Below are positions 1 to 64,000 of a stretch of DNA of 64,000 nucleotides, piece by piece. Positions within the stretch are counted from its first letter, which is position 1. Each line of letters begins with the position of its first letter. Made by a program: the position numbers and the translations under genes. The notes under the pieces were generated by a model that made no database searches, was not told the DNA's origin, and saw only the letters and a program-made list of their open reading frames with translations. This DNA comes from Thermococcus gammatolerans EJ3 (GTDB lineage Archaea; Methanobacteriota_B; Thermococci; Thermococcales; Thermococcaceae), in contig NC_012804.1 of NCBI RefSeq assembly GCF_000022365.1, positions 248,001 to 312,000 on the forward strand, in the 5' to 3' direction.

Positions 1-718
1 CGAGCCTAGCTATTTCAACGCCCTTCTCGAGCGGGCTCTTCCATCCGGTCGGGCAAGTACAGTGAACCTGGACGAAGGCCGGGCCGTCGACCTTAGCGGC
101 CTTCTTCATCTTCCTGACGAAGTCGAAGGGGTTGCCTATGCTCGCGGTGGCGACGTATGGAACCTGGTGGGCCGCAGCAATGAGGGCGACCCACTTCTTG
201 GGCTTGTCCTCACCGATGGAGTACTTGCCGGGAGGTGAGGTGGTCGTCCAGGCTCCGTAGGGGGTAGAGCTTGAGCGCTGAATTCCCGTGTTCATGTAGG
301 CCTCGTTGTCGTACATCAGGTAAACGACGTTGTGTCTCCTCTCGAGCATACCGCTGAGGGCCTGAAGGCCTATGTCGGCGGTACCACCGTCACCGCCTAT
401 GGCAAGTATCTTGCCCTTGAGTCCCTTCTTCTTCCAGGCGGCCTCAATACCGCTCGCGGCGGCGGCCGCGTTCTCAAAGGCTACGTGCACCCATGGAACC
501 TTCCAGGCGGTGTAGGGGAAGACCGCCGAAACGACCTCCATACATCCCGTGGCCTGGGCTATGGCGAAGGCGTTCGGGTCGCCGTACTTTTCCTCCATAG
601 CCTCGCTGAAGGCCTTTGTGGCGAGCTTAAGAGCGATTGCACAGCCACAGCCGGCACACGCGGCGTGACCGGGCGCCCAGTACTCGCGAGTTGTGATAGG
701 GGGCTTCCTAACGGCCAT
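1..718 (-). CDS. porB: Pyruvate:ferredoxin oxidoreductase beta subunit (partial, C-terminus outside window)
   Basis: Thiamine-diphosphate-binding catalytic subunit of POR, which oxidises pyruvate with CoA to acetyl-CoA, CO2 and reduced ferredoxin in the cytoplasm. About 239 residues are visible. The N-terminus reads MAVRKPPIT, with a cysteine pair GCGC, the ThDP motif [10 protein letters not shown] and a third conserved Cys in CPTGW near the window edge; these Cys fit ligation of a 4Fe-4S cluster. The start is placed at 718 rather than the ATG at 724, because GAGGTGATG lies at the right distance only for 718. Last visible gene of the por operon, with its RBS overlapping the end of porA. It shares a 74-bp identical block with vorB (243-316). 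Confidence 0.93.
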
Positions 719-728
719 CTTCATCACC

Positions 729-1913
729 TCACAGTATCTCCTTCCTGAGGCCTATCCAGTTGACCTCCTCAAACTCCTCTCCATTGAGGGCCTTCTGCGC
801 TATAGCCAGGGCCTCGTCGAGGTTCTGGAACGTGACGTCCCTGCCACCGAGACCGACGATGTAGTCGATGATAATCGGCTTCTCCTTCTCGTTTATCAGG
901 GCCCTGCTGAAGTCCTGGAAGAGGGCTCCTCCAACGCTGAAGGTGACGTTCTTCTCGAGGAGAGCCAGAACCTTGGCCTTCTTAGCCAAAGCGCGGACTT
1001 CCTCAATCGGGAACGGGCGGTAAACGGTGAGCTTCGCCGCTCCGGCCTTGATGCCCTTCTCGCGGAGGTGGTCAACGTACTCCTTGACGGTTCCGGCGAG
1101 TGAGCCCATCGTGACGAAGATTATCTCGGCGTCATCTGTGCGGTACTCCTCGACCTTCTGGTACTTTCTACCAAAGCGCTTCTCGAACTCGGCAAAGGCT
1201 TCATCTATGACCTTCCTCGCGTTCTCGTTGGCCTCCCAGACGGTGTAGCGGGCCTCCATGTAGTGGGCTGGGAACGCTAAAGTACCCTGGGTTATGGGCC
1301 TCTTCGGGTCAACGTAGGCGTGCTTGGGCTCGTACTCGCCGAGGAACTCGTCAACTACCTCCTGGTCCGGAATCTCGACGGGCTCGACGGTGTGGGTGAG
1401 GATGAACGCGTCGAAGCCAACCATCGCCGGGAGGAGAACGCGCTCGTCCTCGGCGACCTTGTAGGCTATCAGGATGAGATCCAAAGCTTCCTGGTTGTTC
1501 TCGGCGTAGAACTGGAGCCAGCCGGTGTCGCGCTCGCTTATGCTGTCCTGCCAGTCGTTCCAGATGTTAATCGGAGCGCTAAGAGAGCGGTTTCCAATTG
1601 CCATGACTATCGGAAGACGCATTCCAGCGGCGATGAAGAGCACCTCGTGCATCAGAGCCAGACCCTGCGAAGCGGTCGCGGTGAAGGTTCTGACGCCAGC
1701 GGCGGAAGCACCGACGCAGGCTGAAATGGCCGAGTGCTCGCTCTCGACCTTGATGAACTCCGCATCGAGCTCGCCGTTAGCGACGAACTCGCTGATCTTC
1801 TCGGGAACTAGGGTTGACGGTGTAATCGGGAAGGCCGCTATGACCTTCGGCTTGGCAAGCTTCGCGGCCCACGCAGCGGCTTCGTTCGCCTTCATAACGG
1901 TTCTAATCGGCAT
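729..1913 (-). CDS. porA: Pyruvate:ferredoxin oxidoreductase alpha subunit
   Basis: 394-residue alpha chain of the four-subunit pyruvate ferredoxin oxidoreductase. It carries the pyrimidine-binding ThDP domain (AAFPITPST near residue 26, ESEHSA near 58, [11 protein letters not shown]) and the C-terminal region ending in VGLGGRDVT, typical of the archaeal alpha subunit. The start ATG at 1913 has a strong RBS, GAGGTGGTGA. It lies 11 bp after porD and just before porB. Assignment as POR rather than VOR rests on gene order (second DAB set, downstream) and on similarity to Pyrococcus PorA as I remember it. The vorA paralogue is at 3233-4420. Confidence 0.92.
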
Positions 1914-1924
1914 CTTTCACCACC

Positions 1925-2242
1925 TCACTTGCTCTCCCTAACCATAACTATAGCATCGGTCGGGCACTCGTTCGCGCAGATTCCACAACCCTTACAGTAG
2001 TCGTAGTCGAAGACCGGGTAGTTCTCCTCGTCGAGGTAGATGGCAGGCTCGGGGCAGTAGATGTAGCAGAGGTAGCAGCGAACGCACTTGTCCCTGTAGA
2101 ACTCGGGCATGAAGACTCTCCACGAGCCGGTCTTGTTGATTACGCTACTCCCCGGGATGTAGGCAATAGCTCCCGGAGTCATCTTTTCGCTATACTCCTT
2201 CTGAACCCTCTCAATGTCGGCCTTAAACGGGCTCTCAGCCAT
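1925..2242 (-). CDS. porD: Pyruvate:ferredoxin oxidoreductase delta subunit (ferredoxin-like)
   Basis: About 105-residue 8Fe ferredoxin subunit passing electrons from the catalytic subunits to external ferredoxin. Two 4Fe-4S motifs are visible: CVRCYLCYIYCPEP and CKGCGICANECPTDA. The start is ATG 2242 with RBS GAGGTGATAAAT; an upstream GTG in frame (2251) is rejected because it overlaps the RBS. A TATA-like element at 2276-2284 suggests that porDAB has its own promoter inside the seven-gene cluster. The region 1958-2008 is identical over 51 bp to vorD. Confidence 0.93.
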   Translation of the reverse strand: MAESPFKADIERVQKEYSEKMTPGAIAYIPGSSVINKTGSWRVFMPEFYRDKCVRCYLCYIYCPEPAIYLDEENYPVFDYDYCKGCGICANECPTDAIVMVRESK

Positions 2243-2275
2243 ATTTATCACCTCGAGTGAGTTATCAGCACAAAA

Positions 2276-2284
2276 CTTAAAAGT
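2276..2284 (-). promoter_or_regulatory. Probable internal promoter of porDAB
   Basis: On the minus strand, AACTTTTAAGT lies between the end of vorB (2292) and porD (2242). A start about 25 bp downstream would fall near 2253, giving a leader of roughly 10 nt containing the GAGGTGAT ribosome site. This would let POR be expressed apart from VOR and the shared gamma subunit. Inferred from sequence only. Confidence 0.45.
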
Positions 2285-2291
2285 TACGGGC

Positions 2292-3230
2292 TCAGCCGAA
2301 CACCTCGGCGAGCTTCTTCAGCTTCTCCCATTCGCGGAGCACCCAGGCTTGGAGGTTCTCGATGTCCTCCCTGGTCATGTACTTAAAGCGACCCTGGAGC
2401 TTGAGGAACTCCTCAATCGGCTTCGGCTCCTTCTTGGGTGAGGGCATGTTGATCTTGTACTTCCCGTTCTCGTACTCGAAGAGCGGGAAGTAAGCCGTCT
2501 GAACGGCGAGCCTTGCTATCTCGATGCTCTTGTCGGTCGGCGAGCGCCAGCCCGTCGGGCACGGGCTAAAGAGCTGGATGAAGCTCGGTCCCGGTATCTT
2601 TCTGGCCTTCTTGAGCTTCCTTATGAAGTCCTCTGGAAACGCAACGCTCGCGGTCGCAGCGTAGGGAACCTCGTGCGCTATGACGATGTCGATGACCTTC
2701 TTCTTGTGCCTCTTCTCGAGGAAGTGCATCTTTCCTCCAGGGGTGTTCGTCGTCCAGGCTCCGTAGGGGGTAGAGCTTGAGCGCTGAATTCCCGTGTTCA
2801 TGTAGGCCTCGTTGTCGTACATTATGTAAACGGCGTCGTGGCCCCTCTCAAGGAATCCGCTCAAAGCCTGAAGGCCTATGTCGGCGGTACCACCGTCGCC
2901 GGCCCAGCCGACGACCATTACCCCATCTTCGCCCTTGACCTTTATTCCCCTCGCCTTCAGAGCGGCCTCGATACCGCTTATGACGGCTCCAGTCGTCTCA
3001 AAGGCGGTGTGGAAGAGGTTGGCGTCGAGGGTGTTGTAGGGCCACGCCCCGGCTATGATGGTTGAACAGCACGCGGGGATGACAACAATCGTCTTTTTGC
3101 CGTAAGCCTTGAGGACGTAACGCAGTCCGAGTGAAGCACCGCAACCCTGACAGGCGGTGTGGCCGGCAAAGAAGTGCTCCTCAGCGGGAATGGTCAACCT
3201 TTTCTTAATGCTCTCGGGGATCTCCATCAT
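2292..3230 (-). CDS. vorB: 2-ketoisovalerate ferredoxin oxidoreductase beta subunit
   Basis: 312-residue ThDP-binding subunit of VOR, which oxidises branched-chain 2-oxo acids to acyl-CoA with ferredoxin as acceptor. It shows GCGASLGLRY, the ThDP motif [11 protein letters not shown], and [13 protein letters not shown] shared with PorB. The start at 3230 (or the next codon, 3227) follows GAGGTGAGA two bases after the vorA stop; the longer frame to 3254 has no RBS. Part of the order porG-vorDAB-porDAB. Substrate is inferred from gene order. Confidence 0.9.
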   Translation of the reverse strand: MMEIPESIKKRLTIPAEEHFFAGHTACQGCGASLGLRYVLKAYGKKTIVVIPACCSTIIAGAWPYNTLDANLFHTAFETTGAVISGIEAALKARGIKVKGEDGVMVVGWAGDGGTADIGLQALSGFLERGHDAVYIMYDNEAYMNTGIQRSSSTPYGAWTTNTPGGKMHFLEKRHKKKVIDIVIAHEVPYAATASVAFPEDFIRKLKKARKIPGPSFIQLFSPCPTGWRSPTDKSIEIARLAVQTAYFPLFEYENGKYKINMPSPKKEPKPIEEFLKLQGRFKYMTREDIENLQAWVLREWEKLKKLAEVFG

Positions 3231-3232
3231 TC

Positions 3233-4420
3233 TCACCTCTTGAGGTGGTACCACTCAACCTCTCTATCGAGCTTTCCTGCCTCGATAACTCTCTTCATGT
3301 CCTCGGCTATGGCCTTGACGTCAGGAACGGTGAAGTCCCTGCCACCGAGTCCGACGATGTAGTTCTTCATTATCGGCCTCGCTGATGTGTTGTAGAGAAC
3401 GCCCTTCGCCTCGTTGAAGAGTATGCCCTCCTGGCCGAAGGAGAAGTTCCTGTCAAGGACGGCTATGCCCTTAACGCTCTCGGCTATCTCAAGGAGTTCC
3501 TCCTTCGGGAACGGGCGGAACCATCTAACTTTCGCGTAGCCGACCTTGTAGCCCTCTTTTCTGAGCAGGTCTACTGCTTCTTTAACGGTTCCCATGAGGG
3601 AGCCCATGCCCATGAAAACGAAGTCCGCATCGTCAACGTAGCCCTTCTCAATCATCTCGCTGTAGTCCCTGCCGAAGCGCTCGCCGAACTCCTTACCGAC
3701 GTCCTTGATGACCTTCTTCGCATCTTCCATCGCCTTCGCGAGCTTGTAGCGGAACTCGTAGTAGTCGTTGGGGGTTGCAAGTGCACCGACCGAGATTGCC
3801 CTGCTGAAGTCCGCCAGGTCGTAGAGGGGCTTCCTCGGCGGGAGGAACTCGTCGACAAGCTCCTGCGGAATCATCTCGACGACGTCGTAGGTGTGGCTCA
3901 GTATGAAGGCGCTCTCTATAACCATCGCGGGCACGTTAACGGTCTCGGCTACCTTGAAGGACATCAGGACGCCGTCGTAGACTTCCTGGTTGTTTTCCGC
4001 GTAGAACTGCATCCAGCCAGTATCGCGCTGGGCGAGGCTGTCTGTCTGGTCGTCCCAGACGCTCCACGGGGGAGCCATGGCACGGTTAACGTTGACCATG
4101 ACGACGGGAAGCCTCGCACCGCTTGCCCAGTGAAGCATCTCGTGCATCAGAGCGAGACCTTGGGCGGAGGTAGCGGTAAAGGCTCTTGCACCGGCGGCTG
4201 AAGCTCCAATGCTCGCGGCCATGGCCGAGTGCTCGCTTTCGACGGGAACGTACTGAATATCGGCCTCCCCGTTCGCTATGAACTCGGCTATCTTCTCGAT
4301 GATGCTCGTCTGAGGGGTGATTGGGTAAGCGGCGACGACCTGAACGCGCGCGTGCTTCACCGCGTAAGCGGCCGCGTAGTTTCCGCTCACAACCTTTCTA
4401 ATAGGCTTGTACTCGGCCAT
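3233..4420 (-). CDS. vorA: 2-ketoisovalerate ferredoxin oxidoreductase alpha subunit
   Basis: 395 residues, paralogue of porA at 729-1913 with the same layout: AAYPITPQTS near residue 30, VESEHSAMAA near 60, [12 protein letters not shown] near 82 and C-terminal VGLGGRDFTV. It is the ThDP pyrimidine-domain subunit of VOR. The start ATG at 4420 overlaps the region just after the vorD stop, so the two are translationally coupled. Role as VOR rather than POR is by position next to the shared gamma subunit. Confidence 0.9.
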   Translation of the reverse strand: MAEYKPIRKVVSGNYAAAYAVKHARVQVVAAYPITPQTSIIEKIAEFIANGEADIQYVPVESEHSAMAASIGASAAGARAFTATSAQGLALMHEMLHWASGARLPVVMVNVNRAMAPPWSVWDDQTDSLAQRDTGWMQFYAENNQEVYDGVLMSFKVAETVNVPAMVIESAFILSHTYDVVEMIPQELVDEFLPPRKPLYDLADFSRAISVGALATPNDYYEFRYKLAKAMEDAKKVIKDVGKEFGERFGRDYSEMIEKGYVDDADFVFMGMGSLMGTVKEAVDLLRKEGYKVGYAKVRWFRPFPKEELLEIAESVKGIAVLDRNFSFGQEGILFNEAKGVLYNTSARPIMKNYIVGLGGRDFTVPDVKAIAEDMKRVIEAGKLDREVEWYHLKR

Positions 4421-4421
4421 A

Positions 4422-4739
4422 TCACTTCTCCTCCTTCTCCATCGTTATGGCGTTGGTCGGGCACTCGTTCGCGCAGATTCCACAACCCTTACAGTAGTCG
4501 TAGTCTATGCCAACGTAGCCGTCCTCACGGATGTAGATTGCTGGCTCCGGGCAGAACTTCCAGCAGATGTAGCACTTGACGCACTTCTCTTCGATTATTA
4601 CCGGGATGAACGTCCTCCAGTCACCGGTGAAGTTGCTTAGCGTTGTGGCGAGGCTTATTGGTGCCTCAGGATACTGATCAACCGATGTGAAGACGATCTT
4701 CTTTGCCTCGGTCTTTTTCTCACCAAACAGCGTGTTCAA
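4422..4739 (-). CDS. vorD: 2-ketoisovalerate ferredoxin oxidoreductase delta subunit (ferredoxin-like)
   Basis: 105-residue 8Fe ferredoxin chain of VOR with CVKCYICWKFCPEP and CKGCGICANECPTNA. The start is a TTG at 4739, preceded by a purine-rich GGAGGGGAGGAG; no in-frame ATG gives a complete N-terminus. It contains a 51-bp block (4455-4505) identical to porD around the second cluster motif. Electron outlet of the VOR complex. Confidence 0.9.
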   Translation of the reverse strand: MNTLFGEKKTEAKKIVFTSVDQYPEAPISLATTLSNFTGDWRTFIPVIIEEKCVKCYICWKFCPEPAIYIREDGYVGIDYDYCKGCGICANECPTNAITMEKEEK

Positions 4740-4775
4740 ACTCCTCCCCTCCTCCTCAAAAGGGTTAAAGTAAAA

Positions 4776-5333
4776 TTAGAGCTCGTAGACAGTGGTCTTG
4801 TTGAAGGCTTCCTCGGCTGCCTTGGCGTTCTTCTCGCCGAGGGCTCCGGAGAAGGTCTCCTTAATTGCCTCCTGAACGCTCTCGAGCTTCACTAGGCCGG
4901 TTGCCTTCGCGACCGCTCCAAGGATGGCCGTGTTCGTGATTGGAAGGCCGAGAACCTCGAGGGCTATGCTGGTCGCGTCGACGAGGGCCAGCTTGCCCGG
5001 CTTCTTCTTGAGTTTTTCAAGGACTTCCTCCTTGCTCTTCTCCGTGTTTATGATAACGATCCCGCCATCTTTGAGACCGGCCGTAACATCTACAGTCTCC
5101 AGAAGGCTTGGATCGAGCACTACGACGATGTCCGGCTCATAGATCTGGGTCTTTATCCTTATCGGCTTGTCGTCTATTCTTGTGAAAGCTGTAACCGGTG
5201 CTCCACGCCTCTCAACACCGAAGAAGGGGAATGCTTGGACGTACTTTCCTTCCTTGAAGGCCGCTGAGGCCAGAATGTTCGCAGCGGTAACTGCACCCTG
5301 TCCACCCCTACCGTGAAAACGTATCTCGATCAT
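4776..5333 (-). CDS. porG: Pyruvate/2-ketoisovalerate ferredoxin oxidoreductase, shared gamma subunit
   Basis: 185-residue gamma domain ([20 protein letters not shown] at the N-terminus, then [15 protein letters not shown]), the piece that completes both POR and VOR. In Pyrococcus a single gamma gene heading the cluster serves both enzymes, and only one is seen here. The start ATG 5333 follows AAGGAGGCAGGAAGT. A TATA-like CAAATAAATG near 5378-5388 (minus strand) is the probable promoter of the whole cluster. Confidence 0.93.
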
Positions 5334-5547
5334 ACTTCCTGCCTCCTTGGGGTTTTTTCAATGAGTTTTCAACCGTTGCATTTATTTGCCTTTCGGTATT
5401 GCCTTAATCTCCCCCAGGAGGTACCCGCTGGGTAATCGTGAACAGAAGAGGTCGGCAATGGTTTTTTAGCGGCAGAGCTTCCCGAAGAACCTTCGAAAAA
5501 CTTTTAAATAGACTATGCATCACCATATAGACTATATAGGGGGGATA
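5334..5547. promoter_or_regulatory. Divergent promoter region porG / phosphate transporter
   Basis: Holds the cluster promoter on the minus strand (TATA about 5378-5388) and the transporter promoter on the plus strand (TATA CTTTTAAATA, 5501-5510). Two copies of ATAGACTAT (5508-5516 and 5527-5535, offset 19 bp) flank the expected transporter start site, and a small inverted repeat TACCC-GCT-GGGTA sits at 5422-5434. The direct repeats look like binding sites for a regulator of the transporter. Inferred. Confidence 0.5.
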
Positions 5548-5550
5548 ATG

Positions 5551-6513
5551 ATGGAGGCAGTGGCCATCGCTATGGTTGCAGTGGCGTTCTACATCGCCTG
5601 GAACATAGGTTCCAATGATTCCGCAAACGCCATGGGCACCGCTGTGGGAGCGGGAATACTGAGCTTTCGCCAGGCGACACTTACCATAGCTATTTTCACT
5701 CTCTTAGGTGCATACCTCAAAGGGTACAAGGTCATGAAGACCGTGGGAAAAGGCATAGTCCCCCCTGGCTATCTTACTGTTGAACTGGCCGTTATAGCCC
5801 TTCTCTCCGCCGGTGTGTGGGTTACCATAGCGACTGTCAAAGGCCTGCCCGTTTCCACGACCCAGGCAATAGTGGGCGGGGTCCTCGGCGTTGGCCTCAG
5901 CATTGGGGCTCCAGTCAACTGGGAAACGATGGGGAAGATCGCCGGAGCTTGGGTTTTCTCACCGGTTCTCTCGGGAATCTTCGCGGCAATTCTCTACAAG
6001 TTTTACTCGCGCGTTGTCTCCAGTATAAAGAGCATATCTACTATTGAAGCCCTCTATAAGGCCCTGGCTATTCTTGGTGGTTCCTACATGGCCTTTAACT
6101 TTGGAACCAACGAGGTTGCGAACGCCTCCGGTCCGATCGTTGGAGCGGGTTTTCTCGAGCCAAGAACGGCTGGCATTTTAGTCGCTTTAAGCCTTGCAAT
6201 GGGATCGCTCACATTCAGCTATGCGGTTATGCACACGGTTGGCAAGAAGATAACCGCCTTGGGACCTATCTCTGCCTTCGCCGCGCAGTTTGGCTCGGCT
6301 ATATCAGTGAGCCTTGCAAACGTTCTCGGCCTGCCTGTGAGTTCCAGTCAGGCAATAGTGGGCGGTGTTGTTGGGGTTGGGTTAATAACAGGGGAGGGCG
6401 TTGATAAGAGGGTTATCAAGGACATACTCTTCGGCTGGGTGGCCACTCCCACTGTAGCCGTCCTGATATCGCTGATAGTTTTCCGGCTCTTCCACCTAGT
6501 GGGCCTCGTTTGA
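5551..6513 (+). CDS. PiT-family inorganic phosphate transporter
   Basis: About 320-residue polytopic membrane protein, two homologous halves each with the PiT signature: NIGSNDSANAMGTAVGAG in the first and NFGTNEVANASGPIVGAG in the second, plus GLPVSTTQAIVGGV and GLPVSSSQAIVGGV. It imports phosphate with a coupling cation. The start is put at 5551 (5548 possible) because GGGGGGAT precedes it and because the TATA box at 5501-5510 predicts a transcription start near 5530, downstream of the longer frame's ATG at 5515. It ends 18 bp inside the convergent hflX gene. A DUF47/PhoU-like partner is not adjacent but lies at 56697. Confidence 0.9.
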   Translation: MEAVAIAMVAVAFYIAWNIGSNDSANAMGTAVGAGILSFRQATLTIAIFTLLGAYLKGYKVMKTVGKGIVPPGYLTVELAVIALLSAGVWVTIATVKGLPVSTTQAIVGGVLGVGLSIGAPVNWETMGKIAGAWVFSPVLSGIFAAILYKFYSRVVSSIKSISTIEALYKALAILGGSYMAFNFGTNEVANASGPIVGAGFLEPRTAGILVALSLAMGSLTFSYAVMHTVGKKITALGPISAFAAQFGSAISVSLANVLGLPVSSSQAIVGGVVGVGLITGEGVDKRVIKDILFGWVATPTVAVLISLIVFRLFHLVGLV

Positions 6514-7791
6514 GGGATGCTCCAGTTTTATCCCCAGTCTCGTTAGTTCCTTTATCATTCCAACCTGCACGAGTCCTTCGACCTCAACTTCGTCTCCATA
6601 GGAAACGCTTAGAACTTCCCCGATCGATTCCAGGAGCCCTAGAACCTTTCCGGGGTCAACGGTTGATGGGATGAGTATCTTGAACCTCCTGTACTTCGGA
6701 AGGGAGGGGATTATCTCCTCAAGGGCCCTTTTGAGCTCTTCCAGAATGCCGAGCTTTGCTGAGGTCTTTACTACCGCCCTCACGCTCGGTGCCAGCTCAT
6801 CTGCTATTTCCATTATTCTCCGTCGTTTCTCCTCCACATCTTCATCATTCGTCAGGTCAATCTTGTTCAGAACGATCACCATCGGTTTATCAAGGGCTTT
6901 TAGTTCTCTGAGGATTTCTATTGAGGCAAGTAGTTTTCTCCTTACCTCTGCCCAGGGCTCACTCGCGTCTATGACGAGGAGAACGATGTCGGCCTTTACT
7001 ATCTCTTCAAGGGTTGAGTGGAAGGCCTCGACGATGAAGGGGGGCAGGTTGTCGATGAACCCGACGGTGTCCGTCAGGAGAACCCTCTTCCTTCCAAGCT
7101 TGAACCTCCTGGTAGTTGTGTCGAGGGTTGTAAACATCTGATCCCTGGCCTCAACGCTTTCTCCAGCCAGGGCGTTGAGGAGTGTGGATTTGCCCGCGTT
7201 CGTGTAACCTGCTAGTGCTATGAGAAGGAACCCGAGTTCTTCCCTCCTCTTTCGCTTGACCCCCCTATCTGCCCTAACGCGCTCAAGCTCCTTTCTTATC
7301 TTCCCCATCCGGTAACGGATGTGTTTGAGGTACTGCTGGGTCTGGTACTCACCCATCCCCTTGAAGCCTGCCCTATCGCCGAGTTTTATCCTCCGTATTG
7401 CCTCCTTAACGAGTGGAACCTCGTACTGAAGACTTGCAAGTTCGACCTGAAGTTTGGCCTCCTTGGAGTGAGCCCTCTTTTCAAATATCTCCAGCACGAG
7501 CTGCCACCTGTCTAGGATTTCAACACGGAGCTCCTTCCAGAGGTTGTAGGCCTGAGAAGGGGTTAAACGGTTTGCAAAGATCACCTTGTCAGGTCTGAGC
7601 TCCTTGACGAGCTCTTTGAGCTCCTCGAGCTTTCCCCTTCCGATGTTGTAGCGAGGGTGCTCCTCCCGGTTCTGCTCAAGAACGGCAAGAACCTCATAAC
7701 CCGCGCTCCTCAAGAGCTCCTCGAACTCCTCCCTGCTGAGCCTCTCCCTTCGCGAGTACCTTATGACACCTATAGCCTTCATATCTCTCAT
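6496..7791 (-). CDS. hflX: HflX-family ribosome-associated GTPase
   Basis: 431 residues. The N-terminal HflX domain is followed by the glycine-rich motif and a coiled segment, then a GTPase domain: G1 GYTNAGKS, G3 DTVGF, G4 NKID. HflX proteins bind the large ribosomal subunit and rescue stalled or heat-damaged ribosomes in bacteria; the archaeal role is inferred. A TTTTTAAAC box about 25 bp before 7791 suggests a nearly leaderless transcript starting at this ATG; ATG 7782 is an alternative. Convergent overlap with the phosphate transporter gene. Confidence 0.9.
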   Translation of the reverse strand: MRDMKAIGVIRYSRRERLSREEFEELLRSAGYEVLAVLEQNREEHPRYNIGRGKLEELKELVKELRPDKVIFANRLTPSQAYNLWKELRVEILDRWQLVLEIFEKRAHSKEAKLQVELASLQYEVPLVKEAIRRIKLGDRAGFKGMGEYQTQQYLKHIRYRMGKIRKELERVRADRGVKRKRREELGFLLIALAGYTNAGKSTLLNALAGESVEARDQMFTTLDTTTRRFKLGRKRVLLTDTVGFIDNLPPFIVEAFHSTLEEIVKADIVLLVIDASEPWAEVRRKLLASIEILRELKALDKPMVIVLNKIDLTNDEDVEEKRRRIMEIADELAPSVRAVVKTSAKLGILEELKRALEEIIPSLPKYRRFKILIPSTVDPGKVLGLLESIGEVLSVSYGDEVEVEGLVQVGMIKELTRLGIKLEHPSNEAH

Positions 7792-7879
7792 CTTCAGTTT
7801 GCTGGAGTGTTTAAAAAGTCATCTCTTACTATCGCAAGACTTATAAACTCCTTAAAATTCTCAGAGTTGGTGAGTACTA

Positions 7880-10580
<2,701 letters not shown>

Positions 10581-10589
10581 GGGTCCGCC

Positions 10590-11069
10590 ATGAGAAAGCC
10601 CTACCGCAAGGTTGTGGTTGGTGGGACATTTGACAGGCTTCATCTGGGCCACAAGGCCCTCTTGAGGAAGGCCTTTGAAGTCGGCCGCTACGTTTACGTC
10701 GGCTTAACATCGGACGAGATGATCAGGAACAAGCCCTACGCCGAGAAGATCCTTCCCTACGAGCTTCGCCTCATGGATCTTCTCAAGTTCTTTGAGGTGA
10801 ACGGTTACACCAACTACCGCATCATTAAGATAAACACCGCAATCGGCTTTGCGGACAGAATAAAAAGCCTTGAGGCCATTGTTGTGAGTGAAGAAACCTA
10901 CAAGGGCGCCCTCCTTGTGAATCGGGCCCGTGAGGAGAGGGGCCTCAAACCCCTTGAGATAGTGACGATAAAGCTCGTGAAGAGCCGGATCGGGCCGAAG
11001 ATAAGCTCCACCTTGATACGGGCCGGCCTCATCGATCCCTTCGGGAACCCCCTAAAGAAGGATAATTAG
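10590..11069 (+). CDS. coaD: Archaeal phosphopantetheine adenylyltransferase
   Basis: 159 residues of the nucleotidyltransferase superfamily, archaeal/eukaryotic PPAT type: GGTFDRLHLGHKALL (HxGH) at residues 11-25, and KISSTLIR near 138 in place of KMSKS. It transfers AMP from ATP to 4'-phosphopantetheine, giving dephospho-CoA. Start ATG 10590 lies 9 bp after the DUF835 stop in the same operon. Ketopantoate reductase, an earlier CoA-pathway enzyme, is encoded at 57347-58276. Confidence 0.92.
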   Translation: MRKPYRKVVVGGTFDRLHLGHKALLRKAFEVGRYVYVGLTSDEMIRNKPYAEKILPYELRLMDLLKFFEVNGYTNYRIIKINTAIGFADRIKSLEAIVVSEETYKGALLVNRAREERGLKPLEIVTIKLVKSRIGPKISSTLIRAGLIDPFGNPLKKDN

Positions 11070-11818
11070 AGGCCAGTCGGCTCGTCTATGAAGAAGACAT
11101 CGAGACCAAAGCGCTCCCTAATGAGCTCCATCAGGGCCTTAACGCCGAGGGTCTCCGTCTTGTAGTGCCCCGCAACCAAAACGCTCTGGGGCAGGTCGAT
11201 TGCTGTTAAGTAATCCGCGTGGCCGAATTCCCCCGTTATCAGGAGGTCTATCCCCTTTCTGTAGGCTTCTTCCAAGGCGAAGGCACCGGCGCCGCTTATC
11301 GCACCAACTGTTTTAATAACTCTCCTCCCGAACTCGTAGGTTCTAACTGTTGTGTCGAGCTTTTCCGCTATTATTTGGGCAACTTTCTCAATCGGCTGAG
11401 GTTCTTCAAACTCGCCGTAGAAGCCTATGCTCAGGCTTTTGTACTCGCCGAAGGGCCCTTTGGGCTCTAAATCGAGCAGGCGGAGCAGGCCGACGTTGTT
11501 GCCGACTTCTGGGTGCGCATCGAGGGGCAGATGTGCCACGTAGAGGTTCAGGCCGTTCTCGATTAGCGCCTTCAGCCTTTTGTAGTGGATACCTGTTATG
11601 TAGTTAAGACCGCCCCAAATCATTCCGTGATGGACTACCAGCATGTCGGCCTTTCCATTAACGGCCCTCTCGATGGTTCTGAGCGTCGTGTCAACGGCGA
11701 ACGCTACCCTATTAACTTCTTCCTTTCCCTCCACCTGGAGGCCGTTGCTCGACTTGTCGGGGTACGCCGAAATCTGAAGGTATTCGTCGAGGAAAGCGAC
11801 CAGCTCGTCGCGGTTCAT
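11066..11818 (-). CDS. NIF3/DUF34 family metal-binding protein
   Basis: 250 residues of the conserved NIF3 (DUF34, once called GTP cyclohydrolase 1 type 2) family: DKSSNGLQVEG near residue 20, MLVVHHGMIWGG (metal-binding His pair) near 60, LYVAHLPLDAHPEVGNN near 92, and GEFGHADYL plus AGHYKTE for the second metal site. Biochemical role unsettled; a housekeeping part in metal or cofactor chemistry is often proposed. The ATG overlaps the end of the ATPase gene by 4 bp, and its 3' end overlaps coaD by 4 bp. Confidence 0.88.
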   Translation of the reverse strand: MNRDELVAFLDEYLQISAYPDKSSNGLQVEGKEEVNRVAFAVDTTLRTIERAVNGKADMLVVHHGMIWGGLNYITGIHYKRLKALIENGLNLYVAHLPLDAHPEVGNNVGLLRLLDLEPKGPFGEYKSLSIGFYGEFEEPQPIEKVAQIIAEKLDTTVRTYEFGRRVIKTVGAISGAGAFALEEAYRKGIDLLITGEFGHADYLTAIDLPQSVLVAGHYKTETLGVKALMELIRERFGLDVFFIDEPTGL

Positions 11819-13215
11819 TTCTCTCCCTCCAGCAGGTTTTTGATACCTTTTTCATCAAGGGCTATAACGTTTTCCGGAACGTTCCTGAGCTTCCTTGCGA
11901 TTAAGAGGTAATAAACCTCTCCCCTCCAGCCGGTGAGTTCTACCTTCCCTCTGAGTTTCTCAAGGAGCTTCTCAGCGTTCTGGGTCCTCTTTCTCCATTT
12001 GCACTCTCCAAAAATGGCTTTTCTCCCCTCGGAGTCCAGGGCAATGATGTCGATTTCGTAGACCTTCCTCTTCCCGCCTTCTCTGTAACGGCCCCAGTGT
12101 CTTCCTATAACTGTCGGTTGGAATGGGAGAAAGTTTCCGCTGAGCCTTAACAGCTCCCTGCAGGCGAAGTCGAACCTTTTGCCAACGTAGTCCGGGAGAT
12201 TCCTTTTAACATCTTCCCATAGCCTCTCCCTGTTCAATTCGTACTCGCTCAGCCTCGGCTGGACGAAGCGGAACCAGAAGTTCAGGAAGGGATGCCTTAT
12301 GTAGAGAACGCTTCCCTTTCCCAAAACTGCCCTATCGTAGTCAACGAGCTTGAAGTAGTTCACCAGCTCGTGGAGCTGTCTCGTTATCGAGGTCTCCTTT
12401 CTGTTTAGGTAGCCGGCAATCTCGCTCGGCGATGTCGAGCCGTTGGCTATAGCCTCAAGGATGTCGTAATAAACCCCCGAGCGCTTCCCGAACTCCAGCG
12501 AGAGTATCCTGGGGACCTCCTCTTCGAGGGGCGCCGAATAGCTGAAGATTAGCTCCTTAAGAATCCTTTCCGCGTTCTCCCCCTCAAGACCCTCGTCCTC
12601 AACGGCCACCCAGTAGCGGGGAAAGCCACCGAAAACCGAGTAGAGCGTTATGAAGTCGTCAAGGTTCTCTATTCCAACTTCCCTCGCCATCTCGTAGCTT
12701 CCCCTGATGTCGAGAGGCTCTAGGCGAAGCTCCCGCTTTATCCTTCCGTAGAGGGGCTCTTTGGAGTCCTTGAAGAGTCTCTCTACCATTCCAATTGTTG
12801 AACCTGTGAAGATAAGGAGCATGGGTTTCTCTTCATTTTCGTCCATGAACCGCTGAAGCGTTGAATAGACTGAAGGCTCGACGAAGCGAAAGTCCTGAAA
12901 CTCATCGAAAGCCACCGCGCCGGTGAAACGCTCAAATAGGACCTCGAAGAAGTCGTCCCAGCTTTTGAGCTCTTCTCTTTTGGAGAGAATGCCTTTTCCC
13001 CGGAGGATTTCCGAGTACTCCCTCAGGAGCAAGGCGGAGCTTTTGCCCCGGTTCACGAAGAAGTACAAATCGTTTTCACTCAGGAACTCCCTCAGTAGTC
13101 TCGTCTTCCCCACCCGCCTGAGGCCGTAGATGGCAACGCTGTAGAGCTTTCTCCTAGAGCGTTCCTTAGCCTTCAGGAGGAGCTCCATCTCGCGCTCCCT
13201 GTTGATGAAGCGCAT
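11815..13215 (-). CDS. Archaeal AAA ATPase with C-terminal DUF234/nuclease-like domain
   Basis: 466 residues. Walker A GLRRVGKTRLL near residue 33 and a Walker B-like VAFDEFQDF near 95 sit in the archaeal ATPase domain; a winged-helix-like part (PSEIAGYLNRKETSITRQL) follows near 260; the C-terminus has a PD-(D/E)XK-like pattern, IDIIALD then FGECKWR. Such ATPases are frequent, mobile and functionally obscure in Thermococcales. Start ATG 13215 has GGTGA five bases upstream; TTG 13227 and GTG 13224 are rejected. Behind it is a palindromic operator (13218-13250), which may mean autoregulation. Confidence 0.85.
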   Translation of the reverse strand: MRFINREREMELLLKAKERSRRKLYSVAIYGLRRVGKTRLLREFLSENDLYFFVNRGKSSALLLREYSEILRGKGILSKREELKSWDDFFEVLFERFTGAVAFDEFQDFRFVEPSVYSTLQRFMDENEEKPMLLIFTGSTIGMVERLFKDSKEPLYGRIKRELRLEPLDIRGSYEMAREVGIENLDDFITLYSVFGGFPRYWVAVEDEGLEGENAERILKELIFSYSAPLEEEVPRILSLEFGKRSGVYYDILEAIANGSTSPSEIAGYLNRKETSITRQLHELVNYFKLVDYDRAVLGKGSVLYIRHPFLNFWFRFVQPRLSEYELNRERLWEDVKRNLPDYVGKRFDFACRELLRLSGNFLPFQPTVIGRHWGRYREGGKRKVYEIDIIALDSEGRKAIFGECKWRKRTQNAEKLLEKLRGKVELTGWRGEVYYLLIARKLRNVPENVIALDEKGIKNLLEGEK

Positions 13216-13217
13216 TT

Positions 13218-13255
13218 TATTCACCAACTGAATTATTCACTAAGTGAATATAAAC
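13218..13255. promoter_or_regulatory. Palindromic operator at the ATPase promoter
   Basis: A perfect inverted repeat TATTCAC-TAA-GTGAATA occupies 13234-13250, directly downstream of a TATA-like AATATAAAC (13247-13255) read on the minus strand. A third copy of the half-site TATTCAC is at 13218-13224, just before the start codon. The layout between TATA box and start site is what repression needs. The plus-strand elp3 TATA (13269-13276) lies clear of it. Confidence 0.6.
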
Positions 13256-13307
13256 TTTCCGGCAAACCTTTTAAAACTCCGCCCTACATCGAGCGAGAGG
13301 TGTTGTC

Positions 13308-15077
13308 ATGGAGGAGTTTGAAAAGGCCGTTAACGAGCTGGCGAGACTGGTCATGAGCGGTGAGATTAAGAGCCGGGACGAGCTCAACCGCTGGAAGATT
13401 AAGGTGGCGAGAAAGTATCACCTCTCAAAGATTCCGGGCAACTCGGACATTCTTAAGGCCATTCCAGAGGAGAGGCGCGAGGAGTTCAGGGAACTGCTCA
13501 AGAGAAAGCCAACCCGAACTATAAGCGGCGTCGCCGTCGTCGCCATGATGACGAAGCCATTTCCCTGCCCTCATGGCAGATGCATCTACTGTCCCGGTGG
13601 GCCGAGCGTCGGTTCACCTCAAAGCTACACTGGAAGGGAGCCTTCCGCCCTGAGGGCAATCCAGAGCGCTTATCATCCCTACATCATCATGATGCGCAGG
13701 TTAAAGCAACTCACCGATATCGGCCACGACGTTGACAAGGTCGAGGTCATAATCCAGGGCGGAACGTTTCCGGCGGTTGACCTGGATTACCAGGAGTGGT
13801 TCGTCAAGTGCGCCTTCAAGGCTATGAACGACTTTCCGTATTTCAAGGACATTGAGAACCTCGAGGAGAAGCTGATTAGGCTGATAGTGAAGAAGGACGA
13901 GTCCGTTTTTGAGGAGGACCCTAAGTTCCGTGAGGCTTGGCAGAAAACCCACTCGAAGCCCTACTACTACCTTGAAGACGAGCAGAGGAAGAACGAGAAA
14001 GCTAAGGTCAGAATGGTCGGCCTAACCATAGAGACCCGCCCGGACTGGGCCTTCGAGAGGCACATAGACAGGATGCTCAAGCTGGGAACCACGCGCGTTG
14101 AGCTGGGCGTCCAGACGATATTCAACTTCATCCACGAGAGAACTAAGAGAGGTCACGGCGTCGAGGAGATAGTAAAGGCCACTCAACTTTTGAGAGACGC
14201 TGGGTTGAAAATCAACTACCACATAATGCCCGGTCTGCCTGGGAGCAACTTTGAGAGAGATTTGTACACCTTCCGCACAATATTCGAAGACCCCCGCTTC
14301 AGGCCCGATATGCTGAAAATCTATCCGACGCTCGTAACCAAGGACGCCCCGCTCTACCGCTGGTGGAAGGAAGGTAAATACCGCCCCTACCGCACGGAGG
14401 AAGCCGTTGAACTCCTCGTCGAGGCCTACAAGCTCTTCCCGAAGTGGGTTAGGGTAATGAGAATCCAGCGCGACATTCCGGTTCAGCTCATCGTTGATGG
14501 CGTTAAGCACTCCAACCTCGGTCAGCTGGTCTTCAACGAGCTGATAAAGCGCGGTATAAGGCCGAGGGAGATTCGCTTTAGGGAAGTCGGCCACATGATG
14601 GAGAAGTTCGGAATCCAGCCCGAGGTCGAGCACATCAAGCTCCTCCGCGAGGACTACGATGCCGCTGGCGGAAGGGAGATATTCCTCAGCTTCGAGGACG
14701 TCAAGAACGACATCCTAATCGGCTTCCTCAGGCTTAGAATTCCGAGCGAGAATGCCCACAGGAAGGAGATAAACTGCTGTCCCTCAGCCATAGTCAGGGA
14801 GCTCCACGTTTACGGCCCGCTCGTGCCGATTGGAGGAAAGCCACGCTATGAGTGGCAGCATCGCGGATACGGAAGGGAGCTCTTGGCCGAGGCCGAGAGA
14901 ATTGCTCGGGAGGAGTTCGAGGTTAAGAAGATGCTCGTTATCAGCGGTGTCGGCGTGAGGGAGTATTACAGAAAGTTCGGCTACCGGAAGAACGGGCCCT
15001 ACGTCGCGAAGAGGCTTGATAAGGGCTATGCAGAGTATAAAAAGAGCAGGGAGTTCGACGCGCACCTGAACACTTAG
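13308..15077 (+). CDS. elp3: Elp3 family tRNA uridine(34) acetyltransferase (radical SAM/HAT)
   Basis: 589 residues. A radical-SAM domain with CPHGRCIYC (residues 83-91, the CX4CX2C cluster motif seen in Elp3) and IQGGTFPAVD is followed by a C-terminal GNAT acetyltransferase domain (GYGRELLAEAERIA near 522, RKFGYRKNGPYV near 555). It modifies the wobble uridine of tRNAs using acetyl-CoA and SAM. TATA TTTTAAAA at 13269-13276 and AGAGGTG before ATG 13308. Archaea carry Elp3 without other Elongator subunits, as here. Confidence 0.95.
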   Translation: MEEFEKAVNELARLVMSGEIKSRDELNRWKIKVARKYHLSKIPGNSDILKAIPEERREEFRELLKRKPTRTISGVAVVAMMTKPFPCPHGRCIYCPGGPSVGSPQSYTGREPSALRAIQSAYHPYIIMMRRLKQLTDIGHDVDKVEVIIQGGTFPAVDLDYQEWFVKCAFKAMNDFPYFKDIENLEEKLIRLIVKKDESVFEEDPKFREAWQKTHSKPYYYLEDEQRKNEKAKVRMVGLTIETRPDWAFERHIDRMLKLGTTRVELGVQTIFNFIHERTKRGHGVEEIVKATQLLRDAGLKINYHIMPGLPGSNFERDLYTFRTIFEDPRFRPDMLKIYPTLVTKDAPLYRWWKEGKYRPYRTEEAVELLVEAYKLFPKWVRVMRIQRDIPVQLIVDGVKHSNLGQLVFNELIKRGIRPREIRFREVGHMMEKFGIQPEVEHIKLLREDYDAAGGREIFLSFEDVKNDILIGFLRLRIPSENAHRKEINCCPSAIVRELHVYGPLVPIGGKPRYEWQHRGYGRELLAEAERIAREEFEVKKMLVISGVGVREYYRKFGYRKNGPYVAKRLDKGYAEYKKSREFDAHLNT

Positions 15078-15125
15078 GCAAAGATTTAAAGAAGTTCGGG
15101 AGTTAACACCTCCAGGGGTGTATGA

Positions 15126-15689
15126 ATGCGATTAGGACGGAAGCTCTCATACGAGGAAAGGTCCTCAATAAAGATCGTCCTGGTTTTTTCAGTGGTGTTC
15201 CTTGGGATACTGGGGGCTATTCTCTACCCCTTACTTCACAAGGAGGTTGTCTTTGAGGTTTCTGTCCCCAAAGGACAGCCCCTTATGGCCTCCAACATGA
15301 GTATAGACGGGGTCTCGTACAAAAACGCGATCGCCTTCGGTGCTTTTTATAACCCCTTCATACTCCACTGCAGTGAGATGACGCCCGCCAACGTCACGAT
15401 AAGGCTTACCACCCCCGGCTGGTGTGTTGATCTCTGGGTGTGGGGGGGCATTGAGAGGGGATGGATCCTCAAGGTGAACTGCAGCGACACGGTTTCCCTT
15501 GATTACTATTCCTTCTACCAGAGGGGTGCTCGCGAGAGCGGTGAACTTTACTGGTACCTCACTGAAGGCAACGTGCTCGTGTTCCATAAAAGGACAGAGG
15601 TAAATAATTACGAGATGGTGAACTTTACGGTCAGCTATCTCGGCAGAAAGGATGTGGGTTATTTCCTGGTCTCCCTCGGGAAGGGGTAG
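15126..15689 (+). CDS. Unknown membrane-anchored protein
   Basis: 187 residues, family not recognised. A cytoplasmic basic start is followed by one membrane segment (IVLVFSVVFLGILGAILYPLL, about residues 18-38) and an outside domain with four Cys and several N-x-S/T sequons. Architecture is like the protein at 7880-8824. TATA-like AGATTTAAAG near 15083 and GGGGTGT before ATG 15126. It ends 5 bp before the next gene, so the two are probably co-transcribed. Confidence 0.72.
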   Translation: MRLGRKLSYEERSSIKIVLVFSVVFLGILGAILYPLLHKEVVFEVSVPKGQPLMASNMSIDGVSYKNAIAFGAFYNPFILHCSEMTPANVTIRLTTPGWCVDLWVWGGIERGWILKVNCSDTVSLDYYSFYQRGARESGELYWYLTEGNVLVFHKRTEVNNYEMVNFTVSYLGRKDVGYFLVSLGKG

Positions 15690-15694
15690 TTGCC

Positions 15695-16222
15695 ATGCGC
15701 TTCAAGCCAAAACCCTTCACTGAACCCGTTGGCTTCCGCTGTCTCTACTGCCTCGACTGTTGCAGGGGGAGGCACGTCTACCTCACTCTGAAGGACGTTG
15801 AGCGAATAGCAAAAGCGGGCCACGATCCTCAGGACTTCGTGACGTTCTCGATCGAAGGCGACAAGATACGCTTCGTTCTCGCGATTAGGGAGTGGGATTT
15901 GGGTTGCGTCTTCCACGACCCTGAAACCGGGAAGTGCAGGATTCACGCGGTCAGGCCGCTTATATGCCGTATCTACCCCTTCATGGTCTCGCGAAAGCCC
16001 CTTGGCGTTAAGAGCGAGAGGCCCTTCCATCACAAAGGCGAAACCCTCTGGCTCTACTACGACGAGAGCTGTCCTGGAATAAACGCCGAAAATCCGGAAA
16101 CGACGATAACGCCCGAGGAGATAGCCGAACTCGGAATTGAGTTCGAGAGGGAGTTTGAGAAAACCGATATGGACGGCTTTGCAGAGCTGATAGAGCGGCT
16201 TGAGGGGGAGAAGGATGAGTGA
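15695..16222 (+). CDS. YkgJ/UPF0153 family cysteine-cluster protein
   Basis: 175 residues with the Fe/Zn-binding pattern of the YkgJ family: [10 protein letters not shown] at residues 14-23, then [19 protein letters not shown] and C-x-IYPF near residues 70-94. Members bind a metal cluster; substrate unknown. It overlaps the nip7 homologue by 8 bp, suggesting translational coupling with a ribosome-assembly factor. Confidence 0.85.
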
Positions 16223-16718
16223 GACCCTTCGCTACCGCCGTGCCTCGGCATGGGAGTACGACCTAATCCTCCGCGAGGCCGAGAAGTACGGCGAGTTAAA
16301 GCACCATTTTTTCGCCGTCGTTGAAGGTAAATTCAGGGACGTTTACGCCGTCAACGAGAGGGTGTGGGCGGAAATAGAGAAGTTTAGGGTAAAGCCCTAC
16401 GCCTACGGGACCTTCGTTGGCACGATAAAGGTTGACAACCTCGTTGAAAAGTTCTACCCAAACGTCGAGTTCTTCTACTTCGTTAACGTCGAGAAGAACT
16501 ACGCGGTTCTAAGCCCAAAGGCGGGCTTCCTATTCACAACTGGCAAGGACGTGCCGAGGAGCGGTGTGCGGAAATATGTCTGGCAGGGTACTAAGAAGCT
16601 CGTTATCTACGATGAGAACGGGGTTATCCTCGGCATTGGCAGGATAAACGCGGAGAGCAGAAAAAAGTTCATCCTGAACGTTACCGACGTTGGGGAGTTC
16701 CTGAGGCGGAAGCGCTAA
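16215..16718 (+). CDS. Nip7-like PUA-domain ribosome biogenesis protein
   Basis: 167 residues resembling archaeal Nip7: N-terminal alpha/beta domain with [27 protein letters not shown] in the middle, and a C-terminal PUA domain ([28 protein letters not shown]). Archaeal Nip7 binds U-rich RNA and interacts with exosome/SBDS components; it probably acts in large-subunit maturation. Start ATG 16215 follows GGGGGAGAAGG; the frame-open TTG at 16200 is rejected. Confidence 0.85.
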
Positions 16719-16739
16719 CTTTTCTAACCGGACGTAATC

Positions 16740-16784
16740 TTTTTAAGACCTTTTGCGTAGAGGTTAATGGTAACTAAAAGTTAC
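16740..16784 (+). promoter_or_regulatory. Promoter with palindrome at the KaiC-like gene
   Basis: TATA TTTTTAAG at 16740-16747 predicts a transcription start near 16770. Exactly there is a perfect inverted repeat GTAACT-AAA-AGTTAC (16770-16784), followed by GGGGGTGG and ATG 16802. A repressor or activator bound here would block or shape initiation; the partner HTH protein at 17572 is a candidate. Inferred. Confidence 0.5.
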
Positions 16785-16801
16785 TAAAGGGGGTGGCGCT
16801 C

Positions 16802-17548
16802 ATGATCAGGAAAGTTAAGACGGGCATCCCTGGCATGGACGAAATCCTTCACGGGGGAATTCCCGAGAGGAACGTCGTCCTGCTCAGCGGTGGACCCGGG
16901 ACTGGAAAGACCATATTCAGCCAGCAGTTCCTGTGGAACGGCCTTGGGATGGGCGAGCCCGGCATCTACGTTGCCCTTGAGGAGCACCCAGTTCAGGTAA
17001 GGCAGAACATGGCCCAGTTCGGCTGGGACGTGAGGAAGTACGAGGAAGAAGGATTGTTCGCGATGGTCGATGCCTTCACCGCTGGAATCGGCAAGAGCAA
17101 GGAGTACGAGAAGTACATCGTTCACGATCTTACGGACATCAGGGAGTTCATAGACGTCCTTAGAACGGCCGTGAAGGACATTGGGGCCAAGCGCGTTGTT
17201 ATAGACTCGGTTACGACGCTCTACATCAACAAGCCCGCGATGGCGAGGAGCATCGTGATGCAGCTCAAGCGCGTTTTGGCCGGTCTTGGAGTTACGAGCA
17301 TACTCGTGAGCCAGATAAGTGTCGGCGAGCGCGGGTTCGGCGGGCCAGGTGTTGAACACGGCGTCGACGGCATAATAAGGCTCGATCTCGACGAAATCGA
17401 TGGCGAGCTCAAGCGCTCACTCATAGTCTGGAAGATGCGGGGAACGAGCCACAGCATGAGGAGGCACCCGTTCGAGATAACCGACAAGGGAATAGTCGTT
17501 TACCCCGACAAGGTTCTCAAAAGAAAGGCCATAGTCGAGATTGAGTGA
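16802..17548 (+). CDS. KaiC-like RecA-superfamily ATPase (UPF0273/PH0284 type)
   Basis: 248 residues. RecA/KaiC core with Walker [13 protein letters not shown] near residue 26, VALEEHP, a Walker B-like [12 protein letters not shown] near 130 and a C-terminal [15 protein letters not shown] segment. It closely matches, by memory, the P. horikoshii UPF0273 protein. Single KaiC domain; probably a regulatory ATPase or signal protein, function not established. Start 16802 is preferred to GTG 16793 because GGGGGTGG then sits at proper distance. Forms a two-gene unit with the HTH/coiled-coil gene 24 bp downstream. Confidence 0.88.
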
Positions 17549-17571
17549 AAACTGAAAGGAGGTGAGGGGGT

Positions 17572-18117
17572 ATGGAGGTCCCGCTGAACCCCGTTGGAAG
17601 GGAGGAGATACACAGGCTCGAGAGCATACTGCTCTTCGCGACGCTCTTCAGACCAGAGGTGATAGAGCTCATAAAGGACCCGGCCGAGAGGCTGACGTGG
17701 GTTGACAGCCTCGCGGTAGCGGCTGGAGCCATAGCGAGAGAAAAAGCTGGAATGACCGTCAGGGAAATCGCTGAAGAACTCGGCAGGACAGAAGCAACTG
17801 TCAGGAAGCACCTCAAGGGCGAGACAAAAGCAGGACAGCTCGTCAGGGAAACTTATGAGCTCATAAAACAGGGCAAGCTGGACGAGCTCGTCAGGAATGT
17901 TGAGGTTCTCGCCAAGGGCGGTCAGCTCGTCGCCCTCGAGGAGTACGAGAAGCTCAAGAAGGAGAAGGAGGAGCTTGAGGCCAAAGTGAAGGAGCTCGAG
18001 GAGAAGGTCAAGGGCCTTGAAGCGGAGAACAGGGAGCTCAAGGCGAAGCTTGAGAACGTCAGGAAGATACTAGGAGATACCCTCGAAAGGATAAGGGAAA
18101 TAGAGAAACTGCTGTGA
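17572..18117 (+). CDS. HTH and coiled-coil protein, probable regulator paired with KaiC-like ATPase
   Basis: 181 residues. An N-terminal region precedes a clear helix-turn-helix (MTVREIAEELGRTEATVRKH, residues 63-82) and a long charged coiled coil from about 120 to the end, rich in EELEAKVKELEEKVK-type heptads. This suits a dimeric DNA-binding protein whose coiled coil contacts a partner, plausibly the upstream KaiC-like ATPase. Strong RBS GGAGGTGAGGG before ATG 17572. Target unknown; the palindrome at 16770-16784 is one possibility. It ends one base short of the convergent speD/speH stop. Confidence 0.75.
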   Translation: MEVPLNPVGREEIHRLESILLFATLFRPEVIELIKDPAERLTWVDSLAVAAGAIAREKAGMTVREIAEELGRTEATVRKHLKGETKAGQLVRETYELIKQGKLDELVRNVEVLAKGGQLVALEEYEKLKKEKEELEAKVKELEEKVKGLEAENRELKAKLENVRKILGDTLERIREIEKLL

Positions 18118-18118
18118 C

Positions 18119-18550
18119 TTATCCCTTTCCGTTTCCATTCTTTCTGAGGCTCTCCTCCCAGGTCATTATCATGTGGGTGAACGTGTCGTCGTCTTCTTCT
18201 ATCCCGCGCTTTATCTCGGAGACGTGGGCGTACTTGGCCCTGAACTTCTCGAGTATGTAGTCAACGGCCTTCTCGGGCTCAGCCTTGGTTCCGCAGGTGT
18301 AAACATCAAGAGCTGCGTAGCCCTTCTCCGGCCATGTGTGAACTGATATGTGACTTTCTGCAACGATGACAACGCCACTGACGCCTGTAGGTGAGAACTT
18401 AAAGAAATAGCTGGATTTGACCTCCATGTTGCCGACCTTCGCCGCTTCGAGGAATATCTCCCTAATCCTGTCAGCGTTACCGAGGATCTCAGGATCGCAA
18501 CCGGCGGCCTCAACAACGTAGTGGAACCCGATGGTCTCAATCTCGCTCAT
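18119..18550 (-). CDS. speH: S-adenosylmethionine decarboxylase proenzyme (prokaryotic class 1)
   Basis: 143 residues. The processing site is visible as AESHISVHTWPE: cleavage before the Ser would make the pyruvoyl group. DVYTCG supplies the proton-donor Cys region. It makes decarboxylated SAM for the long and branched polyamines of thermophiles. Start ATG 18550 after GGGGTGAGAGCC; GTG 18559 lies within the RBS. TATA (minus strand) at about 18586-18594. Confidence 0.94.
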   Translation of the reverse strand: MSEIETIGFHYVVEAAGCDPEILGNADRIREIFLEAAKVGNMEVKSSYFFKFSPTGVSGVVIVAESHISVHTWPEKGYAALDVYTCGTKAEPEKAVDYILEKFRAKYAHVSEIKRGIEEDDDTFTHMIMTWEESLRKNGNGKG

Positions 18551-18873
18551 GGCTCTCACCCCGAGGAGAGGCTATGACCTTCCCTTTTTAAAGTTAATCC
18601 CAAATTGAAGAGTTTTGAGCGGGCTTTTTTGGTTTTAACCGGCTGAGATCTGGCCGGTAATCCATAGAACTGTTAGTTTCTGGCAGTTTTAGAAATTTAA
18701 TGGAAGTTTCTGACCAATAGGCAATATTACCAGCCATTTGGCTCAATTTTGGGTTTGGCCCCTTCTTTTCGGGCCGATTGCAACCACTAATTTTAAAACT
18801 GGCTGGCCTTCATTATCCCTAGTGGTTCAGAGAGTGATCACTGCCCTTTGGAAAAGAGCAGTGGGGTGTTGGT
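18551..18873. promoter_or_regulatory. Divergent intergenic region speH / secF, with structured secF leader
   Basis: 323 bp without a gene. Contents: speH TATA on the minus strand near 18586-18594; an AT-rich middle with a small GGCCC-GGGCC hairpin near 18757-18775; the secF TATA TTTTAAAA at 18791-18798; and, in the predicted secF leader, the palindrome AGTGATCACT (18833-18842) plus a hairpin with arms CACTGC (18839-18844) and GCAGTG (18858-18863), extended inside by CTTT/AAAG. The hairpin ends right at the GGGGTG ribosome site. No ORF or guide-RNA boxes seen in the middle. Confidence 0.5.
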
Positions 18874-19821
18874 ATGGGAACCAAGAAACAGAAAACTAAG
18901 AAGAAACCTTCCGACGAAATACTTGAAACCAAGCGGAAGCGGCTCTCCTTCCTTGTGAGGATGGAACCGCGAAAAATGGTCCTCTATCCGCTCGTCGTGT
19001 TTTTAGTGGCGGCTTTGATTCTGGCCGTTCACTTCCCAGAGAAGGGCATAGACCTGAAGGGTGGTGTTGTCGTAACCGTCTACCACGTTTCCGCATCCCC
19101 TGATGAGCTTGCGAGCTACGTTAAGGAGAAAACGGGGATAGATGTTAGAGCCGAGGAGTTCAAAGACCCGATAACGGGTCTGTCTGGAATAAGAATTTAC
19201 GCTCCCGCAAAAACCGCTCCAAGTAAGATCGCAGACGAGATTTCAAATGCCATACGGCTGAAATACAAGGACGCCGACGTAACGCCCAGAGTCGTTGACC
19301 CGACCTTCGGGAAGATAGCACAGAAACAGGGAATCAAAGCGGTCATATACGCGTTTATTGGAATGGCGATAGTTGTCTTCCTGTTCTTCCGCGATCCCGT
19401 TCCATCGGGCACGATAATATTCTCGGCCTTCTCGGACATGGTCATAGCCCTCGCGACAATGGGTATCCTGGGTATAGAGCTCACCACCGCTACGATAGCG
19501 GCGTTGCTGATGCTCATCGGTTATACTGTCGACAGCAACATCCTCCTGACAACCCGGCTGCTCAGGAGAAAGGAGGACACAATCGAAGATGCCTACCTCT
19601 CCGCCGTTTCAACAGGGTTCACGATGAGCACGACCACACTGGGTGCACTCTTCATCCTGTGGCTCGTTTCGACCTCCGAGGTCATCGACAGCATAACCAT
19701 CGTTCTCATCTTCGGTCTTCTCGCGGACTTCATGAACACTTGGATTTTCAACGCCGGTGTCCTGAGGTGGTACATAGCCAGTCCCCTCAAGTTTAGCATA
19801 AAGCTCAGGAGGGGTAAATGA
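18874..19821 (+). CDS. secF: Protein-export membrane protein SecF
   Basis: 315 residues. Lys-rich start, first membrane segment (VLYPLVVFLVAALILAVHF, about 34-52), the extracytoplasmic loop after GIDLKGGVVV, then five more membrane helices in the second half; GYTVDSNILLTTR and STGFTMSTTTLGAL are SecD/F signature regions. With SecD it uses the ion gradient to help proteins cross the membrane. Archaeal order secF-secD, overlapping by 4 bp. Confidence 0.94.
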   Translation: MGTKKQKTKKKPSDEILETKRKRLSFLVRMEPRKMVLYPLVVFLVAALILAVHFPEKGIDLKGGVVVTVYHVSASPDELASYVKEKTGIDVRAEEFKDPITGLSGIRIYAPAKTAPSKIADEISNAIRLKYKDADVTPRVVDPTFGKIAQKQGIKAVIYAFIGMAIVVFLFFRDPVPSGTIIFSAFSDMVIALATMGILGIELTTATIAALLMLIGYTVDSNILLTTRLLRRKEDTIEDAYLSAVSTGFTMSTTTLGALFILWLVSTSEVIDSITIVLIFGLLADFMNTWIFNAGVLRWYIASPLKFSIKLRRGK

Positions 19822-21398
19822 TGGCCCGTAAAAAAGGCGTTAAAGCCCTGCTCCTTAACTGGAGGGTTCTCCTTCTCATACTGTTCCTCATTGGTTCGGT
19901 AGTTTCCATGTCAATCAAGGGATTGACGTACGGTATCGATATAGGTGGAGGAGTTGCACTCATAGCCGAACCCGAAAAACCCGTCAGCAAAGACACCTTA
20001 AACGGCATAATAACCTCCCTCCAGAACAGGCTTAACACGTTCGGTGTCAAGGACATAACGATTGAGGCCCAGCACGATCCAGAGACGGGGCAGAGTTTAA
20101 TCGTCGTCAAGATCGCCAACGTCACTCTGGATGAAGCCAATCAGATAAAGGATCTCATTGAGAGTCAGGGTGTTCTCTACATGGAATTCAACGGGGTTAT
20201 CTTTGCGACCGGTACCGACGTTACGGTTCACTCAAGCGACTACGGTCTGGATCTTCAGGAATGTCCGACCTGCTGGTACGTAGGGTTTGAGCTGTCCGGA
20301 AAGGCACAGAACAAGTTCAAGAAAATCGCGGCTGGTAAGTTGGGGTGGCCCATTGACATTTACCTTGACCCGCCGGTGAACTCGCTCCTGGTTGTTTCAC
20401 CAAGGGTTTACCAGGAAATGAACTCCGGGGACTTCATGGGAGCACCAAGCGAAGGAACACCAAAACCCCTCGTTGAGAGGCTTAAGGAGGCCTTCAACAT
20501 TACCGTCGTGGAGTACTCCAACCAGACCGCTGAGGACATCGTTGAGAACGCTACTGCCCTGGGCAAGGACAAGATCATCCTCGCAGACGTTCCGGAAGAA
20601 CTCTACAACGATGTTAGGGAGTTGGTACTCTCCAAGGATCTAAAGTTGAGGGTTTCCCATTACACCCCCCAGCAGGGTGAGGATCTGAAAGACTTCGTCA
20701 AAAGAATCCTCAACCTCTACGGACCATACGTACTAAAGTTCGACCCGGCGAAAGGTGAAACGACGAGACTTAAACTCAGCGGGAGTGCCCCCACGAAGGA
20801 GGAAGCCCTCCAGGAGGCTAGGAAGATATACAGTGTCCTGAGGAGCGGTTCCCTCGCCGTTAAGCTCCACGTGGTCAGTGAGGAGTACATCTCACCAACT
20901 CTCGGTGCCAGCTTCAAGAAGCAAGCGATTATAGCGGGGATCGGCGCGCTGATCGCGGTTCTCCTCATAGTCTATTTCCACTACAGGCGCTGGAGGATAG
21001 CGATACCCGTTGCGAGCACCAGCCTCTTTGAGGTGATCATAATCCTCGGTATAGCCGCCCTCATACGCTGGAACCTCGACCTTCCGAGTATAGCCGGTAT
21101 CATAGCCGCGATCGGTACCGGTGTTGATCAGCAGATCGTTATTACCGACGAACTCCTTGGGGGAACGGCAGGCAGAGTAACCAGGAGGATGAGTGCCCTC
21201 AGGAGAATGGCAAGGGCATTCTTCATTATCTTTGCTTCGGCTGCAACTACGATAGTGGCCATGAGCTTCCTGCTGGTTTACTTCGTTGGAACGCTCAAGG
21301 GCTTCGCCGTGACCACAATCCTTGGTGTCCTCATCGGAGTCCTCGTCACGAGGCCAGCCTACGCGGAGATAGCCAAGTATCTGCTCTCGCTTGAGTGA
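19818..21398 (+). CDS. secD: Protein-export membrane protein SecD
   Basis: 526 residues. One N-terminal membrane segment (VLLLILFLIGSVVSM), DIGGGVALI (archaeal form of the DxGG motif), a large external domain, then five helices at the C-terminus with GTGVDQQIVITDE, the SecD/F signature corresponding to GADANVLIYE-type motifs. Start at 19818 overlaps the secF stop (ATGA); the adjacent ATG at 19821 also fits RBS AGGAGGGG. Confidence 0.94.
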   Translation: MMARKKGVKALLLNWRVLLLILFLIGSVVSMSIKGLTYGIDIGGGVALIAEPEKPVSKDTLNGIITSLQNRLNTFGVKDITIEAQHDPETGQSLIVVKIANVTLDEANQIKDLIESQGVLYMEFNGVIFATGTDVTVHSSDYGLDLQECPTCWYVGFELSGKAQNKFKKIAAGKLGWPIDIYLDPPVNSLLVVSPRVYQEMNSGDFMGAPSEGTPKPLVERLKEAFNITVVEYSNQTAEDIVENATALGKDKIILADVPEELYNDVRELVLSKDLKLRVSHYTPQQGEDLKDFVKRILNLYGPYVLKFDPAKGETTRLKLSGSAPTKEEALQEARKIYSVLRSGSLAVKLHVVSEEYISPTLGASFKKQAIIAGIGALIAVLLIVYFHYRRWRIAIPVASTSLFEVIIILGIAALIRWNLDLPSIAGIIAAIGTGVDQQIVITDELLGGTAGRVTRRMSALRRMARAFFIIFASAATTIVAMSFLLVYFVGTLKGFAVTTILGVLIGVLVTRPAYAEIAKYLLSLE

Positions 21399-21440
21399 CC
21401 CTTTCTTTTTCCGTTTTCAATTTCAGCGGTGGTGATGTGT

Positions 21441-22127
21441 ATGTTCGTTGTGATAATGGGCGCCGGGAGGGTCGGCTATCTTGTGGCCAAGATGCTTGAG
21501 GAGGACGGCCACGACGTTACCGTTATTGAACTCGATCGGCGAAGGGCCCAGGATCTCTCCCTTGAGATAAACGGTCTGGTGATAATGGGCGATGCCACCG
21601 ACCCCAAAACCCTTGAGGAGGCCAACATAAAGCAGGCCCACGCATTCGCCGCCCTCACGGGGAAAGACGACGCCAACATACTCGCCTGCATACTCGCCAA
21701 GAACCTCAACCCCAACGTCTATACTGCCCTGAGGATAAGCAACCCCAAGAACAAGAGGATCTTCGAGAGGGTTGAGGATCTCAAGAAGTATTTCAACTTT
21801 ATAATCTCACCCGAGGAAATAGCGGCGGAGTACATCTCACGCAACATTTCAACCCCCGGTTTTGACAGGGTTCTTTTCCCGAGGGAAGGGGCCGAGATAG
21901 TTCGCTTTGAGATAACTCCCCAGAGCTGGGTCGCTGGGAAAACCGTCAGGGAACTCAACCTCCCAAAGGATGCTCTCATCGTTGCCGTCTACGACAAAAA
22001 GGGCAACCTCATAATACCCTCCGGCGATACCAAGCTTCCCGAGGAAGGTTCGCTCATAGTTTTTGCCAAAACCGGGGCCCTTGACGAGGTGAAAGAGCTC
22101 TTTGAGAGGGTGGGGAAAAAGGATTAA
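21441..22127 (+). CDS. trkA: TrkA/KtrA-type NAD-binding potassium uptake regulator
   Basis: 228 residues: N-terminal RCK Rossmann domain (VVIMGAGRVGYLVA, then acidic ELDRRRA after beta-2, GDATDPKTL) and a C-terminal TrkA_C domain (EITPQSWVAGKTVRELNLP, GSLIVFAKTG). It senses NAD(H) or adenine nucleotides and gates a Trk/Ktr potassium transporter; no TrkH gene is in the window. Start at 21441 is chosen since GGTGGTGATG then serves as RBS and family members start M-x-VVIMGAGRVG. The 3' end meets the convergent acyl-CoA synthetase gene. Confidence 0.88.
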   Translation: MFVVIMGAGRVGYLVAKMLEEDGHDVTVIELDRRRAQDLSLEINGLVIMGDATDPKTLEEANIKQAHAFAALTGKDDANILACILAKNLNPNVYTALRISNPKNKRIFERVEDLKKYFNFIISPEEIAAEYISRNISTPGFDRVLFPREGAEIVRFEITPQSWVAGKTVRELNLPKDALIVAVYDKKGNLIIPSGDTKLPEEGSLIVFAKTGALDEVKELFERVGKKD

Positions 22128-23462
22128 TCCCCCTCTTTTTTTCCTCATTGCGAGCCATGCCAAAGCTCTCGCGGCCCTTTCTGGAGTTGGGAAGTTCTTT
22201 ATGGAGTGCTCCTCCAGCAGTTTCACACCATCCCGAACGAGTTCACCGGCCATGAAGTTAACTATAACCGGCTTGTCGCAGTCCGCCTCTATTACGGCTT
22301 TGGCTATCTCCTCACTTGGGATGAAAATAGGGGGGACACAGATTACGAGAATTGAATCAACGTTCCCGTCCCTGCAGACAATTTCAATCGTTCTTTTATA
22401 GCGCTCGTAGTCCGCATCTGCGATAAGGTCAATCGGGTTTCTGGTGGAGCACTGCTCTGGAAGGAAGGACTGGAGTTTCGCAACGGTGTCCTCGCTCAGC
22501 TTTGCAATCTCAAGGCCGAGTCTCTCCAGCTTGTCGGTAGCCAGAACACCGGGCCCGCCGGAGTTCGTGATTACGGCCACCCTCTTCCCGGCCATTGAAT
22601 ACATCTCGAAGGCTTTAGCGGCGTCGAAGAGCTCCTCCATCTCCTCGACCTCGATAGCTCCGGCCTGCTTGAAGGCGGCCCTGTAAATCTCGTAGCTCCC
22701 GGCTAGAGAGCCGGTGTGAGAAGCGGCAGCTTTAGCTCCACTGGCACTCTTACCGGCCTTGAGAACTATGACCGGCTTTCTCTTGCTCGCATAGCTGAGC
22801 GCCTTCAAGAAGTGTCTGCCGTCTTTAACCCCTTCAATGTAAAGCGCTATCGCCTTCGTGTTCTCATCGTCCGCAAAGTACTCCAAAAAGTCGCTCTCGT
22901 TCAGATCTGCCGCGTTTCCGTAGGAGACGAAGGCCGAAAAGCCGATGCCCTCTTCGTTGCCCATTGCCAAAGCCGCGCCGCCGAAGGCTCCGCTCTGGCT
23001 GATTAAAGCCAACCCGCCGGGTTTTACCCTAACCTCAAAGGAGCCGAAGAACTTCCCGTGAACGCCGAAGATTCCGGCGCAGTTCGGGCCTATGAGTCTG
23101 ACGCCGTGCTTCCTAGCCTTTTCAACCAGTTCGCGTTCGAGATCAGCGTTCCCAACCTCCGAGAAGCCGGCGCTTATCACTACGGCGCCCTTGATCCGGG
23201 GGCCGATTTCATCAATGAGTCCCGGCACGAACTTTGCCGGAATCGCGATTATGGCGGTATCGACGGGTTCGTCAAGCCTCTCACGGATTTCAAAGACTCT
23301 CCCCGCGACCTCGACGCTTCCACCCTTTGGGTTCACGGGGATAATCTTCCCCTCAAACCCTCCCTCGACGATGTTTCTAAGTATCTCGTAGGCGATTGCA
23401 CCCTTTCTGAAGGATCCAAAGACCGCTACACCCCTCGGATAGAAAAAGAAGTCAAGGCTCAT
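21849..23462 (-). CDS. ADP-forming acyl-CoA synthetase alpha-type subunit; 3' end probably frameshifted
   Basis: CoA-binding domain at the N-terminus (YPRGVAVFGSFRKGAIAYEI), LIGPNCAGIFG, LALISQSGAFGGAAL and the phosphorylated-His region ASHTGSLAG: the alpha subunit of acetate/acyl-CoA ligase (ADP-forming), which makes ATP from acyl-CoA. Start ATG 23462 with GGAGGTGG, overlapping the upstream gene by 4 bp. The natural C-terminus should come near RALAWLAMRKK (about residue 445); instead the frame runs about 90 codons antisense through trkA. Removing one base from the A7 run at 22136-22142 or the G5 run just after it would end the gene at TAA 22124-22126, sharing TTAA with the trkA stop. Confidence 0.82.
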   Translation of the reverse strand: MSLDFFFYPRGVAVFGSFRKGAIAYEILRNIVEGGFEGKIIPVNPKGGSVEVAGRVFEIRERLDEPVDTAIIAIPAKFVPGLIDEIGPRIKGAVVISAGFSEVGNADLERELVEKARKHGVRLIGPNCAGIFGVHGKFFGSFEVRVKPGGLALISQSGAFGGAALAMGNEEGIGFSAFVSYGNAADLNESDFLEYFADDENTKAIALYIEGVKDGRHFLKALSYASKRKPVIVLKAGKSASGAKAAASHTGSLAGSYEIYRAAFKQAGAIEVEEMEELFDAAKAFEMYSMAGKRVAVITNSGGPGVLATDKLERLGLEIAKLSEDTVAKLQSFLPEQCSTRNPIDLIADADYERYKRTIEIVCRDGNVDSILVICVPPIFIPSEEIAKAVIEADCDKPVIVNFMAGELVRDGVKLLEEHSIKNFPTPERAARALAWLAMRKKRGGLILFPHPLKELFHLVKGPGFGKNYERTFLGKLGIAGGYYEVALFVVDGNDESILWEVEFPDGFPSDPALGSYLKANYLGPFPREKNPVKTGG

Positions 23463-24442
23463 CTTTTCCACCTCCAGAGTGCTATGATAACCGCGATAAA
23501 GATTACGGGAACTGCAGTTTGAATGCCCGCGGAGGATCTCTCCACAGTTATAACGATGCTTCCGTTTTTCCCCCGGGATCCACCCACCACCTGCGGGAAC
23601 TCTTCGGGCAGCTCTATCTCCGCCCTCCACTCCCTCCGGAAGAGTCCCTCATCGTACTCCAGCCTGGGTACGAAGTAGCCCCTGACCTCCGTGACGTTGC
23701 CCCTTTTGATGTAGGTCACGTTTCTGGCACCGGGCAGTGCGGGGAGACCGGCTTCACACATGTAAGTTGCGTTGAAGAACACCTTTCCCTCCTCCGGTGA
23801 ATAGTGGAGCTCTATCCTGAGGGGGTTGCAGGAGAGGGGTTTGCTGGTTCCCTCGCCGGGGCTCCCGGTGGAGACCCCGATCATGGGGAGGTAGTCGGCG
23901 TTCTCCCATATCAGGACGTTTTTGGCCCTGTCTGCTGGAGATGGAAACGTATACAGAACCGTCCAGTTTCTGGGTAAAACGAGGATTATCCTCCTGAACT
24001 CGAAGGAGTACACCTTTCCTCCGGACACAAAGTCGAGTGGGCCGGAGTAGGGGCATTCGAGACCCCTTTTGCCCTTCGTGAGGAACGGAACGATGTAAAA
24101 GTTCACCCTCGCGCTCCAGTTAGCGGTGATCTCGACCGGACCGGATGAAGGTAGATAAACCGTGAAGTTTCCGTACCTTTCGTGCAGATCCTCCACCAGG
24201 TTCCTGTAAACCAGCTCTTCCACGAGCTTTGTGAAGTCGGTTTCGTTCTTCACAAGTTCGCGGTAGGCTGGGTTTGTTAGCCTTGCGGAGATATCGAAAT
24301 GGGCACTTCCATCCGGATTCACCTGGATGAGCATAACCATGTCAAAGACGTTCTGCTCGCTCTTTCCTCTGACTGGCTGGGTCCAGGCCGCTCCAAGAAG
24401 AACCAGTGCCAGGATTAGTGCTGTTCCTCTTCTCACGCTCAT
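23459..24442 (-). CDS. Unknown exported protein with C-terminal membrane anchor
   Basis: 327 residues, family not recognised. Signal peptide (VRRGTALILALVLLGAAWTQPVRG), a long external domain with at least eight N-x-S/T sequons and paired Cys, and a C-terminal membrane segment (VPVIFIAVIIALW) ending in RWKR. This is a type I membrane protein facing outside. Start ATG 24442; a GTG 24466 lies at the predicted transcription start and is less likely. It is joined by an ATGA overlap to the acyl-CoA synthetase gene, though the functional link is unclear. Confidence 0.78.
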   Translation of the reverse strand: MSVRRGTALILALVLLGAAWTQPVRGKSEQNVFDMVMLIQVNPDGSAHFDISARLTNPAYRELVKNETDFTKLVEELVYRNLVEDLHERYGNFTVYLPSSGPVEITANWSARVNFYIVPFLTKGKRGLECPYSGPLDFVSGGKVYSFEFRRIILVLPRNWTVLYTFPSPADRAKNVLIWENADYLPMIGVSTGSPGEGTSKPLSCNPLRIELHYSPEEGKVFFNATYMCEAGLPALPGARNVTYIKRGNVTEVRGYFVPRLEYDEGLFRREWRAEIELPEEFPQVVGGSRGKNGSIVITVERSSAGIQTAVPVIFIAVIIALWRWKR

Positions 24443-24529
24443 CGTTGGCCCTTGGATCTGTCCCACAAAAACTTTGCGGGTCGAAAGTCTTAAAGGGATG
24501 GTGAGGTATCATATTGCTTAGGTGGGGCG

Positions 24530-25366
24530 ATGAGGTTCGGTATAGTTGCCAGAAGGGACAGGGAGGCCGCTCTAAAACTTGCCTACCGTGTTTATGACTT
24601 TCTGAAGGTTAGCGGCTACGATGTTCTGGTAGATAGGGAAACTTTTGAGAACCTCCCCGAGTTCGAGGAAGGTGATGTGGTTCCCCTTGAGGAGTTCGAC
24701 GTCGATTTTATAATCGCGATCGGTGGGGACGGGACGATACTGAGGATCGAGCACAAGACGAAGAAGGACTTTCCGATCCTCGGCATAAACATGGGTACCT
24801 TGGGCTTTCTAACGGAGGTCGAGCCCCATGAGACTTTCTTCGCTTTGAGCCGTCTTCTGGAGGGGGATTACTGGATAGACGAAAGGATGAAGCTCAGGAC
24901 GTATTTAAACGGTGAAAACTCCGTTCCCGATGCCCTCAATGAGGATGCAATCCTCACGGGCGTTCCAGGCAAGATAGTCCACCTCAAGTACTACGTTGAT
25001 GGTGGTCTTGCCGATGAGGTGAGGTCCGATGGAGTTATCGTTTCGACCCCGACCGGTTCCACGGGCTACGCACTCTCCGCCGGAGGTCCCTTCGTCGATC
25101 CAAGGCTTGAGCTCTTCGTTATAGCCCCAATAAACCCCATAGCCCTCAGTTCCAGGCCTATGGTCGTGCCCTCCTCCAGTGAGATAGAGATCGTTCCCCT
25201 TCCCCCCGAGAGGGGGCTCATCCTTACGGTCGATGGTCAGTTCTACACCCATCTCAGCCCGGACACGGAGATCAAGATAAAGAAATCGCCGCGAAAAGCC
25301 CGCTTTGTTCGCTTTTCCCACGAGATTTATCCCAGGTATCCCTTCCGCCTCAAGAAGAGGTTCTAG
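24530..25366 (+). CDS. nadK: NAD kinase
   Basis: 278 residues. GGDGT (substrate/metal motif) near residue 65, [10 protein letters not shown] near 86, NEDAILTG near 130, and the glycine-rich [16 protein letters not shown] near 172 identify the NAD/polyphosphate kinase family. It phosphorylates NAD(H) to NADP(H). Start ATG 24530 follows GGTGGGGCG. The 3' end overlaps the convergent membrane-protein gene by 4 bp. Confidence 0.95.
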
Positions 25367-26370
25367 CTCTCTTTCGGTTTCAGGCCAAGGTGGGTTACGA
25401 TGATCGCCCCGAGTACCAGCGGGAGCCAGAATGATATCATCCTGTCGAGTATGCTCGAGGTCACTGCCATCTCTCTTGTGACCCCCAGGGCTACGTAGAC
25501 TCCCGAGGTTACGGCTTCGATTATCCCCGCCCCACCGGGGATCACGCTTATTATCCCAACCGTTGTGGCTATCATCTGCACGGTGACAACTGCCAGGAGA
25601 CCTATTTTATAGCCGAGGCTAAGGAAGACGAGGTAATTTCTCAGCACAACGAAGATCCACGTCAGGAATGAGTAGAAAGTTGAGAGTATGAACGTTTTCC
25701 TGTCCCTGACCACCACCCTGAGCCCCTCGGTGAAATGGGGGATGTTGGTGTCCACCAAACAGTTAAACTTCTCCTCGTGCTTTTTGATCCTCGACGGAAT
25801 TAGCCTTGCCAGGAGGTTGAATATCATGTAGAGTATTCTCCTGACCCTGCGTTCGCTCGTTATGATCAGCGTGGTCAGTCCAGTTAGACCAGCCAGCATA
25901 AGAGTCAGGAAGAGTATCACGGCGAAGAGCCCCGTGAAGCCGAGCGAGTATACGTAGACCGCCGCCATGAGGAGCATTGTCATAACCGGAATCAGATCCA
26001 GTATCCTATCGGCCGTGACAGTTGCAAAAAGCTGGCCGTAGCTGCCCTTGGAGCGCTTAACCAGGTAATACACCCGAAAGGCCTCGCCGCCGCCCCTGGC
26101 CCCGGGGGTTAGGTTGTTGAAAAGAACACCGATGAAGAGCGCCGCGAGCGTATCCCTGAACCGGACCTCTATCCCGAGCCCCTTTATTATGACGTGCCAC
26201 CTCATGGCCCACGTGACTATTCCCCCGAAGTACATGAGAACGGCTATGAGGAGGTAATAAACGTTGGTTCGTCCCAGTACCCGGAGCACTCCCTCCGTTC
26301 CGGCCCACCACACGAGAGCAATGATGACGAGGACGCTTGCTACGAAGGGCAGAATCTTTTTCCAGTTCAT
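25363..26370 (-). CDS. UPF0104/LPG-synthase TM-type membrane protein (flippase-like)
   Basis: 335 residues with about eight membrane helices. Family motifs: [13 protein letters not shown] near residue 55, [20 protein letters not shown] near 88, [11 protein letters not shown] near 117, and [12 protein letters not shown] near 276. This is the lysylphosphatidylglycerol-synthase transmembrane fold, including AglD-like proteins tied to lipid-linked sugar handling. No fused catalytic domain. It lies 3 bp after the RNA methyltransferase gene. Confidence 0.82.
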
Positions 26371-26373
26371 TCC

Positions 26374-27549
26374 TCACACCTTCCTGAGCTTTGCTATGAA
26401 GAAGCCCTGGGTCAAGTGCCTGTTGGGGTAGAAGCGCTGAACATTCTCAAGTCCGATTCCTTCGGAGCCTATGAAAACGGCCTGCTCCTCCAGCTTTAGC
26501 CCCTTCTCAAGCATGAACTTCACGTTGGCCTCGTTCTCCTCGTAGCTCAGCGTGCATGTCGAGTAAACCAGAACTCCCCCTCTCCTTAGAGATTTTATAG
26601 CCGCCCAGATGAAGGCCCTCTGGTAGCGGGCGGTTGCGATTATGTCCTTCGGCGTCCTGCTCTCCCAGAGCTTCGGCCTTATTCCTAAAGCGGTGCAAGG
26701 GGCGTCGAGGAGTATCTTATCGGCCTGAAGCCCGAGTTCAGGCAGTTTCCTCGCGTCCATCCTGATGAGCCTGACGTTCTTGACGCCGAGTCTTTTTAGC
26801 TCTTCCTCCATCTTCCTCAGCCTGTTCCTCGACTTGTCAATCGCGATTATCTCGCCCCTGTTCTGGAGCAGTTGCGCTATGTGGCTCGTCTTTCCGCCGG
26901 GAGCGGCCGCCATGTCGATTATCAGCTCCTCCTCGCTCGGCTCGAGGACGTGGGCGACCACCATAGACGGTAAGCTCTGGGCGTAGAACAGGCCCTCCTT
27001 GAAGCTCTGGAGTTCACTTAAACTTGGGAGTCTGAACTTTGGCAGGGTAACCTCAACGGCCAAACCCCTCATCGAAACTACCATCTCCTTGGCGCTCATT
27101 TTAGCAATCCCGATTCCGACGAGCAGGCCCCTCGGGTCTCTAATCTCGACCTCGTCGCCGGGCCTTATGCTCTTGTCTGCCTGAAGGACTCCCGGCGCGT
27201 AGAGGTTCGCCCCCTGGTAGACGCTCTCGCTCGCGAACTTGTTGGCTCTCACGACCTTCACCCCGGGCTCGTAGTCGTCTGGAAAGTTGGGGCCTTCCCT
27301 CTCGAAGTATATGCCCTCCTTGAGGTAGGGGCTCCTCTTCGGCTTTAGTCCCTCCCGCCTGAGGATTCGCATCAGCTTGTCCCTGCTCGTCTTTAGGGTG
27401 TTCACCCGAATGTAGTACTTCTCAACCGGCGTTCTGAGCGATGCCATTATCTCCTCTGCCTCACTCCCGAAGAGTTCCCTGTAGTACTCCCTGAGCTCCG
27501 CCGGAAATGCCTCAAAGGTCGAAGATTTCCCATTCCCTTCCAACGTCAA
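26374..27549 (-). CDS. RNA m5C methyltransferase (NSUN/RsmB family) with PUA domain
   Basis: 391 residues. The N-terminal part contains an inserted PUA domain (about 100-175: GVLQADKSIRPGDEVEIRD, GLLVGIGIAKM) and a Rossmann methyltransferase domain: SAM motif DMAAAPGGKTSHIAQ near 214, DAPCTALG (motif IV, PC) near 283, STCTLSYEENE (motif VI, TC catalytic Cys) near 336. It methylates cytosine-5 in rRNA or tRNA. The start is taken as TTG 27549, overlapping the upstream gene by 38 bp; no ATG lies before the conserved N-terminus. Confidence 0.9.
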   Translation of the reverse strand: MTLEGNGKSSTFEAFPAELREYYRELFGSEAEEIMASLRTPVEKYYIRVNTLKTSRDKLMRILRREGLKPKRSPYLKEGIYFEREGPNFPDDYEPGVKVVRANKFASESVYQGANLYAPGVLQADKSIRPGDEVEIRDPRGLLVGIGIAKMSAKEMVVSMRGLAVEVTLPKFRLPSLSELQSFKEGLFYAQSLPSMVVAHVLEPSEEELIIDMAAAPGGKTSHIAQLLQNRGEIIAIDKSRNRLRKMEEELKRLGVKNVRLIRMDARKLPELGLQADKILLDAPCTALGIRPKLWESRTPKDIIATARYQRAFIWAAIKSLRRGGVLVYSTCTLSYEENEANVKFMLEKGLKLEEQAVFIGSEGIGLENVQRFYPNRHLTQGFFIAKLRKV

Positions 27550-28030
27550 TCAGCCTCTCAAGGCCTTTTTTGAGCGCTTCTACACTTCCAAAGTTCGCCT
27601 CAAACTGGAAGACCTTCTCCTCGCTCCCCTCAATCCTCTCAAGGACTTCCCTCGGCGAGACCCTTCCGTCGCGCCTCCAGTTGTAGACGTCGCTCAGGAA
27701 GTTCTCGCTCCCATAGATGAAGCTCCTTGGGAAGAGTTCAAGGAACAGGCTAAGGAACCCCTCGCTTATCCTCTCCTTTGGAACGGCAACGACGAAGTAG
27801 TAACTCTCAGGCGTCGCCCCGACCTCAATTTGAGGCTTTATCTCAAAGGCCGGGTGGGGGTAGTCCATTCTGACCCACTCGCCGTCGAGGAATATGTAGG
27901 CTCCAAAGACCTCCTCTACATCTTCCACCTTGAAGCCCTTCCCCGTCAGCTCGGCTTTGAGTTCATCGTTGAGCGTGAATATGTCGTCCCATAGCCTGTT
28001 GAGAAACTCGTGAATTTCCTTAACCTTCAT
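27512..28030 (-). CDS. Conserved hypothetical protein
   Basis: 172 residues, acidic, no membrane segment and no recognised domain. Seen: an alpha-helical N-terminal third (VKEIHEFLNRLWDDIFTLND), a central region with GAYIFLDGEWVRMDYPHP, and a C-terminal helix-rich part. ATG 28030 is preceded by GGTGGGAGAG. The 38-bp overlap with the RNA methyltransferase indicates an operon, so a link to RNA modification is possible but unproven. Confidence 0.7.
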   Translation of the reverse strand: MKVKEIHEFLNRLWDDIFTLNDELKAELTGKGFKVEDVEEVFGAYIFLDGEWVRMDYPHPAFEIKPQIEVGATPESYYFVVAVPKERISEGFLSLFLELFPRSFIYGSENFLSDVYNWRRDGRVSPREVLERIEGSEEKVFQFEANFGSVEALKKGLERLIDVGREWEIFDL

Positions 28031-28076
28031 CTCTCCCACCGGAAGAAAAGGGGGAGAGGAGTTTAAAAATTTGAGC

Positions 28077-28991
28077 TCAGACCTCGGAAAGTGCCCGGTT
28101 TATCTCGCCCATTATGTCCGTTTTTACAGTCTGGTCAATCGTCTTGAGCGTTACATCCTTTGTTCCGGAGAACCCCGGCACTGATATCTGCAACCTTAGG
28201 AACACCTCCGCCCGTACGATGCTCGTTTCGTTGTTCCTCACGTGCATCTCCCATGCCTTTGGGATGTTCGAGACGAGAACGTACGTTTTGACTGGGAGCT
28301 TTACCGTTCCCCCAGCTGGGATGACCGTTGTTTTGAGGGACTCCCCTTCCCCAAGCTTTAGGCCGTTCACCCACACCTTATAGTTCGTTTTAAGTATTGG
28401 CAATGGGTACGGGTTGGGGTTGTAGAGAACGAGATCCGTCATAAAGACGGCTTTGTTGCCCTCCCTTCCCAGGTACCTTACCACTGTGTCCTTCAGCTCT
28501 GGGGTCTTGATGATCGAAAGCCCCGCTATGTTTTGGCTTTGGGCTTTCAGGTGGATCTTTTCGAGAACTTTCTCGTTTATTTCCTGGCTGACCTCAACCT
28601 CCTTGGAGAGAAACAGCATCTTTGGCTTGATCACAACCGTTAGGTTCCCCCTTTCTCCTTTTTCAAAGTACTTCAGGATCGCGTCTACGATCTTCTCATT
28701 ATCCATTTCAAGGCTGGCCTGAATCCTGGTTCCGAAGGGGGAGTAATTGAATTCACCGAGTCTTCCGATCTGCATGCCCATGAACAGAAACCTCAGCTCA
28801 TCGATACTAACGGGAACCAGCAGGGGCTTTCCAATGCTCGCGTTTATTATGATCTCCGTTTTTTCCTCAGTTACCTCGCCCCACGCCACCGAAACCTTGG
28901 GGGATGCGTTGTTCAGGGCGTATGCAATGTATCCGCCCCAGATAATGAGGAGTATGAAGACCGCCCCAATTACCTTCCCGATTATTCCCAT
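28077..28991 (-). CDS. Membrane-anchored WHy/LEA14-like protein
   Basis: 304 residues: one N-terminal membrane anchor (VIGAVFILLIIWGGYIAYAL), then two beta-rich domains. The second shows the LEA_2/WHy hallmark LYNPNPYPLPI near residue 198, followed by NGLKLGEGES; the first is a more divergent copy. WHy proteins are linked to desiccation and stress in plants and are common, uncharacterised surface proteins in archaea. Start ATG 28991 after GGGTGGGAG. Same fold type appears at the C-terminus of the island proteins at 32349 and 34636. Confidence 0.8.
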   Translation of the reverse strand: MGIIGKVIGAVFILLIIWGGYIAYALNNASPKVSVAWGEVTEEKTEIIINASIGKPLLVPVSIDELRFLFMGMQIGRLGEFNYSPFGTRIQASLEMDNEKIVDAILKYFEKGERGNLTVVIKPKMLFLSKEVEVSQEINEKVLEKIHLKAQSQNIAGLSIIKTPELKDTVVRYLGREGNKAVFMTDLVLYNPNPYPLPILKTNYKVWVNGLKLGEGESLKTTVIPAGGTVKLPVKTYVLVSNIPKAWEMHVRNNETSIVRAEVFLRLQISVPGFSGTKDVTLKTIDQTVKTDIMGEINRALSEV

Positions 28992-29044
28992 AGCTCCCAC
29001 CCATGTTTTATTTGGAAACATCTTGGCTTAAACTTTTTTGAATT

Positions 29045-30508
29045 TTACGGCAGTTCCTCGATTATTTTACGCCAGTTCCCGGGCTTCCTGAAGTCCTTCT
29101 CCGTGTGGAGGCCTTCCTTCTTGAGTATCCCGCGAGCGGCGAGCAAACCTGTCGCGGCGGCGTTGACTATGTCCCTGCTCAGGCCGGCTCCATCTCCTGC
29201 CGCAAAGATTCCCTCGATACTGGTCTCAAGGTTCTCGTCCACCTCGACCTTCATGGCGTAGTACTTGATTTCCGGCGCGTAGAGGAGAGTGTGGTCGCTG
29301 GCAACGCCGGGCAGAACCCTGTCAAGCTTCTCAAGGCCCTCGATTATGTTGGTAACAACGCGGTGGGGCAGGGCCATCGCTATGTCTCCCGGCGTCACGT
29401 TCCTCAGCGTCGGCTCGACGTCGCTCCTCCTTATCCTCGCCCACGTGCTCCTCCTGCCCCTCCTCAGGTCGCCGAGGCGCTGAATAAGGGGCTTTCCACC
29501 GCCTATCGTTGTTGCTAGCTGAGCTATGCTCTTGCCGTATGCCGTTGTGTCCTCGACCGGCTCGGTGAGCTCTATCCTGCTCAGGAAGGCGAAGTTGGTG
29601 TTGTTGCTCTTCTTCTCGTGCATCGAGTGTCCGTTTACTCCAACGTAGCCGTCGTAGCGCTCCTCGACTACGAAGCCGTTCGGGTTGGTGCAGAAGGTTC
29701 TAACGAAGTCATCGTAGGTGTCGGTGTAGATGTGGAACTTGGGGTCGTGGTTTATGCTCGTTATGGGCTCCATGACTATGGCCGGAACCTCAACGCGGAC
29801 GCCAACGTCAATCGGGCCGTGACGGGCTTTAAGCCCTATCCTCTGGGCCACCTCGTGGAACCAGTCGGCTCCACCCCTCCCGGGAGCGACTATGATGTAG
29901 CGGGCTTTAATCTCGAAGACCTCCTTTCCGCGCCTAACCTTCACCCAGCCCTGGCCGAACTCCAAAGCCTTCGTCCAGAGGAGGAACTTAACTCCTTTGC
30001 TCTCAAGGTGCCTCTTTATGTCGTCTATAACCTCGGGCGTCCTGTCCGAGCCTATGTGCCTCTGGATTATCGGGACGAACTTAACTCCCGCCTGCGCCGC
30101 CTTCTGCTCCCAGTATCTAACCTGCTCGGGGTCGCCCTTGTAGAGGTTCCTCGGTGCTTTATGCTTTAGAAAAATCTGGTCGACCTCCCAGACGAGCTGC
30201 CAGGCGTAGTTCTCGTCGTTTGTCAGCTCGCTCAGATCGCCTCCGATGTCCGGGCGGAGGTTTATCGTGCCGTCGCTTAATCCGCCAGCTCCTCCAACAC
30301 CGCTCATTATGTGACAGGGTTTACACTCGACGCAATAACCGAGCTCGAACATGGGGCAAACTCTCTGTTTTACGTCTCCGCCCTCGTCAATGACGAGAAC
30401 GCTCAGGTCGCTCTTTTCAGCCAGCTCGTAGGCCGCGAAAAGTCCTGCGGGACCTGCTCCGATAATCACAACATCGTAGAACCTTCCGCTTCCGTTCCCG
30501 GAGACCAT
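29045..30508 (-). CDS. FAD-dependent dehydrogenase (COG2509 type)
   Basis: 487 residues. FAD-binding GAGPAGLFAAYEL near residue 17 with acidic VIDEG, four Cys in two pairs (CPMFELGYCVECKPC, residues 51-65), VAPGRGGADWF near 207, and C-terminal GIFAAGDGAGLSRDIVNAA. Matches the uncharacterised FAD-dependent dehydrogenase group. The Cys set could bind a metal cluster. Substrate unknown. TATA ATTTTTAAGG at about 30538-30548; a single gene with its own promoter. Confidence 0.85.
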   Translation of the reverse strand: MVSGNGSGRFYDVVIIGAGPAGLFAAYELAEKSDLSVLVIDEGGDVKQRVCPMFELGYCVECKPCHIMSGVGGAGGLSDGTINLRPDIGGDLSELTNDENYAWQLVWEVDQIFLKHKAPRNLYKGDPEQVRYWEQKAAQAGVKFVPIIQRHIGSDRTPEVIDDIKRHLESKGVKFLLWTKALEFGQGWVKVRRGKEVFEIKARYIIVAPGRGGADWFHEVAQRIGLKARHGPIDVGVRVEVPAIVMEPITSINHDPKFHIYTDTYDDFVRTFCTNPNGFVVEERYDGYVGVNGHSMHEKKSNNTNFAFLSRIELTEPVEDTTAYGKSIAQLATTIGGGKPLIQRLGDLRRGRRSTWARIRRSDVEPTLRNVTPGDIAMALPHRVVTNIIEGLEKLDRVLPGVASDHTLLYAPEIKYYAMKVEVDENLETSIEGIFAAGDGAGLSRDIVNAAATGLLAARGILKKEGLHTEKDFRKPGNWRKIIEELP

Positions 30509-30589
30509 ATTTCCCTTGCCGAGGTCTATGACTTTGGCCTTAAAAATCTTTTGGCAAGTTTTTGGTTAATTTATCAATGTTTCTCCATG

Positions 30590-30937
30590 TTAATTAACAT
30601 TAATATGATAAAGTTCATTACTCACGTCCTCAAACACTATGTACACGCCAAGCACCAGCGTTAACGCGGCGAATGCCTCAACCCAGTTTGAAGTCGAGAG
30701 CCCCTCAATAAGCGGGTTCATGGAGAAGAACCCGAGGAGTATCCCAAAGTACTTTAGCCTTGAATCTGCGCTGGGAGCAACCGGCCCCCTGCTTAGACCG
30801 TAGTCGACCAGTAGCACAAAGCCATGAAGAACGGCGAAGATTACAAAGAGGAGCACTGCCATCATTAACCCAATAACAAAAGCACTGGTGAGTATCACGG
30901 CCAGGTTAATCATAAGGATTGCCTTAATAATTTTCAA
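30590..30937 (-). CDS. Small membrane protein of the island
   Basis: 115 residues (107 if it begins at ATG 30913). Two or three hydrophobic helices (ILMINLAVILTSAFVIGLMMAVLLFVIFAVLHGFVLL is broken here for description; then FGILLGFF and AFAALTLVLGVYIV). No family recognised. The TTG 30937 overlaps the end of the upstream gene by 14 bp, which indicates coupling. Last gene of the minus-strand island operon. Confidence 0.6.
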   Translation of the reverse strand: MKIIKAILMINLAVILTSAFVIGLMMAVLLFVIFAVLHGFVLLVDYGLSRGPVAPSADSRLKYFGILLGFFSMNPLIEGLSTSNWVEAFAALTLVLGVYIVFEDVSNELYHINVN

Positions 30938-31439
30938 ACGCCTTATAAACTAGATAGCCACCCAAGAGAGACGGAAGGAGAAAAACAAAAACCCATACCG
31001 GATTAGAAGCCTTTTGGGCTATTGAGATGTCCGCTATCCACTGGAAGAACCATAACTCTCTCACCGTTCGTGGTGGGTACTGAAGTTTCTTCCCCATCCT
31101 TGACAGTTTCCACTTGAAAACCAAAACTATGGCCGGGAATGTCATGAAAAGCCCGAACACCTCTGTTATGTCCAAAACGGCATCCCAAGCTCCAAAACTC
31201 GACCCTAAAATCAGAAGGCTTACAGTGAAGATTCCACTGAGAAAGAGAACAACTCTCCTTTGGAATTCGTTAGCTCTCCCCGAACTCCCGAGAGCCATAA
31301 GGCTCAACCATGGAACAAGCACTGCTAGGTTTGCTGAGAGAACGTAAATTCCTCTAAGGACTCCAAAATGGGAAATTAGGACAGAAGAAATGAAAAGAGA
31401 GGTAACCCCATAGAGTATCATGCTTTCACACTTATTCAT
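30924..31439 (-). CDS. Polytopic membrane protein, paralogue of 34072-34620
   Basis: 171 residues, four or so membrane helices. The C-terminal half lines up with the protein at 34072: LQYPPRTVRELWFFQWIADI here versus LSYPPTDAKYFWVFQWIDTG there, then VFVFLLPSLLGGYLV versus VFLYLLPGLIGGYLI. ATG 31439 follows GAGGTGTTAACC; GTG 31448 lies inside the RBS. Function unknown. The existence of two copies, each downstream of an exported WHy-type protein, points to duplication of a whole module. Confidence 0.7.
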   Translation of the reverse strand: MNKCESMILYGVTSLFISSVLISHFGVLRGIYVLSANLAVLVPWLSLMALGSSGRANEFQRRVVLFLSGIFTVSLLILGSSFGAWDAVLDITEVFGLFMTFPAIVLVFKWKLSRMGKKLQYPPRTVRELWFFQWIADISIAQKASNPVWVFVFLLPSLLGGYLVYKAFENY

Positions 31440-31448
31440 GGTTAACAC

Positions 31449-31690
31449 CTCTACGGCCAGCCTAACTTCTCATGAAGTGCACTAGTCGTGTCATTCTGAG
31501 GAATATGGCATGTCAAGCTGAATTTCTAATGTGTAATTTGTCTCCGTCCAAGCAAATTCCCAATGGCAGGATTGTATATGTACCTATAGTCAAGCATGCT
31601 CTTGTTTCCTGGAATGTGGATAGGAGGCACAAGTAAAACCTCCGTTTGATTAGGGTCAATATTAATTGGATTGAACTATTATCAACGCCA
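31449..31690 (-). pseudogene. Possible gene relic between island membrane proteins
   Basis: No intact ORF, but coding-like peptide pieces can be read on the minus strand in different frames: EVLLVPPIHIPGNKSMLDY continuing to NPAIGNLLG, then in another frame WTETNYTLEIQLDMPYSSE, then NDTTSALHEKLGWP before a stop. Hydrophilic residues, sequon-like NYT and lack of long hydrophobics suggest the remnant of an exported protein. It could instead be chance in an AT-rich spacer. Confidence 0.3.
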
Positions 31691-32342
31691 GTAAGACCAC
31701 CCACGCGAGAGGGGCGATGATTTGAAGCAGCATGCATATTGCATCAAAACCCATTTTGACAATAACGTAAATAAAAACATAGAGCCATGCCGATACTCTG
31801 AGGATATCTTTTTTAGTTTTCACATCTTTGTATTCCTGAGATATTTTTGCGAAAATCACAAAAACCACTACGCATGCCAAGAGGATGAAAATTTTAACCG
31901 TTATGGACATAGAAGAGCATTTCAACAGCTCCAATGTAATCGTCAGGATAAAGACAGAATCCGCAATTAGCAGTAACAGTCTTTTCTTCCAGTTTAGATG
32001 CAAGATTTTATACACCAGAGAGCCAATCCAATCCATCTCTTTAAGGTCAAGGTACAACAAAAACCAAAACACTGGAACACCAAAAATGACAAGTAGCTTA
32101 ATCAATATTGGAACTCTCAAACTTGTAGCTGCTACAAAGCCGATAAGCAAAAAGAAGAATCCAAAAAATACGTCGTCCTTGAATCCTAACAACAAAAGAA
32201 TCATAACCACAAGTGCCAATGGAAAAACCACTAGGGATATTATATACTCGACAGATACATTCTCATAATTTAAAATGAAAGCTATCCCAAGATAAAAGAG
32301 AAAGAGAAGGAGAAATGACTTTTTCAATCCCAAATCACCCAT
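31662..32342 (-). CDS. Polytopic membrane protein of the island
   Basis: 226 residues, about seven hydrophobic helices with few charged residues between them; no known domain. Strong RBS GGAGGGGGTAATC ahead of ATG 32342, which begins 6 bp after the upstream stop. The DNA is notably AT-rich, with A/T-ending codons, unlike the flanking housekeeping genes, suggesting transfer. Role unknown; position directly after an exported WHy-type protein parallels the membrane gene at 34072. Confidence 0.65.
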   Translation of the reverse strand: MGDLGLKKSFLLLFLFYLGIAFILNYENVSVEYIISLVVFPLALVVMILLLLGFKDDVFFGFFFLLIGFVAATSLRVPILIKLLVIFGVPVFWFLLYLDLKEMDWIGSLVYKILHLNWKKRLLLLIADSVFILTITLELLKCSSMSITVKIFILLACVVVFVIFAKISQEYKDVKTKKDILRVSAWLYVFIYVIVKMGFDAICMLLQIIAPLAWVVLLALIIVQSN

Positions 32343-32348
32343 AAACGA

Positions 32349-33421
32349 TTACCCCCTCCATTCAGTTATCAACTTCTCTTTCATCCAATTGGCAAGCCAA
32401 TTAATACTTATCTGCTGGAGGAGAGGGTTAGTGATTGGGCTTACCTTTTGTCTGATGCTCGGTGGAAGTTTATTAAGGGCATTCTGGATGAACTCAATAT
32501 CAGCCAGGGGTATGGTTTTTGTCTTGAGTTCATATGTTAAGAATACATCAGTCGCAACATCTGTAACTACTGCTATCTGATCGACTTCTATATATGTGCT
32601 CTCTATAAAAGTGAAACGCTGAATCCCAATTCTATCAAATGGCACATCATACGTTATTTCTATTGGAATTGTTGCCCCATAGAATTCTGTTTCTACTCTG
32701 ATATCATTTGCGGCATCTTCCCAATATGGGAAGATTAACCCAGCACCACTTAGTACCCTTATGAGCCTAGGAAGACTAGACTTTGATATCTCAAAGTATG
32801 CTGTGGAGTTTATGGCAAAATATTGACCTGCAGATATTGTATGTGGATTAATAGAAGTAACTAAACTATCGGATTGTAGGTATTTGTTTAGTACTGATGC
32901 ATTCATTTTTGCCATAATTTTGCCATTCACTTCCAAGCTGAAATTGTATCCATTGTAAATTACAAATTTACAAGCCAGCTTTGCTTTATAATTGCCCATA
33001 TCATATTTAAAGTATAAGTTGTCGCATTCAACTCCCACTTGCTTTAATCCGATGCCTTTTATCGGCTTCACTTCCACTTTCACCTTCTTCCACTTTTCAT
33101 CTCCGTTGCCGTTTGGTTTACCGTCGGTGTTGTCGATGAAGAGCTTGAAAGTGTGATTTGCGATTCCATAGAGGGTGTATGAGAAGCTAAAACTCTTTTC
33201 TTCCCTGGCTGGAATCGTGTATACCCCACTGTCCCCCATCTTAACTATAACGGCTCCAGCCTCGTCCTCGATGAATCCACGCACGTCCAGCTTATCAGGC
33301 CTGTAATTCCTGACCTTCACCGTGAAGTACACCATCCCACCACCCGTCAACTCCGTGGGAAAGCCTCCAACTCAACGGCAAACTGCTGATTGGCTTTTCC
33401 AATATTAATTTCCCGCTTCAT
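32349..33421 (-). pseudogene. Shorter copy of the island surface protein, frameshifted near its start
   Basis: The intact part (33350-32349, about 333 codons) has no RBS. Upstream, ATG 33421 with AGGAGGA opens a frame reading INIGKANQQFAVELEAFPRS then TGA at about 33350. Moving back one base joins it to LTGGGMVYFTVKVR, matching the large protein's FGVSFTVWPR and GGGRVWFTLKLR. The rest parallels that protein's end: GVYTIPAREE, FKLFIDNTDGKP, VGVECDNLYFKYD (versus FMGCDNMKLSAE), then a WHy-like domain. So this is a C-terminal paralogue lacking the repeats and the signal peptide of the large copy, with one missing base at about 33352-33360. A C-terminal amphipathic region ends in LANWMKEKLI. Confidence 0.7.
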
Positions 33422-33455
33422 GGGTCCTCCTCATTCTTCTGTTCATTGAGCACAA

Positions 33456-34022
33456 TTAAGTTATCCTTGGAGGCCTCCATATTCTCGGGAGATCGAACTT
33501 CAGCCATAGGACGAAAACAACCAAGTAAGCAATGAGGAAAGGTATTAGTTCCCTTTGAAATCCAAACTCCTCGACTAAGGCACCCCACGATAAGACAACA
33601 TAGGGAACTTTAAGGAGATAAAAGGCTCTTCTATTTTCCCTGTGGTCTATTAGTAGCATTAAATGGAACACCCAATAGCTAGCTAGAAGGGAAAGGATCC
33701 AACCAGCACCATGAGACTTAAGAAGCACTAATATGAAAAATCCTAATAGGTACCCCAATATAACGTCACTAACACTTTCATTCTCTTCACGTTTAGAAAG
33801 GGGTCTTTCATATTCCAAGTAGAACAAATAAGAGAACAATGCAGATAGTGCTAACCACGAAATAACTGCGATATATGTGTTGTTGTATTCACTCCCAGCT
33901 ATGAATGTTGATGAAAATACCAAAATTGCCAGTCCTAAATGGCAAGATTTTGTTTTAGCGCTTATAGCCATCACGAAAACAAGAGAAAGATAGAGGAACA
34001 ACGTTGAAATTTCAACAACCAT
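33456..34022 (-). CDS. Polytopic membrane protein of the island
   Basis: 188 residues with about six membrane helices (for example LFLYLSLVFVMAISA, YIAVISWLALSALFSYLFY, VILGYLLGFFILVLL) and a basic C-terminus LPRIWRPPRIT. Not recognised. GGTGGTGATT before ATG 34022. Sits between the paralogous pair of surface/membrane genes, 50 bp after the membrane gene at 34072. Confidence 0.68.
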   Translation of the reverse strand: MVVEISTLFLYLSLVFVMAISAKTKSCHLGLAILVFSSTFIAGSEYNNTYIAVISWLALSALFSYLFYLEYERPLSKREENESVSDVILGYLLGFFILVLLKSHGAGWILSLLASYWVFHLMLLIDHRENRRAFYLLKVPYVVLSWGALVEEFGFQRELIPFLIAYLVVFVLWLKFDLPRIWRPPRIT

Positions 34023-34071
34023 TTTAAATCACCACCTCTTTGTTATTCCCCTAATGAATCCTTGGGCCATC

Positions 34072-34620
34072 TTAAGAATCTCCCATGCTGTCACCCGCAC
34101 GTTTAGCCTCTATGAGCCCGAGGATTATCAGGTAACCTCCAATTAGGCCTGGTAGTAAGTACAGAAACACTTTTAGCGGCTCGTCAGACTTAACGGCGAG
34201 AATGCCTGTATCAATCCACTGAAACACCCAGAAGTACTTTGCATCGGTTGGGGGATAACTGAGTTGTTCCCCACTTCTTTCCCTACTCTTCTTTGCACAA
34301 TACATGGGAGCAATAAAGAGCAGATACCATGCCAAAAATGAGACAATTACCCCGGTTGCTTTCTCAAAATCATTGTAGACGAGAGCTATCACTCCCAGAG
34401 CACCTACTGACGAGAGGAGAGATGTCAATGTGATGAGCTTGATTAGCAGATTTTTCCCTGTGCCTCTGGACCAGAGAACCATTGTTCCCCACATGGGGAT
34501 GAACATCACGTTTATTGCGAACACATACAGCCCGCTTTCAAGTCCTCTAACCCTCACCATAATAAGGGAGGACAAAAGGATAAGAAAAAATCCCGAAAGG
34601 AAACTCCTTATGAATCTCAT
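34072..34620 (-). CDS. Polytopic membrane protein, paralogue of 30924-31439
   Basis: 182 residues: about four or five helices (FLSGFFLILLSSLIMVRV, LYVFAINVMFIPMWGTMV, GVIVSFLAWYLLFIAPMY), then the shared motif LSYPPTDAKYFWVFQWID near residue 122 and FLYLLPGLIGGYLI. Start ATG 34620 after AAAGGAGGTT, which overlaps the stop of the surface-protein gene. Function unknown; its partner copy at 30924 supports module duplication. Confidence 0.72.
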   Translation of the reverse strand: MRFIRSFLSGFFLILLSSLIMVRVRGLESGLYVFAINVMFIPMWGTMVLWSRGTGKNLLIKLITLTSLLSSVGALGVIALVYNDFEKATGVIVSFLAWYLLFIAPMYCAKKSRERSGEQLSYPPTDAKYFWVFQWIDTGILAVKSDEPLKVFLYLLPGLIGGYLIILGLIEAKRAGDSMGDS

Positions 34621-34635
34621 TTGAATTAACCTCCT

Positions 34636-35046
34636 TTACGGTGCATCAAGATACTCATACGCTATAACTCCTGCTATAAATCCCAATGCCGCTCCAACTA
34701 AAGTTCCAGCCCCAGGCACAACTGAACCAAGGGCGGCTCCTGCCTCAGTAGATTCAAGTATATACGTAGCTGCAATTGTAGTAGTTATTCCGATAGTTAC
34801 AGGAATTGCAATATGTTCTATTACTCTGTCATGATTAATGGTTATTGTCACGTATTGGGTTACTGTGTATCCCAGGTCGAGGATGGTTCCATTAGACGTT
34901 ACAACGTATGGGTGACCGTTGGCATAGACCGTGAAGTTGACCTGCACTGGGACTTTGAACCCTGCTAAATCCTTCAAATCAAATGCCGTTTGGAGTAAGT
35001 TGCTCTCTGACAGGACACCATGGTAATCAAGCTTAAAACTCTCCAA
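34636..35046 (-). CDS. C-terminal part of the large island surface protein (out of frame)
   Basis: About 136 codons; no RBS of its own and only a TTG at 35046, so it is read as the continuation of the 35033-37522 frame. It finishes the WHy-like domain (FKLDYHGVL, VPVQVNFTVYANGHPY) and ends in a hydrophobic, glycine-rich tail: IAIPVTIGITTTIAATYI then GAALGSVVPGAGTLVGAALG and FIAGVIAYEYL. That tail is a glycine-zipper-like pair of membrane helices. Confidence 0.6.
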   Translation of the reverse strand: MESFKLDYHGVLSESNLLQTAFDLKDLAGFKVPVQVNFTVYANGHPYVVTSNGTILDLGYTVTQYVTITINHDRVIEHIAIPVTIGITTTIAATYILESTEAGAALGSVVPGAGTLVGAALGFIAGVIAYEYLDAP

Positions 35047-37522
35047 CTCCCCCGGGAGCCACCTTACGTGTTATTATTGTCTCAGCTGGTATTCCAATGG
35101 TCACATCTTTCGTACGCTCTGTTGCAAGGATGCGACTGGGGTCAATATCAATGCGGGTGATATTCCATTCGACGTCTGTGGGGTTTGTGAAGTATACTTC
35201 GCATTTCATGTCTAAGACTAAGTTGCCCTTCTCCGCGGATAGCTTCATGTTGTCACACCCCATAAATGCTTTCTTGGTGGTTGGGGGAGTCACTTCTACT
35301 TTTGCTTCCCTCTGTTCTTCCGTTCCAAGGCCGAGGGGTTTACCTTCCTCGTTGTAAATGAAATCGTCGACGACGAGTTTAAATGTGTAGTTACCGGTTC
35401 TATAAAGTATTGGGCCGGAGATCCAGAGGGTATATACTCCTGCCTTGTCCGGTATGTCATAATTGAAGTTCTTAATCACAATTCCATTTTGGTCAACAAT
35501 TTTGATATGATATGTAACAGTGGGTGAGGTAGACATTAAAATATCAGGCAATGGGTCATTTGAATTATCTTTGAAGTCATACTTTGAGTGATACACCCTT
35601 AGTTTTAAGGTAAACCATACCCTACCTCCACCGTCAAGCGTCCTTGGCCAGACCGTAAACGAGACACCAAAGTCTCCGTCAAACGCGGTGATGTTTCCGG
35701 AGTACGTATCAACTTTCCCTAGGTTTATGTCGCCGAGGGTTCTGTTGACTTCGATATAGTAGTGGTGATCTCCCTTCTCGGCAGAGTACCACCTGAGAAC
35801 AACCTTGTTCTCGGAGTTCGCGAGAATTTCCACGCTCTTCTGGTCTACAACTCTGCCGTCGATGTAGAGGGCGATCTTTAAGTCCTCTGCGGTGGGATAG
35901 GTGTTGCCCAGAGTTACTGTGAAGTTAACGGTTTCGTACTCCTTTGGCAGGTCGGGATCAACCTCGACCCCTTCAATGTACACCTTCCCGGGATCGTCTT
36001 CCCTCTGGACGAGGACGCTGCCCCTGTCTTCCGCCTGAAAGCCGGCGTAGGAGAACACCGCGAAGTACTCGTACCTGCCGGGTTCAGGGTAGGGGACGGT
36101 GGAGACCGTTACCTCTGTTTCCTTGTTCGCTCCGAGGGTCAGCTTCCCGCCGCCGAGCCTTACCGTCCTCTTGCCCGAACCATCAGGCACCTGGGCGTAG
36201 AGGGTGTAGTAACCCCTAACCGGCAGGGTGTTTCCGTTCTCGATTCTGAGCCTGAAGGTTATCGAGTCGCCCACCTCGGCCACGTCCTTCGATGGCATCA
36301 CCTTCACCTTAACCTTTTCGGGGTCGAGCTGGGATATGAGGTCGAAGGTTCCGGTGTATTCGAGCTTTATCACCCTTATCGAGGTAGTCTCGTCACCGTA
36401 GTCCAGGGTGGCGGGCTCACTAACGCTTTCGACCGATGATGTGGATTTTATCACGACATTCTCTCCTCCCGGACCGGTTACCGGCCTGTAAGTTATCGTG
36501 ACTATTCCGCTGACTTTGACCTTCAGCGAGCCGTCGAGGACTCCGACAGAGGTGGTGAGGTTTCCGCTCTCGATTGTTCCACTCCCGGGATCGAGGATTC
36601 CCGGGGTTACCGCCTGCTCCTCGCTGCCGGTGTTGAAGGTGACGTTGTAGACAACGACCTGTCCGCCGCTCACGGTGTAATCGATGGCGACGTGGTATTT
36701 AATGGGGTTCGCATCATGAGAGGCTCTGACGACGCGAACGGCGTTTATCCTGAAAACGGGCTCCTGGGATGAGGTGGAAGTTAGCGGCTCGGGGGTGGAG
36801 AGGTGGAGGGGAGTTGGCATAGGACGCGGCCTTGGCGGCGAGGGGTTCGGTGTGAAGGAAGTCGAGACGAGCCTGACCTTCATGTACTCCTCAAGCTCAT
36901 CGTACTTCTGCCTTGCCAAGCCCCAGAGCTCCGGATTGGAGTTGCCCTTCTCTATCGCGACGGCGATGGTGTAGAGTTCGCCGAGAGTTCTGTACGCTTT
37001 GAGCGCATTTTCCCAGCTGTACCGTCTGACGGTCTTCCCCCTGCTGTCTATTGTTACCATCGAGAATCCAATGCCCCCGTTTGAGTAGTAGATGCTGGCC
37101 GAGTAAATTGTGTCCACGACGTCGCTCTTAGTGGATCTGACGGCGTAAACGAGCGAGTTCGGGTTCTGATTTATGATAGCGCTCCGGATCGAGGAGGTGC
37201 TGACGAGCGGGTTCGAGGTCAGCGTTCCAGATGGAGCCTGAGATGGCGAGGCAGGCCAGAACTCCCTCTCAACCGCCCAGGTTTCGTACTTGGCGTACTT
37301 CCACCCGGTGAAGATGAACGAATCCGAGAGCGCCTGGAGGAAGGCGGACATGCTGAAGGAACCGGTTATTGAGTCTGTGTTTTCCTTTATGTATTCTTCA
37401 AGAGCCTTTATTTCCTCATCGTTCCAGCCTGAGGAACGGAGCTCATCAACGACTTCATCCGGAAGACCGTTCTGGGCGATCTCTCTCGCCATGTCCTTGA
37501 GCTCGTCCTCCGAGTAGTCCAT
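35033..37522 (-). CDS. Main body of the large island surface protein
   Basis: 829 codons from ATG 37522 in the frame of the stub. Residues 1-200: helical, acidic domain; about 225-255: Pro/Ser/Thr-rich linker (PNPSPPRPRPMP); then beta-sandwich regions, one with CARDB-like features (VNFTVTLGNTYPTAEDLKIA near 530), and GGGRVWFTLKLR near 625 followed by the segment shared with the 32349 copy (GCDNMKLSAE, VYFTNPTDVEWNI, the start of a WHy domain). Many N-x-S/T sequons. If translation really restarts at 37522, the product has no signal peptide and would stay in the cytoplasm, which makes no sense for this domain set. Confidence 0.7.
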   Translation of the reverse strand: MDYSEDELKDMAREIAQNGLPDEVVDELRSSGWNDEEIKALEEYIKENTDSITGSFSMSAFLQALSDSFIFTGWKYAKYETWAVEREFWPASPSQAPSGTLTSNPLVSTSSIRSAIINQNPNSLVYAVRSTKSDVVDTIYSASIYYSNGGIGFSMVTIDSRGKTVRRYSWENALKAYRTLGELYTIAVAIEKGNSNPELWGLARQKYDELEEYMKVRLVSTSFTPNPSPPRPRPMPTPLHLSTPEPLTSTSSQEPVFRINAVRVVRASHDANPIKYHVAIDYTVSGGQVVVYNVTFNTGSEEQAVTPGILDPGSGTIESGNLTTSVGVLDGSLKVKVSGIVTITYRPVTGPGGENVVIKSTSSVESVSEPATLDYGDETTSIRVIKLEYTGTFDLISQLDPEKVKVKVMPSKDVAEVGDSITFRLRIENGNTLPVRGYYTLYAQVPDGSGKRTVRLGGGKLTLGANKETEVTVSTVPYPEPGRYEYFAVFSYAGFQAEDRGSVLVQREDDPGKVYIEGVEVDPDLPKEYETVNFTVTLGNTYPTAEDLKIALYIDGRVVDQKSVEILANSENKVVLRWYSAEKGDHHYYIEVNRTLGDINLGKVDTYSGNITAFDGDFGVSFTVWPRTLDGGGRVWFTLKLRVYHSKYDFKDNSNDPLPDILMSTSPTVTYHIKIVDQNGIVIKNFNYDIPDKAGVYTLWISGPILYRTGNYTFKLVVDDFIYNEEGKPLGLGTEEQREAKVEVTPPTTKKAFMGCDNMKLSAEKGNLVLDMKCEVYFTNPTDVEWNITRIDIDPSRILATERTKDVTIGIPAETIITRKVAPGGVGEF

Positions 37523-37672
37523 CTTTACGCCGCTTCTCCTGAGTTCGGTGTAGGCCTCCCAGATCAGGGCGGAGATGTTGGCCGCGTTCTCCTCACCGAG
37601 TATGGAGTTCTGTATCAGATCGGTTACGTTGTTTCCGGTGGAGTTAACGATTGCAACGAGCTGGGCTTCCTA

Positions 37673-37822
37673 ACCGAGGGTTTCCCAGAAAATGCTGAAC
37701 GCTGTTATATTTTCATTCAAATCGTTACTTGATGCCCCGCTTGAAGCTGTAGTTCCCTTCACGACTCCGGAAAACATACTAAGGAAGAGCATTGCTATCA
37801 AAGCTACTCCCTTCCATTTCAT
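37673..37822 (-). CDS. N-terminal stub of the large island surface protein (signal peptide)
   Basis: Fifty codons from ATG 37822 ending at TAG 37670-37672. Positive start MKWK, hydrophobic core VALIAMLFLSMFSGVV and a likely cleavage after VKG or TTA: a Sec signal peptide. The following sequence NDLNENITAFSIFWETLG continues in the same frame after the stop as EAQLVAIVNSTG. CAG to TAG would explain the stop in one transition. Confidence 0.65.
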
Positions 37823-37852
37823 GAAAACCACCAAGAGTTATAATACTGGAAG

Positions 37853-37932
37853 GTTTAAAACTTTTTTCTATCCGAATTTCACATACTATCAATGATAGTA
37901 TATAAAATCTGGAAAGTTCGAAAGGTTTAAAC
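37853..37932. promoter_or_regulatory. Divergent promoters with a perfect 19-bp palindrome
   Basis: Between the island operon (minus) and the CBS/antiporter operon (plus). Minus TATA GTTTTAAACC at 37853-37861; plus TATA GGTTTAAAC at 37924-37932, about 27 bp before ATG 37955, so that gene is probably leaderless. In between is ATACTATCA-A-TGATAGTAT (37883-37901), a perfect 9-1-9 inverted repeat, abutting a second TATA-like TATATAAAAT (37899-37908). A dimeric regulator here could control both sides. Confidence 0.6.
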
Positions 37933-37954
37933 GCTCTGGATGGAAAGATAAAAG

Positions 37955-38515
37955 ATGGTGCGCCTACCGATGGAAGTGCCCCCCGGAAAGTGGAGCAAGG
38001 CGAAGAAAGTTCATCTCATTCACACCAAGCGCAGAATGCTCCAGCTCAAGCGCAAGGATGAGCTGAGCTATAACATCCGCTACATCTCAAAGGTCCCCGT
38101 GAAGCTCGTAATGGACAGGGAGTTCCTGACCCTTCACCCGGAGGAGTCCTTATCAAAGCTCGTCCAAAGCCTCAGGGGTGAGGAGAGCTCTGCGGTGGTT
38201 GTTGACGATGAAGGTAAACTCCTCGGCTTCATCACGATGAAGGACCTCCTCCGCTTCTTCGAACCCCCGAGGAGGTACTCCATAGTGGGCATAAACCTGC
38301 TCAAAAAGTACTCCATAAGCAACGCCTCCCGCGTGGAGGACATAATGGTTCGCAAGCCCATAACGATTCACGTCGATGAGAACCTCGGGCGGGCGATACG
38401 GATAATGCTCGAAACCGGAAAGCACCACCTCCCGGTGGTTGATGATAAAAACCGCGTTCACGGCATCCTTGAGGTCAAGGACATAATCCGTCTGATACGC
38501 ATAGTCTCGTCATGA
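37955..38515 (+). CDS. CBS-domain protein
   Basis: 186 residues. A basic N-terminal tail (KWSKAKKVHLIHTKRR) precedes two CBS domains: VMDREFLTLHPEESLSKLV to LGFITMKDLLRFF (about 52-107) and DIMVRKPITIHVDENLGRAI to HGILEVKDIIRLI (about 131-180). CBS pairs bind adenine nucleotides or SAM and control linked enzymes or transporters; two antiporters follow immediately. ATG 37955 fits a leaderless start; ATG 37970 is an alternative. Confidence 0.85.
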   Translation: MVRLPMEVPPGKWSKAKKVHLIHTKRRMLQLKRKDELSYNIRYISKVPVKLVMDREFLTLHPEESLSKLVQSLRGEESSAVVVDDEGKLLGFITMKDLLRFFEPPRRYSIVGINLLKKYSISNASRVEDIMVRKPITIHVDENLGRAIRIMLETGKHHLPVVDDKNRVHGILEVKDIIRLIRIVSS

Positions 38516-38544
38516 ACCCCTAAAACCGCAGAGGGATGATAATC

Positions 38545-39687
38545 ATGGACGTGTTCCTAGAGCTGGCGCTGATACTAATCGTTGCGAAGCTCTTCGGCTA
38601 CCTCGCCGTTCGCCTCGGCTTTCCAGCGGCCCTCGGCCAGCTGATTGGCGGGATTCTAATCGGGCCGTCCATTCTGGGACTGGTCGGCTTCGACGAGGCC
38701 GTGAAGCTTCTGGCCGACCTCGGCGTCGTTATGCTGCTCTTTCTGGCGGGCCTTGAGACCGACGTTGAGGAGTTCAAGCACGTTGGTATTCCCGCTTTCA
38801 TAATAGCATCCCTCGGCGTTCTCATACCCTTCATCCTCGGTTATGTTGGGGCTCTGGCCTGGGGGTACTCGAACATACAGGCCATGTTCCTCGGTGGAGT
38901 TCTGACTGCCACGAGCGTCGGTCTCACAACGAGCATACTCATGGAGATGAAGAAGCTCCGCACGAGGGTTGGAACGACGATTTTAGCTGCTGCCGTCGTT
39001 GACGACGTCCTCGGCATCATCGTGCTCACGATACTCGTTGGAATAAACACCAGGGGGAGCGTCTACTTCAAGGACCTCCTCATAATCCTCGGCGAGGTCG
39101 TCCTTTACTTCGGCATTGGCCTTCTTATCGGCAATCCCGCCGTCAGGGAGGCTTTGAAGCTTTCGGAGAGAATTACTTTACCTGAGACCGTTACGGCTTT
39201 TGCCATAGCGATAATGCTAATCTTCGCCTACCTCGCCGAGCAGTTCCAGATAGCGGGCATAACCGGTGCCTACCTGGCAGGTCTTCTCGTGGCGAGCACC
39301 GACGAGGCGAAGGAAGTTGACAGAAAGTTCATGACGATAGGCTACTCCCTCTTCATTCCAGTGTTCCTCGTGAGCATCGGCATAGAGAGCGACGTGCGGG
39401 TTTTAGCCCACGCGGGAACCTTTGCCCTAATCTACGCCATACTCGCGATAGTGAGTAAAGTGGTCGGCTGCGGCTTCGGTGCCTTCGTCTCGAAGTTCAG
39501 ACCGATTGAGTCCCTTCAGGTGGGCGTTGGCATGATACCCCGTATGGAGGTGGCCCTCATCATGGCCAACGTGGCCCTCAACGAGGGCGTCTTCGACAGC
39601 GGGACGTTTTCCATACCGGTCACGATGGTTCTGGTGACGACGATAGTGACGCCGTTCCTCCTGAAGTGGGCATTCTCAAGGGAATAG
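38545..39687 (+). CDS. CPA2-family cation/proton antiporter
   Basis: 380 residues, about twelve membrane helices. Kef/Nha-type family features: GQLIGGILIGPSILGLV, LLFLAGLETDVEEF, TATSVGLTTSIL, AAAVVDDVLGIIVL (the paired acidic residues of the ion site) and GVGMIPRMEVALI. No TrkA-N domain fused. It exchanges Na+ or K+ for H+. Start 38545 follows GAGGGATGAT. Second gene of the operon headed by the CBS protein, and 10 bp before a paralogue. Confidence 0.9.
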   Translation: MDVFLELALILIVAKLFGYLAVRLGFPAALGQLIGGILIGPSILGLVGFDEAVKLLADLGVVMLLFLAGLETDVEEFKHVGIPAFIIASLGVLIPFILGYVGALAWGYSNIQAMFLGGVLTATSVGLTTSILMEMKKLRTRVGTTILAAAVVDDVLGIIVLTILVGINTRGSVYFKDLLIILGEVVLYFGIGLLIGNPAVREALKLSERITLPETVTAFAIAIMLIFAYLAEQFQIAGITGAYLAGLLVASTDEAKEVDRKFMTIGYSLFIPVFLVSIGIESDVRVLAHAGTFALIYAILAIVSKVVGCGFGAFVSKFRPIESLQVGVGMIPRMEVALIMANVALNEGVFDSGTFSIPVTMVLVTTIVTPFLLKWAFSRE

Positions 39688-39697
39688 GGGCGGTAGC

Positions 39698-40822
39698 ATG
39701 GAGATACTCCTCCTGATAGCGGTAATGCTCGCGACGGCGAAGCTGATGGGGTATCTCTTCGAGAGACTGGGTCAGCCCGTTGTCCTCGGCCAGATATTCG
39801 GGGGCCTGCTGATTGGCATCTTCTTCGAAACTAACCCGGTGATAGGCCAGTTCGCCAACCTCGGCGTCCTCCTGCTTCTCTTCATGGCTGGTCTTGAGAG
39901 CGAGCTTGAGGAGTTCAAGCGCGTTGGAAAGCAGAGCGTTGTCGTTGCGAGCCTCGGCGTTCTGGTCGCTTTCCTCTTTGGCTTTGCCGTGGCTTACCTC
40001 TTCGTCCCCCTCCACGAGGCAATCCTCTACGGCGCGATGATGACACCGACGAGCGTGAGCATAACGGTGAAGGTGCTCATGGAGATGAGGAAGCTCAACA
40101 CGCGCGAGGGGACGACGATTTTAGCGGCTGCGGTCGTGGATGACGTCCTCGGAATCCTTGTTCTCACTGTGGCGATTTCGATGATAAAGGGAGGCGAGGT
40201 CAACTACGCGAGCCTCGCCGAGGTCGTTCTCTCGGTCTCTCTGCTCCTCTTCTTCTTCCTCTACTTCGGGCCCGGCCTCGCGGACAGGGTCTTTCGCATT
40301 CTCTCCAGAGTTGACCTGCCCGAGAGCGAGACGGCCTTTGCCCTTGTTTTCCTCATAGTCTTCGCCTTCCTCGCCGAGCACCTGAACCTCGCCTCGATTC
40401 TCGGTGCCTACCTAACGGGCCTCGCCCTCGGCCAGAGCTCCAAGAAGAAGACGATAATGGACCACATGAACGTCCTCGGCTATTCCCTCTTCATCCCGCT
40501 CTTCTTTGTCGAGGTCGGGATGAAGATAGAGCTGGACTACATCCTCCACGCGGGCCTCTTCGCGGTTCTCTACACCATTGCCTCCATAGTGAGCAAAATA
40601 GTCGGCTGCGGCCTCGGCGCCAGGCTGGCCGGCTTTGACTGGGGGTCCTCCCTCAGGATAGGCGTCGGGATGATTCCGAGGATGGGTGTTGAGCTGGCTA
40701 TGCTGGCCGTTGCTATGGGGAGCGGAATAATAGGCCCCGACGCCCTGACCGTGGCGATTCTCATGGTGTTCGTTACGACTGTGATAACGCCGCCCCTGCT
40801 CAAGTGGCTCTATTCAAGGTAG
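39698..40822 (+). CDS. CPA2-family cation/proton antiporter, paralogue of the preceding gene
   Basis: 374 residues with the same motifs as its neighbour: GQIFGGLLIGIFFET, LLLFMAGLESELEEF, TPTSVSITVKVLMEM, ILAAAVVDDVLGILVL, GVGMIPRMGVELAML. About half the positions agree by eye, so tandem duplication is likely; the two may act as partners or with different ions. Start ATG 39698 after GGGGCGGTAGC. Followed immediately by a guide-RNA gene on the other strand. Confidence 0.9.
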   Translation: MEILLLIAVMLATAKLMGYLFERLGQPVVLGQIFGGLLIGIFFETNPVIGQFANLGVLLLLFMAGLESELEEFKRVGKQSVVVASLGVLVAFLFGFAVAYLFVPLHEAILYGAMMTPTSVSITVKVLMEMRKLNTREGTTILAAAVVDDVLGILVLTVAISMIKGGEVNYASLAEVVLSVSLLLFFFLYFGPGLADRVFRILSRVDLPESETAFALVFLIVFAFLAEHLNLASILGAYLTGLALGQSSKKKTIMDHMNVLGYSLFIPLFFVEVGMKIELDYILHAGLFAVLYTIASIVSKIVGCGLGARLAGFDWGSSLRIGVGMIPRMGVELAMLAVAMGSGIIGPDALTVAILMVFVTTVITPPLLKWLYSR

Positions 40823-40823
40823 C

Positions 40824-40872
40824 TCCGCCAACCGAGTGTTCATCACGACTCAGCCAGTGCCGGTTTCGTCAT
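40824..40872 (-). ncRNA. C/D-box sRNA (2'-O-methylation guide), candidate
   Basis: Minus strand order: C box ATGACGA (40872-40866; one change from RUGAUGA), 12-nt guide AACCGGCACTGG, D' box CTGA (40853-40850), 3-nt spacer, C' box GTGATGA (40846-40840), 12-nt guide ACACTCGGTTGG, D box CGGA (40827-40824; one change from CUGA). The 12/3/12 geometry is that of archaeal sRNAs. A minus-strand TATA at 40896-40904 lies at the right distance upstream and is shared with marC. Two imperfect boxes lower certainty. Confidence 0.65.
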
Positions 40873-40895
40873 CGCTCGCCCTGGGTTGGCATAGG

Positions 40896-40904
40896 TTTTT
40901 AAAT
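40896..40904. promoter_or_regulatory. Shared, nearly symmetric TATA box for marC (+) and C/D sRNA (-)
   Basis: TTTTTAAAT reads as a TATA box on both strands. Plus direction: ATG of marC at 40925 is about 25 bp downstream, giving a leaderless mRNA. Minus direction: about 25 bp away is 40876, the expected 5' end of the guide RNA. Inferred from spacing. Confidence 0.5.
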
Positions 40905-40924
40905 TGCTTTCCCCAGCTTCCAGC

Positions 40925-41539
40925 ATGAGCGAGTTCTCAACGATACTCAGCTCGGCACTGCTGATGCTCATCATGATTGACCCGAGCGACAAGATACTCC
41001 TCGTTAGCTTCCTGCGCGAGGATTTTCACATAGAGGACATAAAGGCCCTAATCGTGAGAGCCAACCTGATAGGCTTCCTTCTCCTGGCGAGCTTCGCGGT
41101 GGCAGGTCAGATAATCCTCCAGGAGATTTTTCACATCGACATAAACGCCCTGAAGGTTGCCGGGGGCTTCGTTCTCTTCAAAATTGGTCTCGAGGCTTTA
41201 GAAGGCGGTGGAATGTTCACGCTGAAGAGGGAGCGTGATATTCTAGCTTTGGCCGCCGTCCCCGTCGCGATGCCCCTCATTGCTGGTCCCGCCGCTATTA
41301 CTGCGGTAATAACACTCACCGCCGAGTACGGCTACCTCGTCTCGCTCTCCGCAACGGCCATAGCGATTGCAGTCGTTGCGCTCTCGATGTTCGTGGCGCT
41401 CTACATGATGAAGTCCGTCAACAAAACCTTCCTGAGCGTTACTATCAGGATAATCGGTCTCTTCATAATGGCCATTGGGGCTCAGATGATGGTCGAGGGC
41501 GTCGTCGGGATATACCTCCTCATGACATTTTCTGGATAA
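40925..41539 (+). CDS. MarC-family integral membrane protein
   Basis: 204 residues, six membrane helices. MarC/UPF0056 features: [20 protein letters not shown] at the start, [17 protein letters not shown] near 82, [18 protein letters not shown] near 113 and [16 protein letters not shown] at the end. Function of the family is unsettled; some archaeal members behave as amino-acid permeases. ATG 40925 chosen over TTG 40904, which lies in the TATA box. Confidence 0.88.
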
Positions 41540-41603
41540 ACGTCAAACTTTGTCGGGATAACCTTTTAACTCCTCCCTTCCCTCTTCCGAAAAGGTGAGA
41601 GGG

Positions 41604-42911
41604 ATGAAAGTTGAGCGCGTTAAGGGGACGAGGGACTTTTTACCGGAGGAGATGGCGAAGAGGAGATGGGTCTTCGAGAGGATTCGCGAGGTCTTCGAGC
41701 GCTATAACTTTCACGAGGTTCTCACGCCAACTTTCGAATACACTGAGCTCTTCAAGCTCAGGAGCGGTGAGGAGGTTGTAAAACAGCTCTACGCCTTCCT
41801 CGACAAGGGCGGGAGGGACATCTCGCTCCGCCCGGACATGACGTCGAGCGTCGCGAGGCTCTACGTTTCAGCCTTCCAGACGGCCCCCAAGCCCATCAAG
41901 TGGTACTACATCGCCAATATGTTCCGCTACGAGGAACCGCAGAGCGGTCGCTTTAGGGAATTCTGGCAGGCGGGCGTTGAGCTCATCGGGAGCGATAAGG
42001 TTGAGGCTGACGCTGAGGTTATAGCGCTCTTCACCGAGAGCTACCTCGCCACAGGCCTTGAGGACTTCACGGTGAACATCGGCGACCGCGTTCTGCTCGA
42101 CGAGTTCGCCAAGATGCTCGGCGTCAAAGACGATATCGGGCTCATGAGGCTCATAGACAAGAAGGACAAGCTTACCCAAGAGGAGTTCGTCAAAGCTTTG
42201 AAAGACTTCGGGCTGAGCGATGAGGACGTTGAAAAGGTACTTTCGCTCGTCGAGATTAAAGGGGAACCTGACGAGGTTCTCCCAAAGGCCGAGGAGCTCT
42301 TTACGAGCGAGAAAGCCAAGGCTGAGATAAGGCGCCTCTACGAGCTGGTTGACCTGCTCGACGCCTATGGAGTCTCGAAATGGATTAGGATTGACCTCGG
42401 AATAGCGCGCGGTTTTGACTACTACACGAGCGTGGTTTTTGAGGCGATAGCGCCGAACGACCTTGGAATCGGCTCGATTGGCGGTGGTGGCCGTTACGAC
42501 AACCTCATCGAGGTCTTCGGTGGCAAGCCTACGCCAGCGACGGGTTTCGCAATAGGCATAGAGAGGCTCATCCCGATACTCGAGTGGAAGGGCCTCATAC
42601 CCGAAATCAGGCTCAGGCCCGACGTTTATGTGATTCCCATCGGAAAGGACGTTGAGCTCAGGAAGACGGCCGTCGAGGTCGTCTCTGCACTCAGAAGGGC
42701 TGGTGTTAAAGCTGATGTAGAGCTCACTGGAAGGAAGCTGAGGAAGGCCCTCGACCACGCTGGCAGGCTCAACGTGCCGTACGTGGTTCTCATCGGGAAA
42801 AGGGACCTTGAGAACGGCAACGTCACGATAAGGGACATGGAAACGGGCGAGCAGAGGGTCGTGAAAAAAGAAGGCATCGTCGAGGAGCTGCTCGAGCTCC
42901 TCGGCCTCTGA
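41604..42911 (+). CDS. hisS: Histidyl-tRNA synthetase
   Basis: 435-residue class II synthetase. VKGTRDFLPEE at the start, motif 2 MFRYEEPQSGRFREFWQ near 113, the HisRS signatures ARGFDYYT near 270 and IGGGGRYDNL near 296, and motif 3 GFAIGIERLI. The C-terminal anticodon-binding domain follows from about 335. Start ATG 41604 after AGGTGAGAGGG. Followed by a T8 run (42939-42946), probably its terminator. Confidence 0.97.
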   Translation: MKVERVKGTRDFLPEEMAKRRWVFERIREVFERYNFHEVLTPTFEYTELFKLRSGEEVVKQLYAFLDKGGRDISLRPDMTSSVARLYVSAFQTAPKPIKWYYIANMFRYEEPQSGRFREFWQAGVELIGSDKVEADAEVIALFTESYLATGLEDFTVNIGDRVLLDEFAKMLGVKDDIGLMRLIDKKDKLTQEEFVKALKDFGLSDEDVEKVLSLVEIKGEPDEVLPKAEELFTSEKAKAEIRRLYELVDLLDAYGVSKWIRIDLGIARGFDYYTSVVFEAIAPNDLGIGSIGGGGRYDNLIEVFGGKPTPATGFAIGIERLIPILEWKGLIPEIRLRPDVYVIPIGKDVELRKTAVEVVSALRRAGVKADVELTGRKLRKALDHAGRLNVPYVVLIGKRDLENGNVTIRDMETGEQRVVKKEGIVEELLELLGL

Positions 42912-42938
42912 AATCATTTTTAAATATAAGGGAAAAGG

Positions 42939-42946
42939 TTTTTTTT
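42939..42946 (+). terminator. T-rich terminator after hisS
   Basis: Eight consecutive T on the plus strand, 28 bp after the hisS stop, in the short convergent gap before the aminotransferase gene. Archaeal RNA polymerase stops at U-runs without needing a hairpin. Confidence 0.5.
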
Positions 42947-42953
42947 CAAAGGT

Positions 42954-44336
42954 TTAATGCCATGTCACAACTCTGTGGGTCACTTTTCCCGCCAGTGCGT
43001 CCTTTAGGGCCCTCTCCATTATTTCGAGGCCCTTCTCGGCAATCTCTTCAGTTATGACGAGGGGCGGCGTAATCCGGATTACGTTTCCAAACATGCCGTA
43101 GCTGGGCAGTATTAACCCAAGCTCAAAGGCGCGCCAGCATATCTTCCCCGTGAGCTCAAGGTCTGGCTTTCCATTGGGCTTAACGATCTCCGCCCCTCTC
43201 ATCAGGCCTTTCCCGCGAACGTCCCCAATTACCTCGTAATCTTCCTTCATCTCGCCGAGGCGCTTTTTAATGAACTCGCCGACGCGGAGGGCGTTCTCTA
43301 AAAGGTTCTCCCCCTCTATTATCTCCAGCGTTGCTTTGGCGGCCGCGCTCACAACAGGATTTGCCGCCGGGGTTAGGAGTGCGGAACCGCTCGTCAGGTT
43401 TTCGAGGAGCTCCCTCCTCCCAATTACGCCGCTCAAACCCATGCCGCTCGCCACGCCCTTGCCGAAGATGAGGAGGTCAGGCTTCACCCCAAACCACTCG
43501 CTCGCGAACCACTTTCCCGTTCTCCCGATTCCCGTTTGAACCTCGTCCATCGCGAGGAGTATGTTATGTTCGTCCAAGAGCCTTTTGAGCTCAGCGAAGA
43601 ATCCTTCGGGAGGAACGACGATCCCCGCATCGCCCTGTATCGGCTCGGCTATCAGAAGTGCAATCTCGTCCGGCGGGACGACGTGGGCGAATATGTAACT
43701 TTCCAGATAATCCAGAAAGCGGTTTATCAGCTCGTCGGGCTCGTCGTAGCCGTTGATTCCCCAGGGGTTCCGGTAAGGATTCGGGTAAGGAACCCACACG
43801 ACGTTGGGCACCAGCGGGGAGAGGCCCCTCTTCTGTGAGCTTTGAAAGGCCGCCACCGACGTTGCCCCGTATGTCTGCCCGTGATAGGCACCTATGAAGG
43901 ATAAAATCCACGGTCTTCTTGTGGAGAACCTCGCCGCCTGAAGGGCCATGTCAACAGCGTCGCTCCCGCTCATTCCGAAGAGTACGAGTGGTCTTTCGAT
44001 AGGGGCCATTTCGATCAGCTTTTCCGCGACCTCTATTGCCCGCTTGCTGTGGGTGTATCCTATCATCGAGTGCTGTATCCTAGCTACTTGCTCCTGAACT
44101 TCCTTCACGAGTTTGGGATGGGAGTAGCCGGTGGAAGCGGCGGCCGCTCCCGCCAGAAAGTCTATGAAGACGTTCCCGTCAACGTCCTCAATAAGGGCAC
44201 CCCTGCCCCTCTCTGGGACGAGGGGAAAGAGCTTGACGCCGAGACCCGGCGAGATGGCACTCCTTTCGCGCTCTATAAGTTTCTTCGCCCTTGGGCCGGG
44301 CGGTTTAACAACTATTCGCGGGTAATCAGAATACAT
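42954..44336 (-). CDS. Class III PLP aminotransferase / amino-acid racemase family
   Basis: 460 residues, fold type I. FGMSGSDAVDMALQAAR near 118, GAYHGQTYGA near 148, LIAEPIQGDAGIVVPP near 226, AMDEVQTGIGRTG near 254, and the PLP lysine in FGKGVASGMGLSG near 287. Thermococcales have several of these: ornithine aminotransferases and broad amino-acid racemases; I cannot tell which from sequence. Start ATG 44336 with GGAGGGGAGG. Immediately downstream of, and co-directional with, an alanine/Na+ symporter, which supports alanine- or amino-acid-related use. Confidence 0.88.
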   Translation of the reverse strand: MYSDYPRIVVKPPGPRAKKLIERERSAISPGLGVKLFPLVPERGRGALIEDVDGNVFIDFLAGAAAASTGYSHPKLVKEVQEQVARIQHSMIGYTHSKRAIEVAEKLIEMAPIERPLVLFGMSGSDAVDMALQAARFSTRRPWILSFIGAYHGQTYGATSVAAFQSSQKRGLSPLVPNVVWVPYPNPYRNPWGINGYDEPDELINRFLDYLESYIFAHVVPPDEIALLIAEPIQGDAGIVVPPEGFFAELKRLLDEHNILLAMDEVQTGIGRTGKWFASEWFGVKPDLLIFGKGVASGMGLSGVIGRRELLENLTSGSALLTPAANPVVSAAAKATLEIIEGENLLENALRVGEFIKKRLGEMKEDYEVIGDVRGKGLMRGAEIVKPNGKPDLELTGKICWRAFELGLILPSYGMFGNVIRITPPLVITEEIAEKGLEIMERALKDALAGKVTHRVVTWH

Positions 44337-44375
44337 TTCCTCCCCTCCGGCCGTTAAAAGTGTAAAAAAAGGAAA

Positions 44376-45926
44376 TCACGGGTTGGCTGAGATGAACTCC
44401 TCCGTCTTCTCCTTGACGTACCAGGAGAGCACGAGAAGGCCTATCAGGTTCGGAATTGCCATCAGTCCGTTCATCATGTCCGAGAAGTTCCAGACGGTTT
44501 CCAGCTTCGTGACGGCCCCGATGTAGATGAAGACGACGAAGAGCAGGTTGTATATCAGGTGGAGCCTGGGATAGAGCCTCGCGAACTTCTCCGGATCCTT
44601 CTCGAGCCACTTGGCCAGGTACATGACGTTCTGCCTGCCGTAGAACGACCAGGCGAGTATCGTGGAGTACGCGAAGAGGACTATGCCTATTGCCACCATT
44701 ATTTCACCAGCATGTCCAAACGCTGCTGCGAACGCAGCCTGGGTCAGCGGGGCACCGTTGAGGTTGGGGTCGAGGTAAGCCTCAGTGACGACTATTGAGA
44801 CGCCGGTGAGGGTGCAGATTATGAGGGTGTCGATGAAGGGACCGAGCATTGCCACGTGGGCCTGCCTTGACGGGTGGTCGGTCTTAGCTGCGGCGTGGGC
44901 GAGCGTTGCCGTACCGAGACCTGCCTCATTGGAGAACAGGCCCCTCTTGACTCCCCAGAGCACAACCTGACCGATCGCTCCACCTGCGACTGCCTGGCCG
45001 GTGAAGGCGTCCTTGACTATGAGGGCGAAGGCAGATGGGAGTTTTCCTGCGAATTTGATCCACACGCCTATGGCGAAGATGAAGTAAATTATTGCCATGA
45101 ACGGAACGAGCATTTCAGCCACTTCGCCGATCCTCTTGATACCGCCGATGACGACTATGAAGGTCAGGACTGCTAGGGCAAGTCCGGTGGCCCACATGGG
45201 GATGTGGAAGGCCGTTTTCAACGCATCAGCGACTGAGTTTGACTGGGTCATGTTTCCAATTCCAAAGGCCGCGATCGATGCGAACAGTGCGAAGAGCACC
45301 GCAAGAACCTTGCCGAGCGTTGGGTACGCGTCGTCCTTGAGCAGGAACAGACCGAGAATAGCGAACAGCACCGCAATTATTATTGCTCCTACCTGCGTCG
45401 CACCGCTTAGTTTCATGGCGTCGCGACCCACGAATACCGCGAAGAGGAGCGTAAAGACAGCCGCTATGTATTTGCCCGTCTTCGGAATGTTCTTCATGGC
45501 AAAGCCCTTCTCTAGGAAGTTGAAAGTTCCGCCTATTTGCGTTCCGTCTGGCAGTTTGTCTCTAAAGGCGACGCCGAGTAGACCTTCCGAATACCTCGTG
45601 GCCATTCCCACGAGCGCGGTTATCCACATCCAGAATAACGCCCCCGGACCGCCGAAGTGTATGGCCGTTGCAACGCCAGCGATGTTACCGATGCCAACCG
45701 TTCCGGATATTGTTGCCATCAACGCCTGAAACGGCGTGATGTCACCCTCTCCCGTTTTTTTGCGCCCCTCGAACAGGGTGAAGCGTATCGCCCACCCCAG
45801 TCTTCTGAACTGTATCGCCTTTAGAATAGTTGTTAACAATATGCCGGTACCCACCAGCAGCACTATCATGGGGACGCCCCAGACTTCCCCATCGAGCCAG
45901 TTTATGAAGTCCACAATGGCACTCAT
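44376..45926 (-). CDS. Alanine/glycine:sodium symporter (AGCS family)
   Basis: 516 residues, about eleven helices. FQALMATISGTVGIGNIAGV, GPGALFWMWITALVGMATRYSEG (broken across), GVKRGLFSNEAGLGTATLAHAAA and WSFYGRQNV are AGCS signatures. It takes up alanine or glycine with Na+. Start ATG 45926 after GAGGTG; TTG 45935 rejected. TATA (minus) at 46021-46030 implies a 5' leader of about 75 nt carrying two inverted repeats. Confidence 0.93.
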   Translation of the reverse strand: MSAIVDFINWLDGEVWGVPMIVLLVGTGILLTTILKAIQFRRLGWAIRFTLFEGRKKTGEGDITPFQALMATISGTVGIGNIAGVATAIHFGGPGALFWMWITALVGMATRYSEGLLGVAFRDKLPDGTQIGGTFNFLEKGFAMKNIPKTGKYIAAVFTLLFAVFVGRDAMKLSGATQVGAIIIAVLFAILGLFLLKDDAYPTLGKVLAVLFALFASIAAFGIGNMTQSNSVADALKTAFHIPMWATGLALAVLTFIVVIGGIKRIGEVAEMLVPFMAIIYFIFAIGVWIKFAGKLPSAFALIVKDAFTGQAVAGGAIGQVVLWGVKRGLFSNEAGLGTATLAHAAAKTDHPSRQAHVAMLGPFIDTLIICTLTGVSIVVTEAYLDPNLNGAPLTQAAFAAAFGHAGEIMVAIGIVLFAYSTILAWSFYGRQNVMYLAKWLEKDPEKFARLYPRLHLIYNLLFVVFIYIGAVTKLETVWNFSDMMNGLMAIPNLIGLLVLSWYVKEKTEEFISANP

Positions 45927-45975
45927 TTTCAACACCTCTTATCTGTGTCATGTGCAGTATTGCTCTTCTACCACG

Positions 45976-46030
45976 TACATTGTGCATGTAGCCACTGATC
46001 AGTACACCTATGTAATTGATCCTTTTAAAC
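45976..46030. promoter_or_regulatory. agcS promoter and leader with two inverted repeats
   Basis: Minus-strand TATA GTTTAAAAGG (46021-46030). The palindrome ACTGATCAGT (45994-46003) sits at the predicted transcription start, and TACAT-TGTGC-ATGTA (45976-45990) lies just inside the leader. Either could be an operator, for example for an Lrp-type regulator; no such match has been tested. Confidence 0.45.
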
Positions 46031-46133
46031 CTTAATCTTGAAATTTATAAAGGAAATTTCCTTCATATTCGATTGCTCAATGAAAAGGCTTATGAGACCT
46101 TGAGCCCAGGTGGGTAGCTGAAGATATGGTGGG

Positions 46134-46182
46134 ATGATGAGTCTGGAGCCCCCTGATCTGTGAAGAGGTTTCGCGGGGCTGA
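46134..46182 (+). ncRNA. C/D-box sRNA (2'-O-methylation guide)
   Basis: C box ATGATGA (46134-46140), 12-nt guide GTCTGGAGCCCC, D' box CTGA (46153-46156), spacer TCT, C' box GTGAAGA (46160-46166), 12-nt guide GGTTTCGCGGGG, D box CTGA (46179-46182). All four boxes and the 12/3/12 spacing are as in archaeal dual guides; GG before C and CC after D give a short closing stem. By the N+5 rule the methylated bases would be the C in GGGGCUCCAGAC and the G in CCCCGCGAAACC. The sRNA ends five bases before the ATG of the next gene. Confidence 0.85.
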
Positions 46183-46187
46183 CCGGC

Positions 46188-46484
46188 ATGATAAAACGGC
46201 GTCTCTGTCGAGAGTACATAGAGGAGATCGAGAGGCTCGAACGTTCGATTCGCGAGCTTGAAGAGGAGATAATAGAGCTCAGAATGCAGCTCAAAAGGAA
46301 GACGGAAGAGGTTACAAGTCTTAGCATTGAGAACACGAGCCTCAGGTATAAGATAGAACTCCTTGAGAGGAGGGAGAAACAGATAATCGAGTTCCTGAAA
46401 AAGCTCAAGATACCGTTTGTAATAGTTCAGGAAGAGGGGCTTGAGGATCCCGATTCTGGCCAGAACTGTGGAGAAAAACCTTAA
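46188..46484 (+). CDS. Short coiled-coil protein
   Basis: 98 residues. Basic start (MIKRRLCREY), then a continuous coiled coil of about residues 10-72 with leucines at heptad spacing (ERLERSIRELEEEIIELRMQ), then KKLKIPFVIVQEEG. Not recognised. No convincing RBS: the C/D sRNA occupies the preceding 50 bp, so expression may be by a shared transcript, with sRNA processing separating or destroying the mRNA 5' end. Coding likelihood rests on the regular heptads. Confidence 0.6.
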   Translation: MIKRRLCREYIEEIERLERSIRELEEEIIELRMQLKRKTEEVTSLSIENTSLRYKIELLERREKQIIEFLKKLKIPFVIVQEEGLEDPDSGQNCGEKP

Positions 46485-46527
46485 TAGGGTTGGCCTCTTT
46501 TTAGTTCCAGCTTAAGGGGTGAAGAGC

Positions 46528-49269
46528 ATGGGCATGGACATGACCACGAGAATGTTTAAAGAGGAAGGCTGGGTAAGGAAGAAGTGCCCTAAGTGCGGTA
46601 AATACTTCTGGACGCTTGACCCGGACAGGGAAACCTGTGGCGACCCGCCGTGTGACGAGTACGGGTTCATAGGAAAGCCTGGCATACCGAAGAAGTACAC
46701 CCTTGACGAGATGCGCGAGAAGTTCCTGAGCTTCTTTGAGAAGCACGGCCACGGAAGGGTCAAGCGCTACCCGGTTCTTCCGCGCTGGAGAGACGATGTC
46801 CTCCTCGTTGGAGCGAGTATAATGGACTTCCAGCCCTGGGTAATCAGCGGTGAGGCCGACCCTCCAGCCAACCCGCTCACCATAAGCCAGCCCTCGATTC
46901 GCTTCACCGACATAGACAACGTCGGAATCACGGGCAGGCACTTTACGATTTTCGAGATGATGGCCCACCACGCCTTCAACTACCCGGGGAAGCCGATTTA
47001 CTGGATGGACGAGACCGTTGAGCTCGCCTTCGAGTTCTTCACGAAGGAACTGAAAATGAAGCCAGAGGACATTACCTTCAAGGAGAACCCCTGGGCGGGC
47101 GGTGGGAACGCGGGCCCGGCCTTTGAGGTGCTCTATCGCGGTCTGGAAGTGGCAACGCTCGTCTTCATGCAGTACAAGAAGGCCCCAGAAAACGCCGACC
47201 CGAGCCAGGTGGTCGAGATAAAGGGAGACTACTACGTCCCGATGGAGACGAAGGTTGTCGATACCGGCTACGGTCTTGAGAGGCTCGTCTGGATGAGCCA
47301 CGGCACGCCCACCGCTTACGACGCCGTCCTCGGCTACGTCATCGAACCGCTCAAGAAGATGGCGGGCGTTGAAAAGATAGATGAGAGAATTCTGATGGAG
47401 AACTCCCGCCTCGCTGGAATGTTTGACATCGAGGACATGGGTGACCTGCGCTACCTCCGCGAGCAGGTTGCCAAGCGCGTTGGAATAACCGTCGAGGAGC
47501 TTGAGAAGGCTGTTAGGCCCTACGAGCTCATCTACGCGATAGCCGACCACACCAAGGCCTTAACTTTCATGCTCGCCGACGGCGTAATCCCGTCCAACGT
47601 CAAGGCCGGCTACCTCGCGAGGCTCCTCATAAGGAAGAGCATAAGACATCTGAGGGAGCTCGGCCTCGAAGTTCCGCTCGCTGAAATCGTCGCGATGCAC
47701 ATAAAGGAGCTCTCGCCGACGTTCCCAGAGTTCAAGGAGATGGAGGATGTTATCCTCGACATAATCAACGTTGAAGAGAAGCGCTACCACGAGACCCTCA
47801 AGAGGGGAAGCGACCTCGTCAGGAGAGAGATAGCGAAGCTCAAGAAGAAGGGCATAAACGAGCTTCCGCTCGAAAAGCTCATCCTCTTCTACGAGAGCCA
47901 CGGCCTTACCCCTGAGATAGTGGCGGAAGTGGCTCAGAAGGAGGGCATAAAGGTCGAGATTCCCGACAACTTCTACACGCTCGTGGCTAAACAGGCCGAG
48001 AAGACCGAGAAGAAGACCGTCGCTGAGTATGTAGTGGACTTCGAACTCGTTAAGGACTTACCCGAGACGAGGACGCTCTACTACGAGGACCCCTTCATGA
48101 AGGAGTTCGATGCAGAAGTCGTTAAGGTCATAGACGACTGGGTCGTGCTCAACCAGACGGCCTTCTACCCCGAAGGTGGCGGTCAGCCCTACGACACCGG
48201 AACGCTCGAGGTTGATGGGGAAGAAGTCAGGGTTACGAACGTCCAGAAGGTCGGGAAGGTAATCCTCCACCGCGTTGATAAACCGGAGCTCTTCAAGAAA
48301 GGTGCCAAAGTTCATGGGAAGCTCGACTGGGACAGGAGGATACAGCACATGCGCCACCACACGGGAACGCACGTCCTCATGGGCGCGCTCGTCAGGGTCT
48401 TAGGAAAGCACGTCTGGCAAGCTGGAAGTCAGCTCCACACCGACTGGGCCAGGCTGGACATCTCCCACTACAAGCGCATAACCGAGGAGGAACTCAGGGA
48501 AATTGAGAGGCTCGCCAACCGCGTCGTCATGGAGAACAGGAAGGTGACCTGGGAGTGGCTTCCGAGGACTGAAGCGGAGATGAAGTACGGCTTCCGCCTT
48601 TATCAGGGCGGCGTCGTTCCCGGAAGAACGATAAGGGTCGTTAAAATAGAGGACTGGGACGTCCAGGCCTGCGGTGGAACGCACCTGCCGAACACAGGTT
48701 TAATCGGCCCGATTAAGATTCTGCGGACCGAGCGCATACAGGATGGCGTTGAGAGGATAATCTTCGCGGCGGGAGAAGCGGCAATCGACTGGATGCAGGA
48801 GACCGAGAGGCTTCTCAAGAAGACCGCCGAAATCTTCCGCGTCCCGCCTGAGAAGGTGCCAGAGACGGCGGAGAGGTTCTTCAACGAGTGGAAGGAAGCA
48901 AGGAAAGAGGTCGAGAAGCTCAGGAAAGAGCTGGCAAAGCTTCTCGTCTACGAGCTGGAGAACAAGGTCGAGAAGGTTGGCGATATTGAGTTCATCGGAG
49001 CTGTGGTTGAGGGCACGATGAACGACCTCCGCGAGGCCGCCAACAGGCTCAGGAAGGAGAAGAGGGTTGTAGTCCTCATCAGCAGGGAGGGTCACTTTGT
49101 CGTTGCCGTTGGCGACGGCCTTGACCTTAAAGCGGGAGAGCTGGCGAAAATAATAACCTCCGTCGCCGGCGGTGGCGGTGGCGGAAGGAAAGAACTTGCC
49201 CAGGGCAGGATAAAGAACCCGCTGAAGGCAGAGGAGGCGATAGAGGAGGTCAAGAGGAGGCTCGGGTGA
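46528..49269 (+). CDS. alaS: Alanyl-tRNA synthetase (archaeal type)
   Basis: 913 residues. Archaeal N-terminal zinc segment ([12 protein letters not shown], then [10 protein letters not shown]), class II catalytic core ([42 protein letters not shown]), editing domain with HHTGTHVL and [10 protein letters not shown] zinc ligands, a coiled region and a C-terminal domain with the glycine-rich [16 protein letters not shown]. Start 46528 after GGGGTGAAGAG; GTG 46519 lies in the RBS. Confidence 0.97.
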
Positions 49270-49303
49270 GCTTTTCTTTTCTCCTCTTGATTCAACTCAC
49301 GAG

Positions 49304-49693
49304 GTGTCCCCAATCAAGGTCAAAACCCTAACACGTCAGATAATCGCGCTCGCCGATGAGCTCGGCTTCAAGGCCGTTCCAGAATACCGAACGCCGGACG
49401 GGACGAGGATAGACGTTGCAATACTTGAGAGCGAAGAAAAGGTTTTGGCGATAGAGCTCGAGGCTTCTTTCAAGTGGTTCCCCCAGAGGGTTCTTTACGA
49501 CGTTGTCAAGGCTCACCGTGCCGGTTTTCCAGAGCTCTGGATTGTAACGCCCTTCAAAGCGAGCCCTGGCTGGGTTCTCAGCTACGCGGAGGAGATAGGA
49601 CTACGGGTGAGGCTGATCGATGAAAAAGAAACGCTCGGGGAGTTGGGAACATTCCTTGGACGGTCAGTCTTCCTTCCTGGGGATCAGGTGTAA
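49304..49693 (+). CDS. Small PD-(D/E)XK-like hypothetical protein
   Basis: 129 residues. The core pattern RIDVAILESEEKVLAIELEAS (here described in two parts, RIDVAIL and AIELEAS) looks like the D...ExK/ExE arrangement of restriction-endonuclease-fold proteins, followed by an alternating helix/strand part (PELWIVTPF). The last acidic position is ELE rather than ExK, so activity is uncertain. GTG start; overlaps the convergent gene by 30 bp. Confidence 0.65.
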   Translation: MSPIKVKTLTRQIIALADELGFKAVPEYRTPDGTRIDVAILESEEKVLAIELEASFKWFPQRVLYDVVKAHRAGFPELWIVTPFKASPGWVLSYAEEIGLRVRLIDEKETLGELGTFLGRSVFLPGDQV

Positions 49694-50113
49694 GGTGTAG
49701 TCGTCCCGCCAGAAGGGGATTTTCTCCATGTGCACCTTTATCTCCGCCTTTCCGTTCTGGTGGTAGATCGAGTTCACGATGTCGAGGGGCACCTTGAAGT
49801 GGACGTACATCGTGCCCCCCTTGGTGACCTTTACCTTGAACTCATTCGTCCCATTGTATTGCTTCCCGTTGTACTCAACGAGGTACTCGGTTCCTTTGGG
49901 AAAGCTCATGCTCAGCTCGAAGTCCTTGACTTTGGGCTTTAGGTCAATCTCGAAGAGGCCCCACCCGTCCTTTTCGACGAAGACCACCGTTGTGTTGTCC
50001 TTGTAGAAAACTTCATGGTATGAAACGCTCGCGGGTGGCAGGTGGGCCGTTTTGACGGCGTATCCAAAGAGGGCCAGCGTTACTATGGCCATCACTAACA
50101 GCGCTTTGTTCAT
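49664..50113 (-). CDS. Unknown membrane-anchored protein
   Basis: 149 residues. N-terminal membrane segment (ALLVMAIVTLALFGYAV), then an external beta-rich domain (VVFVEKDGWGLFEIDLKPK, MYVHFKVPLDIV) with NTT and NGT sequons. Family unknown; one of several small signal-anchored proteins in this window. Start ATG 50113 with GGGGATGGT; the frame continues open to 50281 but without RBS and into the tpiA promoter. Confidence 0.7.
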   Translation of the reverse strand: MNKALLVMAIVTLALFGYAVKTAHLPPASVSYHEVFYKDNTTVVFVEKDGWGLFEIDLKPKVKDFELSMSFPKGTEYLVEYNGKQYNGTNEFKVKVTKGGTMYVHFKVPLDIVNSIYHQNGKAEIKVHMEKIPFWRDDYTLHLIPRKED

Positions 50114-50144
50114 GACCATCCCCGCTTTATACTGGGCCCGGTGA

Positions 50145-50921
<777 letters not shown>

Positions 50922-50972
50922 ACTCACGTTTTCTTTTTAAGTCCTTACTCCCTTCTTGAACCGGTGGTAACT

Positions 50973-51767
50973 ATGGCGCTATACTTCATCGGCCTCGGAC
51001 TATACGATGAGAGGGACATAACGCTCAAGGGCCTCAAAACGGCCAGGAAATGCGATAAAATCTTCGCCGAGTTCTACACCTCGCTTTTGGCCGGCACAAC
51101 TATGGAGAGGATTGAAGGGCTCATAGGAAAGCCGATAATCCGGTTGAGCCGGGAAGATGTCGAGCTGAACTTTGAAAAAATTGTTCTACCTGAGGCCAAG
51201 GAGAAAGACGTTGCCTTTCTTACGGCGGGCGATCCAATGGTGGCTACCACTCACTCCGACCTGAGAATCCGGGCGAAGAAAGCAGGTGTTGAGAGCTACG
51301 TAATCCACGCCCCCAGCATATACTCGGCTGTGGCAGTGACGGGACTTCAGATCTACAAGTTTGGAAAGAGCGCGACCGTCGCTTATCCCGAGAGGAACTG
51401 GTTTCCAACGAGCTACTACGACGTGATTAAAGAAAACAGGGAGCGTGGCCTGCACACCCTTCTTTTCCTTGACATAAAGGCCGAGCAGAACCGTTATATG
51501 ACAGCTAATGAGGCGATGGAAATACTCCTTCAGGTTGAGGATATGAAGAAGGAGGGAATCTTTACGCCGGAAACACTCGTCGTGGTTTTGGCCAGAGCAG
51601 GTTCGTTGAACCCGACGATAAGGGCGGGCTACGTTAAAGACATGATCCATGAGGACTTTGGGAGACAGCCGCACGTTCTTATCGTGCCGGGAAGGCTCCA
51701 CGTTGTTGAGGCTGAGTATCTGGTTGAGTTCGCTGGGGCTCCTGAGGAGATTTTGGAGGAAGTTTAG
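50973..51767 (+). CDS. dphB: Diphthine synthase
   Basis: 264 residues. SAM-dependent methyltransferase of the tetrapyrrole-methylase fold: LYFIGLGLYDERDITLKGL at the start, FLTAGDPMVATTH near 83, HAPSIYSAVAVTGLQIYKFG near 110, YPERNWFPTSYYDVI near 137. It methylates the modified histidine of elongation factor 2 in diphthamide formation. Start 50973 after GGTGGTAAC. The tRNA-Val promoter begins right after its stop. Confidence 0.95.
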   Translation: MALYFIGLGLYDERDITLKGLKTARKCDKIFAEFYTSLLAGTTMERIEGLIGKPIIRLSREDVELNFEKIVLPEAKEKDVAFLTAGDPMVATTHSDLRIRAKKAGVESYVIHAPSIYSAVAVTGLQIYKFGKSATVAYPERNWFPTSYYDVIKENRERGLHTLLFLDIKAEQNRYMTANEAMEILLQVEDMKKEGIFTPETLVVVLARAGSLNPTIRAGYVKDMIHEDFGRQPHVLIVPGRLHVVEAEYLVEFAGAPEEILEEV

Positions 51768-51774
51768 CGAAAGC

Positions 51775-51780
51775 TTTATA
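51775..51780 (+). promoter_or_regulatory. TATA box of tRNA-Val
   Basis: CTTTATATCC about 28 bp before the mature tRNA 5' end (51808). Strong match to archaeal tRNA promoters. Confidence 0.65.
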
Positions 51781-51807
51781 TCCCACTTCAGTTTTTCCCT
51801 TTCGGGC

Positions 51808-51884
51808 GGGCCCGTGGTCTAGACGGTTATGACGCCACCCTTACAAGGTGGAGGTCCGGGGTTCGAATCCCCGCGGGCCCACCA
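51808..51884 (+). tRNA. tRNA-Val (anticodon TAC), CCA encoded
   Basis: Acceptor GGGCCCG pairs with CGGGCCC; anticodon stem GCCAC.../GGTGG with loop CTTACAA gives anticodon TAC (Val); T arm CGGGG-TTCGAAT-CCCCG. Discriminator A followed by genomic CCA. No intron. Confidence 0.95.
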
Positions 51885-52164
51885 GTTACAAACTTCGCGC
51901 AGGCGAAGTTTGACCAAGGTTCGTAGCTCCTTCTGGAATGTTATATTTCGAGTGATTTTTTCTTCAGTTGGCAGTTTGAGAGTGGGAACTCATCAAATTG
52001 TCCCTGGTTGTGGGTTTACTTTTAAATCGACGCCCGAAGGGCGTCAAGGAAAATAAACCCCTTTGAGAGTGTACGACTAACTTTTTGCTCATTTGGAGGA
52101 GGGGCGGTCATTTCCCCAGCCTTTCCCAGAGGCTGTTGCAAAATTTTGTCAGAAAAGGTTTCTA
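51885..52164. other. Structured non-coding spacer between tRNA-Val and tRNA-Ala
   Basis: 280 bp without credible ORF. Three hairpins in a row: CAAACTTCGC-GCAG-GCGAAGTTTG (51889-51912, 10-bp perfect stem just after tRNA-Val); TTTGA-GAGT-GGGA-ACTC-A-TCAAA (51975-51997); and a long one, GGGTTTA...TTTT around the perfect GACGCCC-GAA-GGGCGTC (52029-52045), closed by AAAA.TAAACCC (to about 52060). They could be tRNA terminator/processing structures, an unannotated structured RNA, or a relic of an integrated element at the tRNA 3' end. Confidence 0.5.
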
Positions 52165-52242
52165 TGGTGGACCGGGCGGGATTTGAACCCGCGGCCTCCG
52201 CCTTGCGAGGGCGGCGCTCGTACCAGGCTGAGCTACCGGCCC
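52165..52242 (-). tRNA. tRNA-Ala (anticodon CGC), CCA encoded
   Basis: Acceptor GGGCCGG pairs with CCGGTCC, giving the G3:U70 pair diagnostic of tRNA-Ala. Anticodon loop CTCGCAA gives CGC. T arm GCGGG-TTCAAAT-CCCGC. Genomic CCA at the 3' end. Minus-strand TATA TTTTTAAAG at about 52268-52276. Confidence 0.95.
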
Positions 52243-52593
52243 ACACCCGCTTATAGTGGGGACTAGTTGACTTTAAAAAGTTTTGGTTCATCGCGGTGCA
52301 TTGTTGGACATGTTTGGGTTTAATTTCCACTGGAAAAGGATAACTTTTAACATGCAAATGCCAATTAGCTACTGGGGTAGGATAGGCGCGCGGGGATGTT
52401 CCGCTCACGAAGGAGACACTTCTCTCGGCATACACACCCAGTTACTGGAGCTCAGAGAGGGCCTTGCAGAAGTAGAGGAGAAGATTGGATTTGTTTGGAG
52501 AAGTTCTGCCGGAGGAATCGCGCCCCTCGGATGGCGGTAACCATATAAGCCCCGCCGCCGTAAGTTGAACAATAAGCGGCAGGGGTAATGGGT
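52243..52593. other. Intergenic region tRNA-Ala / CoA transferase
   Basis: About 350 bp. It holds the tRNA-Ala promoter (minus, near 52268-52276) and the CoA-transferase promoter (plus, TATA ACCATATAAGCC near 52540-52550). In the middle a short open frame (about 52352-52540) encodes peptides such as QLLELREGLAEVEEKIGFVW; it lacks an RBS and is more likely a gene relic or chance. No guide-RNA boxes seen. Confidence 0.4.
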
Positions 52594-54198
52594 ATGAAGG
52601 TCGTAGAATCAACCGTTGCCGTCCAAGCTGTTCCAGATAGAGCTGTTATAGCGGTTTCAGGCTTCAACCTTCTGGTTGCCCCTGAGTACCTGCTCCTCAA
52701 GCTTTTCGAACGTTACAGGAAGACCGGCCACCCTAAGGGCATCTTCCTCGAGGTAAACCCAATTCCAACTGCCCCCGGAAGGGTGCTTGACAGGATACTC
52801 GAAGAGCTCTACCGCGACGAGGATCAGGATTTCCTAGCCGGGATGCTGGTAACCTATCCGGGCTGGTCGCCCTACCTCCAGAAGCTCATAGAGGAGAATA
52901 AGATAGAAGGCTACACGTGGTCAATAGGCACCGCCTCGTGGTTCTTCAGGGAAGTCTCGAGGGGTCTGCCCGGCGTCCTCACGAAGGTCGGCCTAGGAAC
53001 CTTCCTCGACCCGAGGGAGGATGGGGGCTACCTCAACGAGCTGGCGAGGAAGAAGAAACGCTGCAGGATAGACGTCGTCGAGATAGACGGTGAGGAGTAC
53101 CTGTTCTACCGTGCCCCAAAGCCAAACGTTGCCCTCATCAGGGGCACAACCGCGGACGAGATTGGAAACGTCACCACAGAAAAGGAAGGGGCCTTCACGG
53201 AGATACTCAACTTAGCTCAGGCCGCGAAGGCCGAACCCGGCAAGGGAATCGTCATAGCCCAGGTGGAGAGGGTGGCGAGGTATCCGTCCCTCAACCCGCA
53301 GAACGTCAGGGTTCCCGGCCCGCTCGTTGACTACGTGGTCGTTTCCCCAGAGGAGTACCACAGACAGAGCGCCAACATCACCTACGACCCTAGGATCTCG
53401 GGGGAGGTGATACCGCCGCTGAAGGGTGGCGAAACCATGGAGCTGAGCACCAAGAAGGTTATCGCGAGGAGGATACTGCTCGAGATGATAAACCTCGTGA
53501 AGAGGCTCAAAAGGCCCGTCCTGGTTAACCTCGGCATAGGAATCCCGGACAGAATTGCGGGGGTCGCCATTGAGGAGGGCCTCTCCGAGTGGGTGTTCAC
53601 CACCGTTGAATCCGGCCCCTTCGGCGGGATAGCCCTCGGCGGCCCGGACTTCGGCGCCTCAATAGGGCCATTCGCGATAATCTCCCAGCCCGACCAGTTC
53701 GCCAACTACGAGGGGGGAGTGATAGACGCGGCCAGCCTGGGCTTCATGCAGGTGGACGAGAGGGGAAACGTTAACCCCTCGCTCCTCCCGGGGAGGCTTC
53801 CCGGCCCGGGCGGATTCCCCGTGATATCATACGGCTCACCGCGGATGTTCTTCGCGGGACACTTCACCGCCGGAAAGAAGGAGCTCCGGGTGAGAAACGG
53901 ACGCCTGGAGATAATCCGCGAGGGGAACGTCAGGAAGTTCGTGAGGCGGGTTTACAAGGTCGTCTACAACGCCAGCCTCGGACTGGAAAAGGGGCAGGAA
54001 GTGGTCTACATAACGGAAAGGGCCGTCTTCAGGCTCACAAGGAAGGGCCTCGTGCTCGAAGAATACGCTCCCGGGGTGGACGTCGAGAGGGACATACTCG
54101 CCAACATGGAGTTCGAGCCCCTGATCAGCCCGAAGCTGAGGGAAATGGACGAGAGAATCTTTGGGGAGGAGCCGATGGGACTCGGCGAGGAGCTTTAG
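52594..54198 (+). CDS. Acyl-CoA:acetate/3-ketoacid CoA-transferase (YdiF-type)
   Basis: 534 residues, fused alpha-beta CoA transferase. [12 protein letters not shown] and [15 protein letters not shown]-like [16 protein letters not shown] in the first half; catalytic Glu in [10 protein letters not shown] near residue 330; [11 protein letters not shown] before it. It moves CoA between acyl-CoA and a free acid. Start ATG 52594 (ATG 52588 too close to GGGGT). It overlaps the convergent fumarase beta gene by 4 bp. Confidence 0.9.
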
Positions 54199-54704
54199 CG
54201 GTAGAGCGAGTTCCCGTGCGCGTCGATTGCGACCAGCAGGGGGAAATCCTCCACCTCAAGAACCCAGAGGGCCTCAGGTATTCCAAGGTCGAGCCAGTGG
54301 ACGGCTCTAACGCGCTTTATGCTCTTTGCCGCGAGCGAGCCGGCCCCTCCAGTAAAGGCGAAGTAAACCGCTCTGCCCCTGAACGGCTCAGCTTTCATTC
54401 CTCCTTTCCCAATTATCCCCCTGACGCCCAGGTCAAGAACCCCGTCGAGGTAGAGGTTCATTCTCGCGCTCGTCGTCGGCCCTGCCGAGACTATCTCGTA
54501 GCTCCCGTGGGTTTTCCTCACGACGGGCCCGCAGTGGTAGATTACGGCCCCCTCAGGGTTGAAGGGCAGTCCCTCCTTCGGAAGGCTCAGAATTCTCCTG
54601 TGGGCCGAGTCCCTCGCGGTAACGATTTCCCCCGATAGGTAAACGACGTCCCCCGCCTTCAGTCTAAGGACATCCTCCATGCTCAGCGGGGTTCTCAGCC
54701 TCAC
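54195..54704 (-). CDS. Fumarate hydratase class I, beta subunit
   Basis: 169 residues. [20 protein letters not shown] near residue 20, YHCGPVVRK near 58, [10 protein letters not shown] near 74, GKGGM near 97 and [13 protein letters not shown] near the end are the C-terminal-domain motifs of the class I fumarase/tartrate dehydratase family. GTG 54704 overlaps the alpha stop as GTGA; the frame further upstream is inside the alpha gene. Hydrates fumarate to malate with the alpha subunit. Confidence 0.92.
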
Positions 54705-55552
54705 TGCCGTACCTCGACCCTCCCGTCGGGCTTTATCCTCACGAAGGCCCGCCTGTTGGCCCAGCACTGGACTATTAGGCCAACGGGGAAGCTCGCGGGG
54801 TGCCTGTGGGCGACCTCTATCTTGACATCCAACGCGGTCGTTTTCCCGCCCATCCCCATCGGGCCGACTCCGAGGGCGTTTACTTCCTCCAGAAGCTCCC
54901 CCTCGATTTCCGCAATCCTTTCGTCAGGGTTCCTCTCGCCGACCCGCCTGAGGAGGGCCTTCTTCGCTAGCAGGAGGGAGTAATCGGCGCCACCGCCGAC
55001 GCCTATGCCCAGAACAACCGGAGGGCAGGGCTTTCCACCGCAGGCCTTAACCCTCTCGACGACGAAGCGCTTAACTCCTTCCCAGCCCTCGCCTGGCGTG
55101 AGCATTGCCAAGGCGGAGCAGTTCTCGCTTCCACCTCCCTTGGGCAGAACTGCCATCTCTATTTCATCGCCCTCGGTAAGCTCCCAGTGGACTATCGGAG
55201 CGCCCCTGCCCGTGTTGTCGCCCGAGTTCTTTCCCGTGAGAACGTCCACTGCGTTGGGCCTGAGCGGGACTTTTTCCATCGCGAGCCTCGTTGCCTCGAT
55301 TAACCATCCCCTCAGCTCGCCAAGGAAAGGGCTACCAACTCCCGCCCTCACGAAGAAGGTGAGCGTTCCCGTGTCCTGGCAGACGGGTATGGACTCGGTT
55401 CTGCCAATCTCTACCGCCCTCAGGATGTTCTCAAGGTTGAAGCGCGCTACCCCGTTGTCCTCGCGCTCGTAGGCTTCTCTCAAAGCGGAAACGACGTCGT
55501 CTGGAATCCTTGTCACCGCGAGCCTTATCGCCTCGACGATTGCCTCTATCAA
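54701..55552 (-). CDS. Fumarate hydratase class I, alpha subunit
   Basis: 283 residues. Three Cys for the 4Fe-4S cluster are visible: IPVCQDTGT near 57, [10 protein letters not shown] near 143, and [12 protein letters not shown] near 175. Family fold and length are usual for the split archaeal enzyme. Start is TTG 55552 preceded by AGGTGAGTG; TATA CTTTTTAACTCC (minus) near 55583-55591. Three repeated boxes lie upstream at 55636-55717. Confidence 0.92.
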
Positions 55553-55635
55553 TAGGCACTCACCTGTTTAAGCTGGGCGTGGGAGTTAAAAAGATTGACG
55601 CGAGAATGCCATAAGAACTCCCCAAAGTTCATCGC

Positions 55636-55717
55636 TATGCTGGTAAACTTTCAGCCAAAACTCTACCATTATACTGGTAAACATTTCGCCCAGACTATCA
55701 CAACTATACTGGTAGTA
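55636..55717. repeat. Three direct repeats at 34-35 bp period upstream of fumarase
   Basis: TATGCTGGTAAAC (55636-55648), TATACTGGTAAAC (55670-55682) and TATACTGGTAGTA (55705-55717). The second and third carry small dyads around them (TACCA...TGGTA; ATACT-GGT-AGTAT). They lie about 50-130 bp upstream of the minus-strand fumarase TATA box and about 60 bp after the serA-like stop. Regular spacing near three helical turns suggests cooperative binding of a regulator. Confidence 0.6.
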
Positions 55718-55777
55718 TCTGCCCCGAGAACACCGAACCTGGTTCAGCGGGCGTCAGAAGTAAGAAGGGAAAGGGCC

Positions 55778-56692
55778 TCAGCCCTTCAAAATCTCGACTA
55801 TCTGCTCCGCGACCTGAACGCCAGCGCGCATCTGGGCCTCCTCGGTGGATGCTCCGATGTGCGGCGTTAGAACCACGTTGTCGAGCTTCGTGAGCGGGTG
55901 ATCCTTCGAAAGCGGCTCCTCCTCGAAGACGTCGAGGCCCGCTCCGTAAATCCAGCCCTCCTGAAGGGCCTTAACGAGTGCTTCCGTGTCGACGACCGCT
56001 CCGCGGGCGGCGTTTATGAGTATCGCGGTCTTCTTCATGAGCTTAAGGCGTTCCTCGTTGATGAGGTGGTAGGTGGCATCGATGAGCGGAACGTGGAGCG
56101 TTACCACGTCGCTCTCCCTGAGGAGCTCTTCCAGGCTGGTGAACCTTCCGCCGACCTCCTTTGCACGTTCTTCGTTAGGATACGGATCGTAAAGGAGTAC
56201 GTTCATTTCAAAGGCCTTCGCTATCTTTGCCACCTGGTACCCTATCCTTCCGAAGCCGATGATTCCGATGGTCTTGCCCTCGAGCTCGATTCCCATGCAC
56301 TGCTTCTTGGCCCAGACGCCTTCCCTCATCTTCCTGTCGGCGAAGGCCACCTTTCTGGCCACCGCGAAGAGCAGGCCGAAGACGAGCTCCGCAACGCTCC
56401 TTGAGCTCGCTCCCGGGCTGTTGACGACCTTAATGCCCCTCTCCTTCGCGGCCTCGAGGTCTATGTTGTCGAGGCCAACACCGGCCCTTCCAATGACCTT
56501 GAGCTTGGGAGCGTTCTCGATGACCCTTCTCGTCACCTTCGGCTTGCTCCTTACTATAATCGCGTCAACATCGCGGACGAGCTCAACGAGCCTCTCCTCG
56601 TCGGGATACTCCTCGTAGAGAATCTCAAAACCGGCCTTTTTCAAAACCTCCAGGGCTTTCTCATGCAGCGGCGCCGCAACGAGAACTTTCAT
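55778..56692 (-). CDS. serA: D-3-phosphoglycerate dehydrogenase-like NAD-dependent dehydrogenase
   Basis: 304 residues, D-isomer 2-hydroxyacid dehydrogenase fold. Rossmann motif GIIGFGRIGYQVA near residue 145, Arg in NAARGAVVDTEAL near 230, Glu in DVFEEEP near 258, His in LTPHIGAST near 279. No ACT domain, as in the short P. horikoshii enzyme. Likely 3-phosphoglycerate oxidation for serine synthesis; hydroxypyruvate or glyoxylate reductase is an alternative. Start ATG 56692, four bp after the DUF47 gene. Confidence 0.85.
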   Translation of the reverse strand: MKVLVAAPLHEKALEVLKKAGFEILYEEYPDEERLVELVRDVDAIIVRSKPKVTRRVIENAPKLKVIGRAGVGLDNIDLEAAKERGIKVVNSPGASSRSVAELVFGLLFAVARKVAFADRKMREGVWAKKQCMGIELEGKTIGIIGFGRIGYQVAKIAKAFEMNVLLYDPYPNEERAKEVGGRFTSLEELLRESDVVTLHVPLIDATYHLINEERLKLMKKTAILINAARGAVVDTEALVKALQEGWIYGAGLDVFEEEPLSKDHPLTKLDNVVLTPHIGASTEEAQMRAGVQVAEQIVEILKG

Positions 56693-56696
56693 TTAT

Positions 56697-57344
56697 TCAC
56701 CCCCTCCTTTTTACTGACATGAGCAGGACCTGATCGGATGCGTCCTCGGCACGATCCGCTATATCACCGATCTTCGTTATGATCTGGTTCCATATTATCT
56801 TTGCGTAGGTGGTTATTTCCTCGCTTTCAAACACGTGCTTCTTAAGGTTGTACTCGATCTCATCGGCCTTTTCCTCCGCGTCCTCAACCTGTTTCGCCAG
56901 GTCCATCGCCCTGTCAACGTCGGTGTTGAGGGCTTTAACAGCCTTCATGAGCTTCTCATAGGTGTCTATGCCGGAATCGACGAGGGCTAAAAACTCTCCG
57001 GAGAGTTCACCGGGAACGCGGGGTTTTGCCAGTATTATCGTGTGGGCAGCGCTCTCGGCCGCATCGGCGACCTGGTCGACAAGCTCGCTCAGCCTGACGT
57101 AGTCTCCCCTGTTGGCAGGCAGAAAGGCTCCCTCATAGAGCATCATCTCTATGCTCCTCCTCAGCTTGTCCGCCTTGGTTTCGAGCTCGCTGACTTCCCT
57201 CTCGAACTTCTCAGCCTCGTTGATTCTGCCCGCAAGGTAGCTCTCCACAAGCGCCCTAAAAGCCTTCAGCGTTTCATGGACGACCTCTAGGTGGTCGTTC
57301 AATGCCTTGAAAACGTCGTTCTCCTTTCCACCGAAGATCGCCAT
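56697..57344 (-). CDS. DUF47/PhoU-like protein
   Basis: 215 residues, all-helical. FGGKENDVFKALNDHLEVV, FEREVSELETKADKLRR and EDAEEKADEIEYNLKKHVFE show the two E/DxxxD metal-binding-type motifs of the DUF47 (PhoU-related) family, which often controls PiT phosphate transporters. Here the transporter is 50 kb away at 5551, while the neighbours are panE and serA-like. Start 57344 after GGGGGATGAAG, overlapping the panE end region. Confidence 0.82.
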   Translation of the reverse strand: MAIFGGKENDVFKALNDHLEVVHETLKAFRALVESYLAGRINEAEKFEREVSELETKADKLRRSIEMMLYEGAFLPANRGDYVRLSELVDQVADAAESAAHTIILAKPRVPGELSGEFLALVDSGIDTYEKLMKAVKALNTDVDRAMDLAKQVEDAEEKADEIEYNLKKHVFESEEITTYAKIIWNQIITKIGDIADRAEDASDQVLLMSVKRRG

Positions 57345-57346
57345 CT

Positions 57347-58276
57347 TCATCCCCCGAAAATATTACGGAAGTTGGGTTTATCTATCTTGCCCTCCTTTGC
57401 TTTTATGAGCGCCCACAGGAGTTCATTTCTCGGGGCCTCAAGGCCAACGGAGTGGGCGTATTCAACGATCTTGCCGTGAATGTAGTCCACTTCCGTTTTC
57501 CTTCCTCGCATTATGTCTTGCAGGGTCGAGTTGTAGTTTTCCCGCGTTCTCTCTATCGTGTCCCAGAGCAGTTCAAGCGGATGAACCTCGAACTCGATGC
57601 CGAGTTGCTGCGCAACCATACAGCCTTCCCGTGCTATCTCGATTGAAATCCCCTCAAGCTCCGGGATCTCTCTCAAAGCCCCATTCTTGACCTCCAGCAC
57701 GGTGCCAAGGCCGTTTATGACGGAATTAACTATCGCCTTCGCCCACTTCCAGCCAACTGCGTTCTCCGTGACCTCCGTCTCTATTCCTGCCTCATTGAAG
57801 ACCCTCGCGACCCTTTCAACAAACTCGGCCTTTCCGGTCGGGTACTTTCCGATGACCGTTATTCCCTTCCCCGTCCACCTGACAACCCCCCACTCGACGA
57901 GCATCGCGCCGTTGGTGGTTATCCCGCCGATTACCCTGTCCGTGTACTTCATCGCGAGATCTTCGTTTCCGAGGCCGTTTTGAACGCTTAGAACCCATGT
58001 CTCTGGCCCTATGCAGTTCCTCGCGCACTCTAAGGCGGTCTTCGTTGAGTAGGACTTCGTCGTGAGGAGGAGAAGCTCAGGTGGCTCGTCCGGTGCGTGG
58101 AGGGAGGCGTTAACCTTCACCTCAAACTCTTCAACGCCGATAACTTTCAATCTCCTCTCGTTCACAGCTCTTACCTGCTCTTCCCTCCCGATGAGCAGGA
58201 CGTCGTTTCCGGCTTTAGCTAAAAGCGCGCCGAGGAGGGAGCCTATGCTTCCCGCTCCGAGTACGTAAATCCTCAT
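57347..58276 (-). CDS. panE: 2-dehydropantoate 2-reductase
   Basis: 309 residues. NAD(P)-binding [17 protein letters not shown] at residues 6-22, [11 protein letters not shown] near 72, QNGLGNEDL near 98, and the active-site region [19 protein letters not shown] near 172-190 with the catalytic Lys. Reduces ketopantoate to pantoate for CoA synthesis; the Thermococcales enzyme is known to be regulated by CoA. Start ATG 58276. Confidence 0.92.
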
Positions 58277-58280
58277 GATC

Positions 58281-58835
58281 TCACCTCAGAAGTTTCCTCA
58301 GATGGTTGAGCGAATAAAGAAGCAGCAGCGCTCCCACTCCTATGAAAAGGTCTGGGTTCATGTCGCTCGTTCCGCTAAGTGCTATTCCTACGAAAAACGC
58401 CGAGGCAGTAACGAGCGCACCCCCTGAGATCGACCTGTTGCTCGAGAGGAGTCCGATTGCCGTTAGCACCCCCACGATCTTGAAGGCCGTCTCCGGTGAA
58501 ATCACGGAAACGTATGCCACTGCACCCGCTACAATCACGTTGATAACCCTTTCCCAGAGCTTTACGGGCTGTTTTCCCATCCTGATGGGAGTTTCAAGAA
58601 GGGCCATTCCCATGACGATGATTGCAATGTAATCGTGAACTAGGAGCCACTCGAGAAAGGCCAGTGCGAAGAGCGACGAAGCCGCGAAGGGAAGGCTTTT
58701 TCTCTTTATTCCTGGGATGAGCAGGAGGGCATAGGGAACGAGGTACTTCACGGCCTCTGTGGGAACACGTTGAACGAGGTACGCGGCGAGCACTATGCCG
58801 GCCGCGAAGGGGATGAGCTCGTTTCTATTCCTCAT
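58281..58835 (-). CDS. Unknown polytopic membrane protein
   Basis: 184 residues, six or so hydrophobic segments ([75 protein letters not shown]). No family recognised. ATG 58835 after GGTGAGAGA. It is 4 bp upstream of panE, so the two are co-transcribed; a pantoate- or lipid-related role is possible only by context. Confidence 0.68.
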
Positions 58836-58882
58836 TCTCTCACCGGAAGCCTTTAATGCACCTCTCTTTAAACCCTTTCGTT

Positions 58883-59587
58883 ATGATGCCGAGTGTCGTT
58901 CTCGTCGAGCCAGAGGGGCCTGCGAACATAGGTATGGTGGCGCGGACGATGAAGAACTTCGGCTTCTCCAGGTTAGTCCTCGTGAACCCTAACTTAAGCG
59001 AGGAGAGCTACAGCTATGCGGTCCACGCAAGGGATGTTCTCAAGAACGCAACCATCGTGGAAACCTTCGAGGAAGCTTTAGAACTGTTCGATTTGACCGT
59101 TGGAACCACCGGAAAGCCCGGAAGGAGGTTCATATCCTACCGCGCACCGCTTTATCCCTGGGAGCTGAGGGAAACCCTGAAGGGCTACACCGGCGAGGTC
59201 GGTCTGTTCTTCGGCCGGGAGAGCATAGGGCTTAAGAACGAGGAGCTTGAGAGGCTCGACCTAATCGTCACGATTCCGACGAGCGAGGATTATCCCGTCA
59301 TGAATTTAGCTCAGGCGGTTGCGGTTATACTCTACGAGCTTTCAAAGACCAGGCCCGAACCCTCTGTCGAAGCCCTAAAACCTGCGACGAGAGATGAAAA
59401 GGAGGCGCTCGTTAGGGTGTGGGCCGAGCTTTTAAAAGTTCTCGAGTATCCTAAGGACGAGGAGAGGCGAGAGGTTTTCGTCAAGGTCTTCCGGAAGGCA
59501 GTCGGCAAGGCCTTCCTCTATGGTCGGGAGGTGCACACCCTCATAGGCCCGCTGAGAAGGGCCGTTAAGAGGCTGGAGGAATGCTGA
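58883..59587 (+). CDS. SPOUT methyltransferase, TrmJ-like
   Basis: 234 residues. VVLVEPEGPANIGMVARTMKNF at the start (described in parts: PEGPANIG and ARTMKNFG), LFFGRESIGLKNEEL near 120 and IPTSEDYPVMNLAQA near 145 are the SPOUT/TrmJ knot motifs for ribose 2'-O-methylation of tRNA position 32. A C-terminal helical extension follows. TATA CTTTAAAC at 58864-58871 lies close to ATG 58883/58886, so the mRNA is probably leaderless. Followed directly by ogt. Confidence 0.88.
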   Translation: MMPSVVLVEPEGPANIGMVARTMKNFGFSRLVLVNPNLSEESYSYAVHARDVLKNATIVETFEEALELFDLTVGTTGKPGRRFISYRAPLYPWELRETLKGYTGEVGLFFGRESIGLKNEELERLDLIVTIPTSEDYPVMNLAQAVAVILYELSKTRPEPSVEALKPATRDEKEALVRVWAELLKVLEYPKDEERREVFVKVFRKAVGKAFLYGREVHTLIGPLRRAVKRLEEC

Positions 59588-60112
59588 ATGCTCGCGGTGG
59601 AGAGGTTTGGGGTCAACGGGAGAGACATTTGGATTGGGGTAATCTTTCACGGCAGGATTCAGGGGATAAGCTTCGCCTTCACGAGGGGCGAGCTTTTGGA
59701 GAGAATCAGAAACCTCGCCGAATTCCTGCGGGGAAGGGACGTTAGAGTTTCCCTCGACGTCCAGCCGAGCAACTACACCGAGCTCGTCTACCGCGTTCTC
59801 ATCGGCGAGTTAGAGAACGAGAAGGCTTTGCCCGAGCTCTCCTTCGAGGGCGTAACGCCCTTTGAGAGGCGCGTTTACGAATGGCTCACGAAAAACGTTA
59901 AAAGAGGCACCGTTATAACCTACGGTAGCCTTGCGAAGGCCCTTGAAACGTCGCCGAGAGCGGTCGGTGGGGCGATGAAGAGAAACCCGTATCCAATAAT
60001 CGTCCCCTGTCATCGGGTTGTCTCCAGAGAGGGCATCGGCCACTATAACCTTGGGATTGAAGAAAAGAAGTTCCTGCTCGAACTTGAGGGGGTGAAGGAA
60101 TGGACAGGCTGA
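59588..60112 (+). CDS. ogt: Methylated-DNA-protein-cysteine methyltransferase
   Basis: 174 residues. The alkyl-accepting Cys is in VPCHRVVSREG near residue 140; GTVITYGSLAKAL near 110 and PRAVGGAMKRNP near 122 form the DNA-binding part. Suicide repair of O6-alkylguanine. ATG 59588 immediately follows the stop of the SPOUT gene. It overlaps the TPR gene by 13 bp. Confidence 0.95.
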   Translation: MLAVERFGVNGRDIWIGVIFHGRIQGISFAFTRGELLERIRNLAEFLRGRDVRVSLDVQPSNYTELVYRVLIGELENEKALPELSFEGVTPFERRVYEWLTKNVKRGTVITYGSLAKALETSPRAVGGAMKRNPYPIIVPCHRVVSREGIGHYNLGIEEKKFLLELEGVKEWTG

Positions 60113-61119
60113 AGGCTTACATAATAGGCTTCCTGATAGCTGTTCTGGCGATAGCGGGCTTCATAGTGTACGAATGGGGATGGGTTAAACTGCTACAGTT
60201 AATCCTCGCGGTAGGCTTCGTAGGTTTCACGCTTGCACTGCTGTTTTTCACGGCGCTGACCCTTTACGCCGAGAGCTGGAAGTACGGGGCCATTCTGGCA
60301 GTCCTCACCGCGATAGCGGGCTACGGCTCCTACCTCGTGCTCACCTGGCAGAAGCTGGAAATCGTTGGAGGAATCATAGCGTTCTTCATCCTGCTCTTCG
60401 CCTTCGGAATCTGGTATATAAGCGAGCCCGATTTGAGCATAGCGGACCGCTTCCGCTCGGCTGAAAAGCTTGAGAGGATGGGACGCTACAAGCAGGCCGC
60501 GAGGAAATACGAGAAGGCCGGAAACTACGAGAAGGCCGCCGAGATGTACCTCAAGCTCGGCTGGCTTGAGAGCGCGGCGTGGGCCTACGAGAAAGCTGGA
60601 AAGTACGAGAAGGCAGCTGAGCTCTACGAAAAGCTCTATGAGAAGGAGAAGGACACCTACTACCTGAAGGAGGCCCACGAGTACTGGAAGAAGGCAGGAA
60701 ACATGGAGAGGGCCGCCAGGGCGCTTGAAAAGTACGCCGAGGAGGAGCCCTGGTTCTGGGAAGATGTTGCCAAGCTCTACGAAGAACTAGGAAACGAGGA
60801 GAAGGCCAGGGAAGCCTGGGAGAAGGCCCTTGAGTACTACACCAAGGAGGCCCAGGAGGAGGGCGTCTTCTGGGAGGACGTCGGCAACATAGCGAGGAAG
60901 CTCGGAAGGGAAGAGCTCGCGAGAGAGGCCTACCAGAAGTTCCTCGAGTACTGCCTCAAGGAAGCTGAAAATGACCCGATGTGGTGGAAGCACGTGGCTG
61001 AGGCCTACGAGTACCTCGGCGAGAAGGAGAAGGCAGAAGAAGCGAGGAAGAAGTACGAGGAGTACAGGCAGAGAATCCTTAAGGCCAACGAGGAGACCTC
61101 ACAATTCCCTGAGAATTAA
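60100..61119 (+). CDS. Membrane-anchored TPR protein
   Basis: 339 residues. Four hydrophobic helices in the first 105 residues (IIGFLIAVLAIAGFIVYEW, LILAVGFVGFTLALLFF, ILAVLTAIAGYGSYLVL, GIIAFFILLFAFGIWYI), then six or more TPR-like helix pairs (AARKYEKAGNYEKAAEMYLK and similar). Two later repeats are nearly alike and begin FWEDV, with a unit of about 41 residues. A cytoplasmic scaffold fixed in the membrane is likely; partner unknown. Confidence 0.82.
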   Translation: MDRLKAYIIGFLIAVLAIAGFIVYEWGWVKLLQLILAVGFVGFTLALLFFTALTLYAESWKYGAILAVLTAIAGYGSYLVLTWQKLEIVGGIIAFFILLFAFGIWYISEPDLSIADRFRSAEKLERMGRYKQAARKYEKAGNYEKAAEMYLKLGWLESAAWAYEKAGKYEKAAELYEKLYEKEKDTYYLKEAHEYWKKAGNMERAARALEKYAEEEPWFWEDVAKLYEELGNEEKAREAWEKALEYYTKEAQEEGVFWEDVGNIARKLGREELAREAYQKFLEYCLKEAENDPMWWKHVAEAYEYLGEKEKAEEARKKYEEYRQRILKANEETSQFPEN

Positions 61120-61167
61120 AGGGGTTGACTTTCCTTATATTCTTTGGTACCCTCGTTACCCGCCGCT

Positions 61168-61186
61168 CCTGAAGCTGGCCTTCAGG
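61168..61186. terminator. Hairpin between convergent genes
   Basis: CCTGAA-GCTGGCC-TTCAGG, between the TPR gene stop (61119) and the small membrane-protein gene. Possible 3' end structure for either transcript. Confidence 0.35.
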
Positions 61187-61189
61187 GGG

Positions 61190-61420
61190 TCAGTAAACGT
61201 CTCCAGAGTCTTCGAGCTCCCTCAATTCCTCCTCAATTTCCTTCTCTTTCCGTTCGGCGTAGCGCTTGAGGTAGTCCGCGAGAACGTAGAGCGCCACCCC
61301 GCCAAGGGCCGTGAGAAGAAACGCCGCCGCGAGGGTTCTAAGGGTTACGTCGCCTCCGGACGGTGGGGCATCGTCACCACCGGAGACCTTTCGAAGAAGG
61401 CCGTTAAAATCTTCCGCCAA
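61190..61420 (-). CDS. Small membrane protein, start uncertain
   Basis: About 76 residues from TTG 61420. One membrane helix (AAAFLLTALGGVALYVLADYL) followed by a very charged coil (KRYAERKEKEIEEELRELED). The frame stays open to 61504, but that part is antisense to the nac start and lies beyond the shared TATA. No good RBS or ATG is visible, so the true start is unknown. Confidence 0.5.
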   Translation of the reverse strand: MAEDFNGLLRKVSGGDDAPPSGGDVTLRTLAAAFLLTALGGVALYVLADYLKRYAERKEKEIEEELRELEDSGDVY

Positions 61421-61459
61421 CCTTTTAAGAGCCCCCGCGAACCTTAGCTGGTGGTCAGG

Positions 61460-61798
61460 ATGATGGGAATGAACCCGAGACAGATGAAGAAGCTCATGAA
61501 GCAACTCGGCATAAAGATGGAAGAGTTAGAAGGCGTTAAGGAGGTTGTTCTCAAGCTTGAGGGCAAGGAAATAGTCCTCAGGAACCCCGTAGTTACGGTC
61601 ATGGTCGTTCAGGGTGAGAAGACCTATCAGATTGTCCCCGGGAGTGAGGAGGTAAGGGAGGTAATTGAGATTCCCGAAGAGGACATCGAGCTCGTCATGG
61701 AGCAGGCCGGCGTTGACAGGGAAACCGCGCTAAAAGCGTTGAAAGAAACGAAAGGGGACATAGCGGAGGCAATACTACAGCTGACCGAGGGATCCTGA
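61460..61798 (+). CDS. nac: Nascent polypeptide-associated complex protein (NAC)
   Basis: 112 residues. Begins [22 protein letters not shown] beta-barrel ([20 protein letters not shown]) and C-terminal UBA domain ([20 protein letters not shown]). The archaeal homodimer binds ribosomes and new chains. TATA CTTTTAAGAG near 61423-61431; RBS GGTGGT before ATG 61460. The 3' end overlaps the convergent HEAT gene by 24 bp. Confidence 0.94.
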
Positions 61799-63292
61799 CT
61801 CCTTTTTCTTGAGTTTTATGAGGTCTTCGATGAGGTCTATCAGCGAGGCGATTATGTTGTCGTACTTCCCACCTTCATCCCCGTAGATTTCCTTTAGGGC
61901 ATTTTCCAGCTGGATAAGCCCCTCGTAGTCAAAATCCATAAGCCTCTGGGCCTCTCTGGCCATAAAGCGCAGCGTCACTGCCCTCGTTTCCTTCCTCCGG
62001 AGGAGGTCTGAGAGTATTGAGACCATTGCCATCTCGAACTCTGGCGTTGGGAGACGGTGCTGAAGGGAAAATATCAGCTCGAGAGCTCCCTCAACGTCTG
62101 CATCTCTGGAGGATCTAAGCAGAACATCAAGAAGTGACGTGAAGAACTGTGCGGTTCCGGGATAGAGCGAATATATGTCGGCCATCGTTTCCGCGGCAGT
62201 TTTTCTCGCCCAGGGATTTCTGCTCTTCAGGAATTCCGCAAGAACGGGAAGCACTGAGTAAGCGTCCGTTGGTGTTAGCTGGGAGGTTACCTTTGAGAGA
62301 ACCCAGAGGGCGTCCATTCTCCTCACGGGATCGTCGGAGTGCAGCATTTCCAGGATCATCGACATGACTATCGGATCTATCTTTGCCAGCTCGGCTACGA
62401 TATCAGTTTTACCGGCGTCAAGGAGTCTTTCAACGTCATCCGGCCCGTATTCACTTATCTCCAGCTTTTTCTTGAGTTCTTGCTTGGTTAGAATTTCTTC
62501 TTCCTCTCCGCTTATCTTCTCCAGCTTCTCGAGGATCAGACTTGCCTTTGAAGCAAGGCGAACGTCATTGCTGATCTCTCTGATTTTTTTCATGGCCTTT
62601 ATCTTATTTCTCTTCGTCAGTATTTCCGCTCTGGAAAGCATTCTGTCGAGCGCGAGGAGGGCTCTCTCCTGAATGTATGGATCGATGTGATCAAGAAGAT
62701 CGGCCATGTTGTCAAAGATCTCGTTGAATATCCTCTTATCCTCCGTTCTCGCTGCCATCTCGGTAAGGGCGGCGATAGCAGCACTCTGAACCTGTCTATC
62801 CTTTGAAGATTTTATAAGGGAGAACAGCCATCCTATTAATTTTCTTGCCAGTTTGAGGACTTTAGCACCTGCTTTTCCAAGACCTTCTGAAGCGTACTCA
62901 CTTAGTAGGGGGGCACCTCTCTTGATTATGTCCATAAGGGCATCGGTGACAAGCTCGTACTGATTCTCGTCCAGTTCCTCCTTCTCTAGGAGAAGGTTGA
63001 GGACCTCTATAGCCTTGAGGGAGACCCTCTCGTCCTTGTCCTTGGCGAGCTCCACGATATCCTCTACCACCTCGGTTACCTTCCTCCGATCCAGCGTGCC
63101 CCTCTTTATCATCTCCTTGATGACCTGAAGCGCGTTGGTTTTCACGATGGGGTTCTTGTCCCTTAAAAGTTCCTTAACAATATGGAACGCTTCGTCATAG
63201 TTCTCGGCAAGAGCGACAACTTCTTTTATGTTCCAGGAGAGAAGATCCTCCCTAATGCCACTTTTTTCGATTATCACTTCTTCCTTCTGCAT
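61775..63292 (-). CDS. HEAT/ARM-repeat protein
   Basis: 505 residues, all-helical, with repeated HEAT-like pairs: [101 protein letters not shown]. No catalytic domain, no signal peptide. A cytoplasmic scaffold; partner unknown. ATG 63292. Ends with a Lys-rich tail. Confidence 0.82.
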
Positions 63293-63344
63293 TGAAGGCC
63301 CCCGGATTCATTTTACGGCCCTTTATGATTTAAGCTTTCGGTTG

Positions 63345-64000
63345 TTACATTACCCCTCTCAGCTTTTCTCCCTCGAACACTGGACCGTCACGACACACGA
63401 GGTACTTCCCGAGGTTGCAGGAACCGCAGACGCCAATTCCGCACTTCATGTAGCGCTCCGCCGAGACCTGGACGTTTTCGTAGTCCATGATCCTCAGAAC
63501 AGCCTTGAGCATCGGTTCTGGACCGCAAGCGTAAACCCCATCGAACTCTCCCCTTCTCTCCGCCAAAACGTCCGTTGGGAAGCCTTTTTTGCCGGCCGAG
63601 CCATCGTCGGTAGTGATTACAACCTCGTCCACGTAGTCCTCGATATCGAGGAGGGCCAGTTCTTCCTTCGAGCGGGCGCCGTAGATTAGCGTTATCCCCT
63701 CAAACTCATTTCTCCAGGCCCTTACAAGCGCGTAGAGCGGTGGAATGCCAATTCCCCCTGAAACGAGCGCTACTCTGTTCCATTTTCTCTCAAAGCCTCT
63801 CCCGTAGGGCCCGCGAATCCAGAGTCTATCCCCCTCCTGCAACTCGAAGAGCCTCGACGTGAATGGCCCGACGCGTTTAATCACGAGCAGGTCCTTCCAG
63901 GCCAGGCTGAAGGGCTTCTCGCCAACCCCTGGAAGCCAGACCATGACGAACTGTCCCGGCGTGAAGTCGAACCCCTTTGAGAGCCTGAAGGCCCTAACGT
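63345..64000 (-). CDS. pyrK: Dihydroorotate dehydrogenase electron-transfer subunit (partial, N-terminus outside window)
   Basis: About 218 codons visible; the frame continues past the window edge (VRAFRLSKGFDFTPGQFVMV), so the ATG at 63944 is internal. FAD domain (RGPYGRGF), NAD domain (SGGIGIPPLYAL, GARSKEEL, ACGPEPML) and a C-terminal 2Fe-2S site CGIGVCGSCNLGKYLVC. It links PyrD to NAD or another carrier in pyrimidine synthesis; a sulfide dehydrogenase/ferredoxin-NADP reductase beta relative is the alternative, since those share the fold. Confidence 0.85.
   Translation of the reverse strand, partial: VRAFRLSKGFDFTPGQFVMVWLPGVGEKPFSLAWKDLLVIKRVGPFTSRLFELQEGDRLWIRGPYGRGFERKWNRVALVSGGIGIPPLYALVRAWRNEFEGITLIYGARSKEELALLDIEDYVDEVVITTDDGSAGKKGFPTDVLAERRGEFDGVYACGPEPMLKAVLRIMDYENVQVSAERYMKCGIGVCGSCNLGKYLVCRDGPVFEGEKLRGVM

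Follow-up and report, generated by a model that had tools for sequence, protein, structure and literature searches.

A conserved C/D box sRNA, sR23, lies five nucleotides ahead of a coiled-coil protein gene in Thermococcus gammatolerans and most other Thermococcales

Introduction

Most archaeal C/D box sRNAs adjoin genes or sit inside them, and whether this reflects packing or regulation is at issue. The closest described case is Tko-sR50 of Thermococcus kodakarensis, which lies in the 5′-terminal region of the TK1565 transcript, ranked 18th by reads in one library (2014, PMC4247193). Tko-sR04/TK0108 and Tko-sR67/TK2284 are further abundant T. kodakarensis transcripts with a 5′-terminal C/D sRNA, and the T. 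kodakarensis authors raised cis-regulation for some 5′-terminal snoRNAs. Tko-sR50 corresponds to sR46 in the data of Liu et al. 2022 (PMC9014305), where a transcription start site (TSS) at 1371720 and a circle spanning 1371729–1371790 (±5) are listed, together with 176,232 small-RNA reads and 188 circular reads, the latter falling to 3 in an RNA-ligase knockout. A related class of 5′-overlapping C/D sRNAs, in which the start codon falls either within a guide or past box D, goes back to Tripp et al. 2017 (reviewed in PMC7994747).

Both sR23, the Rfam family of Tko-sR50, and its position before the gene are already known from T. kodakarensis (Tko-sR50/TK1565, 2014). We add the conserved spacing of the pair, a candidate Shine–Dalgarno (SD) element within the guide and box D, and the location of the AUG inside the circle, the last obtained by combining the published coordinates with the sequence.

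Results

An sR23 sRNA directly ahead of a protein start

We analysed a 64,000-nucleotide window of the T. gammatolerans genome, a single contig of 2.05 Mb from the same genus as T. kodakarensis. A C/D box sRNA had been predicted at 46134–46182, just 5′ of a protein start, with two 12-nt guides and exact or near-exact boxes. Each of these points is confirmed: the C, D′, C′ and D boxes and guides within the range of ~10–12 nt can be read directly from the sequence, the region matches RF01138 over the gathering cut-off (74.9 bits against 45, E 2.6e-16; cmscan, window 46132–46184, plus strand), and the family is found order-wide. The features of the locus are as follows.

46132–46184, plus strand: sR23 C/D box sRNA (RF01138), orthologue of Tko-sR50, located by cmscan
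46134–46140, plus strand: box C, AUGAUGA, exact and conserved
46141–46152, plus strand: D′ guide, 12 nt, GTCTGGAGCCCC (as RNA GUCUGGAGCCCC)
46153–46156, plus strand: box D′, CTGA (CUGA), exact
46160–46166, plus strand: box C′, GTGAAGA (GUGAAGA), one change relative to RUGAUGA
46167–46178, plus strand: D guide, 12 nt, GGTTTCGCGGGG (as RNA GGUUUCGCGGGG)
46179–46182, plus strand: box D, CTGA (CUGA), exact
46188–46484, plus strand: gene for a 98-aa coiled-coil protein, TK1565 orthologue, ATG 5 nt past box D
46528–49269, plus strand: alanyl-tRNA synthetase gene (alaS), downstream of the coiled-coil gene, with its own SD (AAGGGGTGAAGAGC-ATG)

Of 94 Thermococcales genomes, 90 have a detectable sR23, whereas 14 control genomes gave no match. 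Second, partial matches of 20–25 bits, covering model positions 2–41, occur in two genera (G004, G005, G006, G008, G010, G011, G086, G087, G089, G090 and G092); they lie away from the tRNA-Trp gene and may belong to a different C/D guide with a portion in common with sR23. At one locus (L022, G076:C5:113101-113152), sR23 joins directly onto the middle of the alaS reading frame (...GGGGCTGACTCCTGAAATCGTT...). The junction falls at a GCTGACTCCTGA stretch that is also present in alaS, pointing to recombination or an assembly chimera.

The downstream gene and its coupling to sR23

The five nucleotides between the end of box D and the ATG at 46188 read CCGGC. The coiled-coil ORF is a real gene under purifying selection, since it is single-copy in each genome that has it, retains 14 invariant columns among 32 diverse members and shows a median dN/dS of 0.15 (524 pairs). 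AlphaFold2 models the 98-aa protein as one helix (residues 2–72, mean pLDDT 86). Its sequence gave weak YabA-like and generic coiled-coil matches only, all of them under every cut-off, and no function is assigned to it. The UGA inside box C′ is a stop in frame with the ORF, and 71 of the 74 loci at which the two elements are coupled have an in-frame stop no more than 13 codons ahead of the start. Further along the window lie two tRNA genes on opposite strands (51808–51881, plus; 52168–52242, minus), with ~290 bases between them.

Of the 88 loci, 74 have an intact coiled-coil ORF behind sR23. These pairs keep a nearly fixed gap between box D and the start codon: 5 nt in 58, 6 nt in three and 4 nt in four, with 3 nt in eight (a GTG start, with an ATG 9 nt further on) and 20 nt in one. 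Because the upstream flanks of sR23 do not align across the order and only 61 of the 74 coupled loci have alaS next downstream, the pair is held together more tightly than its surroundings. All six genera show the coupled state, which is probably the ancestral one.

In eight genomes the gene is present without lying directly behind sR23 (G007, G009, G011, G029, G041, G067, G069 and G076). Six of these eight uncoupled copies have a clear SD of their own, and two have an AT-rich, TATA-like stretch near the start. Four of the uncoupled sRNAs (G029, G041, G067 and G069) carry a T-rich, terminator-like stretch right after box D. sR23 is also retained in G078, G087, G058 and G063, where the gene is broken or was not found. 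The link between the two is not essential, since the gene has been moved away or lost in several genomes.

The D′ guide is complementary to tRNA-Trp

Complements in rRNA or tRNA had been anticipated for the two guides. The D′ guide does have a complement in a tRNA, and the nucleotide at the methylation position is a C. Nucleotides 2–11 pair perfectly over 10 nt with GGGCUCCAGA of tRNA-Trp, and the fifth nucleotide from box D′, the position that defines the target under the N+5 rule, faces C32 (10/10). Within a set comprising 16S rRNA, 23S rRNA, 30 tRNAs and pre-tRNA-Trp, the guide core matches tRNA-Trp only; the organism's own 16S and 23S contain no perfect match. By chance, such a match is expected for 0.6% of random 10-mers and 1.5% of shuffled guides. 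Both partners are conserved: CGCGGGCTCCAGA is identical in 27 of 27 tRNA-Trp genes read, and the guide core is identical in nearly all of the 88 loci, with variation at guide nucleotides 1 and 12, as expected for positions outside the 10-bp duplex. This complementarity suggests that the D′ guide most likely directs 2′-O-methylation at C32 of tRNA-Trp(CCA), a predicted Cm32. In Pyrococcus furiosus, Cm32 of tRNA-Trp is listed as a predicted C/D target and was not detected (PMC7668247); our analysis names sR23 as the likely guide for this predicted modification.

The corresponding search with the D guide gave no firm complement in the rRNAs and tRNAs checked. The best candidates were 23S nucleotide 2111 and the 3′ strand of the tRNA-Trp anticodon stem. 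Against the first stand its one mismatch, at guide position 4 beside the target nucleotide, and Pyrococcus guides that do not fit the site. The second turns up in several lineages, at 7.5–8.5 of 10. The pre-tRNA-Trp intron has C/D-box-like elements and a C34 guide of its own (L132, G000:C1:about 117103-117250); its length differs between genera, and the anticodon arm is invariant.

A candidate Shine–Dalgarno element within the guide and box D

The end of the sRNA contains a sequence that resembles a ribosome-binding site, as judged from duplex energy and spacing.

46175–46182, plus strand: GGGG-CUGA, SD-like, made up of box D and the 4 D-guide nt that precede it; putative function

Pairing of GGGG-CUGA with the 16S tail GATCACCTCCT gives an anti-SD duplex of -8.0 kcal/mol, a score of a size reached at 10–14% of random places. 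The aligned spacing is 3 nt, and the mode among genes in the window is 3–4. Box D has other reasons to be constrained, and several uncoupled Thermococcus genomes retain GGGG as well. In the genus inferred to be Pyrococcus, four coupled loci have GGAG-CUGA, a better SD, and three uncoupled loci have GGGA or GGAT before box D. Across the whole set, the six coupled genomes in which the guide ends in GGGT have a GGTG instead, placed after box D at ~6 nt from the ATG. These comparisons are between genomes related to one another. Taken together, they are suggestive of GGGG-CUGA serving as the SD of the coiled-coil ORF.

The original prediction held that the sRNA occupies the place of the leader and thereby leaves no room for a ribosome-binding site. 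The first part stands, in that the sRNA does lie where the leader should be. The second is probably wrong: an SD-like element sits within the sRNA at the usual spacing, and a leaderless product of processing is therefore not needed to account for translation.

Candidate promoter and transcript

A promoter can be placed tentatively upstream of the sRNA.

46082–46096, plus strand: candidate BRE/TATA, gaaaaggcttatgag, a putative promoter recognized from its sequence

Its position predicts a TSS at ~46115–46119, with the sRNA starting ~15 nt into the transcript. Across the 88 loci, AT content is maximal 33–39 nt upstream of box C. The T. gammatolerans locus has the same-strand arrangement and 5-nt spacing of the 5′-UTR-embedded type represented by Tko-sR50/TK1565, for which co-transcription is published in T. 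kodakarensis only.

Published data for T. kodakarensis cover the shared transcript, where it starts and, to within ±5 nt, where the circle ends. We placed the coordinates listed by Liu et al. 2022 on the KOD1 genome, in which the other listed sRNAs fall on C/D boxes. From the TSS at 1371720 it is 11 nt to the start of the corresponding sRNA and 67 nt to the TK1565 ATG; leaderless mRNAs are those with a primary TSS at most 8 nt from the start codon. The circle ends ...CTGACCGGCATGA and takes in the TK1565 ATG (1371787–1371789). That data set pools circle junctions lying up to 5 nt apart, and the 3′ end could accordingly fall just before the AUG.

Discussion

We consider it reasonably likely that sR23 and the coiled-coil mRNA arise from one promoter as one transcript with two exclusive fates: assembly into a C/D sRNP or translation of the coiled-coil protein. 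A single promoter would give a transcript with sR23/Tko-sR50 in its 5′ part and the coiled-coil mRNA as the remainder. L7Ae, Nop5 and fibrillarin would assemble on the C/D and C′/D′ motifs, leading to trimming and often to circularization; the processed sR23 would then guide 2′-O-methylation, most likely at C32 of tRNA-Trp(CCA), and the downstream coding part would be lost. Where sRNP assembly fails, the intact transcript would be translatable, with GGGG-CUGA acting as the SD. On any one molecule the two fates would exclude each other, as the SD would be covered by the sRNP and the AUG would leave with the processed RNA. Since the T. kodakarensis circle, as listed (±5 nt), includes the TK1565 AUG, each transcript processed to sRNA should be lost as an mRNA. 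The same mapping supports the exclusivity of guide RNA and protein expression that had been proposed from the sequence, and one transcript molecule probably gives guide or protein, not both.

A different outcome would be that processing leaves a fragment starting at or just before the AUG, which is translated leaderless, such that both products come from one molecule. In most genomes the ATG comes only 3 nt after the CC closing the terminal stem, leaderless mRNAs make up about 14% of the total in T. kodakarensis, and two uncoupled Pyrococcus copies of the gene (G007 and G009) look leaderless. Nevertheless, the listed circle ends would usually remove the AUG, leaving at face value no start on the fragment; the unprocessed leader offers an SD-like element at normal spacing; and a processed 5′ end would differ from the primary 5′ end of a leaderless mRNA. 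This proposal, which formed part of the original prediction, has become less likely, and we regard it as unlikely. Alternatively, sR23 and the gene could be merely packed neighbours, with a strong sRNA promoter, weak read-through and a spacing that reflects few indels. C/D sRNAs often abut or overlap ORFs, doing so without the need for a promoter of their own, 5′ overlap reduces expression of the downstream gene, and several lineages have moved or lost the gene. Against this, the pair and its spacing are kept across six genera in which the upstream flank and, in part, the downstream neighbour change, the ORF is under purifying selection, and the separated gene copies have translation signals of their own, all of which makes simple packing quite improbable.

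The element might also act mainly in cis, as an L7Ae-responsive k-turn leader and not as a methylation guide. L7Ae binds 5′ UTR k-turns and, in Sulfolobus, covers the SD of the mRNA that encodes it (PMC5539422), and the cis-regulation raised by the T. kodakarensis authors for some 5′-terminal snoRNAs would fit such a role. The locus has the sequence elements of an L7Ae-repressed leader. However, there is almost no variation in the D′ guide core or in its tRNA-Trp target, the sRNA is kept where the gene has moved or gone, and the processed circular form is abundant in the listed T. kodakarensis reads, which together leave a purely cis-acting leader very improbable. We retain the reading of one transcript with two exclusive fates, in which sRNP assembly and translation would compete.

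A stronger proposal, which we put forward tentatively and hold to be doubtful, is that sR23 constitutes a Thermococcales-wide built-in switch between the methylation machinery and ribosomes, the same bases serving as guide and box D and as SD. Were this so, output of the protein would report free C/D sRNP capacity, perhaps tied to tRNA-Trp modification. Whatever the answer, the pair provides a clean test case for competition between sRNP assembly and translation on one RNA: it is ancient, has near-fixed spacing, carries an RBS-like sequence and, in the published circle data, has ends that cover the start codon, and it is present in the genetically tractable T. kodakarensis.

Among known systems, Rfam sR23 and Tko-sR50 with TK1565 share with our locus the RNA family, the downstream gene, the 5-nt spacing and, as predicted for T. 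gammatolerans, the position of the sRNA at the 5′ end of the transcript. The 5′-overlapping C/D sRNAs of Tripp et al. 2017 (reviewed in PMC7994747) likewise place an sRNA and the 5′ end of a gene on one transcript. In contrast to the sR23 pairing, which is old and order-wide, that class was described as rare (7%) and as lowering downstream expression. In L7Ae autoregulation, a protein bound to a 5′ UTR k-turn would mask an adjacent SD, as we propose here; the k-turn in the L7Ae leader is a simple cis element, whereas that of sR23 is part of a C/D sRNA that is cut out and acts in trans. Finally, the C/D guide in the tRNA-Trp intron, Pyrococcus sR50, also concerns methylation of the tRNA-Trp anticodon loop, at C34 and position 39. 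The names clash, Tko-sR50 being the sR23 orthologue, and both RNAs appear to act on tRNA-Trp, but Pyrococcus sR50 is intron-encoded, addresses other target nucleotides and is an RNA distinct from Tko-sR50.
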